Below, one piece after another: positions 1 to 64,000 of a DNA stretch of 64,000 bases (positions within the stretch are counted from its first letter, which is position 1; each line of letters begins with the position of its first letter). This stretch comes from Warburgia ugandensis (lineage: Eukaryota > Streptophyta > Magnoliopsida > Canellales > Canellaceae), in assembly GCA_035236585.1 (NCBI GenBank), contig CP141136.1, positions 57,863,136 to 57,927,135 of the forward strand, read 5' to 3'. The translations under genes and the position numbers were made by a program. The notes beneath the pieces were generated by a model that worked only from the letters and a program-made list of their open reading frames with translations, was not told the origin of the DNA and did not search any database.

Positions 1-1092
1 GTGTTGCAAACAAGTGCATACATTGCATGATTTAAGTACTTGCAAAGATTGCATGTCCTTGAGGGTTGCCAAAAGACGCTAGAGTGCCGAGGGCCAGGCA
101 GTTGTGAGGGACCCAAAGAGGACAAGTTTTATCAAGAGGTTTTGGCTTCTTTAATCTCATGTGATTTGGACAAGTAAGCCCGTGGGTGCTATGCCAAGGG
201 GTCTGGGTTGGCCACTTGGCCTCTGCCACTATTAGGTGGATGGGTACCATGCCCAAAAAGAGACAAGTCCCCACGTCGATTGCATGTGGTACAGGGGGCT
301 ACCACTGGTGTCACGGCACTGGGTCGACGTGTCATAGGCCCCGTGGAGGCTATGACCGAGTGTCCTCAGGTACTCGGGGACCACACGGCGAGGAGGTCGT
401 GGGCATAGTGGACCCTATGGTTTGATGATTTATGTGCATTTCATATAACATGATATGAGGATGGTCGACCATACCATACTAGAGATCCATGAGTTGGACC
501 CCATGAAGCATCTATTGCATATCATGATGTTATCATATATATATATATATATATGATACTTTCAATTTTGGATTATGTGATTTTTAAGTCATTAGTATTT
601 CGGTTTGATAATGGATTCTTATACTGATATTGAACTCGAGTATTCAAACATACACATGTTTTGAATGAGCATATGATTTTAAAACATCTCATGCATTTAT
701 AAAACTAGTAGTGATAGGCTCCTACTGAGTATAGTATATACTCACCCAATCCTCAACATTTTTCAAATACAAAGTAAATACTTAAGGGCAAGGAACATTT
801 GTACTAGGAGACACACACTAACTACAAGTAAGTAAACCCCTATCTTATCTTTCAATGTTACTTGATTGTAGTTACTCTCTAATAGTTGGGGCTGTGACTA
901 ACACTTTCTTGGGAATAATATTGATTTAAACTTTGCCATGGCTAAATAAATTGAGAATGTGTTTGAACACTCGGGGTTTTTATGAAAGGTTGTTTTCCAA
1001 ATGAGAAAGATTTTCATACATTTCATATTTATAAAACAAGAGATCTTGCCTTTTTATCAAAATTGCATCATATAAAAACCCGGGTCGTGACA
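1..1092 (+). repeat. 5' LTR of element A, left part missing
   Basis: Position 1 aligns with about 17823 in the 3' LTR, and both copies end in CCCGGGTCGTGACA. This copy keeps a segment of about 392 bp (roughly 138-530) that the 3' LTR has lost; the same segment is present in the reversed LTR at 40447-43068, so it is ancestral. An (AT)n run lies at about 536-553. Confidence 0.92.
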
Positions 1093-1094
1093 GT

Positions 1095-1107
1095 TGGTAT
1101 TAGAGCC
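1095..1107 (+). other. Primer binding site of element A
   Basis: TGGTATTAGAGCC lies three bases after the LTR end and matches the initiator-Met primer site TGGTATCAGAGC with one C-to-T change. It fixes the 5' LTR boundary at 1092. Confidence 0.88.
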
Positions 1108-1232
1108 AGGTTTAACGTTACTCACAGCCCAATTATGAGGAGAATAACTTATAATCAAGTTTTATCTATGAAAGAGTAAGGGGTAATAGGATAACACAAA
1201 CTAAGAATTGGTGAATTGCCTTGTGATTACAG

Positions 1233-4200
1233 ATGCCTAGGAAGAAAGGAAGTAATGCTCCAAGACCTGAAGCCCCACTAGTGGACTCCACTGGGTCGAG
1301 CAACGGGATGGCTGAGTTATTCCAACAATTCTTACAGAATATGGGACAATACATGAATAGTCAAAGCCAAACTCCTACCCCCCGAGATCCTTCCCCTGAT
1401 AAAGCAATAGATAGGACTGAGGTTCAGTTAGAAAGGTTTCAGAAACTAGCTCCCTCATTCACAGGAGAAGATGAAGCATCTACAGCTAAATAATGGTTAA
1501 TTGATATTGAAAAGATATTTAAGGCCATGAACATAGCTGAAGAAAGAAAAGTACCCATGGCCACATTTGTGTTTAGAGGAGAAGCTACCTTTTGGTGGGA
1601 AACAGCAGAAAGAACTTATTTTGATCAGCAAGAAACAATAGGATGGGAAGAATTTAAAAAGGTCTTTAACGACAAATATTATCCTAAACATGTAAGGAAA
1701 CAGAAGGAAAAGGAATTTATGGACTTAGAACAAGGAAGTATGACCATCCAACAGTATGAAAGTAGAGTCATTAGCCTCCGAAGATTTGCACCACGTGCTT
1801 GTGCTAATGAGGAAGATGCGGCCGAAAGATTTGTAGATGAACTCAACCCAGGACTCAGGAACAGAGTTCTAGGTTTCCAACCTTCCACAATAGCCAAAGC
1901 CGTAGAGATGGCCTCCCTATATGAAAGAGATTATCAAAGGAACCAGGCAATAAGAGAAGTTAAGAACATCAACACCATGAAGAACAAAGGAAAGAGACCT
2001 TTTCAGTTATCTGGACCTAGGCCACCTTTCAAGAAGCCATTTGAAAACAAAGGAAGAAGACCAGACTGGAAGGCATGCCCTAGGTGTAACAGAAATCATC
2101 CAGGCAAACCATGTCCCACTTTCAACATCACTTGCTATAATTGTGGAGAATTAGGACATTTTTCTAGTAACTGTCCAAAAAGGAAAGTACAAGAGCGTAA
2201 AGAAGATCAAGTTCCAAAAATCCAAGGACGTGTCTTTGCCCTCACTTCCAGTCAAGCCCAAGCATCAAATGCAGTCGTTGAAGGTATTCTTTCTATCTAT
2301 GATACACCTGCTAAAGTTCTATTTGATACAGGCTCCACTCATTCTTTCATATCCTGGGAATTTGCATCATCCTTGGACATTATACCACAGGACCTAGACT
2401 TCACTCTAGAAGTCATGACTCCTGTAGGCCAGGCACTCCCCACTTATTCTTATCTCTAGGATGTCCCCATTTTGATTAAGGACCATTTGTTACATGCCAA
2501 CCTTATCCAGTTAGATATGAATGATTTCGACATCATCCTAGGTATGGACTGGCTAGCCTTTCATCAAGCCTTTGTTGATTGTCATCAGAAGCGTGTCACT
2601 TTTACCCTACCAAATAGAGACACTTTCACCCTCCAAGGAAGAAAGGATTATTCTGGAGCGTGTGTTATTTCTGCCATGAAAGCAGTTAAACACATTGCTC
2701 AAGGATGCCCCTTCTTCTTAGCCAAGATTGAATCCGTCAAGAGTCCCCAACCAAAGCTTGAGGATGCCGAGGTTGTCCGAGAATTTCCTGATGTATTCCC
2801 TGAGGACTTACCAGGTCTACCTCCACCAAGGGAAATTGAGTTCATCATTGACCTTATACCCGGTACTTCCCCCATTTCTAAAGCTCCTTACCGAATGGCT
2901 CCTATAGAACTAAGAGAACTGAAGACCCAGTTACAGGAACTACTTGACAAAGGGTTCATACGACCTAGCGTGTCTCCGTGGGGAGCTCCAGTCCTTTTTG
3001 TTAAGAAAAAGGATGGCCCCATGAGATTGTGCGTAGATTATCGGATGCTGAATAGGGTCACCATTAAAAATAAGTACCCTCTTCCCCGAATTGATGATCT
3101 TTTTGATCAACTTCAGTCAGCTAGAGTCTTCTCTAAGATTGATCTACGATCAGGGTACCATCAACTTCGAGTTAGAGAAGAAGATATCCCCAAGACAGCC
3201 TTCAGGACTCGATACGGCCATTATGAATTCAGAGTAATGTCCTATGGTTTGACTAATGCTCCAGCCGCGTTTATGGACCTCATGAATAGGGTGTTCAAGG
3301 AGTACTTAGATAAATTCATCATAGTGTTTGTGGATGATATCTTAATATATTCGAAACCCACGAAGACCATATGGAACATCTAAGGATAACATTAAGCACC
3401 CTACGAGCACACAAGCTATATGCAAAATTCAGTAAGTGTGAGTTTTGGCTAGAAAAGGTTAATTTCTTAGGACACATTATTTCTCAAGATGGCATAGCAG
3501 TTGACCCTACTAAGGTTGAATCGATTTAACTGGGAAAGACCTAAGGCAGTCCATGAGAAATAAGAAGCTTCTTAGGACTTGCCGGATATTACAGGAGATT
3601 CATCGAAGGTTTTTCACAAATGGCTTTACCTCTAACTAAGCTGACCAGGAAAGACACAAGATTTGAATGGACTGATAAATGTGAGGAAAGCTTCCAAGAA
3701 CTAAAAAGAAGGTTGACTACCACACCTGTCCTTACCTTACCTTCAGGAAGTGGCGGATTTGAGATATACAGCGATGCCTCGCAACAAGGGCTAGGCTGTG
3801 TACTTATGCAACATGGGAAGGTAATCGCTTATGCTTCTCGACAACTCAAGAAGCATGAAGTCAATTACCCAACCCATAACTTGGAATTAGCAGCCATAGT
3901 CTTTGCCTTGCGAATATGGAGACATTATTTATATGGGGAAAAGTTTGAAGTTTTTACATATCACAAGAGTCTTAAATATATCTTTTCCCAACAAGACTTA
4001 AACATGCGACAAAGAAGATGGATGGAATACTTAAAGGACTATGACTTCTACATTCATTATCACCCTGGAAAAGCTAATGTGGTGGCTGATGCATTAAGCA
4101 GAAAAACCCAAGGGATGAGTGCAAGTTTATTAACTAAGAGATGGAAGCTACTACAAGAACTAATCACATGGAAACTAGACATAAGTAAGCATAAGATCAT

Positions 4201-4777
4201 CATGGCAGGATTAACAATAAAGTCAGCTGTTAATGAAAAAGTTAAGCAAGAATAGAAAGGAGACCCGGATATACAAGCTTTCATAGGAAAACCAGGATTT
4301 ACAAAAAGGGAAGATGGTAGCGTTTACATGCAAGGAAGATTAGTGGTACCGGCTAATGAAGAGTTAAGACAAGAAATCTTAAAAGAGGCTCATCGCTCCA
4401 AGTATACAATACACCCAGGAGGGACTAAGATGTATCAAGACTTAAAGAAACAATATTGGTGGGATGGTATGAAAAGAGACATAGGGGAATTTGTGGCAAA
4501 GTGTTTAACATGTCAGCAAGTAAAGGCTGAACATCAAAGACCTGCGGGATTGTTACAACCCCTTGAGTTACCCGAATGGAAATGAGACCATATCACAATG
4601 GACTTCATCGTAGGGCTACCCAAGACCTCTAAGGGTCATGACATGATCTAGGTAATTGTTGATAGATTAACTAAGACAACCCATTTCCTTCCTATACGTC
4701 ATACCCAATCCACTGACAGCCTATCTCAGCTATACATCAAAGAGATAGTAAGTCAACATGGTATACCCCTTAGTATC
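1233..4777 (+). pseudogene. Element A gag-pol, first part (gag to integrase core)
   Basis: The ATG at 1233 opens a frame starting MPRKKGSN. Gag has a CCHC knuckle (CYNCGELGHF..NCP, about 2131-2175). Protease has the DTGSTHSF active site (about 2328-2350). Reverse transcriptase (about 2760-3360) carries FVDDILIYS. RNase H runs about 3620-4110, and the integrase zinc finger (H..H..CLTC) about 4380-4525. In-frame stops occur at 1491-1493 (TAA) and 2457-2459 (TAG). A one-base loss near 3356 breaks RT after the catalytic DD, and more stops lie near 3526, 4252, 4583 and 4650. The frame ends where element B entered. Catalytic motifs survive, but no full polyprotein can be made. Confidence 0.93.
4773..4777 (+). 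repeat. Left target-site duplication of element B (GTATC)
   Basis: GTATC immediately precedes the TGTAATATCC start of LTR B and recurs at 15389-15393. It lies in the integrase reading frame of element A, which resumes cleanly after the second copy. Confidence 0.95.
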
Positions 4778-7759
4778 TGTAATATCCTTAATTTTAAAGA
4801 TAAAAATAGGAAATTATTAAATAAATTAAAATAAAATTTTATGGATGAAATTCTTTCCTGAAAACATAATAATTAGAAAGTGCTCGTCGATACGAATCCA
4901 ACGCCACCAAGAACGCGAGAAACGGAGCTCAAACGAGGGAGTTATGAGCCGTCAAAGTTGGAAGGGCAAATTAGTCATTTGATAGAGACGTATTAGACAG
5001 GGGTCCAAATTGATACTGGCACCCCCGTCTTCCACACGTCTCTACCAGTGCCGGAAAAATCGCCGGAGAGACGTGGAAAGAGGCGTGAATGGAAGAGGTT
5101 CTCTTCCCCTGGGACTCTAGGCCTATATCTACCCTCCCCAGGTTGCCAAAACGCTCCACTTTGAGCGTTTTCTCTGAGTATTTACGCAAAACCCTAGCCT
5201 GTAAAAACTTGAATTTTCCGGCGAGTGGAGCCCCGGCAACACGAGCAACTCCGGCCAGGTGCAAGGTAAGCCTCAAAACCTATGTTTTTATGTATTTATT
5301 AATTAGAAAATTAATTAGAAAACCATTTAAAAATTAGGAAAAAAAATCGGATTTTTGGGGGCTTTGTGCACGCTACTGTTGGAGCGTGATTTCATAGACC
5401 AAACGTTGTCCGTTTGGAAATCGCACCGTCCAACTAGTGCAAAAGACACCCAAGAGAAAACCCTTTAAATTTGGGAGTGATCCAACGGTGGAATTGCGAA
5501 AACTCAAAAACCAGTACCTAGGGAGGTTTTTAGGAACTTGGGAAAAATCGTTTAAAAACCATGGTTTTTGAGAAAATTAGTGACAAAGGAGGGCATAAAT
5601 GGATTCTAGAGAGAATTCTGAAGAAAATGGCGCAAAAATCACGCAAAACGGAGCTCAGAGTTCGCCGAGGCGACCGGAATCCTGGTCGTCTTCTCCGGCC
5701 GTCGTCAACGCGTCGGCGCCTGCGCCGACGCCAAGACGCACACCACGACGCCCGAGGGACGACGTCACATGACGTCGTCGCCGCACGCGTGCGCGGGCGC
5801 CGCGCGCGTGCGGACGCCCTGCCGTTGGGCTGTCGCGGTGGGGCCGGGACGCGGCGCGTCCTGGCGACCTTGACGCACGCGCGCGTGCGTCACGGCGCAG
5901 AAGACGCGCGGCGCGCGGCCCGTGCGGCATCCGCGACGCCGTGCGTCTTCGTGCGCCAGAGTACGTCCGGTATAAACCGGCGGAAAAGGGCGCCGCCGGT
6001 TTAAACCACCTTATGGTGGTCGGCAGGCCCCATTTGAGGGTAGTTTTCACTAAAACTTGATTTTTGGGAGCTAGAGAGGTCCAAATCACGATCCTAAGAG
6101 GCGTTGTGACCGTATTGACGACGCGGACCTAGTATTAACTTAAAAACTTAGAAATGACCACTTTTTATTTAGGAAAATTTTAAAATAGAGATGTGACATG
6201 TGCAGGTGCACTTGAATATACCAATTAAAGGGAGTTATTAGCAAGCTAGTGATCTCACACGGAGGTAGGTGACGACAACTAATGTTTTGCCTTGATTTTA
6301 AACCATGTTTTAAACATAGCATCATGTGTGATTGTGTTTTAAAGTGCGATTTTTATTTACCATGGATTTCATGCGACATTGCGCATGGGATGGTTATTCC
6401 AAATTGAATTCTTTTACCGAATAAACTTATTTAAACCGCTTTTATAAGCATGATGTTAAGTAGTTATGCTTAATTAGAGATTTATTTCTTATTATATATA
6501 TAGAAAATGCATGGATTTACATGGAAATGAGTATAGAGGCTTAGTAGCTGGTCCTTTTATAGGCTAACCCCAGGATGAGGGGCATGTCTTGGGGATTGCA
6601 AGCTATAAGTGCTCTTGAGTTTTAGCATATACATATGATTTCCGTGTTTTATATTTGATGACGGTGCTCTCGCCGGTGGGCCATGCTGGAGGGATAGGGC
6701 GGCCACCCACCTTCCGAGATTATGATGTGATGAGTTTGTGATATGATAGACACCTGCCCATAGATGGCATTCGGTAGGGGTTTGGTAACATGGATAGTCC
6801 ACACTACTGGTCTGAGCCTTTCCATGGGGACAGACGTTAAGTCTCCCGTTATGGTGTCGACGGGGAGCGGCGGTGGTTGATACCCATGGAGGGTTGCCAC
6901 TGCAGCATGATGGCCCATATTCTTGTTATGTGTGCATGTATGATGAGCATGGTTATAGATGGTATGCCTGGGTGTGACGACACTCAGAGGTTGACTATGT
7001 GTACTCCTGATCAGGGATGTTAGTGCGATGTGGTGGGACCCATTACCTTAGGGTGCCCTTATTCTTGTTGTATGCTCCATGTTATTGATTCATGTCATGT
7101 TTTAACTCCGTGAATTTCATGTTTTAGCATATGGAATAAATTGGCATTTATTTGAACATGGCATTATGATATCACTATTTCCATAAATGTTATACTTTTC
7201 ATAAATGTTGTTCATTATTTCTTTCAATTATTACATTAATTGTCTATCTACCTGCACAAGCGATAGCTTCTTTGAGGCATTGCTTTGTTTTGCAATGCCT
7301 TAGATCTCGAGCGATAACAGGAAAGGCAAGGCTGTTGAGAAGCCGTGAGAGCTGCTGAAGACCATTTTTCTATAGTATTAGACAGTGATGTGAGTCATTA
7401 AACAGGATTATCATTTGGATTTTTATTATGGACTGCATATTTTATAATGGGATGTGATTTAGATCTTTGGACATTTATATGGGATGTTATGATGGATAGA
7501 CCCTGGGCCATATTATTACTGTCTTTTGGATGTTTATTTGATTTAAAATAAAGGCGCCTATTTATTTGACGTTGATTTATACGCGGATCATTTATTTGTG
7601 TTTAAATTACATGTACGCCATTTTGAGAAAGGAAAAATTAACACCCGGAGTTTTGAGATAGGTTTAGTAAAATGTTAAATAAATCTTTTCTCATGGGATC
7701 CCAAATGCTCTTATTTAAAATAAAAAAAAAAAAATGTCTTAAAAATCCGGGGTGTTACA
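4778..7759 (+). repeat. 5' LTR of element B
   Basis: The LTR is 2982 bp, starts TGTAATATCC and ends GGGGTGTTACA. It is AT-rich overall with a strikingly CpG-rich block at 5640-6005. It ends directly before the primer site at 7764. Confidence 0.95.
5640..6005 (+). promoter_or_regulatory. CpG-rich, palindrome-rich promoter-like block in 5' LTR B
   Basis: About 360 bp packed with CG dinucleotides inside an AT-rich LTR. It has a 22-bp perfect palindrome at 5871-5892 centred on CGCGCG and flanked by TGACG arms, plus a GACGTCACATGACGTC motif near 5761. TGACG is the core of plant as-1/TGA-bZIP sites. A TATAAA at 5971-5976 follows, which would place transcription start near 6000. The promoter role is inferred. 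Confidence 0.55.
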
Positions 7760-7763
7760 AAGT

Positions 7764-7775
7764 TGGTATCAGAGC
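7764..7775 (+). other. Primer binding site of element B
   Basis: TGGTATCAGAGC is a perfect match to the initiator-Met tRNA 3' end, four bases after the LTR terminus. Confidence 0.95.
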
Positions 7776-7899
7776 CCAGTCTAGTCCATCATAATCCTTG
7801 TGAATGTCCATTTATATGTGAATAACAGTCCATAATAGTTGTAGAGAGAGAAACGATGAGAGAGGAACTTACACTTAGTGACATGTAAAATTTTGATAG

Positions 7900-10800
7900 A
7901 TGGCTCCTCGGAGAAGGACAAGGTCTACCCCTGCTACACCCGTGGCTCCACCTGCAGAGTCCTCTGATCAAGGAGATCGAGATGCCGAGTTATTGAATCG
8001 GTTAATGTCAGGACTCGTACCACTTATACTGACGAGGTTAGGACATTGACGCAGCCTAACCCTAGCCCTATTCCACCACCTAAAGTGGCACCCATGGTTT
8101 CGTCGATTCGGTCCTCACAACCAATACAGAACCATCGCATCAGAGCCACGGAGGGCGATGCTACGAGTGACTCTAAGAAGACTGACAAATTATTGGAAAG
8201 GTTTCAAAAGATGGTGAAACCCTTTTATGGCGATGGTAACACAGTAGGCCGAGCGATGGTTATTTGAGGCGGAAAGGACATTCGACGCTATGAAGATCTC
8301 ACCGGATGATCAAGTTAGAGTAGCCTCCTACCCGCCGAAAGGTGAGGCGGCTTCCGGTGGCGGACTTTCACACTCACCCGACCAGATCCGACTGAGACGA
8401 TGACATGGGCTGCCTTTAAACAGGCTTTTGACACTCAGTATTTTCCACCCCATGCATTGCAGTCCATGAAGAAGGAGTTTGCCACCCCGGAGCGAGAGAG
8501 ATATGACGGTTCGGCGGTACACGAACCGATTTACACGACCGAGGAGATTTGCACCTCACGCACCGGCCTCGGACACGAGAGGCAACCCAGCGATTTGTGG
8601 ATGGGTTGACTCCTTGGCCGAGAGATCGCGTGATTTCTTCTCGACCCACTTCGTGCGAGATGCCGCCGATATGGCGTCCATGCATGAGAAGAACTCTCTC
8701 AGGAATAGAGGGAGTGCGTTCCAGCCCTTTAAGGGCAAGCGGCCATTTGGTGCTATGCAGACACATGGGGCATCAGGTCATCCACCACAGGCCAAATTTA
8801 AGAGAGACGCTGAGAGGAAGAGATGTGATAGGTGCAAGGGTTGGCACCCTGGGCGAGGGTGTAATAGATTCGACCGACCACGGCCAGAGGCAGCCCCAAC
8901 CACAGAGACAGCCCTATACACCTTACCAGAGACAGCCATACCGGTGTTTCAACTGTGGAGACGTTGGCCATTTCATTAAGGACTGCCCTAAGGGCGCAGA
9001 CAGAGATGGGTGCGAGAGGCAACTAACGCGCCACGTAGCCGGGGGACGAGTATTTGCCATCTCATCGGGACACACGGTGCATCACACCAGGGTTGTAGAA
9101 GGTACTCTTCTAGTCTCAGATAGACATGCCAAAGTTCTTTTTGACACAGGGTCTACACATTCTTTTATATCATGTATTTTTGCATCTTGCCTTGATGTAT
9201 GTGTACACAAACTAGCATTTGGATTAGATATTATGACACTGTGGGAGAGACAAGAGAGACTACAGAATATATTAGAGATATACCTGTAGAGATATCAGGC
9301 GTGAGTATGGACACAAACTTCATCTTATTAGACATGGTAGACTATGATGTTATTCTTGGGATGGATTGGTTAGCCAACTATGGTGCTATGGTAGACTGCC
9401 GAAAGAAGCGAGTCACTTTTCTTATACACGGGCAACCGTAAATAGTGTTCCAGGGTAGGAAAGATCGAGGTGTACATGCATCATTTCTGCTATGAAGGCG
9501 GCACAATTTTATCCCCGAGGGTGTAACGCATTCCTCGCATATGTGACTGTTGAGGAAAAGGAGCAGCCACAGCGTGACGAGATTGATGTTGTCCGTGATT
9601 TTGCTGACGTATTTCCTGAGGAATTACCAGGATTGCCGCCAAGTAGGGAGATTGACTTCACCATCGACTTGGTGCCGGGTACATCGCCTATCTCTAAGGC
9701 ACCATATAGGATGGCTCCAGCAGAGTTGAGAGAACTTCGTGTACAATTGCAAGAGTTATTGGATAAGGGCTTTATCAGGCCGAGTGGATCACCATGGGGA
9801 GCACCAGTCCTGTTCGTGAAGAAAAAGGATGGATCACTGAGACTATGCATTGACTATCGGTTGTTGAATGGTGTTACTATAAAGAACCGATACCCTTTGC
9901 CACGCATAGATGATTTATTTGATCAGCTCCAATCGGCACAAGTGTTCTCCAAGATTGATTTGAGGTCGTGGTATCATCACCGAGGGTTAGAGAAGAGGAT
10001 ATCTCGAAGACCGCCTTTAGGAGTCGTTATGGTCATTATGAGTTCCTAGTGATGCCGTTTGGATTGACGAACGCACTGCGGTGTTCATGGATCTAATGAA
10101 CCGTGTTTTTCGAGCTTATTTGGATAAGTTCGTGATTGTATTTGTGGATGACATCTTGATTTATTCGCCTAGTCATGAGACACATAGAGAGCATCTCCAC
10201 ACGGTATTAGACACACTTCGTCGACATCAGTTGTATGCCAAGTTCAGTAAGTGTGATTTTTGGCTAGACCAGTGTGCATTTCTTAGGCCACGTCATATCT
10301 AAAGATGGAGTGGCCGTGGATTCAACAAAGGTAGAGGCAAGTACTACACCGGGAGAGGCCCAAGACAAAGGATCGAGATACGCAGTTTTCTCGGTTTAGC
10401 AGGGTATTATCGTCGTTTTATAGAGGGATTCTCTAAGATCGCATTACCATTGACCACCCTGACTAGGAAAGACACTCAATTTGTATGGACCGAGGCTTGC
10501 GAGGAGAGCTTCCAAGAGCTCAAGAGGAGACTTACTACTGCTCCGGTATTGACCTTACCATCTGGTGCTGGCGGTTATGTAGTTTATTGTGACGCCTCTG
10601 GCAAGGGATTAGGAGCAGTGTTGATGCAACATGGGAAGGTAATTGCCTATGCGTCTAGACAGTTGAAGACACATGAGGTAAATTACCCAACACATGACCT
10701 GGAATTAGCAGCCGTGGTATTTGCGTTGAAGTCCTGGAGACATTATCTTTATGGTGAGAGATTTGAGGTATTCATCGATCACAAGAGCCTCAAGTACTTC

Positions 10801-12360
10801 TTTACTCGAGTGAATTGAATATGAGGCAGCGCGAGATGGATGGAGTATCTCAAGGACTTCGACTTCACCATACGATACCATCCTGGGAAGGCTAACGTCG
10901 TTGCAGATGCCCTGAGCAGGAAGGCGGGTGTGATGATTGCCAATTTGACGACTCGGTCTAAGTTCTTTGACAGGATCTTAGAGGCACAGGCAAAGACAAG
11001 GAAACACAGGATCCGACCGATAAGACAGATTTTTCGAGGGGACCGATGGAGGAGTTAGATTTAAGGGGAGGTTGGTAGTACCGGCAGGATGACGAATTGA
11101 AGCGCGAGTTACTTCAAGAAGCACACCAATCCCCTTATACAATTCATCCTGGGGGTACGAAGATGTATCAGGATCTCAAGAGGCATTTATGGTGGAATGG
11201 TATGAAAAAGGATGTTGGAGAGTGCGTAGCACGATGTTTGACCCGTCGGCGGGTCAAGGCCGAGCATCGGCGTCCATCGGGACTACTTCGGACACCGGAC
11301 CTTCCAGAGTGGAAGTGGGACCATATTACCATGGACTTCGTTTCTAGGTCTTCCGAGGACCGCTAGCGGCCACGACATGATATGGGTCGTTGTGGACGGG
11401 TTGACCAAATCTGCTCATTTCCTTCCCATCGTACAAAATCGACCGTGGATAGCTTAGCGAAATTATATGTTAAGGAGATCGTCGCCACATGGCGTTCCCT
11501 TGACAATTATATCGATCGAGATACGCGATTTACCTCAAAATACGGAAGAGCGTGCAAGAGGCATTAGGGTCGAGCGAAATTTAGCACAAGATTCCATCCT
11601 CGTACGTACGGACAGAGCGAGAGGACCATCCAGACTATTGAGGATATGCTACGAGCCTCGTGTTATGGATTGGAAGGGTAGTAAGATCATTTACCTTTGG
11701 TGGAATTTGCTTATAATAATAGTCATCACGCTAGTATTGGGATGGCTCCATATGAGGCACTTTATGGCAGACCTTGTCACCACCTTTATGTTGGAGTGAT
11801 GTAGGAGAAAGACGCGTGGTGAAATCTGAGTTAGTGGAAGAATGTGCGTAGAAAGTCCAACTCATTCGGAAGAGGTTACCGATTGACCACACGGTCGACA
11901 GAAAAGTTATGCAGACGAGAGGCGAAAGGACTTAGAGTTCTTTGAGGGCGAGCATGTATTCTTGAAAGTTTCTCCTATGAAAGGGGTGTTGAGGTTTGGA
12001 AATAAAGGAAAGCTTAGTCCCAGGTATATTGGACCTTTCGAGATCTTACGACGAGTTGGGTCGGTGGCATACCCTAGCCTTACCACCACGGTAGCAAATG
12101 TGCATGACGTCTTTCACGTGTCTATGCTGAGGAAATACGTGCTAGATCCCTCACATGTATTGGAGCAGATCCCAGGAGAGCTACAGGCTGACATGACATT
12201 TGAGGAGAGACCAGTGCGCGTCTTAGATACAAAAGTCAAGGAGTTAAGGAATAAGACCATTGCCTTGGTCAAAGTCCTTTGGCAGGATCATTCACTACAG
12301 TAGGCTACTTGGGAGACTGAGGAGGAGATGCGAAAGATACATCCAGAGTTATTTACATAG
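7900..12360 (+). pseudogene. Element B gag-pol, heavily frameshifted
   Basis: The ATG at 7900 starts MAPRRRTRS; the last codons read MRKIHPELFT with a TAG at 12358-12360. Landmarks in order: gag (7900-9060) with CCHC knuckle CFNCGDVGHFIKDCP near 8943; protease DTGSTHSF near 9143; RT (about 9590-10300) with FVDDILIYS; RNase H (10450-10930); integrase (11090-11850); chromodomain-like tail (12100-12360). At least a dozen frame changes lie between these blocks, for example near 8030, 8255, 8470, 9985, 10075, 10290, 10820, 11090 and 11350. The integrase zinc-finger CxxC reads CLTR, losing one metal ligand. Many breaks are single-base indels, so decay and uncorrected read errors are both possible. 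Confidence 0.92.
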
Positions 12361-12396
12361 AGGTATGTAGCTAAATTTCGAGGACGAAATTTTTAT

Positions 12397-12409
12397 AAGG
12401 AGGGAAGAA
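12397..12409 (+). other. Polypurine tract of element B
   Basis: AAGGAGGGAAGAA abuts the 3' LTR start TGTAATATCC at 12410. It is the expected plus-strand primer. Confidence 0.88.
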
Positions 12410-15388
12410 TGTAATATCCTTAATTTTAAAGATAAAAATAGGAAATTATTAAATAAATTAAAATAAAATTTTATGGATGAAATTCTTTCCTGAAAACATA
12501 ATAATTAGAAAGTGCTCGTCGATACGAATCCAACGCCACCAAGAACGCGAGAAACGGAGCTCAAACGAGGGAGTTATGAGCCGTCAAAGTTGGAAGGGCA
12601 AATTAGTCATTTGATAGAGACGTATTAGACAGGGGTCCAAATTGATACTGGCACCCCCGTCTTCCACACGTCTCTACCAGTGCCGGAAAAATCGCCGGAG
12701 AGACGTGGAAAGAGGCGTGAATGGAAGAGGTTCTCTTCCCCTGGGACTCTAGGCCTATATCTACCCTCCCCAGGTTGCCAAAACGCTCCACTTTGAGCGT
12801 TTTCTCTGAGTATTTACGCAAAACCCTAGCCTGTAAAAACTTGAATTTTCCGGCGAGTGGAGCCCGGCAACACGAGCAACTCCGGCCAGGTGCAAGGTAA
12901 GCCTCAAAACCTATGTTTTTATGTATTTATTAATTAGAAAATTAATTAGAAAACCATTTAAAAATTAGGAAAAAAATCGGATTTTTTGGGGGCTTTGTGC
13001 ACGCTACTGTTGGAGCGTGATTTCATAGACCAAACGTTGTCCGTTTGGAAATCGCACCGTCCAACTAGTGCAAAAGACACCCAAGAGAAAACCCTTTAAA
13101 TTTGGGAGTGATCCAACGGTGGAATTGCAAAACTCAAAAACCAAGACCTAGGGAGGTTTTTAGGAACTTGGGAAAAATCGTTTAAAAACCATGGTTTTTG
13201 AGAAAATTAGTGAAAAAGGAGGGCATAAATGGATTCTAGAGAGAATTCTGAAGAAAATGGCGCAAAAATCACGCAAAACGGAGCTCTGTAGCTCCGCCGG
13301 AGGCGACCGGAATCCGGCCGTCTTCTCCGGCGTCGTCAACGGCGTCGGCGCCCTGCGCTGACGCCAAGACGCACACCCTGACGCCCGAGGGACGACGTCA
13401 CATGACGTCGTCGCCGCACGCGTGCGCGGCGCCGCGCGCGTGCGGACGCCCCCGCCGTTGGCTGTCGCGGTGGGACCGGGACGCGGCGCGTCTGGCGACC
13501 GTGACGCACGCGCGCGTGCGTCACGGTGCCGAAGACGCGCGCGCGCGCGTCCCGTGCGGCGTCTGCGACGCCGTGCGTCTCGTGCGCCAGAGTACGTCGG
13601 TATAAACAGGCGGAAAAGGGCGCCGCCGGTTTAAACCACCTTATGGTGGTCCCGCAGGCCCCATTTGAGGGTAGTTTTCACTAAAACTTGATTTTTGGGA
13701 GCTAGAGAGGTCCAAATCACGATCCGGAAGAGGCGTTGTGACCGTATTGACGACGCGGACCTAGTTTTAACTTAAAAACTTAGAAATGACCACTTTTTAT
13801 TTAGAAAAATTTTAAAATAGTGATGTGACATGTACAGGTGCACTTGAATATACCAATTAAAGGGAGTTATTAGCAAGCTAGTGATCTCACACTGAGGTAG
13901 GTGACGACAACTAATGTTTTGCCTTGATTTTAAACCATGTTTTAAACATAGCATCATGTGTGATTGTGTTTTAAAGTGCGATTTTTATTTACCATGGATT
14001 TCATGCGACATTGCGTACGGTGATGGTTATTCCAAATTGAATTCTTTTTGAATAAACTTATTTAAACTGCTTTTATAAGCATGATGTTAAGTAGTTATGC
14101 TTAATTAGAGATTTATTTCTTATTATATATATAGAAAATGCATGGATTTACATGGAAATGAGTATAGAGGCTTAGTAGCTGGTCCTTTTATAGGCTAACC
14201 CTAGGATGAGGGGCATGTCTTGGGGATTTCAAGCTATAAGTGCTCTTGAGTTTTAGCATATACATATGATTTCCGTGTTTTATATTTGATGACGGTGCTC
14301 TCGCCGGTGGGCGTCATCTTGGGAGGGATAGGGGCCACCCACCTTCCGAGATTATGATGTGATGAGTTTGTGATATGATAGACACCTGCCCATAGATGGC
14401 ATTCGGTAGGGGTTTGGTAACATGGATAGTCCACACTACGGCCCGAGCCTTTCCATGGGGACAGACGTTAAGTCTCCCGTTATGGTGTCGACGGGGAGCG
14501 GCGGTGGTTGATACCCATGGAGGGTTGCCACTGCAGCATGATGGCCCATATTCTTGTTATGTGTGCATGTATGATGAGCATGGTTATAGATGGTATGCCC
14601 GGGTGTGACGACACTCAGAGGTTGACTATGTGTACTCCTGATCGTGATGTTAGTGCGATGTGGTGGGACCCATTACCTTAGGGTGCCCTTATTCTTGTTG
14701 TATGCTCCATGTTATTGATTCATGTCATGTTTTAACTCCGTGAATTTCATGTTTTAGCATATGGAATAAATTGGCATTTATTTGAACATGGCATTATGAT
14801 ATCACTATTTCCATAAATGTTATACTTTTCATAAATGCTGTTCATTATTTCTTTCATTTATTACATTAATTGTCTATGTACCTACACAAGCGATAGCTTG
14901 CTGAGGCATTGCTTTGTTTTGCAATGCCTTAGATCTCGAGCGCGATAACAGGAAAGGCAAGGCTGTAGAGAAGCCGTGAGAGCTGTCAAGACCATTTTTC
15001 TATAGTATTAGACAGTGATGTGAGTCATTAAACAGGATTATCATTTGGATTTTTATTATGGACTGCATATTTTATAATGGGATGTGATTTAGATCTTTGG
15101 ACATTTATGTGGGATGTTATGATGGATAGACCCTGGGCCATATTATTACTGTCTTTTGGATGTTTATTTGATTTAAAATAAAGGCGCCTATTTATTTGAC
15201 GTTGATTTATACGCGGATCATTTATTTGTGTTTAAATTACATGTACGCCATTTTGAGAAAGGAAAAATTAACACCCGGAGTTTTGAGATAGGTTTAGTAA
15301 AATGTTAAATAAATCTTTTCTCATGGGATCCCAAATGCTCTTATTTAAAATAAAAAAAAAAAATGTCTTAAAAATCCGGGGTGTTACA
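12410..15388 (+). repeat. 3' LTR of element B
   Basis: The LTR is 2979 bp and matches 4778-7759 nearly end to end. Differences are mostly single-base indels in homopolymers and in the GC-rich block (13260-13625), which repeats the CpG-rich promoter-like region with a 24-bp palindrome at 13501-13524 and TATAAA at 13601-13606. It ends GTGTTACA, followed by the GTATC duplication. Confidence 0.95.
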
Positions 15389-15393
15389 GTATC
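15389..15393 (+). repeat. Right target-site duplication of element B (GTATC)
   Basis: Exact copy of 4773-4777. Element A integrase resumes here in the frame that reads SITSNRDSRF. Confidence 0.95.
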
Positions 15394-16250
15394 ACTTCAA
15401 ATAGGGATAGCCGCTTCACTTCGCAACTTTGGAGGTCTATCCAAAAATCCTTAGGATCTTCCTTGAACTATAGCACAGCCTTCCATCCATAGACCGATGG
15501 AAAGTCAAAGCGCACAATCTAGATAGTCGAAGATATGTTGCGGACTTGTGCCCTTGATTGGAAGCAGAGCTGGGATGAAAACCAACCGCTAGTCGAGTTT
15601 GCGTACAACAATAGCTTTCAGTCAAGCATTGGCATAGCTCCATACAAGGCGCTCTATGGGAGACCCTGTCGATCACCCACCAGTTGGAGTGAAGTTGGAG
15701 AATCCAGGGTGATCCAGTCCGAGCTGGTAGAGCAATGTGCCGAGAAGGTCAAACTCATAAGAAGCCGCCTCCTCCCAGCTCAAAGCCGCCAAAAGAGCTA
15801 TGCTGATCGAAGGAGGAGACCATTGGAATTCGACATAGGAGAGCACGTTTTCCTGAAGATATATCCACTAAAGGAGTTATGAGGTTCGGTATCAAAGGCA
15901 AGCTTAGTCCGCGTTACATAGGACCTTTCGAAATCCTGGAGAAAGTGGGAAAAGTGGCCTACAGGATTGCACTACCCCCTCAGCTATCTCAAGTGCATAA
16001 CGTATTCCATGTATCTATGCTAAGGAGGTATGTGCCTGACCCCGCTCATGTCATCAACCAGGTACCCATAGAGATGACGGAGGATCTCAAACTAGAGACA
16101 AGACCAGTTGAGATTCGGGATCGTAAGAATAAGAAGCTGCGGAACAAGGACATACCCTTAGTCAAAGTTTTGTGGAGAAATGCCCACATGGAAGAAGAGA
16201 CTTGGGAACTGGAGTAAAAAATGCGAGAAAAGTATCCCAAGATCTTTTGA
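15394..16250 (+). pseudogene. Element A gag-pol, second part (integrase end and chromodomain tail)
   Basis: The frame continues integrase with the second catalytic Asp (SNRDSRFTSQ), then a TDG...VEDMLR block that should hold the catalytic Glu but has two stops (near 15492 and 15521). The conserved AYNNSFQSSIGIAPY and YGRPCRSP motifs follow. A frameshift near 15880 leads to the GPFEIL and FHVSMLRRYVPDP module. The tail VLWRNAHMEEETWELE is the diverged chromodomain typical of Tekay/Del elements. A stop at about 16215 precedes the natural end MREKYPKIF (TGA 16248-16250). Confidence 0.93.
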
Positions 16251-16286
16251 CTGTATATAGTAGAATTTCGGGGGGAAAATTCCCCT

Positions 16287-16299
16287 AAGGGGGTAAGAA
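16287..16299 (+). other. Polypurine tract of element A
   Basis: The purine-rich AAGGGGGTAAGAA lies directly before the LTR start TGTAATTACTCC at 16300. Confidence 0.8.
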
Positions 16300-18522
16300 T
16301 GTAATTACTCCAATTTTGTAATATTGAAATTCCAAGTTTAGCAATGAAAAGTTCAGTTTTTAAAGAAAAGGGCATTATAGTCATTTCACCATTCACCTTG
16401 ACTGAACCCATAAATTTGGTCCAAAAAGTAGTTCCATTAGATGCATCTCGGAAAAAGGAATCCAACGAGACCAAAATCACCCAAAACAGAGTTAAAATGA
16501 GCAAGATATGGCCCTTTGAAGTTCAGGGGCAAAACTGTAAATTTTACAAAAACGACTTAACCTGAAAAACACAGGGGCTCGTTTTGATACGGGCACCCTG
16601 TCGTCTTCAACCTCTAGAGGGTTCTAGAACGGAGGTGATTGGAGGAGAAATCACCGCCATTCTGGAGGTTTCTCCACCGCCATTCAAAGGCGGTGAGAGT
16701 CCCCTCAAGAACCCTCTCTTAGCTCTATAAATAGAGCTCTTGGGTGCCACTAATGGCAGCCCAAAACGTTGAAGAAAACTAGTCATGAAGCAGTGACCTA
16801 GAGGGGAAAACAAGGAGAAAAACCCAGCAACGAGCCAGGTACGTCCGAGATCGCTTAAAACCCATCTCCCCCATAGTTCCAAGGTCAATTTCCCTAAGTT
16901 TTTGCATGAAAAACCTTGCAAAATGGAGCCCAGGAGAGCCACCAAGGACCCAGGGACATTCCCTGGGCCGCACTGGTTTGACAGGGGTCGAACCAGGGTG
17001 TCCCAAGGATGCCCCGGTCCCCCAACGACGGAAAAGCCCAATTCGGATGAGACGTGTCGAATGCGTCTGAGAGGAAACCAACAGGCGCGTCCGTAGACGC
17101 GCCCGCTAAAGAGGCAGACGAGCGGAGCGTACCGCGCATCTGTAGATGCGCCCGCTGAGGCACAGGCCGCAGACGTGCAGCTCGCTAGCAGCGCGTCATC
17201 TTTTGGTTACTTAAGGAAGCTGGGGCGCACGTCGCAGACGCGTAGCGCCCTAGCATTCCGTCTTTTTATCTTTAAGACTCTATGTACATATGACACTAAA
17301 ACGCTTATAACTTGAGATCTAGAGCTCCGATTGAGGCGCCATAAAAGGCGTTGTGTCCATGTCGACGACGCGGACAATACAAACTATAAAATGCCTAATC
17401 AAGGCCCAATCAAATGTGAGCATGACCCTTAGAATAGGATGGTGGCGCGTGGCCATTAGAACTTTGGAAAACTAAGGATACCAAGGCTCAATTAGGACCT
17501 TAGGACACCCATAGGCATAGGGATGGACCCCTAATGCATAAGTAATAAGACCAATTACCCTAAAACCCATAAAAGATAGGCCAAACTAACCTTGATTTTC
17601 CCAAACCATGATCAGGAGCGTCTGAGGACAAAAAGGGTTAGCACGACCTAGCCAGGTAGGTGCTCTATCACTATTATATTCTTTTAAAAGAACTATTATT
17701 ATTTTGAGAACATATGTTTTAACTATATTACTTGATTTGCATGACTTAATTCAGCATGCATGATACATGCTTTGTACATAGCCATGTTTTGAAATGATTG
17801 CATATACATTATGCACATATATGTGTTGCAAACAAGTGCATACATTGCATGATTTAAATACTTGCAAAGATTGCATGTCATTGAGGGTTGCCAAAAGACG
17901 CTGGAGTGCCGAGGGCCAGACAGTTGTGAGGGACCCAAAGAGGACAAGTTTTATCAAGATGTTATCATATATATATATATATATGATACTTTCAATTTTG
18001 GATTATGTGATTTTTAAGTCATTAGTATTTCGGTTTGATAATGGATTCTTATACTGATATTGAACTCGAGTATTCAAACATACACATGTTTTGAATGAGC
18101 ATATGATTTTAAAACATCTCATGCATTTATAAAACTAGTAGTGATAGGCTCCTACTGAGTATAGTATATACTCACCCAATCCTCAACATTTTTCAGATAC
18201 AAAGTAAATACTTAAGGGCAAGGAACATTTGTACTAGGAGACACACACTAACTACAAGTAAGTAAACCCCTATCTTATCTTTCAATGTTACTTGATTGTA
18301 GTTACTCTCTAATAGTTGGGGCTGTGACTAACACTTTCTTGGGAATAATATTGATTTAAAATTTGCCATGGCTAAATAAATTGAGAATGTGTTTGAACAC
18401 TCGGGGTTTTTATGAAAGGTTGTTTTCCAAATGAGAAAGATTTTCATACATTTCATATTTATAAAACAAGAGATCTTGCCTTTTTATCAAAATTGCATCA
18501 TATAAAAACCCGGGTCGTGACA
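16300..18522 (+). repeat. 3' LTR of element A, with internal deletion
   Basis: The LTR is 2223 bp, begins TGTAATTACTCC and ends CGGGTCGTGACA. Relative to the 5' LTR it lacks about 392 bp; the junction is at about 17959 (ATCAAGA joined to TGTTATC). The missing part would bring it to the length of the related reversed LTR (2622 bp). Confidence 0.93.
16726..16733 (+). promoter_or_regulatory. TATA box in LTR A
   Basis: TATAAATA lies inside the near-palindrome AGCTCTATAAATAGAGCT. The same arrangement is conserved in the reversed LTR (42641-42658), which supports a functional core promoter. Confidence 0.6.
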
Positions 18523-20569
18523 TATACTTACTAAGCAATTAAAAGAATATTTACAATAGAATATAATAATTCACATGCTCATTTGAATATATCATATTTG
18601 CCCATTTTGATCCAATGATCATATTTTAATTTCTATTCATTTTTTATCCCATTAAGGGTTTTGATCTTGATCTTTCATTTTTATTCAGATCTATCACATT
18701 ATCTTAATGTGGTATCATCACTAGATCATCGATGCATCTCATTATATGATCTGATCTTTCTTGATCTAACCAATCAATAAGATCTTTAGTCATTTTATCA
18801 AAATCAATGGCATATATCTCAATCTATCAAAATTAGCCATATCAAGCCATTCATTTCTCATGATCTTATCATTATATCATCATCCATACTAATTCATAGT
18901 TTCTAATCATCCTCAATCAATCTGATCAAAGAGATTATTATGTATTTTCAAGGATTTTATTACTTTTAATAGTTAAGATCTTATGATCTGCCAAATTAGT
19001 TATATCCAATCTATTTATTCAAGTTATAACATCATTAGGTCACTACTGGATCAGAATACTAAGGTTTGATCATGTCAGATTTGACTGATCTTGAGAATTA
19101 GTACCACTTTGTATGATTTTTAAAAATTTATAGTGAATAAAAAGTAAATTTTATATTTCATTAGATTCTACTCTTCACCAAGAGACTAGAACTTCTTTCC
19201 GATCTTGATTTGGAGTTAAATTGAGCTCTAAATTGCATTTTGAAGTTTTTGATCAAAATAGATGATCCAGATTTGATCTGGAATCCAAAACGTGACAAAA
19301 CAGGGCAGCGTGCTTCATTGTAACAGGGAAGCAGCGAGCGTCACCATCCTTTGTGATCAAGCGTCGTTTAGCACGTCTCCCTAGTTTCATCCCAGTGTCT
19401 AATTATGAGGTTAGGTTAAGACAATCTGATCTGAACCGTCAGATCAACTTTTCCCTCAACCTCCCAAATCTGGATGGTCCATCCTCTGAGATTTCAAAAT
19501 GTGGGGCTTTTGGACCCCAGGAATCCATCCAATAGCTCAAAAACTCCAAAAAATCACTTTTCCCCAGAGTTTTCGAGCTAGTTCACCAGTATTGGATTCA
19601 CCGGAGAAATCTTGTCGAAAAAATTAATCCGGTGATCTTCTTGCCATAAAAACTACAGGAATAGATACAGTGGGAGATTAGGAACCTACCTAAAGTGTTT
19701 AGAATTGAAGAATATAGCTGAAAAAGAGAGATCCACGCTGAAAAATATAGGGTCATCGGACTTGTTATTTTTCGATGATTTCTCCGGTTAATACACCGTA
19801 GATTAGTCTAGAATCTTAAGGATTTTATAGATTAGGTCAGCTCGAACCCATCCAACGGTGGAGATTGAATTCTAATAGTCAAAAAATTGGATGGCTAATT
19901 GAATTAGGGTTTCTAGGGGAAAACCCTATTCAATTAGGGATGACGAGTCCACAGACGCTACCGACACTCCGTGAGGGAATATTCCCTTTGGTGCGTCCGC
20001 AGATGCGCTCTGTGACTGTAAAGGGAAGAGGTGAGAGGAAAAGAAAAAGAAAAGGAGAAAGATTAGGAAAGAGAGAGGAAAAGGGAGAGAGAGAGTGTGA
20101 GAGAAGTGGAAACTTAGGAATTTCGTGTGAATGTTAGGAGAGGTATTTTATAGGCTTGTTTTTTTAATTATTTTATTTTAATTATTAATTATTTTAATTT
20201 TGAATGATTTTTTCACTTTTCTTATTAAATTTAAAAGAGATTCATCATTGATATTCCTTGTACTGGATGTCCCCCAGCACACCTAACTTTTGTGGGACCC
20301 CACACAAAAGTGAAATGACGATTTTACCCCTATGGGTAAATATAAATTCATAAAAATAAAGAAAAATAGGAATTTTTTACCCGAGCTCAGATTTCAATGT
20401 ACTTATAGTCATTCTAACCCGTTTTCCCAATATGATTCCAAATATTTATGTTTGAAGACTTGATTCTTTTTCTAAAAAATAATATTATATTAAATATAAT
20501 ATTCAAACTCAATTTTCGTAAAAATTCTAATTTATTCCAAATAATTTTAGAAAATTTGGGGTTTTCACA
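18523..20569 (-). repeat. Fragment of an older, reversed LTR that received element A
   Basis: It directly abuts the 3' end of element A and runs to GGGGTTTTCACA (20569), which reads TGTGAAAACCCC on the minus strand, an LTR-like start. Layout and wording resemble the right half of the reversed LTR at 53921-57859: repeated GATCTGATC/CTTGATTTGGAGTT stretches, a GC-richer exon-like stretch, a purine-rich GA/AAG block (20020-20100) and an AT-rich end. The other half would lie left of the window. Assignment is by eye only. Confidence 0.45.
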
Positions 20570-21477
20570 CTATTGACCCTTATGGTCCACTCTTCCCCAG
20601 ACTCTGCATATGTAGGAGCTTGGTGCACCAGGGTTGCCTAGTGAGGGAGTTAAAAGATGGTTTTTGAAAACTATCTTTAAAAACTATGGTTTTGAAGATG
20701 GTTTCTGCAAATCGTCTTTAAAAATCATTTTCAAAAATCATTTTTAAATGTGGTTATTAAAAACCATCATTAAAAACCATGAGTAAAAAAAAAAAAGAAT
20801 GATTTTTGACAACTGTCTTTAAAAACCATGGCTTTTCAAAATTGTCTTTAAAAATGAAAAATTCATAGTTTCAAAGGTAGTTTTTGAAAAATCATTTTAA
20901 AGATGTGGGAAATATTTATTTACTAGGCCTCAATGTGGGAAATGATAATGCTTCAGCAAGCATAAGGCGAACACATCCTCATAAAGTGTAACCCTAAGAA
21001 AACCCTATCCCTCTCTCCTTTATTCCCTTTTGACGATCGAGGCAAAAGCCCTCTCCTTCAACTCATTCTGGTAAATCCCTCCTTCCCTCATAGTTGCATA
21101 TGATTATAGGATGGTGTCTACTGCTACTATTAAGGATTCTCTTCACAGTGTTGATTAAAATTCAATTTGAGCATTTTCTCAAAAAATTCTGCATGTTTTC
21201 ATATTACAGATCTTCTTTAACTACCTCTTATAGTTTTTGGAGGGAGAATTAAAAAATAAAAATTGTTTTAAAGAAATTAAAAAGATGGTTTAAAACTTAC
21301 TTTTTAAAGATAATTTTTTTTTGGAGTAAGAGTTAAAAAATTTTGAATTTTTTTTAAAGAAATTAAGAAGATGGTTCTTCAAAATTGTCTTTAAAGACCA
21401 AGTTTCTAAAGAGGATTCTACAGAGGTGCCTTTAACAATCTTGTCATTTTAAGACCAGGAAAAGGAAGAAATCAATC

Positions 21478-21480
<3 letters not shown>

Positions 21481-21532
<52 letters not shown>
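21481..21532 (+). repeat. (CT)n microsatellite
   Basis: Fifty-two bases of uninterrupted TC repeat inside the CACTA-like element. Confidence 0.98.
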
Positions 21533-21534
<2 letters not shown>

Positions 21535-22130
21535 TGCCAAATCCCTCACACAATTGAAGGTGCATTAGAAACTTTTGATTTTTTTCTCTAGATCTAAATG
21601 AAACAACAGATTTACAATGAGATCACCCTTCTTCATTAATTTGGAGACTACAAAACAATGAATTCTTCATTTGGAGTAGTAAGAAGGAAGTGCAAGGTTA
21701 AGATCACCAACATGTGGAGGTAATTTTCTAACTACCAACCATTATTCTTTCCGTAGTCTCTCTTGCTATTGATTTCTAGCTAGGTTTTTATTTATTTTTT
21801 ATTTTTTTTTATTTTTGGTATTTTTTGTGCTTGAAAAGGGCATAACATTTATAACCAACTATGGATAGGCTTTGTTTGTGCTTGTAGGGTTTGGCAATCA
21901 TCGGTTTTGGTAGCCTCTTTTGCAATAGGCTTCTTGTTTCATTTAAAATATTTAGGAACCACTTTCCATTCACTTGTGGTTTATTTCTCCTGATGAGTTT
22001 TCCTTTGAGCTTCATTTGTTTGGTCAACTTGACTATTATTGCATTTTTTTTATCTGCAGGTTGTTAATGCATCTAGACGATTGAAGCTTGTTAGACTGGG
22101 TGTGTTTTCCATAAAAGAAAGAAGGTTGGT

Positions 22131-22133
<3 letters not shown>

Positions 22134-22224
<91 letters not shown>
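22134..22224 (+). repeat. (CT)n microsatellite
   Basis: About 91 bases of pure CT repeat inside the CACTA-like element. Ser-Leu or Arg-Glu ORFs across it are artefacts of the repeat. Confidence 0.98.
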
Positions 22225-22228
<4 letters not shown>

Positions 22229-23010
22229 CTTCTAAACATTCTTACATGGGGCTACTCTAGTGATTCATCTTGCTTGGATTTGGAGAATGGATAGTTAGAC
22301 TTTCTTTTTTAATGTCTTTGAGTGGATGTTGGTTTCTTTATATTAAATGTCTATGGAGAAGTGTGGATGTGTAGCATGGTGTTACTGAATTTGCAAGTAA
22401 GAAGGACTTGTATGCAGGTGTTTCAATGATATCTAGACTGCAATTGGTTTGCTAGAGACTACTGCAAGGAGGTGTCTTGTGGAATTAGGTTTTAAAAGGG
22501 AATGGATGTTGAATGTGAAAGTGAATACAGATTCTTTTTTCACATAGTTGAATATTGCAAGAAGACTAATAACAACAGTTTGTTGGATGTGTAGAAAGAT
22601 TATAATAGTGGGTTAAAATAGCACTATATATAATTTAAAAAATTAAGACAGTTTTAAGGACAATTCTCCAAATCTATCTTTAAATGTCCAAGATTTTAAA
22701 AAATGGTTTTACAAAATCATATTTAAATGTCCAACATTTTTAAAGACAGCTTTCTTTAAATAATTTTTAAATGTCTGTATTTCATCTTTAAGATTGATGA
22801 CTTTTAAAGATGGTTCTATATAATTGTCTTTAAAAGTTTCATATTATTTAAGACGATTTTAGAAGCTATCTTCAAAAATATTTTTTAAAGACTGTTTCTG
22901 AAACAGTCTTCTTTTTCAATTGATTTTTGAAGATGAGTGGATAGAAGACAATTTGAAAACGTTCTTCAATATATGTTTTTAACTGGCTGTAAAACCCTCA
23001 CGTCTAGTAT

Positions 23011-24254
23011 TAGCTAATTGTTATATAATATATGGTTTTAAATACTAGTTCGAAGGGTTTCAAACTGCCTATATGTTTTGTTATCTTGCAACAAATTTGT
23101 AGAAGAAACTATAATTAGTCTAGGTTTACAAAATCAATAATACTAAGAACCACACCAAAACTAAATAGTTTAATTCAGGTCCTTAAGGTTGGAACCAAAC
23201 CCCAAATTGTACAGTTTCAATTTTGGGTGGAAGCCAACCCAAATCAAACAACTAACAACCCTAGGAATTAGCTAGATTATTGGTACTGAAGAAATATACA
23301 CGAAGGAAACAGGAACAAAACAAGAAATGTTTTTGAACACATTGATGAAGAACAAAACCTCCAAAAAATGAATAACATCAAGCTTTGCACTAAGCAATGA
23401 TATTTGGATAATCCTTACCATCCTTTGCAGTAAGCCTCCAAAATCTAAAACATACATCCAACTAATAACAAAAGACACATGTGATTAATTAATAACAATT
23501 GGAACAAAAAGTACAAACAATTGATGCTAGATTGGACTTACCAAGGAGGCAATGGCAAGGAATCCCTCATCATTAGATTACAACTATTTAAGAGTCCAAC
23601 TTGATTCCTCCATGTTTCTTCATAAATCATAATCAATTTCATTTTCCTTGAAAAACTAATCATGATTCCTTCTTTGATCTTGGCACCATTTCTCCATTCC
23701 CATTCAAGTACTAATCGATCATTTCTTGAAATGCTTAATAGAATGTGAGAAAAAGGAAGAAAAAGAGATGGAGGTTAGATTATATACCTTTGCTACTAAA
23801 TTTAGAGGCTCATTGAATTTTGTACTTTTCAAGTTAGAAAGAGATATTTTTTATTTTACATAAAGTAAAGCAAGAAGAAGAAGAAGGAGACCAAGGAATG
23901 ATGGTAGATGATGTGGTCCTAAGATGGGTGAATTGGGCCTAAACAAAGTTTTAAAACTTTTTACAAACTTAAGAAATATAGATATTCCATTTTTGAAAAA
24001 TAACTTATAGCACAAGCACAACAATAAACACTGGGATTAAAAGTGGTTCAACAAGTCAATCTTGGCACTACTCCACTTTCAAAGCCAAACTACTTCAAGT
24101 CACTTTAGATTATCCCTAACTTTTGTATACTACTAATTGACATTGTGCTGGTATACAACAAGAAACATAGCACTTCCAGAAATTCTTTCTTTTACAATCC
24201 TTTCCAAGTAAATAGAGACTAACACCGCTCTCACAAGAGCACTCAGCTCTGTGT

Positions 24255-24288
<34 letters not shown>

Positions 24289-25080
24289 TTAATAGTTTCT
24301 AAAATAGAAAGAATTAGCAAAGGAGCTTAAAGACTGGCCTAAGATGAATCTTCAAAATTAGCTTCAATTTATAATTTTTGATAGTAAATAATTGTTGGAT
24401 CTAACATTTGAGCTATTAGAGTCGAAATAGAACCAATAAGATTCGAAAATAGCTAATACTTGATCTTAAAATTCTGACCAATTTAGTAGCTTAGCAACTA
24501 ATTGGTATGTTGTTTTTTTAAATGATTTCTTTTATTAATCTACATGTTTGTTTCATTATTGATTGAGTTGAAACCCAAAAGTTCAAAGCCACTTTGGCTA
24601 ATATCAAGTAACTGATTGGAGGGATTCCTTCAATTGTTTGTTGTACCTAAACTATCTAAGCAAAGTTGTTCCTTTTTTTAGTTAATACTAGTACAAACCA
24701 TTTGATTTCGTTTTACGTAAAGTTTCTCTTTGATTTCAAATCTTTCATAAATCAATTTATCTCATTCCATTGATCGATTACAGGTATCAGTAATGTCCAT
24801 GTAACTCATCACACTTTGAACAATTAGTTGATTTGCATGTTGACTAATTGAATTTCACTCATGTTGATTTCATTTTTGAGTTGATTATCATTAGTCAATA
24901 TGAAATTTATCCCTTGGCCAACTAGTCATGCCTAAACTATTTTGCTGCTACTTGAGAGAATACATTTATTGGTTGGATTGGTTGTTAATGGATTGGATAT
25001 GCTCAAACTTCATCAAATGTCCTTTTTTGGTTGAGTATCAATTGACTAAACTTTGAGGCAAATTAGTTCAAAGTCTTTTA
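23011..25080. other. AT-rich stretch without recognisable genes
   Basis: Stop-rich in all frames. It holds a (GT)n microsatellite at 24251-24288 and purine-rich runs near 23870. I recognise no protein family or repeat end here. Confidence 0.6.
24251..24288 (+). repeat. (GT)n microsatellite
   Basis: GT repeat with two GC interruptions near its start, then about 13 pure units. Confidence 0.97.
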
Positions 25081-25640
25081 ATGGAGAGATTGAGAGAGAG
25101 GTTATCTAGAGAATCCAAGCGGGTTGGAACAAATGGAGATGTGCATCTGGAGTTTTTGTGATCGATGAGTGCCACTCAAACTAAAAGAAAAATTCTATAG
25201 GATGGCCATAAGGCTGGCCATGCTCTATGGATTAGAGTGTTGGGCAATTAAGGAACATTATACTCATAGGATGAGCGTCGCAGAAATGAGGATGTTGATA
25301 TGGATGAGTGGTAAGACAAGAAAGAATAGAATTAGAAATGAAAATATTCAAGAAAATTTAGGGATAGCACCAATAGGTAACAAGATGAGGGAGATTAGAC
25401 TTAGATGATTTGGACATGTTCAAAGGAGACCGACAGCGGCACCAGTTAGAAAAAGTGAGGCAATATAAGTAGAAGGTTCTAAAAGGGCAAGGGGAAGACC
25501 CAAAAGAACATGGATAGAAGTGGTGAGGAATATATTAAAAACATTGGGACTAAATAAAGCCATGGTATTTAATAGAGTAGAATGGAGGATTAAGATTCAT
25601 GTGGCCGACCCCTAATTGGGATAAGGTCTTGATGATGATT
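25081..25640 (+). mobile_element. 5'-truncated L1-type LINE, ORF2 C-terminal end
   Basis: The sequence encodes the C-terminal part of plant LINE ORF2: an IQAGWNKWRCASGVF-like block, then FYRMAIRLAMLYGLECW, EMRMLIWMSGKTRKNRIRNE, LGIAPIGNKMREIRLR, FGHVQRRPTAAPVRK, GRPKRTWIEV and HVADP. A frameshift near 25160 and stops near 25406 and 25465 break it. The 3' end GGTCTTGATGATGATT is the family's GAT-rich tail. 5' truncation is the usual result of target-primed reverse transcription. Two relatives in the window share this tail. Confidence 0.88.
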
Positions 25641-25649
25641 TATCCGAAA

Positions 25650-25775
25650 ATATTGTCATTAAATAAACCTGATATATCAGAAATGCTGGAGATATCGCAG
25701 TTAAATAAACTTGACATCTCACATATGCCTAAAATATCATCGTTAAATAAGGTGTACATTCCAAATATGCCATGA
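25650..25775 (+). repeat. Degenerate tandem repeat, 42-bp period, three copies
   Basis: The anchor TTAAATAA recurs at about 25659, 25701 and 25743, each followed by similar sequence ending AAATATGCC or AAATGCTGG. It directly follows the LINE tail. Confidence 0.7.
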
Positions 25776-28490
25776 CTTAGAGTCACTATTCTCTTCCACA
25801 GAATGTCAAACACATAAATAATGTACCTCTATATGATTTTCCTTCGAACTTACCATGTCATTCATAATCATATACATAGTTACTAAGTTATCACACTTAG
25901 CTCAATTGGAAAGACAAGGCATACATCTACCCTCTAATCCACCATAAAATCTTTAAGCCACACACCCTCAAGTCCAGCTAAACTACAACAAATTCAACTT
26001 CCATTATGGATTTGGCAACAAACTATTACCTTTCACTTCTTTAAGTGAATGCAATACTACCAAACATAAATACACAACCAACTCATCTGGGTCACCTACA
26101 AAAATTGGAATTCGCTAACCAAGGGGTACTTGCTCATCTACCTGAAAGGTGAGCTTCAAATCCTTTACCTACTAAGTAGCGAAATATCCCGCTGAGTTCA
26201 AAATCAAAGAGACCTACATTGTACCAGGAATCAAGATCCTTAACTAGCCAGCTACTTATCGACAACTTCCATAGTATTCACTTGATCTATTACATTACTA
26301 CCTTCTTTCATCCACAAGCCATTATACTTTTCATGGCCATAGCCTTATATAGGGCATAGACATTGGCTAGTCCTCAAACAAGCTCTCAGTATGGAGCTCC
26401 ATTAAAATAAACCTTGCCTTTATGTCTTCCTCAAGGAACATCTCATATATGTGCCACTGTGTGGTAGTACCCTTAGCTAGTGGTTATTCAACCACTACAT
26501 CTTACTCAGAGGAGTATATGCTGAATTCACTTGTTCTAAACCAAATAATTACTTCAATTTAATATCTTAATCTCATTGAGTTTGGAAGAATTGAAGGCTA
26601 TTAAAATAGTTTTCTAAGAGCTAGATTAAGATTATGTGAACAAATTGAACAGACACCATCCACAAGAGAACAATCAAAGAATCTTATACCAAGATTTAAA
26701 TATATATCTCATTATCGTGTAAATATGCACATAGGAGAGTATTAGCTTCCTAGTAAGACGACTAGAACATGTACATTTACAAGGTAATATTACTCCCACA
26801 AGAGTTTGGAACAAACACTCTACATATTCTTGCATAAAACAACAAAGACCACCAGGATAATAACATCTGCTAATTAGTAAAATCTGCACTAAATAATCTA
26901 ATTTTCAGCAGTAATAAGAAGAACAAGTCCAGATAAAACAATAGAACCATAATGTTCTAAATAGCACTAAAGTGAACTACTAATTTACAAGAACACTAAG
27001 TAGAAATTGACTTTTACTACTAACTATAAACATGCTCTCAAATAATATACTCAACGAAAGTAATTCTTGCCTTATAAAAGATATTTTTTACAGCTTACTA
27101 AGTAGATATTGGCAATGGACAAAAGATTACGGCCATACAACAGCTCATGTAGATGATGTAAAACATGAAAGCAAAACAATCCCAAACAATTTCCATATAC
27201 CATTAGTATTTTCATTACATAAACGTTGATTCCCCATAGAAACTTACAGCGAAAATCAAGCCCCAAAAAATATGAAAATCAATAAGCTAGATTTTCCAAC
27301 TTGAAATGAGGTTTGCCCTAAAAAATTTCAAAGGTCAAAATGCCCCTTAACAGCTCCCTAAATTAATAAGCATAAGTGGCAATTAAATTCGATACAAATG
27401 GGACCAAAAAACTGCCCCAACCGTAGCCCTTAAACTCGCTATAAGGTGACCAAGAAAAATGGAGTTTAAGGAATCTAAATTTAGGCAAAAAAAATCAAAG
27501 AAAAATGCTATGAAAAAAATTACAAATGAGAACCTTTATAATCATACAAAACGTTATTGCAATCGGGTGATAAAAAACAGCCCCAACCAAAGACCCATTT
27601 GGGAAAAAACTACGGTTCAGATTCCCTATAATACACACTTTAGATTAGCTGAAAAATAATCGTGAAATTCAAGATCATCAGCACCCTATGTAATGATCTT
27701 AGATTTTCCTAAGACTCGTATAACCATTGGCTCCAATACTAAGGGGCATCTTGCTCATGGTACATTAAAAAAAAAAAAGTAACACAAAAATTGCCAATTT
27801 TCCATAGCATTGAACAACCCAAAATCACAAATGAAATGGGGATTTAGAAATACATGAATCTTACATCCATCGACCAACAAAGTCTCCTCAACCAATTATT
27901 CCCTCCAACTTCTCTAATAACGTAAAATCAAGAAAGAAATAAAATAGTTATGGTAATATGCAGTTTCGGAAAAAAAAACCACAAGCTAAAGCCTTGCACC
28001 AAATCTCTCAGATACCAAGCTTTTGTTGAGCCAAGATCAGAGCTAAAAATACCTATGGAGAAATCATTTCTAAGGTCTAAAACTAGCCTCTGCATTTTGC
28101 ACTTCTTTTCTAATTTTTGGAAAAATTGCACAAGAGAGAAGAAAAGTAGCGCATGTTATTCTCTCTCCTAACAAGCTTTTATAATAAAGCCCCATATTGC
28201 AATCTAATGTTGGCCTTCTCTATTTAGAGAGACTATTACCTATTATTCCAGGTAATTTATGTAATACTAGGCTAAATTCATGGACATCACGGTTGTACTG
28301 AATATAATCCTACGAGGTCAAGCAATCTCAACCATCCAAATAATCCAATTAGTTGATCAGGCTAATTAGAAGATTAGACAATACCGAGGGCCCAATGGCA
28401 TGATTAGTATGGTTAGTTCAACCACTAAGACTAACATGCATGTATTTGGATTATGGTCTGTTCAACAAGATCTGAGATCAATGGTCGTAG
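25776..28490. other. AT-rich stretch without recognisable genes
   Basis: Only short ORFs with no motif I recognise. Near 27260-28140 the text resembles LTR-like leader sequence (CCCCAA-rich, AGACCCATTT), but no ends or primer site could be found. Confidence 0.55.
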
Positions 28491-28507
28491 ATGCGACGGA
28501 TAAGATC

Positions 28508-28830
28508 TAACATCAGCTACGTAGATGCAAATGATAACTGCTACCAAATTGGCATACACCTCGGAGGCAACTCCCACGCCTGAAACTCCTAATTCCATTG
28601 CAATGAAAACTCCGATGAGGATCTGACAAATGATCATCAGAATCCCGCCGTCGAGGAAGAGTTCCCTTCTTTCGGGCTCATCAACGGTAACAGTTGAAAA
28701 TAGAGTTTTAAAGAAGTTGGTGAGACCACCAATCGAAGCAACAAGGGAAGCCACCAACGCCCCGAGATAGAGCGAAAAAGTAAACAACGTGAGAATCTGA
28801 CTGTGGAATATGCAGTACTGATTCTTGTTT
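28508..28830 (-). pseudogene. Sugar transport protein (STP/monosaccharide H+ symporter) pseudogene
   Basis: On the minus strand the translation begins NQYCIFHSQILT and continues FTFSLYLGALVASLVAS, the STP signature at the end of the first extracellular loop and TM2. It then jumps to GLTNFFKTLFSTVTVDEP and LFLDGGILMIICQILIGVF, which match TM7-8 of STPs. Around 230 residues between these blocks are missing, including the central sugar-binding helices. After ICIYVADV similarity stops. STPs import hexoses with protons across the plasma membrane; this copy cannot. One small indel is needed near 28787 to keep frame. The family assignment rests on two collinear motif blocks. Confidence 0.8.
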
Positions 28831-28990
28831 CAACCGAGATCTGGACGCAGAGATGGTTGTGACTCAAATACAGGCGACTAACATATACCGTGGATCAGAG
28901 TTTTCTGAATCTGAAACAAGAAGCAAAATCTTGCATTTTGGAGAAGAACCAAGATAGAGGAAAACGATTTGCAGAAACGGGACACCAAGC

Positions 28991-29325
28991 ATGTCATCTC
29001 CCTCGCCCTTGTTAGTATTTATCTTTGTGGCAATGGCCTTGGCTAATCCCTCTGAAGCTGACCATGGCTTTAAGCCACCTAAAAAGAAGCCACCGCCAGA
29101 GCACAAAACTCCATTTGAAAAACCACCGAAGTGTGGCCAAGATCCTGCTCATCCTATTGTAGATGATAATAAAACTCGTGGACGAGACCACCTTGAAATA
29201 AGCCTCCCACACTTTTCTTTGCCAATTAAATGCTGAGCAATACTCTAATAATTCAGGAAAGAAGCCCCCATGTTCCCACAATAAGCCACCTCGCAAACCT
29301 CCAACATCTGACTATCCTTGATAAG
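28991..29325 (+). pseudogene. Secreted proline-rich protein fragment
   Basis: The ATG at 28991 gives a plausible signal peptide (MSSPSPLLVFIFVAMALANP) followed by KPPKKKPPPEHKTPFEKPPK, as in small plant cell-wall proline-rich proteins. The frame then leaves Pro/Lys composition and stops at 29236. A second Pro/Lys block (KKPPCSHNKPPRKPP, about 29258-29310) lies in another frame after a splice-like TTCAG. So this is either one short intron with decay or an insertion in the gene. It is divergently adjacent to the STP pseudogene. No complete repeat domain remains. Confidence 0.5.
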
Positions 29326-30153
29326 GTGAATGAGGTGGATAGTCACTTAGCTCGCATTTACGCCCCTTTGCATACGGAGAGGCAAGATGCTCCTGGCCAG
29401 AACCAACTCAAGAGAAGAGTGGATGAAGGGCCAAGGAGACTAGAGGGAGCGATTGAATCAACGGCAGCAGATGAAGATCCAAGATATAGGTCTTCGATGT
29501 AAGGAGGAGGAGGAGGAAGGCAAGCTGTTGAATGGTGGTTTTATAGAGTGGGTGGAACGGAGATTATTGCAGGCCCCACCAGGAGGTCTTCCCTTCGATG
29601 TCATACTGGCAGAAAACGACAATGATCTGGTCACAGAACTCCGGACCGAAGCAGAGACAAGAACGCCCTTCTGTGCAGGTATGAACGAGTTTCAATCGAA
29701 TCCCGATCATATGGTTGGGCGTGGCTGCTAGTTCCGATAGAAAGAGACATAATCGAGGGAGACAAGATAAGAAAGCCAATGGCAGAGAGCAGCAGGGATA
29801 GATCTGGGAGCAGGAGAGTGATCAGAGGATCTGACCAGCGATGTTATTGGGTAGATCAGGAATGGAGATTTGAGGTACGAGGAAGAAGATGCCGAGGGAG
29901 AAGAAGTGGAAGTTTTATTGGGGTATAGTTCACAGCGGTGGTGAGATTAGAGCCAAAGATGGGAGATGGCTTGGAGAAGGTAAGGAGGAGGAACTTTTTT
30001 CATATTGGATTGATCTGATAATACATTGCAGACGTTGCGTTTCTACTATGGGATAACAGATCAATCTACGTGTGAGAAGGGACGGTGGGCAATGATTTTA
30101 TTCTGGATCGATCTGTGCAACAAGCAACAGATCTTCACGACTGTTCCAACTCA
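29326..30153. other. Unassigned sequence, purine-rich on the plus strand
   Basis: GC-richer than its surroundings, with GAGGAGGAGGAAGG-type runs; the minus strand is pyrimidine-rich like a 5' leader. It lies downstream of a copia-like primer site read on the minus strand, but I see no gag motif. Confidence 0.5.
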
Positions 30154-30165
30154 GCTCTGATACCA
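30154..30165 (-). other. Primer binding site next to a minus-strand LTR
   Basis: GCTCTGATACCA on the plus strand is the exact reverse complement of the initiator-Met primer site. It abuts the end of the 206-bp LTR. Confidence 0.8.
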
Positions 30166-30371
30166 TGATGGAACAGGTTAACTATACTTATTGATATATT
30201 GAAAGACTTATACAAACATGCATTATATAGCAGTTACATGTTGATAAGCACCAAAGATCTACACCGTGATTATAGCAAAATATATTGGCGGAAAATATTT
30301 TGTATAATCTTTTGATTATAATATAGATCTGATTAGCTAATAATTTCTCTAACAGATCTTATCTGATAACA
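30166..30371 (-). repeat. Short copia-type LTR, no partner seen
   Basis: On the minus strand it starts TGTTATCAGATAAG and ends CCTGTTCCATCA, 206 bp, directly followed by a primer site. TG...CA ends, size and primer site fit a small Ty1/copia or TRIM-type LTR. I could not find the second LTR on the expected side. Confidence 0.72.
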
Positions 30372-32005
30372 TCAAAAAATGCGCAAGCACATGGAGCACG
30401 ACCCAATATTTTCCTTATCCCACAAAACACGGCTATAATTGCTTACCTTTGCGTTGCAAACTTGAAAAAGTTAAGTTGCTACATGTTTGAGTAAGCGGCA
30501 CAAGGACTGCCTCTTTTGTCAGGAACTGATCACCGAAAACATGCAAAGTCTAGCACTCCTTCCTGACCATGAGCAAGATGCCGACCCCAACAATCATCCG
30601 TTGGTCATACAAATACGTATGACAATCAGATTACTGTACCGAGAAATCTAATGCCTGCTCATTTGTATCCAACTGTTGAGTTTCACTAAGCATGTGTGAA
30701 CACGCAACTATGCCGATGCATTATTCCTTTGATGAAGTGAGATATCAGGAACAGTAAGGCAACAGTCTGTAATCTCTATATTAAGTTCACAGCCATCATT
30801 GCAATGGGCACATCACAGCAGAGCTTGTTGTCACGGGGTCGCAATTTTTTTGCAATGTAAGTCCGTGACATTGTGGTTAGAACCAGTTAGCTGCATGGTT
30901 TTACAGGCCCGAACATTTCCTTATCTCAGTTGAGGAAATATCCATGCGAAATCTCCCCTCTGGTATTGACACAAACATGTCCTTTAAATGCTGAGGGATG
31001 TCAAGGTCTTCAAGAACCTAAACAAGGGCATAAAATGTGGATGATTTATTCAATGGAGAAGGGCAGAAAGAAAAAGTTTTCAGATTATTGATTTGGAAAC
31101 AGAAGTACCCTGAGTTTCCATCGACATGTCGACCACCAACAACGAAAATGCAACCTGATCTCCTGTCCTGTCAGTATCTCGAGCATTTTGTCATGGTCCC
31201 TGGCATAATATTTTGGCTGAAACGGCATAGGCAATTTGTGAGATACAAGTTACAGAACTCAACCGTGTCTCCTCCTGGACTTAGCTATAGATATGAGGAA
31301 GAAGCCAAAGTAATTTCTTGAAGCAGTTGACGCGTCTGCAAAAAGCTTCTAAACCACCTCCATGAAGGGGCTGAGGGAAATGAGTTAAAGTGCTAGTAGG
31401 AAGATCAAGAATTTGATGGATAACTTGCTCTAAGCAAATTATTTATGGATTTTGCTCAAGAATATGAAGGCAGAGCATGCTCTTTGATCTCTTACTAGTT
31501 TAACAAATTGAGGAAACAGGTAAGTGGAAAGTAAGGAAAGATGACTAGCTAATGCTTTCAATGGGTTAGGATCTAAATATCTTTGAGATATTGACGGAAG
31601 GATCGAAGATTTTGGGTCTGGTCTTCTGCTACATTTTCTAGTCGTTCAAATTCAAATCCAATCTACAGCTACTATGCGTGCTGGCCCAAAGTCTAGATTT
31701 TACATATCAATGGTGGTAAGATGGCATAAAAGACCTGTCAAAAAAAGATTGGTATAAAAGAACTGAAAGGTCAAAACAATTGAGAGAGCAAAAGAAATAG
31801 AATTAGAGTTTATGGGAGAGAGTTCAGACATAGTTGGAATTGAGGGAGAGATGTAAAGTGAAACAGATTTTAAGGTGGCCAAATCTTAGAGGGAGTAAAG
31901 AAAATTTTACAGAGACTGAGAGGAGAGAGTTATTGGGGGGAGGTAATGAAACTGAGAGAACTAAGGCGAGACAAGTCTCCTAAGGGAGTAACTCCGAGAT
32001 TTTTG

Positions 32006-32107
32006 CATGGGAGTATGAGAGCGAGGAATCTTATCCATTGATGAATAAAGAAGCTTCATGGGAGCATGAGAGTGTGGAATCTGATCCATTGATGGATAAA
32101 GAAGCTT
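32006..32107 (+). repeat. Tandem duplication, 51-bp unit, two copies
   Basis: CATGGGAG...GAATCT.ATCCATTGATG.ATAAAGAAGCTTC occurs at 32006 and again at 32057 with a few substitutions. It lies in an intron of the nucleotidyltransferase pseudogene. Confidence 0.85.
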
Positions 32108-32346
32108 CAAACATCCAAGGAGAAAGAAGGAAAGAAGCAAAATAAAAGGAAGTGAAACATGTCCAGCAAAGTGTTAGGCAAAGGCCTTGCTTTTATATAA
32201 TGGCTTGATATGAGGCAACAGACAAAGTGAGGCACCACTAGCTGCTGAAGATTATGTGACGACGGTTCTTATCAGTGAAAAATGTTTGCTGGGAATTTGG
32301 AATTACTGAACAGAGTGAGACGGCATTAGAGATAATGTATCTTGAT

Positions 32347-32529
32347 AAAAAGGGGCAGTCCCAGTGCACGAAGCTCCCGCCTATGTAGGGTCCGGGGAAG
32401 GGGCGGAGCACAAGGGCCTAAAGTACACAGCCTTACCTTGCATTTGCAAGAAGCTGTTTTCACGCCTTGAACCCGTGATCTCAAGGTAACATGACGACAA
32501 CTTTTACCATTGCGCCAAGGCTCCCCTTC
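32347..32529 (+). mobile_element. Au-type SINE, complete, with 17-bp target duplication
   Basis: The 183-bp sequence has the Au SINE hallmarks: AAAGGGGCAGTCCCAGTGCA at the 5' end, GAAGCTCCCGCC, CTTGAACCCGTGATCTCAAG (tRNA-like B box) and the end GCGCCAAGGCTCCCCTTC. AGATAATGTATCTTGAT flanks it perfectly on both sides (32330-32346 and 32530-32546). It sits in an intron on the strand opposite to the gene. Au SINEs are short pol III-derived elements mobilised by LINE machinery. Confidence 0.93.
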
Positions 32530-34089
32530 AGATAATGTATCTTGATCATTTAACTATTTACTCCTAACAAGCTGCAAAATCTAGATTGAAAATCTGTCTC
32601 TTACAGATCATAGAGATGGCATATAAGCAGCATTATTTTTGGGCTGCAATAAAGTAGTCCCAGAGTATGAATCGGACGCACATATATTGGCCATAAAAAG
32701 AACAGAACTAAAGAACCAGGAAAGAAGGTGAAAGATTCCAGAGAATTAAAGAAGCAGGTAGAATTCATAGTATCAACCAGGCATATGTTTATTTTATTTG
32801 ATCTACACTGTTATTAGCCCTCCTTGTTTCTAGTTTCATGTAATACATGCTTTTTCTATTAATGAATTTTAGCTTTTACCTAACCAAAAAAAAGGTATAT
32901 GTCATGTATAAACAAATTGTATGACTTAAATTGCAAACTCATATAGGACATAACATAATCTAACAAATCTGTGTGAATGAGAAAAGGCTTCATACATCAA
33001 CAAGTCTTGCTGCTGTGTCTGCACCAATTACAAAAGCACTGCCAGGAAAGAGTTCTGCTTTCTTATAAAAATAAGGCTGATTGGAAAAAATCACCGTCTT
33101 GCCTGACAACCAAAAATAGCAAATATCAAAGCACATGGATATTTTTTGTGAAAACGATTGGTCCAACATGACCAACAACAAACTGGTTCATATGTAAATC
33201 ATTACTGCTAAAGCTTGAGATGAGACCTTGGTACTTTAGACTTTTATGAAGTATGTTCTAAAATTTCAGATTTTGGAAACAAGTTCAGGTCAGAATCTAT
33301 AAAGATGACTAGATGTCAATCTTGACTAGACAAAAGGGGCTTTTTTTCACTTATCAAGGAGAGAGGAATTCAGCAGGAAGACGGATCGACCATAAGAGAA
33401 ACAAGAAGAAAACGTATTCTAGTAAGTAACACAATTCCATCAACAAAGATGTCACTTCTATGTACTATTGGAACGAGGACCACTTCCAAGAAACCTATGA
33501 AACAGATGGGTTCACAAGTGGAAGCTCATTATGGGTGGAGGTGGGATTTACGAGGCAATTAGATTGGTCGCAGGTGTTCTTATGGATCTCAAAACCAGAA
33601 CCGTCAATTGAATATGTAAAGTTTATTCATCAAATATTTTCTTCTGATTCACTCACAACTGAGATGAAGTAAATGGTAGTCAATATCTGATATTCTGCAT
33701 AAGATATTGTTTTAATGGCATAAAGTAGGACAAAAGAAAACTTGTTTTATGTAATTTCATATAATTTAAACTAATTTCTAAAAGTTTGAAAACAGGGAAA
33801 AAGTTAGAATCAAACACAACTGATTCAAAAACCTCGAAAGTTAACTTAGAAACTCTAAGATTTCAAATGCCCAATGGAAACAAACTGCTCTAGGTGAAAA
33901 CCTAACTCTCAAAATTCAATTCAGGGAAAAACCCAGGTGAGTATCAAATGCCCAGATATCTATTTATTCTAAAATTGATATCAAGAGTCAAAACTTAATT
34001 CATGCATGGGGTCTGCCAAGGGTTTTACTTGCCAGCTAGCATTTGATGCAAAACCCTCCTTCATCAGAGCTTGGGACCAGCAGCGACAC

Positions 34090-34412
34090 AGTTTAGAATT
34101 AGAAATGAAAACATTAGAAGAAACTTAGAGCAGCAACAATAGGTAATAAGATTAGAAAGATTTGACTTACATGATTTGAACATGTTCAATGCAGACCCAA
34201 AATGGCACCAATTAGGAGTGAGGAAATCCAAATTGGAAGTTCTAAAAGGATAAGGGTAAAGCCCAAAAGAATGTGAATAGAAGTGATAAGAAAAGGTTTA
34301 AAAACTAAATCTAGCCATGACACTTAATAGAGGAAAATGGAGGAACAAGATTAATGTGACCAACCCCTAATCGGGATAAGGTCTTGATGACAATGATGAT
34401 ACCAAGAGTCTT
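34090..34412 (+). mobile_element. 5'-truncated LINE tail, second copy
   Basis: It aligns with 25340-25640: RIRNEN, IGNKIRKI, FEHVQ, GSSKRIR and IEVIRK blocks with several stops, then CCCCTAATCGGGATAAGGTC and the tail TTGATGACAATGATGAT. More decayed than the first copy. Confidence 0.82.
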
Positions 34413-34545
34413 TAAACATACAAACAGAATATAGATGAAAAAATGAACTAATACAACCAAAAAACAAACTTCAAGTAACAATTCTAAGTTGAACTAGAAT
34501 ACAGGATCCAGAAATAGAGAGAAATCCAATTATAATTTTGAACTA

Positions 34546-34572
34546 CCATTACGCCAAGGCTCCCCTTCTGAG
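34546..34572 (+). mobile_element. 27-bp Au SINE stub with 11-bp target duplication
   Basis: CCATTACGCCAAGGCTCCCC followed by TTCTGAG is only the extreme 3' end of an Au SINE. ATTTTGAACTA flanks it at 34535-34545 and 34573-34583, so it appears to be a real, severely 5'-truncated insertion rather than a deletion remnant. Confidence 0.72.
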
Positions 34573-36329
34573 ATTTTGAACTAAAGAAACAAAAATAACA
34601 AGTGATAAATAACAGGCATCACACCTGACAAGCTCAGCAAAAGAACTAGCCATTGCACCTAGGATTTTGGCAAGCTGTTACCAAACGTGCACTCAGAAGC
34701 ACAAGATATCATACTTTGCAAAGCGTCACAAGAGAGTTGCATTGACAAAACAGGAACAGTCACAACCCATTAAGAGAGAAAATTCTCAGAGAAAACTCAG
34801 TTTTATTTAATATCAACCAAATTTAATGAGAAAACTAAACATAGATGGTCCTTTTATTGGCATACATTTCTCAAAATTCTAGTGCTTAGTAGGACTTGAA
34901 CAACAAGAAATTCCTTTCAGTTCAACAACAATTCCTTTAAGACTTGCTAAATTCTGACAACCGCAGGTTCAAGACAAAACTAGAACAAAAAGGAAACTGA
35001 AACCCTACAGCAAAAAACTAAGAACAAAAGAAAAATCATGTCCACAAGGTCTAATCTTGGAAAACTTGTGGGGCCATTATGTCTGTAGATCAGAAATGGG
35101 ACCCAATATTTCAAATCTTCCCTTACCTTTCTTACTGCATCTGTATATTCCGATGCCTGCATCATGGCATATCTCTTTAACTTGCACCACTCAGAGTTCT
35201 TCCTTTGCTACCAAAGTCCACAAGGAAAGATTGAGCATCAGTGAAAACAAATTGATCTACAGAAGTTTCTTGGTGCCATATTTATAAAAAAAACACTGTT
35301 TTCTTCCTAAGAGGTTCATTGGCATAGGAATCACATAAAAATAGTCCATGGATAATTATTTTATCTGCAGCTACTCGCAGCTCAGAAACATCTAGAAACT
35401 AATTAAAAATAAATGAATACAACTGTAAGCTTTTCTATCTGTGTTTCGAATAATTTCGCCTGTGTTTTGATCACTGCTAATAGCATAGGATAAACCAATT
35501 ATCGAAGGATAATTCCGTCCATGCTTTTATCCCCATGAGAAACAGCCCCTGAAGGATTTCGCTGTATGTCAATAATTTCAGCGTAGACAAGATTGATGCT
35601 AGTGATACTAGAGAAGAAAGTGTTGTTAACTTCCAATAATGGCAACTAAGAATGACTTATAATATTTGAGACATAACAAATGAAACAATGGGCAAGTTCC
35701 CTATAGAAGATATACAAACTACTCACTAGAAAGAATATAGTTTAGCATTCATTGTCACTGATAAATCATATCCAACTTACCAACTTTTTCAAATTGCTTA
35801 ACTCGGTCTTTGAATTGAGAGATTGTTAATTGAGGTTTGTCCGCATTGATTGCTGAGATCTCAGAGCATGGAACTCCATCACCACAAATGCTAACATTAA
35901 GGCTAAAAAGATCAGGAATCAATTGAAAAATAATTTGTTCTAGACATAATACTAGTATTAATTGAGCCAAGTAGGCCAAACTTGTCTTAATCTTGCCTTT
36001 AATGCTTAAGAAAGTAGAAATAGTCGTGGGCATTCAGCTTTCAAAACACATGAAACATAAACCTCATAAAGTGTATTGTTTACAAACAAAAGAGTTGAAA
36101 AGCTTGAGAAAAATGATACCAAAAAAAAAGAAAATGGAGTCACATAAAATTTTCACGGATCATCAACTAAAACTAAGATTTCACACGGTGATGCAGGAGC
36201 ATCATCTCATCCCATCCTCAAATTATGAAAGACTACACGAAAAGGAAGAAGAAGATGGGTAAATGGCAGAGATACTGTTAACTTGTACTATCCACATAAA
36301 TAGTAAAACGTGAATAATGACATGAAAAG

Positions 36330-36850
36330 TAATCCTGGGCTATTTATTTTTAGGAAGTTTAATATGTTCAGAGATTTGGTAAATTCTATTTGAGGAGTCT
36401 AAGTAGTTTCTTTCTTTTAGAGTTTCTATTTATTTTTAGGAAGTTTAATATGTTCAGAGATTTGGTAAATTCTATTTGAGGAGTCTAAGTAGTTTCTTTC
36501 TTTTAGAGTTTCTATTTGTATTAGTAGTTTCCTATTCTAGTTAGGAGTCAGTATAAGTTTCATTTCTTGGAGAAGAAGTTTAGGAATCTACAAAAAAGAT
36601 GTAAACACATATTACAATCAATTAAAATCAGTTTTTTTGGATTAAATAAATTCTGAGTTTGCTTTCTTTTCTCTTTCTTTCTTGCTCACTGATTCATGAC
36701 TTTAGCTATTTTGGATAAAAATAGTTGAAAGTCTGAGTTAAAGAGAGTGTTAGTTCTGGTTTCCAAATATCTCTCAGCCATTGGTTTTCTCTCTCCTGGG
36801 AAAATCGAGTTTCAGCTTATTAATACTTCTTGTTGTGTTATACGGACACT
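36330..36850 (+). repeat. Possible solo LTR with internal tandem duplication
   Basis: Contains a perfect 86-bp tandem duplication (36341-36514; anchor TAGGAAGTTTAATATG at 36351 and 36437) and then LTR-like text: a TTAGGAGTCAGT block, AGATGTAAACACATATTAC and a pyrimidine-rich TTTCTTTTCTCTTTC run. Termini and target duplication are not resolved, so the LTR call is tentative; the tandem repeat is certain. Confidence 0.4.
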
Positions 36851-37893
36851 ACCACATACACATTTCTTAGAATGAAAGAAAATGGAAAATAGCCAATCAC
36901 TCTTCCGAGACAAAATTTTGAAGTAAATGTTAGACATATATAAAATACTGATCATGACAACAAATACTAATCAAACTAAGGACTAATAGTTCCCAAAATA
37001 ATGATGAAAGTATGCATTTAAAGCAAGCAATCAAATTTACGGTCATCCTCTTCATGCTTCTTTATCTCCACGCCATTTTCTACATAACCACACCATTAAC
37101 ATTTGTCGCTTTAACCAGTACTACTCTGTGTATGTGCTCAATATTATGATATTAGATTTCAAGTTTTACTACACGAATTGGCCTAGAAAGGTTAAAGTGA
37201 AAGGGCACAAGAATACTATGCAGTATATCATCCCTTTCAAAATTAACTTATCAGCATTCACTCACATTGATCCTCACCAATATCTCAGCGAGACAGAAAT
37301 TAAAGAAACAAGCTTAAACCCTATTTTACCAAGAAAACATCCCAAGTCCAGCATCGAGCAACTTACTAGCCTTCAATGCCCAATGTTCATGCAATTTATA
37401 AAGGGTTATCCAGACTTTCATAAATTCATTTCAAACAAAATTCCAAGAAGCAGTGACGGTAGTTGCAGTCTTCTTGAACTTCAAGGAGCTCATTAAGTGC
37501 CCTCATTTTTAATGCTTCTCTAAGGCAAATAGCACAGTATCTCAGAACAGACTGTCACATTCAGAAATTAGATCATTACAGATATAGATCAAGTCCTTGT
37601 ACCTTGTGGCAACCTCCAAAAGTTTGAGGTAACCATCACGGAAAGGATTGAATGAACCAGATAAGACAATCTTTCTTTCCGAGTCTGATGTATGTGTGTC
37701 TGCAAAATCAAATATCTTAACAATAAATAGATGCCAAATTTATAGAAAGATACCAAAATGTATTTCAAGACTTTCTACTGTACTATACCACTAGAAAATG
37801 GGTAGACTTTCATTCATATTTTCCCATCTATACGCTGCTGTATTTCTTGATCCTCATCACAGCGCTTTTCAGATTCTTCAGGCACTTCAGAAT

Positions 37894-38828
37894 CTGTCAT
37901 TTGAAACATATATAGCAGAAACCTTGCATTAGATTTATTTTCCTATCATAACTTAGACATAAAAAGAACACGAAAGAAACCTTTTACATGCTATAAACAA
38001 AATAAAACATAATGAAATTTCCGTATTAACGCATAACTTGATGAAAAGATGGCTTGAAATCCTGTCTCCTTGCTCGAGTTTGTAAACTCTAATAATAATT
38101 TGGATCAGCATGTAGCCATCCTCAAGAAAAACTAACATTACAAGTTATGATCCAAAATGATGCCGATTACCTTTGAAAAAGTAACATTAGATGTCCAAAG
38201 CAGATCAGATGTGCTTTTTGACACGTAGAGGTGATACAACGAATATCAGAAATAAGTCAAGTGCCCAGAAAAGACATCCAATCTCATGTACTCATACATT
38301 TGAACAACAAGATGAGAAGAAGAATCATTAAACAAGAAGATTAAAAGATAAAACAACTGGATGAGCAGAGTTACCTTAATACTATCTTAATCAATAGGCA
38401 TCAATCACTAGCATCATGAACCAAGGATAACAATGATATTGACCATGGTGTATTGGACAGATTATGTCCCATGATGGGAAAATAAACGGAGGTTTCAATG
38501 GGAACCAAGATTTCAGCTTATTTAGTTAAACACATTAGACATTCAACTAGAGAGATGCAGTTGAAAATTGAAGCCCATGATCAGAGATCCCACAAGAATC
38601 ATAGCCATGAATCCCAAATAGTAGAATCATAAGATATATTCATCGTAAGAAAGTGGATGTTGGTGATCAGAGACCAGCCTTCCCATACATCTCACAACCT
38701 TCTCCATGTTTGTGTTGGTTCTCTTAAGACAAGTTCAGTCTACTTTTCCTAGTGTTGAGATTGATGCTAGTCCAATGCCTAGGATTAAGCAATAGTCCAC
38801 CTACTCCATTTACTTATTTGTCAAATTT

Positions 38829-38892
<64 letters not shown>

Positions 38893-39461
38893 TGCTATTA
38901 TTTGAGAGATCTACAAGATTTTTTTTTCTAATTGGTCAATCCTCTTCCAGGTTTTCTACTTTTCATGATTTACAAGACCTACTGGCCCCAAACAATCTTC
39001 AGCCTACACTATACTTAGTCTAGTTAGCAAATAACATCCAATATTAAATTTCAAACAAATGCTCTGGAGAGAAAACCAAAGAGAAGAATGAGAACATAAA
39101 GCAAGGAACACAAGTTACAAGCCTGAAAAACCCAATCTAGGAGCAAACAAGCCACTATGGACGAGAAACAAATAATTCTGTGGGATGATCTCCTGTCTAA
39201 ACCTGTAATCTCCCCAGTCATAAGATATACCTAGAGATATATAGAGAAAATCTAACAAGCCAAAATATTTTCTAAATATGTAGGATGTCCAAATATCCCT
39301 CTCTAAAATTAAAACCCAGACGTAAGATATTAATAGAGCTCTTAAAGATAGGAGTTCTAATATCTGAATTTTGTATCCCAAAGTCCACTACAACTAGTTG
39401 AAATTTAATGAAATATCAATGATAACTTCCCCCCTCTAATCCAATGGTTTTGAGTCTAGTG
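37894..39461. other. Non-coding stretch upstream of the nucleotidyltransferase exons
   Basis: AT-rich, no exon-like motif for the missing N-terminal half of that gene in either strand. It holds a 61-bp (CT)n tract (38831-38891). Confidence 0.6.
38831..38891 (+). repeat. (CT)n microsatellite
   Basis: About 30 pure TC units. Confidence 0.98.
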
Positions 39462-39974
39462 TGATAGGGATCAGATTTGCATTGATGGACCAAAATTAGG
39501 CTTAAAGTACCATAACTGAAAGTCCATAAGAGTGATCTGCTCCAACAAGCCCACTCTAGAAGAGTTAATCAGATAGAATATATCTCTACAATATTTGTGT
39601 GACATACAGATCAAAAAAAGTTGACTAGACTTGATTGCTTAGTCTCTATAATAAAGTGTTTATGCTCAACAACAGAAAAGTTGGCCAGTAATTGACTTTA
39701 GTTTCTATCTTTGCTACCATAAATGTTTGTGCATGCTAGGAAGGTAATGACCAATAGATTAGAAAAGTATTGATATAAGCTTAGTAAATTTGATATAGAA
39801 GTCTTTGGAACTAACGAAGAAGTACGAGATTTTGCAGCTACAACAATCTGGGTGTAATGTGTTGTCCTTAGGAGTGATTCCAAAGAGAAATCCCAATGGT
39901 GTGACTTCAATTGTTTGGATCAAATTTTGGGATAGGTTTTGCTCAAGTCTATACTCTCCCCTTGTCCTGCATCA
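39462..39974 (+). repeat. 5' LTR of chromovirus C
   Basis: 513 bp, starts TGATAGGGATCAG and ends CCTGCATCA, two bases before the primer site. The first ~330 bp align with 43122-43439. Confidence 0.72.
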
Positions 39975-40000
39975 TTTTGGCATCAGAGCTCTAGTCGAAA

Positions 40001-40204
40001 TGGCAACACATAGTGGCAGAACCTATAAGGGGAGATTGCATAACAGTCAACAGGATGAACTATTGCTACCACTTGCTGAAATTTTGGAGGATCTTGATAA
40101 TCATATTGTGTCTACCAACAAGCAGTGATTTCAAGAAATATCTTGTTAGATGGGAAGGACAACCATTATTTGATTGTACTTGGATCACTGCTAAAGAGTT
40201 TTGA
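40001..40204 (+). pseudogene. Gag-start / chromodomain stub of element C
   Basis: ATG at 40001 starts MATHSGRTYKGR, right where gag would begin after the primer site. The frame soon reads EILEDLDNHIV, and after a frameshift at about 40125 the text FKKYLVRWEGQPLFDCTW matches the core of a chromodomain (YLVxWxGxPxxxxTW). Gag start and integrase end are thus fused by one large deletion. Chromodomains target integration to heterochromatin in this lineage. Confidence 0.65.
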
Positions 40205-40233
40205 GCACACAAATCTTGATCGTCATGGTCATT

Positions 40234-40445
40234 TGTAATGACCCCAATTTTTGTAATATTAAAATCCCATGAAAAGTTCAGTTTTGAAGATAAGGGCATT
40301 TTGGTCATTTTACTAGTCGCCTTAACTGACCCCAGAAACTTGGTCCTAAAAATGGTATCATTAGATGCGTCTCGGAAAAAGGAATCCAACAAGACCAAAA
40401 TCACCCAAAACGGAGTTAAAATGAGCAAGTTATGGCCCTTTGAAG
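40234..40445 (+). repeat. Left arm of inverted repeat (forward U3 end)
   Basis: Matches the reverse complement of 42857-43068 with about seven substitutions. It equals the first ~210 bp of the LTR family seen at 16300. Confidence 0.92.
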
Positions 40446-42856
40446 TTGTGAATACCCGGGTTTTCTCATGCATTTTTAAATGCAATATTTAATTCCTAAG
40501 GCGGGATGCATCCCTATTTAAAAACTATTTTATAAAAACAATGCAATGCAGCAGAAAACCTTTTAGTTTTAAACTCATTTTTTTGAAAACCCCGAGTGTC
40601 ATTTGCCTACAAAACAACCAAAGTGGTTTTTGAAAAAACTTCAGAAATCACAAATGTTTTTCCCCAGGTCTTTGCAGTTACAACACATAGCCCAATTGTA
40701 AATAAATACATGTCCAAAGGGTAGAGAGTTTACTCACATGTATAGTTGTCTCCTTTGTTTATGCACTTGCTCATAGCACTAATATCTCCTGATATGTCTT
40801 CCATTAGTGGAACTATCCTGAAAAATGTTAAGGATAGGGTGAGTATATACTATACTCAGTAGGAGTCTATCACTACTAGTTTTATAATGCATACGATGTT
40901 TTAAAATCACATGCTCTCTCCAAAACATGTGCATGTCTGAATACTCAAGTTCAATATCGATATAAAAATCCGTTGTCAAACTGAAATACTAACGACTTAA
41001 AGGATCACATAATCCAAAATCGAAAGTATCGTATACATATATATCATAACATTATGATATGCATAAGATGCTTCATTGAATCCAACTCATGGATATCTAG
41101 TATGATATGGTCGACCAACCTCATATCATGCCATATGCAATGCAAATAAGTCCATAAACCATAGGGTCCAACTATGCCCACGACCTCCTCGCCGTGTGGT
41201 CCCCGGGTACCTGAGGACACTCTGTCATAGCCTCCACGGGGCCTATGACACGTCGACCCAGTGTCGTGACACCAGTGGTAGCCCCATGTACCACATGCAG
41301 TCGACGTAGGGACTTGCCTCTCTTTTGGGCGTGGTACCCATCCACCTAATAGTGGTAGAGGTCAGGTGGTCAACCCAGACCCCTCGGCATAGCACCCACG
41401 GGCTTACTAGCCCAAATCACATAAGATCAAATAAGCCAAAACCTCTTTTCAAAACTTGTCCTCTTTGGGTCCCTCACAACTGCCTGGCCCTCGGCACTCC
41501 AGCGTCTTTTGGCAACCGTCAAGGACATGCAATCTTTGCAAGAACTTAATGCTGATAGATCATGCAATGTATGCAATAGTTTGCAAAACATATCTATGCA
41601 TAATGTATATACAAAACATGTCTATGCATAAAGCATTTGTCACATGCATGCTAAACAATTCATATACTTAAATCATGTATTTGCAAAACAATCATAGTTC
41701 TTTTAAAAGAATCTAGTAGCAATAGAGCACCTACCTGGCTAGGTCGCGTTAACCCTTTTGTCCTCGTACGCTCCTGAACATGGTTTGGGGACTCAAGGTT
41801 AATTTGACCCATCTTTTATGGGTTTTAGAGTAGTTGAGTCTTGTTACTTAGGTATTAGGGGTCCATCCCTATGCCTATGGGTGTCCTAAGGTCCTAATTG
41901 GGCCTTGGTATTATCAGTTTCCCAAAGGTCTAGTGGGCACGCGCCACCATCCTATTCTAAAGGTCATGCCCACCTTTGATTGGGCATTGATCAGGGATTT
42001 TATAGTTTGGATGTGTCCGTGTCAGACACAACGCCTTTTACAGAGCCTCAATCGGAGCTCTAGATCTCAAGTTATAAGCGTTTTAGTGTCGCACGTACAT
42101 AGGCATCTTAATAATGAAAAAAAGGAATGCTAGGGCGCTGCGCATCTACGTCGTGCGCCCCAACTTCCCTAAGGAACGAAAAAATCCCGTAGCGCTAGTG
42201 CTGCGTGTCTGCGGCGTGCGCCTCAGCGAGCGCATCTACAGATGTTCCGGGTTTTCCATCCGACTGTCTCTTTTGCGGGCGAGTCCCTGGACGCGCCCGT
42301 TTGGTTTTTCAAACGGAGACAACGTGGGACGTTCCAACTGGAACGTCCTACTCGTTGGGGAACTGGGGCGTCCTCAGGACACCCTAGTTCGACCCTGTCG
42401 AACCAGTGCAGCCCAAGGGACGTCCCTGGGTCCTTGGTGAGTCTCCAGGGCTCCATTTTGCATGGTTTTTCATGCAAAAACCTAGGAAAATTGATCTTGG
42501 AACTATGGTGGAGATAGGTTTTGAGGGATCTTGGGCATACCTGGCTCATTACTGAGTTTTTCTCCTTGTTTTTCCCTCTAGGTCACTCCTTCACAACGGG
42601 TTTTCTCCAACCTTTTGGGCTGCCATTAGAGGCGCCCAAGAGCTCTATTTATAGAGCTATGAGAGGGTTCTGGAGGGGGCTCTCACCGCCTTTGAATGGC
42701 AGTGGAGAAACCTCCAGAATAGCGGTGATTTCTCCTCCAATCACCGCCGTTCTAGAACCCTCTAAAGGTTGAAGATGAAGGGTGCCCGTATCAAAACGGG
42801 CCCCTGTGTTTTGCAGCTAAATTCGTTTTTGTTAAAATTACAATTTTGCCCCTGAA

Positions 42857-43068
42857 CTTCAAAGGGCCATAACTTGCTCATTTTAACTCCGTTTTAGGTG
42901 ATTTTGGTCTTGTTAGATTCCTTTTTCCGAGACGCATCTAATGGTACCATTTTCAGGACCAAGTTCCTGGGTTCAGTCAAGGCGACTAGTGAAATGACCA
43001 AAATGCCCTTATCTTCAAAACTGAACTTTTCATGGGATTTTAATATTACAAAATTTGGGGTCATTACA
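42857..43068 (-). repeat. Right arm of inverted repeat (U3 end of the reversed LTR)
   Basis: Mate of 40234-40445. It ends GGTCATTACA followed by the TCATT duplication. Confidence 0.92.
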
Positions 43069-43121
43069 TCATTATCATTTATTTACTCTATGGGGTCGAG
43101 TCTTTTCAAGGGGGTGAGAAA

Positions 43122-43439
43122 TAATAGGGATATGATTTGCATTGATGGGCCACAATTGGGATTCAACTACCATACTTGAAAGCCTGTAAGAGTGGTCTGC
43201 TTAACAAGCCCACTCTAGAAAAGTTGATCATATAGAATATATCTCTACAAGATTTGTGTGACTGACAGGAGCAGAATAGTTGATTGAACTTGATTGCTTA
43301 GGTTCTATAATATGTGTTTATGTGCAATAACATCAAAGTTTACGACTGATTGACTTTAGTTTCTATGAATGTCAATGCATTATTGGATAACCAAAGTTGA
43401 CCAGATTTGATTAGTTTTCGCTGCCATAAATGTTTAAGC
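43122..43439 (+). repeat. 3' LTR of chromovirus C, truncated
   Basis: Starts TAATAGGGATATGATTTGC after the polypurine region and follows the 5' LTR for about 320 bp (AAGCCCACTCTAGAA, ATAGAATATATCTCTACAA). Similarity is lost after CCATAAATGTTT. Confidence 0.7.
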
Positions 43440-44749
43440 AAGATAAACCATTCAAGATTTAATATCATAGATAATAATACAACAATTAGAAAAGCTGGAA
43501 GGGAAAGAATAATAAAAAAGAAGCAGATATGGCTCTTCATGAGGTTGGAAATTCCAAGCATAGTCTCTTCAATTGTTTCCTTCATTCTGCTACTTCAGTT
43601 GGTGGCATACTATTTACTATGTTGACCTTTTACAAAGAAAATGCCCTTGATTAAACTAGCACAGTCACTAATTATCCCAAAAAAGGAAAGTCTCCTTGTG
43701 CACAAGATTTTCAAAGTTTTCTTAATACTTATTGGAACTGCTCTACAAAGTTGAGAACTTATTTCTGAAACCAAAATAAAACTTCTCTTAAAAAGTGGTG
43801 GAATTTATTGGGAAGACCTCGGAAGCAAATGGGAAACACTTTGAAAACTTAAGTGAAACTCAAAGGGAACTTGTATTAAATACATGGCAGACAATGTTTT
43901 TTTTCAGCACTATTTTATTCTGTATTTGCAAATGGTTCTTACATGTTCTCTTAGATGTTTCCTCTACTTTCTCAAGAATGTCTTATGTGGTTCCCTACAT
44001 GTTTGTCCACTATTTCCCAAGGCATTTAGTAGTATGTTCCTCCTAAATTTCATTTTAGTTTCGCAATTTTGGGTCTCTTATCTTATCTTTCTCTAGCATT
44101 TCCCACTTTAGTTTCATGTTCACTTCTTGAACTCATTATATGACCTAGTAACAAGGGTTACTTATTCCAAGGTTACTTCGCATGAAACAGAAGTTATGAT
44201 ACTACCAAAAGAGAAAAAGAATGATACATATGATCCCCACATTTTGGATGTAGTCTAGCCAAAGACCAAGTAACACCCATAAGTGGAAAACCTATGCAAG
44301 AAAAAATAAGAAGCAAAATTATATTGAGAAGCAAAAGTAGTAAATGTAAATAAGAGAATTAGTCAAGGGTTAATCATTATATTCCATAAATAACAAGATT
44401 AGTTCACTAAAGATCAACTCATAACAACCATATTTCACAATGTAGATGTTTTATTTTATCTTCTATTTTGGAAACAACATTGATTATTTCTTAAAATAGA
44501 GAAAATCTCACATATTAAAAGGTGGATTATAATTTTTGAAAAGCAAATTGAGAAGGTAATGAAAAGAGGCCTACATTGGAGAGGAAAACTAGAAGACTTT
44601 AAATGGTAAAAGAAAAATACTAGAAGAAGAATTCAACATCACAAAATTCAAAAGAAATTAATAATACCCTTACCTTTTTTTTATTAAATGGTAACATACT
44701 CCTGCTTATAAGTACCATCCTAGGAGGTTTCTTCATGATCCAACCTCTC
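43440..44749. other. AT-rich stretch without recognisable features
   Basis: Only short ORFs, no motif, no repeat end recognised. Confidence 0.55.
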
Positions 44750-44870
44750 TCGTCGTCATCATCATTATCAAGACCTTATCCCAATTAGGGGTCGGCCACA
44801 TGAATCTTATTCCTCCATTTCTCTCTATTAAGTACCATGGCTTCATTTAGTTCTAAAGTTTTAAATCTTT
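44750..44870 (-). mobile_element. LINE 3' tail, third copy, reversed
   Basis: The reverse complement reads AAATGGAGGAATAAGATTCA, TGTGGCCGACCCCTAATTGG and GATAAGGTCTTGATAATGAT with the GATGATGACGACG tail, the same 3' end as at 25600-25640 and 34370-34412. Only about 120 bp remain. Confidence 0.78.
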
Positions 44871-46429
44871 AAGATCCACCCTCTCTGACAACTTTATTAT
44901 AACAAGAGTTACTCCCTAACTCTTTATTAAATTTTTTAATATAATGCATTGAGTACATGCAACTCTATGAGGAGAGTTTCTTGTGAGCCTCAATACAAGC
45001 TTGTCTACATAACACATCTATTATATATACAAGCAATCAGCCACACAAACCAGAAGCTTTATGGGTCTCGAAGCACTTCATTATAGTTCAATGGCTATAT
45101 AGATAGCCTAGACAATTAGTTGGTGAATTATAGATGATTATCATGTATTTGTGTTGTGTGGTTTGTGTCTCACTCATTGCCACTTTAAGTTGTAGGACCC
45201 ACTTATATAATATCATAAAACGTCATGTGTTGTCCAAGGTATATAAATATGGAATACCACTACATTAGATGAGGGAAAAATAAGTGGTGGCATATAGGTG
45301 GTGAGAGGCTCTTAGAAGAAAAGTGGAAAGGGGTTATGATCTTCACTTTTGGTGTTGTAGGGTTCTTCTTCAAGGGTTTGAGAGAGGGCGAGAGAGAAAG
45401 GGGTTCTGGGTTTCATGGATTGAAACAAACTAGGAGATTGTATGTACTTTCTCTTATTTCTCATGGTGAAGATGAATGGGTGATACAATGGATGTAGTCA
45501 CATTGTCGAAATATGTATGTTTGTGATTTCTCTACGTTTGTTCTTTATGTGCATTATGCTAGTTTTTACAATTTGAGTAGGCCTATATAAGAAAGAATCA
45601 AGTTCAATTAAATGTTATTATAATTAGATTCTTCATTCTTGTAAGACATTGACAACTTTAAGATGTCAAACCTGATCAAGAAAGCTTAAACGCATGATCA
45701 TATGGTACTAATGCTATTTCTTTTGTAGTCTGTTGGCAGGTAAAACTTGTCAGGATCAACATGAGCAATGAGTGCAATTAGTACCAACCTCAATCAAGGC
45801 ATAAATAAACTGAAAGTTAATTATCAAACTATTGTTCATTGTTTCAAGTCTATATAGAAAACCAAAATAAACTACAAAAAGAAATGCATTTCTGCAAGGA
45901 TTATGCATCTCAAAGCCTAAAATACATCCAAGGCCTTGGACAATAATCATCCAGGATAAATCAAGATTATGCATATACCTTCAGTTTCATCTTGAATTAT
46001 GCTCAAGCAAATACTTACAAGCACTATAAAGTGACATGATTAGGATGAAATGCTTTGCTTATTTTATTTTCTTATTACAATAGATCAGAAGGGAACGCTA
46101 ACATTAGTTAGGGAAGACTACAAGTCAGGAGTATTGAATAATATTGGTATATTACTTAAAATTATTGATAATACATCCAATAAAACAATTCATAGCAATA
46201 TGACATGTTCCCTTTAACACCTAAATGCTCAAAGTTCACGTCCCAAGCTCTATAATGAGCAAAACTAACTTCGTCCAACCTCTTTAAGGTTAATCTAGTT
46301 CTCAATTTGTGAAGTGCAAGACAAAATGTACTTCAATTGGACTAATTTAGACCAAAGCCTTCTAGCATAGTGGAGCAAGTCTCTCACCTAAATGACTAGG
46401 GAACTGTTCATGGGTGTGTGTATCTAACT
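44871..46429. other. Non-coding stretch with a promoter-like patch
   Basis: A TATATAAATATGG at about 45240 followed by a purine-rich GAGAGAGGGCGAGAGAG leader (45380-45400) resembles a core promoter or LTR R/U5 region. No downstream coding sequence or LTR partner was found. Confidence 0.4.
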
Positions 46430-46825
46430 TCCCCAACAGCAAGATGATAGACTCAACCAATTCAAACAAATGGTAATGAATTCTCAATGGAAGAATCAGA
46501 TACAGACTTTCCAATTACAACAAATCAAGCTGACAGAATCAGTTATATGAATTATACAAGTACTGGTTTTTGTCTACAGAGTTTCCTGATTACACTTTCT
46601 AGCTTTCGAGGAGCTAAATCCTCCCACTCTTCCTTCCTTCTACTAGTTCTTCCATATCCCCTCTTGATTTTCCTTCCTTTCTTTTATTTCTCCCACTCTG
46701 CCAAATGTTCTTCCTCCCTACCGTAACCGAACTTTGTTTGGTCCTCTTTTTTGTTATTTTCTGTCAACAACCTATCCTTTCTGTTATAAAATTGGAAGAC
46801 TAATTGTCTAATAATAACCCCCCTA
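46430..46825 (-). repeat. Probable 3' LTR of the H+-ATPase-carrying gypsy element
   Basis: On the minus strand a polypurine run (GTTTTAGGGGGG) follows the integrase tail, then TTATTATTAGACAATTAG and a purine-rich body with GGGAGGATTTAGCTCC. Position and composition fit a 3' LTR. No 5' partner is visible beyond 49745, so the limits are approximate. Confidence 0.4.
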
Positions 46826-46834
46826 AAACTGCCA

Positions 46835-46952
46835 CCTTGTCCTCAAGGTGGAAGTCAGGGAACTACATCTGAATGACATTCATTTGTTCCCAGGTGTTGT
46901 CAGGTAGGCTCCAGACCCTCTTTGCCAAAGTCTTTTTGATTTGTGTAGTGCT
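46835..46952 (-). pseudogene. Integrase/chromodomain C-terminal tail of the chimeric element
   Basis: The translation RVWSLPDNTWEQMNVIQM, stop, FPDFHLEDKVAVLGG matches the end of gypsy polyproteins (TWE..., FPxFxLEDKV). One TAG replaces a likely CAG. It is fused in frame to the preceding ATPase. Confidence 0.82.
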
Positions 46953-48019
46953 CTTATCTAGAACCAACCCCCAAGTTCTCCCACTAAGTGCATATCGAAC
47001 AAAGAATTTTATAGGATCAAGAAGAAGGTAAGATACAAGATTGAAGAGCTAAATAACCTCAGCCCAACACCTACCAATCTTTTGTATTCTAGCAAAATTC
47101 TAGTTTGCTTTAGCAAATATGACACTAGCAATCAGTTGAGCGATGAGAAAAGCAGCAACAAGCAAAAGACCCAGACGTTCCGTGAAAGACCAGCCCCTTG
47201 AACGAGTAACAAATATCAATGCATGGCTAATGATGCTCACTTGCAGATACACAGCAAATGCAAGCATTTGTTGGTTAGCTTTCACAGCATCATCATTCAT
47301 CTTGTCTAACTTATGCTTGTTTAAAGTCGAAACCTTGGAATTATTAGCTGCCCAAAAGAATATAATAGTCATGACAGCCAGATAATTTCCACTCACAACT
47401 CCATTTGCAAATATTTCACTAAGTTTCCAACTATCATGAAGTGGAGAAGGCTTAACCTTATCCTTGGAAATTGTCATAATAGTACCATCGTTAGGAACGG
47501 CAATGACAAGAACCATGAAAGGAGGAAAGTTGAATTCCTAGAAGAGAGCTAGTAACAAAAATCCAAGCATTATACAGGTGGTGAAAGACATAGCATATAT
47601 CCTATAGTTTTTCATTCTCTAAAAAATTGCATGGCTTGTTAAAACAGCACTAATGATAGCACTCAGTCCAGGCTCTGTTAGAACTATGTCAGAAGCACTT
47701 CGGCCAGCATCTGTGGCATCAGCCACTGCAATTCTTATGTCTACCTTTTTTAAAGCAGGTGCATCATTAACCCCATCACTAGTCCTTTCGCAGATGTGCT
47801 TTCTAGCTTGCAGTTTCTTCACGATATCATATTTATGTTTAAGAAAGACTCCAACAAAACCATTAGCCTCATCCTTACTTTCTCCCAACAAAGATGAAGA
47901 TGGATACTGTTAGTACCCATTCCCAAGCGACGCCTTGTTTCCTTAACAATTGCCAATTGATCTCTTGTAATCATCTTAATGCTTACTCCTAGATCCAAAG
48001 CTCTTCTAATTGTTTCTAC
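46953..48019 (-). pseudogene. Captured plasma-membrane P-type H+-ATPase segment (processed)
   Basis: It covers the P domain onward: [107 protein letters not shown] and RYALSGRTWGLVLD. In the living enzyme this region holds the phosphorylation-domain hinge GDGVND and TM5-10. Here MITGDQ reads MITRDQ and TGDGVND reads TSDGVND. About 20 residues are missing after [10 protein letters not shown], and there is a frameshift after GMGTN. Stops lie near 47625, 47536, 47105 and 47048. No introns interrupt it, unlike genomic plant H+-ATPase genes, so it derives from mRNA. The N-terminal half and the regulatory C-tail are absent. Confidence 0.9.
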
Positions 48020-49530
48020 ACCTTTCAAGATGATATGACGCCCATTCGCTCTGAAATGCATGGTCAGATTATGAAAATTTGCTGAAATCTCTCTTAAGGT
48101 TTCTAGCCATGCTACCCGCAGGACCATGTTTGCTCCGCCAAGGTCGAGCGGGTAGAATTCTTGAACCACCGTGATCCCTCGCATATTCAATTTTATCTGC
48201 CAACAGATGCCTTGCCCTTTGATGCAGTGACTGTTCCCCACTTGTACTCTGAACAAACATGATTGATCCACTGTCAAATGGAGTTTTTCGACTAATGGGT
48301 TGGAGATGAAGTTGTGGGAAGCTCCACTGTCAATCAAGACTACCACCTCCCTCTTTTCAATTAGTCCCTTTAGTTTCATCGTGCCTCCTGTCATGAAACC
48401 TGAAATGGAGTTTAAGAATAACTCTAGAAGTTGGTTATCTTTTGTCATGTTGTCGTCTCTGTCTGCTGGAGTGATTTCCATCTCATCGTCTTCATCGTCG
48501 GCGAGGAGCAGCACTTACAATTGTCAATTTTTACATCGGTGGCCCAGTGGATATTTCTCGGCACATCTATAACATAATCCTTGGGATCTCCTTTGTTGTA
48601 ACTCAACATCTGTGAGTTTCCTTAAGGGTTCCCTTTTTCTGACAAGTTGTACATTGACATTCTTTTCTTAATTGGTTCCCATATGGAAACCCTTGTTTCT
48701 CTCATGGTTGGGGAAGAAGATGGGTGACTTACCAAAATGTCCCTACAAAGATACTCCCATCAACCCTCCTTTCGACTGAACATGGATAGGTCCAGTCATT
48801 CTTGAGCCAGCATCCTGTCTAATTGGACGGACCTCTATTCGGTCCAACGCCATGTTCTTCTCTTCTATTTTGTGGGCTAAATCCATAAGCCCATATAAAG
48901 ATGCAGGCTTGAATAATTTTATTTTGGCCTTGATATCTTCCTAAAGCCCATTCAAGAAGGCTCTCTTCAATAGATCGTCGTAAAGATCACTTAGGTGACC
49001 AGAGAGAAGCTTGAATGACCAGAGATACTCAGCGACACTTCCAGTCTGCCTCAAAGCCAGAAGAGATTCATAATCATTGTCTCATTCAGAAGATCGAAAA
49101 CAATGCAGCAGGGATGACCAGAAAGAATCCCATGATCAGAAGGGATTTCTTGATTACATCCATAAAAACCAGGAGAGAGCATCTCCCTCCATGCAAATGG
49201 TTGCTGCTGGTATCTTCTCCTCGTCGGATATGTGGTTGACCTAAAAATATCATTCAGCTCTACATAACCAACCATAGGGATCTTGGCAATCGAACACTGG
49301 CAAATCCAATCTCCTCCCTTGAAACTCATGACGGTGATGATCCCTCGACAAGATGGAACTCCTTCTATCTGAGGGTTCTCCCTCTTCCGTAGTCCTATGC
49401 TGATCTCCACATTCCTCTAACATTTCTCTATTCTTGATCCATTCTCTTATTTCTACTAGATATTTACCGAATGCATTTACATTCGTTTGTAATCTCCCCA
49501 TGTTTTCCCTCAAGAATGGTGTTTGGGGCA
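48020..49530 (-). pseudogene. Gag and protease of the chimeric gypsy element
   Basis: Gag motifs in order on the minus strand: RRLDLPVFDCQDPYGWLCRA, MEGDALSWF, LLALRQTGSVAEYLWSF, KRAFLNGL, GLMDLAHKIEEKNMAL, then knuckle-like GLCYRCAEKYPLGHRCKN and [13 protein letters not shown]. Protease follows with [15 protein letters not shown] and the [11 protein letters not shown] and [13 protein letters not shown] blocks. Several frameshifts and stops break gag; protease to ATPase is one open frame of 231 codons (48514-47819). This is the CCHC-variant gag style (RCxEKYxPGHxC) of chromodomain gypsy elements. Confidence 0.85.
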
Positions 49531-49664
49531 AAATTGTTCAAATCCCAATTTTCCTTACAAGTAAGCGTAGTAGATAAAAGCAATGCTTGGGTTGGGTTTG
49601 AGTTAAAAGACAACCTAGCTATCTCATGCTTCTTCAATTGTCTCTCTCTTATCACTCTGCCTTT

Positions 49665-49744
49665 GTCAAGATGGCTGAGTTCTTCTAAGGCACCAGTTTC
49701 AGGTACTGGTTTGAAAGGGCATGGGTTCAAATCGCATTCTTGAC
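49665..49744 (+). tRNA. tRNA-Leu(CAG)-like sequence, probably a pseudogene
   Basis: 80 nt with a perfect 7-bp acceptor stem (GTCAAGA/TCTTGAC), anticodon stem CCAGT/ACTGG and loop TTCAGGT (anticodon CAG), a long variable arm as in class II tRNAs, and a T loop GGTTCAAATC. The D loop lacks the GG pair (TTCTTCTAA instead of TGGTCTAA), the T stem has one mismatch, and no TTTT terminator follows. Either a decayed gene or tRNA-derived insertion next to the chimeric gypsy element. Confidence 0.7.
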
Positions 49745-49799
49745 AAAAGTTTCTACTTTCAATATGCCAAGTTATATAAAATTTTTGTTATCATGAGAA

Positions 49800-50470
49800 A
49801 ATGTTTTCTTTTTTAATCCCATCCTTGACAGAAGTTCTCTATATATAAAAAATTTGTCATAGAAGGTGGTTATCTTTTTTAATATTAAGGGTATTGGTGG
49901 TTCCTAGGGAACATCTTGATAAGTTGATAATATGAAAATTTGTGCTATCTTGAGAAGCCAATAATATGAAAATTCCATGCCATCCTATTTTAACCATATT
50001 TTAATGTTGAAGGAGCATTGGCAATTCTAGAGATAGTAGTTTTTTCTTTTTCTTTTTCTTTTTTGGTATAGCAGGGGCAATGGTAGTCCTTAGGGACAAG
50101 ATGAGACATCTCGAGAAGTTGTTTCCTTTTTTAGTATAAAAGGGCACTAGTGGCTCTTAGGGAAGATCCTGATAAGTCAGTAATATAAATTTTTTGTGCT
50201 AAGGTAATATGAAAATTCTATATCTAATTGTCCTAAACAAGGTCCTTGTCCCGTTTTCTATCAAACAAATTATGTGTCATCTTTTAGTATAAAAGAAGCA
50301 TTAGTAGTTCTTAGGGATAGGATGAAACATCTCGAAAAGTTAGTTATACAAAATTTTATGTCATCCTATCTCAAAGAAGGTCTTTGTCTTGTCTTCTTCC
50401 ATACAAATTTTGTGTCATTCTATCTTAAACAAGATTCTTGTCCCATTTTGTTCTAAACACCCTAAGTTCA
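49800..50470 (+). repeat. Degenerate tandem array, units of roughly 100-150 bp
   Basis: Phrases such as TTTTTTAGTATAAAAGGGCA, GTAGTCCTTAGGGACAAGAT, GACATCTCGAGAAGTT and AACAAGGTCCTTGTCCC recur four to six times with variable spacing. No coding potential. Confidence 0.6.
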
Positions 50471-50479
50471 AGACAAGGA

Positions 50480-53232
50480 GCTTCCCAAATAATTTGTTAT
50501 TTTTCTTAAAAAAACATTAAATGCTACTACTTAAAAATGTGTAAGTGTAGATATTAAATTTTAGACTACTTATTAATTTCAAAGACCCACACTTTGTTTT
50601 CATGCTATAAATAGACCTCACTTGGTTTTGCAAAAGAAACATCTCAAGAAGGATTCAAAATGGCCTAATAACCACCAAACAATTCGCCAAAATACCAAAA
50701 AATTACCTATTAACTTGGCAATTGTAAAGTTTAAAGTCAAACTTTATAGTCATAAAAGTTACCATTTGGATCAATCTTAACCCTTATTTCATACCAAATA
50801 TGATACATTAATTGCTTTCCAAAAATATGAGACATAAGCCTTACAATTGTAGACTTAATATACCAAAAACTTTACAATCATAAGGTGGAACGCTCTTACA
50901 TAGTGACTATCCAAGGTTACTTTATCAAAACCTAGAGAAGTTTTTGACATTGCCTTCATTTGTGTTTAGAATTACTATTTGTGCCATCACCAATTTTTAT
51001 AAATAGGAGATCTTTTACCGCCTTTGGAGAATGATTTAGCATGGAAATAGAAGAAATGAAGTAGAAAATCTTATCCAAGTATCTTTCTTGCATTCTTTTC
51101 ACCACTTATTCTCTAATTATCTCTCTTTCTTACTTAGTTTTAGTTTTCTCTTGCATGTAGATTAAGGATTAAGATCTTAATTTGGAAAAAACTCTAATGA
51201 AATTTCTAGAGGTTCTCTTAGAGCAAGAATCTTAATCCTTAAACTACATAAGACATAATAATTGAATTACATAGGGGATAGTGAAATCTCTATCCTTAAG
51301 ATTAATTCAATCCTCATTCATATAATAAGAAATTTCTTTTTACTCTATTTTTCATCATCTTTTTTGCATTTAGATAATAAAATAAGATTTCTAATTAGAA
51401 ATTTTCTATAGTAGACTTTCTAATAGAATTACCATCTTATTTTCTAAATTGGCCACAATTTTGCTTTCTTCCCTTCAAAGCCTAGAGGGATTAGTGGACT
51501 CTCTAATCCCCTTTGATGAGTAAAAAGCATTCTAACTCCTAGAACAAAGAGTTAGTTTTTTCATAAATAATTTTCATGCACTAGTTTCTTCATTTCAATC
51601 TCCTTTTTTATTTTCATTTCCTTTTTACTCTCTTCCCTTGGATCCTAAGATGAAACCTAAGTATCCTAAAGAAGACATCTAGGTTTTTTGGGTTCTAGCC
51701 TAATAGGTTTGTTTTCATAAAGGTTGAAGCTAAAGGATGTTGGATATTCAATTACTAGATAGATCCCCTAGAACTTTCTAAAACATTCTTTCATTCACTT
51801 GAATTTACATCCTTTTTAGAGTGAGGCATCAAAGATAGACAGTTTCTCATGGTCTTTTTATTGAAGAAGACACTCTAAAATCAAGAACTTCTAAAGGAAA
51901 GATCTAGTATAATGTATGTGACACTTTTCCTGAAGCTAGAAGATAATTTGATTTTCATATGTTTTATTTTCTCATAGTTCCTTTTTTTTTATAATGAAGT
52001 TGAAGGAAGAAAGGATTTGTTTCCATCACATTTGATGGGAAACATCTTCTTTTTAGAGCAAGCAACACTTTCTTTCTCTTAGTAAGCACCCTAAGCTAAA
52101 ATGCATATTTCAATTCCCCTGTATCCAATTCATTTACATGTTTCAATTATCTTGTACAGTTTACTCCTGTTCTCAATTTCCAAGGATCATGTTACGACCA
52201 AGTTTTCAATTTTAGCATGCATTTGTTTTCTTAGTTAATTTCATGTTTCTAATGTCTCTTGCATTTTAATTCATTTATTTAGTCTCTAGCAAGGCATCCT
52301 CATCATTCTAAACATTTCTTGTTCGTACTTCTGCCATATTTGATTCATTCCATGTCAAATTCATGCATACTTCCAACTCATTTACATCAAGCACTTTAGT
52401 TGTTTGATCCATGCTCACTTTATATTTGTTCTTTGTTCAAGCCTAGATCATCTTTCCAATTTATGTCATTTCTTATGACTCTAGTTTCATCTTTATGATT
52501 CTAGCCTTGGAAAGCTCCTCCCATTTCTATGATTTTCATATATCTTAATCATTCTTGTTTATTGTTCATTTCCATGACTAGTTATAGAACAAGTCTCTAA
52601 TTTCATTCACATGTTTCTTAGAATGTGATATGTAGTACATGCATTTTTAGTTTCTCATATAGTTGTATGCATTAGTATTCATTGTTTGTTTACAATCTTC
52701 ATTACGATGCATAATTTGCTCTTTCCTATGTTTATTATGTTAATATGAATGTGTGTGTACTTTTTCTTTAAATGACTTACTTTAAATGTTCATCTTTATG
52801 CTCTCATTCTAGGTTATCAATTTAGTGAAAGAAAAATTCAAACTAACTAAGTTTTCAATAGAAGAAAAAGGGTTTTGATTTGCTTGCATCTTGTACCGCT
52901 TTAATTCTTGAAGATGTCCAAACTTAGATATTTAGTTTAGTGAACTTATTTGAGTCATTAAGTACCTAGGGAGCCCTTTTCACCTTAGGTGACAACTTCC
53001 CCCCAATCTAAGGAGGTCTAAATAAATCTGGTTAGAAACATAAATAATTAGAAAATATTAAGCTAATTCTAGTGACCCTTTTCCTCAACAATTATTATCT
53101 AGATTAAAAGAGACACTTGAATTTCATAAGCCATTCTTAATCAAATATGAAACTACAAATGTTATCATAGGGTAAGATGATAAAACATTTTTTGGACTTG
53201 TGTGGTGCTTAGAACATGCCAATAGTTTAGCT
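50480..53232 (+). repeat. AT-rich sequence that may be a long Tat/Ogre-type LTR
   Basis: No ORFs. The right end (GGACTTGTGTGGTGCTTAG...CCAATAGTTTAGCT) runs into a Tat/Ogre-like primer site, so the sequence left of it would be LTR. TATAAATAG motifs occur near 50607 and 51000. The left limit is unknown and no second LTR is in the window. Confidence 0.35.
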
Positions 53233-53254
53233 TGGTGACTCTGTTAGGATGTCC
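53233..53254 (+). other. Candidate primer binding site of a Tat/Ogre-like element
   Basis: TGGTGACTCTGTTAGGATGT resembles the TGGCGACTCTGCTGGGGA site used by Tat/Ogre/Athila-type elements, with a few transitions. Motif match only. Confidence 0.4.
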
Positions 53255-53920
53255 CTTAGTTTATGTTTGCTTTTCATGAGATTGATGACTTAAAAAGCAT
53301 GTAAGGATAATCTGTTCGCAAATAAAGTAAGTCATTTCCTTTGTGTTTACTTTTCTCACACTTACACAATTCACTCATACATTGCATAATCATGGCTTTT
53401 ATATATTCATACCCCTGTCCTACAAACTTAGTGCTCACTAAAGTAGGCCTTTGTTTAACAATACAACATACTAGGGATATAGACGAAAGGTTCAACTCGT
53501 ACCCTTACACCTACGAGTGTATAAAAAAGGAATCAAGTAGTTATGTATAAGTGACCAATGAGGTATGTTGGTAAAACATTTGCTAAGGGAATCCAAGCTG
53601 TAAGCCTTGCATACTCATAAATATCATGTTCATGTAGTCAACATAGAAAGCTTTATGATCTCCCATGCTGGTTAGGACACATACCATATATTTTCAAGGA
53701 TGTGCTCTTCCAATATCTGGAATTCTTACATCTTTAATAGTAATGTCATTCCAAGCATCTCAATTCTTCTTGAATAATTTCATTAAAAAAAAAAAGTTCC
53801 ACACAATTTGGAAAAAATCCTTAAAATGTTAAAAAAATTTAGAGTTCTCAAAAACCAAAATATTTTTTCAATCCTAAATTTCTAAGAAAAAGAAAATTTT
53901 CCTTCATCCATCTCCCTCAG
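53255..53920. other. Unassigned AT-rich stretch
   Basis: Lies between the candidate primer site and a reversed LTR. It could be leader of the Tat/Ogre-like element, but no gag motif is seen. Confidence 0.4.
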
Positions 53921-57859
<3,939 letters not shown>

Positions 57860-57939
57860 TCAAGAAAGAGGAAGATGACTTGCTCTCTCTTTTGGATCTT
57901 TTAAGGAGAAAAGCTTGAAGCTCTAGAGAAGAGATTTAA

Positions 57940-57941
<2 letters not shown>

Positions 57942-58010
<69 letters not shown>

Positions 58011-58042
58011 TCTTTTTTTTTCTTTCCAAAAATCAGTGTAAT

Positions 58043-58113
<71 letters not shown>

Positions 58114-58131
58114 GTCTCTCTCTCTCTCTCT
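57942..58131. repeat. Inverted CT / GA / CT microsatellite cluster
   Basis: (CT)n 57942-58007, 38 bp of spacer, (GA)n 58046-58109, then (CT)n 58115-58131. CT and GA arms of about 64-66 bp are complementary and could form a long hairpin. Confidence 0.97.
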
Positions 58132-58911
58132 TTACATTTCATCTTAAAGAAGGAAATCTCTCTTCAAAATCCAATTTCTTAAAGGAAAATTAATTCCCTC
58201 TTCCCTTCTAATTTCTTGAAATAAGATTTTTTTTAAAGTACATTCTTCTTTCAAAATATTTTCTAAAATAAGTTCCCTTTCTATGTCACTAAACCCTATT
58301 TTTACTTCATTTTAGGTAATCGTTGCTTCGAAAAAGAAGTGAGTCCTTACTGTTCGAGTTTTAGTAAGAATTCAAAGTCTTCCTCCACCAAATTTTCCTA
58401 CCTCATTCACTTTGCCTCTCTAGGTCAAATAATTCATGGTAGACAACAACCTTGATGTTGAGCTAGGAGCCCTTTAGGCTAATTTCAGTGGTGCCCTCAC
58501 TCGAATGGACTAACTTGTCATAGAGAATGAGCAATAGCCTTGAGCTAGTTAAGCAAGGCCCTAATAAAACCTTTATGAAGTTTATAGAAATCTGCTAGAA
58601 AACTGCGCAGAAAATGAGAGCGATCTCATCCAAAGAAGAACAATTTAGTCTTATCTTACAAGCCTTAACTCTAATTACATGTCCATCATTTGTCACTATC
58701 GTTTCCATACTGTCGATGTGTTTAAGAAATATTAAAAAAGGGCTGACTGCAATATCATTCAAGGCTTCTACACTCTAGAATCCAAGAAAATTGAACCCAA
58801 AGCTAAGGAGTCCCCTCCACTAAGATAGGCCAATCATGTTTAGTATGTCTCTGCCCAACCCGGTTGCATCTTGACCCCTCCTGTAATTGCAGAACTTAAT
58901 TTTTGTCCTTT
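58132..58911. other. Unassigned, weakly coding-like stretch
   Basis: Between about 58430 and 58830 short readable segments (NNLDVELGAL, IENEQ, LYEVYRNLLENCAENE) are separated by stops. Composition suggests a decayed retroelement gag, but I cannot name a family. Confidence 0.3.
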
Positions 58912-59100
58912 CACTACTAAGTTTGGGGCTTTTAAAGATGGCAAAAAGAAGATGATTTTTAGATGTATACACTTTTAAAGTCGATTTAGAATTGAATTCT
59001 TCTTTGATCGATTTTTTAAGATGGTTAAATAGAAGACGATTTTGGAACCGTCTTCGATATGTGTTTTTAATTGACTTTAAAACTCTCCCATCTAGTAGTG
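58912..59100. mobile_element. 189-bp miniature CACTA element
   Basis: Begins CACTACTAAG and ends TCTAGTAGTG, with TTT on both sides (58909-58911 and 59101-59103), the 3-bp duplication expected of CACTA transposons. Inside are AAGATGG/CCGTCTTC-type inverted motifs. It shares its right end with the larger element at 20638-23010. It encodes no protein and depends on an autonomous element. Confidence 0.82.
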
Positions 59101-59103
59101 TTT

Positions 59104-59744
59104 GCCACACTAATTACTTACCTATTCCTAAGTCAATCCTCAAATGTCTATCTGTAACAAACTTATGACTAGAACCCACTACCAAAAATCCTCAGTCCAT
59201 CAAACTAGCAAAAGCCAAACCATTGAGCCCTTGGTACTCACCGAACCTTTATTCATATTGGGATGACCTTGTCATAGGCTAGCAAGAATGCCTCTTTCAC
59301 ACCCAAAAATTCTATTTTAGAAAGAATCGCCATTGATCCAAAACAATTTCTATGCACACCACAGTGGCTTAGGCCACAACACTGATGAAATCTAAGGCAC
59401 AAGATCCAGGACCAGATTGAGGGAGGCCAAGTGAGTATTGCTGAGCAACCCGATGTTCACACATAATCTTTGCCAAATTAGCATTAGGTCCCTCCTCCAC
59501 AAAATCAACCAATCCAAGTTGTCATTGTCATTTTGAGGTCTAAGATCACCCTTGCAAAATCATTGACGCGATTGACTATGAAGAAGATGAAATTGGTCCT
59601 AGTGACCCCCTTCCTTGGGTAGATTGGGAATCTCCACCATGTTCAACTTGTTAAAATAATTTAGATTAAAAGATGTGAAACCACTCTCCTTGCCAGCAAT
59701 TATAGACACCAAGCTATCTTTATATATATGATGTGGATTTATTA
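59104..59744. other. Unassigned, weakly coding-like stretch
   Basis: Segments such as RIAIDPKQFLCTPQWL and a DEIGPSDPLPWVDWE-like run read through several frames. It probably belongs to a decayed retroelement adjoining the copia remnant. Not identifiable by eye. Confidence 0.3.
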
Positions 59745-60435
59745 TCGGATACCTCTCATTATCATTCGATGGTCTGATCTTGGCAATATACTAACTAAGA
59801 CGACCTGATATTGCTTTATGCGTGAGTCAGGAGTACCAGTTCATGCACGCCCCCCACACAGCCCATCTTCAGGCCGTTAAAAGAACATTTTGGTTTTTGA
59901 AGGAAACTGAATATTGGCATACGTTTTACACGATCCAAATTGTTAAATTTCACGGCATTTGAAATGCATGTTGGGCTGGATGACCTGATGATAAGTGTTC
60001 TACAGGTGGCTTTTGCATATATCTTGGCTGAAACTTAATAGTCTCGAGGGCATCTAAGAAATAGAACCTACAGTCTCAAGATCTAGCATTGCGGCTAAAC
60101 ATAGATGATTAGCCACTACCATTGCCGAGGTTGCTTGGATTCAACAACTACTGAAGAAAGATTGGAATATGTCTCTACAAGCCGCCTTTTCTACTATTTA
60201 CCAACCAGGATACTATTTGTTTGGTTGCAAACGTGATATTCCTGCAAGAATTATACATATGGAGATTGACTATCACTTCATTAGGAAGTGTAACAGGGGT
60301 GCACTATCGGTTTGATTTGTCCCTTCGTCATCTCAAGTTGCAAATATTTTTACCAAAGCATTTGCAAGCAGAGATTTCATACCTCTGCCTGTCAAGCTGA
60401 CTCTGATTCCTCCTCACAGTTAAATTGAGGGAAGG
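59745..60435 (+). pseudogene. Ty1/copia pol remnant (RT end and RNase H)
   Basis: Recognisable copia text over three frames: PDIALCVSQEYQFMHAPHTA, HLQAVKRTFWFLKETEYW, CSTGGFCIYLG, NLIVSRASKK, TVSRSSIAAKHR (for TVSRSSxEAEYR), EVAWIQQLLKK and the ADIFTK-like QVANIFTKAF. Many stops and frameshifts. It ends TTGAGGGAAGG (60425-60435), the polypurine tract, followed by a TGTTGAGGATAAT LTR start at 60436; the LTR limit downstream is unclear. Confidence 0.78.
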
Positions 60436-61607
60436 TGTTGAGGATAATCATTGGAAATGAAGGAGAAAATGTTGTATTATTACTTTATTGATAAATACTT
60501 CCATCACACCAAGATCTTTCATGAAAATCATCAAGAATAAGAGACTAGATGCGGAAGCGTACCTAAATCCATAAGACCGGATGTGATTCTTAAGTCTTAC
60601 AGTTCCTGATCTTCTAAATTGATGAGTATGAACTTTTCGGCGAATGGTGTTCTCTCTTTTCTGATGATGAGATGTTAGAAAAGAATTATATGTATGATTT
60701 GTGGATCATAACTATTTATAAATGTATCCCCTTTTCTTATTTTTTATTTTAGTCTATCATAAAATAAAAATTAGAGATTAGGTATCTATACATAAGAAAC
60801 CCATACCTTTTGAAAAGATTTTGGCCCATTTAACCTTAAAACTTATTTAATTATTTTAATTTAGGCTAAACTTATATGATAATATATAATATGCAATATA
60901 TTGCAATAATTTTTTCCTCCAAATTCTCTCTTATCAGATAAGATGAATCTTATCTTATTATCCTATAAATCCAAACTCACACGATGTGTCCATAAATACA
61001 TAAATGGATGTACGATCCAAGCAGGCAAACTGATTGGGATCATTTGAAACTTCCCACTCATCGACCTACGAGAGATCATGTTTACCTAATTAATATATAA
61101 TTTGACATCATTAAGGTAAGATCGTAGGAATCCAGAACCTTCCTGCATAGGGAAGGTCCATGAGAAGTCCCATGTATAGGTTTCTATTACTGACACGCGC
61201 AACTTGGCAGCATTCCTGTCCACACATTGAAACAGGAATATATATACACGTTGCGTCCTCCATTACAGATGGCGCATAGAAGGATTCAAACAAGAGGCTG
61301 ACAGCCGGAGAGCAAACGAAAAATTGTTGCTAATTATGGAAACAAGAGAGCCAAAGAACTGGCTTCAAAACAATAGATTCGATGAGCCCAAGAGAACTGA
61401 ACTGGTAATAAGACAACTCCTTGACCGCATGTAATCCCGTACTTACACGCCTTTAGAGGAGACAAAAGTGACAACGTGCTCTTCACCGTTTCCCGACGTT
61501 CTAAACCAATGTTTACATGAGTATCTAGCACTGTTTCTTCTCTCTGTTTGTCATGTCTACACAGAAGGATATGAAATGGTAAAAATCTCAGTCTGTTTCG
61601 TTCATCG
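60436..61607. other. LTR start of the copia remnant and AT-rich DNA
   Basis: TGTTGAGGATAAT follows the polypurine tract and is an LTR-like start; the end could be at TTCCATCA (about 60500) if truncated. A TCTTATCAGATAAG near 60940 resembles the LTR start at 30371. No genes seen. Confidence 0.45.
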
Positions 61608-61970
61608 ATGAACCCGACAGTGCCGGACGTTGATTCCACGGTGACCGCCGCCGACAAAGTAGAGATCTGGCGATCTGATCCAAGCCGTGGAGATGTTCAG
61701 CTGCTACCTGAAAACAGCAGCATTGACGTGTCTTGGGGTAATCATCCTCGCATTTCCTTGAATTCAGAGGAAGACGGTTGTTCTGAGATATTTAAGGCTT
61801 TAGAAGACATCGAACTTCATCCCTCTATTCTTCCATCGAGTTTTACAACTGAATTAGGGAGGAGTATTGATCAAAATCCAGAACGTGCCATAACCGAGGA
61901 AGGAAATCCTAGCGGTGGCAAGGAGAAAACTGTAGACAGCATGGCAGATCCCAACTATAGTCAGACGCGA
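61608..61970 (+). CDS. Unrecognised exon-like ORF
   Basis: ATG at 61608 opens 121 codons rich in Ser, Glu and Asp (MNPTVPDVDSTVTAADKVEI..., SEEDGCSEIFKALEDIELH...) up to CAGACGCGA, followed by GTAAGCC, a good donor site. Beyond it the frame runs into an intronic-looking (CT)n tract, so the coding part likely ends at 61970. No membrane segment, signal peptide or known motif. It has balanced base use unlike the flanking AT-rich DNA, which favours a true first exon, but no second exon was identified. Confidence 0.4.
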
Positions 61971-61996
61971 GTAAGCCTCCGTCCAATTCTAGTCCT

Positions 61997-62000
<4 letters not shown>

Positions 62001-62073
<73 letters not shown>
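62001..62073 (+). repeat. (CT)n microsatellite
   Basis: About 36 pure CT units 30 bp after the candidate donor site at 61971. Confidence 0.98.
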
Positions 62074-62076
<3 letters not shown>

Positions 62077-62084
62077 TACGTTAA

Positions 62085-62887
62085 CTTTGTTCATGTGCCT
62101 GTTAATGGTTTGTTTCGGAGAGGAAGTTACGCCACACGTATTTTTCAATGATCTAGGCAATCAGCATTCATTCTAGGTGATATGCCTTTGATGAGCCAAT
62201 GCACCAAAATCTGGACGCAGGACACAATTGAAAATTCCATGTCTTAATTTATGGCTTCTATTATCAAACAAAAGCTCACAAATCAAAGGCTTACAAGATA
62301 GTAATGTACAAGGTTCAATTCTTATGCATGGTTGATCCACAGCAATGCCAACATATTGAAAAAGTGGGCCTGACAATTACTTCACCTGCTCATATATTTT
62401 CACTAGGGTTGCACACTTTCCTAGCTGCTATGTGGTGGAAACCGGGCAAGTACAGGGTGATCCGATATGTATGTTTTGATGCCCCAATTAAGAGAAACAA
62501 TGCCTATATGGCGAGCACGCTTGCTATGGGTGAACCATTTGCCAAAGCCAGAATCCATCTAATGACCTTAAAGGGGATTCAGCTTCCGAACAAATGGTTC
62601 AGATCATTGACATACTGGGTCCCGCTGGCATTTTAGCCCGCTATGGCGGGTCCGACTGTATCTTAACACCAAAGGTTCAAACGACTACATTCGCACTGTT
62701 GGGTCGTCGATCGCAGCACCGATGGCGGTGGTGGTCCTCCAACCAGTTAAAGGGGAAAACGCAAAAATTTGACTTGAACAATGTGAGCAGGTAAAAGTTG
62801 TACAGTTCTGGAGTCTTGGTAAGAGAGTGTGCTTACCCATCACAAAATCAATGCAATTAGACTATCCCAACCATCGTTTTGTTTTGG
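62085..62887. other. Unassigned stretch with short ORFs
   Basis: Higher GC than nearby DNA and two overlapping plus-strand ORFs (62304-62636 and 62594-62794), but no recognisable family, exon borders or repeat ends. It may hold further exons of the gene starting at 61608. Confidence 0.4.
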
Positions 62888-63220
62888 TGTTAGGTGCAGC
62901 AGTTAGGATTTGAGCACAAAAAAGCAATTGCACACAGGACATAGAGATTTATGTGGTTCGGCTATGTATAGCCTACATCCACGAGAGGAGTGAAAATTTT
63001 CACTATAAGAGAGATTACACCCGTTTTTATTCTGATGATTTTGGCTCTGCCTCTAGTCCTATTTATAGAGGTCAGATGTGGTGAAAAGTTTTCTAGTAGG
63101 ATTCTAATCCTACTTTCCTTTTTCTTCTCTGATTAGGACTCCTAATCAAGATTATATTTAACTAACTTGCCTTAATTTTGCAGGATTCTTTGAGCGTGAT
63201 TATAGGGATGGACTTCATCA
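62888..63220 (-). repeat. 3' LTR of a minus-strand copia element
   Basis: On the minus strand it starts TGATGAAGTCCATCCC directly after a polypurine tract and ends CTGCTGCACCTAACA, 333 bp. A TATAAATAG lies near 63057-63070 on the minus strand. The partner LTR is beyond the window. Confidence 0.75.
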
Positions 63221-63233
63221 ATTCTCCCCCTCC
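63221..63233 (-). other. Polypurine tract of the copia element
   Basis: GGAGGGGGAGAAT on the minus strand, just upstream of the LTR start. Confidence 0.8.
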
Positions 63234-63298
63234 ATTCTCATGTCATACTCCACTAGTTTGAACTCATGCCTATTATGTTTTTATATAATAGTAGCTTC

Positions 63299-64000
63299 TC
63301 ATAGGTTACCACCTTTGTCAACATATTCTGTCATCTCTTGTATCCAGTGATACTGTATGTCAATGTGCTTGGTGCACGCGTGATATATTGAGTTCTTGCT
63401 CATGTCTAGAGCACTTTGACTGTCGCAATGTATCTTGTATTCTTCCTGTGTAATACTGAGCACTTGAAGAAATTGCTTTATCCACAACATTTCCTTACCT
63501 ACTTCAGTTATGGCAATATATTCAGCTTCTGTTGTCGATAGAGCTACGTACTTTTGCAACTTGGATTGCTATGATACAGCTCTCCCTACAAAAGTGAAAA
63601 TGAACTTTGATGTTGACTTTCTTCCATCAAAATCTCCAGCCATATCAGCATCTATATAACCTTCCAGGAGTATATCTATACTTCCATAGCACAGGCACAT
63701 CTTAGATGTTTCCTTCATGTACCGTAGTATCCACTTCATGGCTTTCCAATGATCTTTGCCTAGATTTGAAAAAAATATGCTCACGACTCCTACTGCATGA
63801 GTAATATCCAACCTTGTGTACATCATTGCATACATTAGACTCCCAACTGCTAATGAGTAGGGAACCTTAACCATCCTGTCTGTATCCTATGGTGTTGAGG
63901 GACACGTCTTCTTGCTTAATTTGAAATGATTTCCTAGTGTTGACTGGCTCGGCACTCTCCATGTTGAACCTCTTGATTACTCGTTCAACATATTTTCCTT
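63299..64000 (-). pseudogene. Ty1/copia pol C-terminal region (RT end, RNase H), cut by window edge
   Basis: Minus-strand motifs: KVPYSLAVGSLMYAMMYTRL, DITHAVGVVSIFFSNLGKDH, KWILRYMKETSKMCL, GYIDADMAGDFDGRKSTSKF, then ALSTTEAEYIAITEVGKEML, HCDSQSALDMSKNSIYHA and TKHIDIQYHWIQE. These are the RT-end and RNase H blocks of Tork/TNT1-like copia elements. One stop (TAG near 63568) replaces the Trp normally in AVSWQSKLQK, and another frame break occurs near 63880. Otherwise well preserved; the stop codon TGA lies at 63299-63301. Confidence 0.88.

Follow-up and report, generated by a model that had tools for sequence, protein, structure and literature searches.

A Ty3/gypsy LTR-retrotransposon family of Warburgia ugandensis with a plasma-membrane H+-ATPase cDNA fragment in place of reverse transcriptase and integrase

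The DNA analyzed here (the window) is a 64,000-nucleotide stretch of the Warburgia ugandensis genome (contig CP141136.1, positions 57,863,136 to 57,927,135). On its minus strand, at 49514-46445, lies a broken copy, truncated at its 5' end, of a non-autonomous family of Ty3/gypsy LTR retrotransposons (Table 1). The best protein match is P0121 from Citrus, a protein with gag, protease (PR), reverse transcriptase (RT), integrase, and chromodomain regions that bears a PF00385 chromo domain and matches gag-PR at 35% over 528 aa. The tblastn match to P0121 at 49534-47963 stays in a single frame interrupted by stops, and the gag-PR of the window copy contains 10 in-frame stops. A Pfam search identified the aspartyl protease (PF08284, 8.4e-11) and no domain in four other pieces besides the protease piece (the fifth piece is out of frame). 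Similarity to sister copies begins at 49514, and the DNA beyond that point is different, indicating that the 5' end of the element is missing. A local search found no LTR pair for the window copy because this truncation removed the 5' LTR. The DNA that replaces the missing end holds an intact-looking tRNA-Leu(CAG) at 49664-49746 on the plus strand, antisense to the element.

Table 1. Features of the element copy in the window (positions count from the first base of the window)
Feature	Position	Strand	Basis or remark
gag and aspartyl protease, Ty3/gypsy chromovirus type	48022..49514	-	tblastn with P0121, PF08284, copy homology
5' junction, protease to ATPase, mid-exon E1 of host gene	48019..48025	-	kept in 17 of 18 full copies
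Intron-free fragment of captured plasma-membrane H+-ATPase cDNA, spanning 8 exon-exon joins	46901..48021	-	host cDNA 89-1274
3' junction, ATPase to chromodomain tail, mid-exon E9	46893..46913	-	kept in 17 of 18 full copies
C-terminal chromodomain/integrase tail	46831..46900	-	tblastn to P0121, 63% over 30 aa, match 46910-46827
Polypurine tract	46818..46830	-	directly before 3' LTR
3' LTR, end ...GTCTATCA	46445..46813	-	comparison with sister copies; 5' partner absent from window copy

A preliminary description had reported one open frame (48514-47819, minus strand) that leads from gag and protease directly into a P-type plasma-membrane H+-ATPase. That frame is present, and the PF08284 protease does pass in frame into the ATPase, with the join at about 48022/48021 rather than at 48019/48020. 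The open frame ends within the ATPase because of a 1-nt deletion near 47909 that is private to the window copy; deletions of 39 nt and 4 nt are also private to its ATPase, and a 21-nt deletion is common to all 18 full copies described below. The captured part aligns with residues ~499-886 of plant pumps. The chromovirus tail proposed to follow the ATPase is borne out by the match to P0121. It is not, however, reached in frame as had been supposed: copies that keep both frame and join meet a stop just past the junction (TGA; TAA in some), and the continuity apparent in the window copy results from its private 4-nt deletion. The ATPase also reaches farther than the limit of about 46953 first given, to about 46901.

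The best donor is an H+-ATPase gene on contig C6 (C6:7027000-7036900, locus L026), whose nine relevant exons have GT-AG borders. Alignment to this gene places the captured stretch between position 89 of the 145-nt exon E1 and a point 53 nt into exon E9. It thus crosses eight exon joins, and the element copies lack all eight donor introns, as the preliminary description had noted for the window copy; both capture ends fall mid-exon. Capture at splice sites was considered and is rejected on the position of these ends. All 18 copies are nearer to the C6 gene (91-93.5% identity) than to its paralog on C14 (88-91%). At the 67 sites that separate the two genes, the commonest base among the copies agrees with C6 at 48 sites, with C14 at 16, and with neither gene at 3. 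The 16 C14-like sites would fit changes in C6 after the capture, and the donor may have been a close paralog of C6 that has since been lost. The 21-nt deletion ends at the donor exon 6/7 (E6/E7) border, and the new exon end that it creates has no GT donor; it may have arisen by alternative splicing or by slippage. Among the 120 pump matches listed, the host pump is nearest to Tasmannia (86.9%), followed by Magnolia and Aristolochia. Odd ATPase gene models in other plants hinted at introns.

A search of the assembly (1,122,538,268 bases in 14 contigs), in which the best 40 of 156 candidates were scored so that the copy count is a lower bound, found at least 18 places, counting the one in the window, that hold the ATPase stretch in full; two of these lie in tandem on C1. 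Each junction is lost only once among them. Locus L024, which begins at host position 130, lacks the 5' junction, and L013 lacks the 3' junction. None of the 18 full copies has RT-integrase homology inside. The exchange of RT-integrase for H+-ATPase cDNA in a Gypsy element, as first read from the window, is therefore upheld by the copies, by the intron-bearing host gene, and by an RT-bearing relative (L033, below). At C1:39429500-39439400 (L011), two ATPase-bearing bodies lie head to tail and are separated by an LTR (the LTR starts are 4966 and 8281), an arrangement that recombination or template switching would leave behind. At L010, the final 185 nt of the captured ATPase are doubled in tandem (oriented positions 5187-5371).

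Many more members have lost most of the ATPase. A gag query gave 533 first-look candidates, of which the best 40 were scored; these yielded 44 rows. Classification covered 40 long gag matches at 82-100% identity, drawn from these best-scored candidates rather than from the whole family, and 39 of the 40 carry captured ATPase sequence or a remnant of it. Class A (full ATPase) accounts for 6 of the 40 and class B, with the middle of the ATPase deleted, for 1. Class C, which retains host positions 89-502, accounts for 3, and one further locus, L058, retains 89-242. Class D (24 of 40) is reduced to a scar of at most 79-82 bp, from host position 1193-1198 to at most 1274, while class E (4 of 40) starts at host position 1077/1078. 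The last is L061, a broken copy in which the 1,001 bp read include no ATPase. The other 4 of the 44 rows comprise L033, at 67% and without ATPase, and three short matches. Judged by coordinates, the ATPase-copy search also yielded three additional class B places, along with additional class C ones. The eight class D joins displayed are identical and lie at a stretch that is alike on both sides (CCTGAGGGT / CCTGGGGGT); class D itself therefore likely spread from a single deletion. From the 533 gag candidates, we would guess that the family numbers several hundred copies.

The structure of these elements is that of LTR retrotransposons, as evidenced by TG/CA LTRs, a primer-binding site (PBS), a polypurine tract (PPT), and short target-site duplications (TSDs). 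The gag-PR lineage and the C-terminal chromodomain place the family among the Ty3/gypsy chromoviruses. Class A elements without later additions measure 3.59-3.67 kb (L009, L015, L019, and L021), and the class D elements L029 and L030 measure about 2.4 kb. The family LTR runs TGTTAGAC...TATCA; the window copy holds the 3' LTR only. The PBS, TGGTATCAGAG, follows the 5' LTR exactly in 9 loci and is recognizable in all 16 loci displayed; we take it to be of the tRNA-iMet type. Perfect 5-bp TSDs flank 13 of the 14 elements tested (10 of class A, 1 of class B, 2 of class D, and 1 of class C), the sole exception being L031 (class C). The left flanks of the tested elements are unlike each other, save for a 184-bp match between L010 and L015. 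Divergence within LTR pairs of 15 elements is 0.020-0.089 (K2P). At 1.3e-8 and 1.5e-9 substitutions per site per year, the two rates used for dating LTRs, this corresponds to 0.8-3.4 million years or 7-30 million years, respectively.

Among the 18 full copies, the ATPase has rates of 0.081, 0.077, and 0.066 at codon positions 1, 2, and 3, as compared with 11, 12, and 44 differing sites between the two host genes on C6 and C14. Stops occur in all 18 ATPase stretches (1-7 per copy). One nonsense change, TGG to TAG, is common to 15 of the 18 and absent from L021, L022, and L023, which argues that the copies spread after that change. The gag-PR rates of 11 class A/B copies are 0.104, 0.102, and 0.108, and gag contains 2-10 stops per copy in all 17 copies counted. 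As judged by these rates, the ATPase evolves neutrally, and so does gag-PR among class A/B copies. With its N-terminal half missing, stops everywhere, and no third-position excess, the ATPase is best regarded as a passenger and not as a working pump. A functional retrogene or selected fusion protein is rejected, given that no purifying selection on the reading frame is seen. No gag-ATPase chimera was found in annotated proteins: the best 120 of 563 matches were 23 protease and 97 ATPase matches, none of them both, and none of 241 collected proteins was such a chimera. Searches of viral contigs and plasmids likewise found nothing.

The ATPase cassette sits beside two different gag lineages. When L021, L022, and L023 are compared with L009, LTR windows are 83-96% and ATPase windows 89-95% alike (79% in one L023 window), whereas gag is only 64-81% alike. 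Differences between the two gag lineages are most frequent at third codon positions (0.23, 0.16, 0.36; L021 and L023 against 11 copies); the lineages thus likely diverged before gag lost its coding function, and both came to be joined to the same ATPase afterward. The LTRs vary as well. Those of L029 and L030 (class D) and L031 (class C) begin with TGTTACAT and not with TGTTAGAC, the class A LTR occurs in two class D loci (L036 and L049), and the L029 tail looks nearer to the tail of L033. These gag and LTR mosaics point to recurrent template switching between co-packaged RNAs in this ATPase-bearing family. Amplification, deletion subfamilies, and gag exchange all go beyond the preliminary description.

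What the ATPase replaced can be read from an RT-bearing relative in the same genome. Locus L033, on C8, matches P0121 in the order gag, RT, integrase, and chromodomain, in several frames (it is broken), and has no ATPase. The alignment of L033 with L009 breaks off at L033 position 1396, 7 nt short of the L009 ATPase, and picks up again at 4351, where the ATPase has its last base; the ATPase therefore occupies the place of about 2.95 kb of RT-RNase H-integrase. To judge from sequence comparison, L033 is not the direct ancestor. The element as it stood just before the capture was not found (the gag of L033 is only 67% alike to that of the family), and the micro-homology at the two capture switches is for this reason putative. 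At the 3' join, some copies agree with the host over 12 nt (GGAGGCTGCCTG, preserved in L021 and L022); at the 5' join, some agree with it from GTGCAG onward. Among the loci examined, no RT-bearing element with the family's LTR was identified, and mobilization in trans is accordingly put forward as a prediction. At L020, an RT-bearing element of another family begins within the 3' LTR (oriented from about 5747; C9:65.966 Mb), with a PBS at 6231 and RT homology from 7983. It was considered as a mobilizing partner and rejected, as its LTR is different and its gag matches are short, at 67-68%.

We propose that the family very probably arose when template switching captured a spliced host H+-ATPase mRNA in place of RT-integrase, and that the resulting chimera, predicted to be mobilized by RT-bearing relatives, gave rise to the at least 18 full copies and their shortened descendants. 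In this scheme, the spliced ATPase mRNA would have been co-packaged with element RNA in one particle. During reverse transcription, synthesis would have switched from the tail to the ATPase mRNA and then from the ATPase mRNA to the protease region, two switches that would put about 1.2 kb of ATPase in place of RT-integrase and thereby delete the latter. The chimera would have retained the LTRs, the TGGTATCAGAG-type PBS, and the PPT, with RT and integrase presumably supplied in trans by relatives. We infer template switching from the mid-exon junctions, the loss of introns, and the short matching stretches at the joins; a template-switching model has been proposed for LTR-mediated retrocopies and mRNA capture, according to the part of that report available (PMC5408686). 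The ATPase was likely taken up only once, as 18 scattered copies hold the same piece.

Intron loss by itself does not set this reading apart. A processed ATPase pseudogene made by a LINE and inserted in the element, followed by a deletion that trimmed the pseudogene and removed RT-integrase, would account for the missing introns too. Yet both ends of the fragment lie inside the mRNA: it breaks off in E9, with no 3' end, poly(A), or flanking duplication, and element homology begins again at the final base of the ATPase (L009 element position 3169-3170). An insertion plus two exact deletions would be required, and we consider this course of events quite improbable. Splicing of a hybrid transcript would strip introns as well, and the available portions of two reviews explain plant captures by such read-through (PMC13317346, PMC8616336). 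In this classical 3' transduction, transcription continues past an element located beside an ATPase gene, and the spliced product is reverse transcribed. However, both junctions fall within exons rather than at splice sites, and the ATPase is followed by element sequence. This route would still require at least one template switch back. Read-through therefore appears very improbable here.

Selection offers another way to explain why the fusion persists. The gag-PR-ATPase protein might have been kept because it serves the element or the host, a domesticated chimera as has been claimed for Bs1, the maize LTR element discussed below. The 5' junction fusion is in frame in most copies displayed, and translation of the Bs1 chimeric gene is reported in the available portions of the same reviews (PMC13317346, PMC8616336). 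Nevertheless, neither ATPase nor gag has a third-position excess among copies, every stretch counted contains stops (18/18 for ATPase, 17/17 for gag) with one nonsense change shared by 15/18, and the bulk of the ATPase is gone from most of the 40 gag loci; domestication is thus highly improbable. An assembly or cloning artifact can practically be discounted, since the 18 copies are dispersed and diverged, with flanks and TSDs that differ in the 14 elements tested. The two findings that would have spoken against the first reading of the window, ATPase introns at the expected sites and junctions peculiar to this one place, did not materialize: the ATPase is intron-free, and other copies have the same junctions. 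Capture by template switching remains the reading that we favor.

A comparable capture is known from maize. Bs1 lacks RT-integrase, makes 5-bp TSDs, and is present in 1-5 copies. In the parts of the literature available (PMC13317346, PMC8616336, PMC4717578), it is likewise a gag-keeping LTR element with exon-only plasma-membrane H+-ATPase sequence, and the likeness to Bs1 noted in the preliminary description holds for the mechanism, in that host exons without introns reside in an LTR element without RT-integrase. The two nevertheless differ. Bs1 carries the H+-ATPase plus two further gene pieces, whereas one captured gene was found in the Warburgia family. Bs1 is named among low-copy elements, in the part of that study available (PMC2774510), whereas the Warburgia family, in another plant clade, has at least 18 full copies together with deletion descendants. 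Moreover, the Warburgia family is without sign of a selected protein, and its cassette occurs beside two gag lineages. With Bs1 compared by description only, the same host gene was apparently captured independently in this distant plant.

Gene fragments in full-length LTR elements, many of them Gypsy, are described for maize, rice, and sorghum in the available parts of two studies (PMC2774510, PMC3726574). In maize, 425 elements derive from at least 189 captures, or about 2 per capture, by the portion of the report at hand (PMC2774510), and although plant LTR elements frequently acquire gene fragments, the captures usually remain at one or few copies (PMC7264820). By contrast, a single Warburgia capture lies behind at least 18 full copies, and 39 of the 40 long gag matches bear its trace. 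The family also resembles TRIM and LARD elements in keeping LTRs, PBS, and PPT without RT or integrase, with class D being strongly shortened, and the TRIM GmaRetroS15 contains exon-only gene pieces, according to the available part of its description (PMC4717578). Unlike these elements, the Warburgia family keeps a gag-PR remnant, and its internal part can be traced to a single host mRNA. The RT-bearing chromoviruses P0121 (Citrus) and L033 (same genome) have a gag-PR and a chromodomain tail homologous to those of the family and differ from it in that RT-RNase H-integrase is present and the ATPase absent. No description of this ATPase-bearing family was found in the literature covered, which comprised titles and the starts of abstracts and lay outside most subscription journals.

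Host-exon capture by LTR elements is known; how far this family has spread, its graded series of deletion classes, and the presence of the cassette in two gag lineages are unusual. It is probable, in our estimation, that one capture founded a non-autonomous lineage of perhaps several hundred copies, that repeated template switching carried its cassette from one element lineage to another, and that this cassette was then trimmed to a 79-bp scar that marks the family. A single genome thus lets a capture be traced from an intron-bearing donor to dispersed copies, and on to deletion classes and gag exchange. Because the host gene is the same as in Bs1, one can now ask, and test, whether H+-ATPase mRNA is packaged with unusual frequency. 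The family also provides a worked case of how gene capture can make an autonomous element a parasite of its relatives.

Other repeats occur in the window. A ~119-bp repeat, which resembles the 3' end of an Au-type SINE, lies at 44753-44870, 25534-25639, and 34303-34400, and it is also found at 87-93% in L014, L023, L024, L029, L030, and L031. Direct repeats of ~3 kb (97.3%) at 4778-7759 and 12410-15388, with gag-pol remnants between and before them, perhaps represent the LTR pair of a large Gypsy element. Additional repeat copies, 83-99% identical and in some cases inverted, occupy 1-1092, 16299-18522, and 40234-43069. Finally, the region 57080-57580 holds a low-complexity open frame with a long (RE)n stretch.
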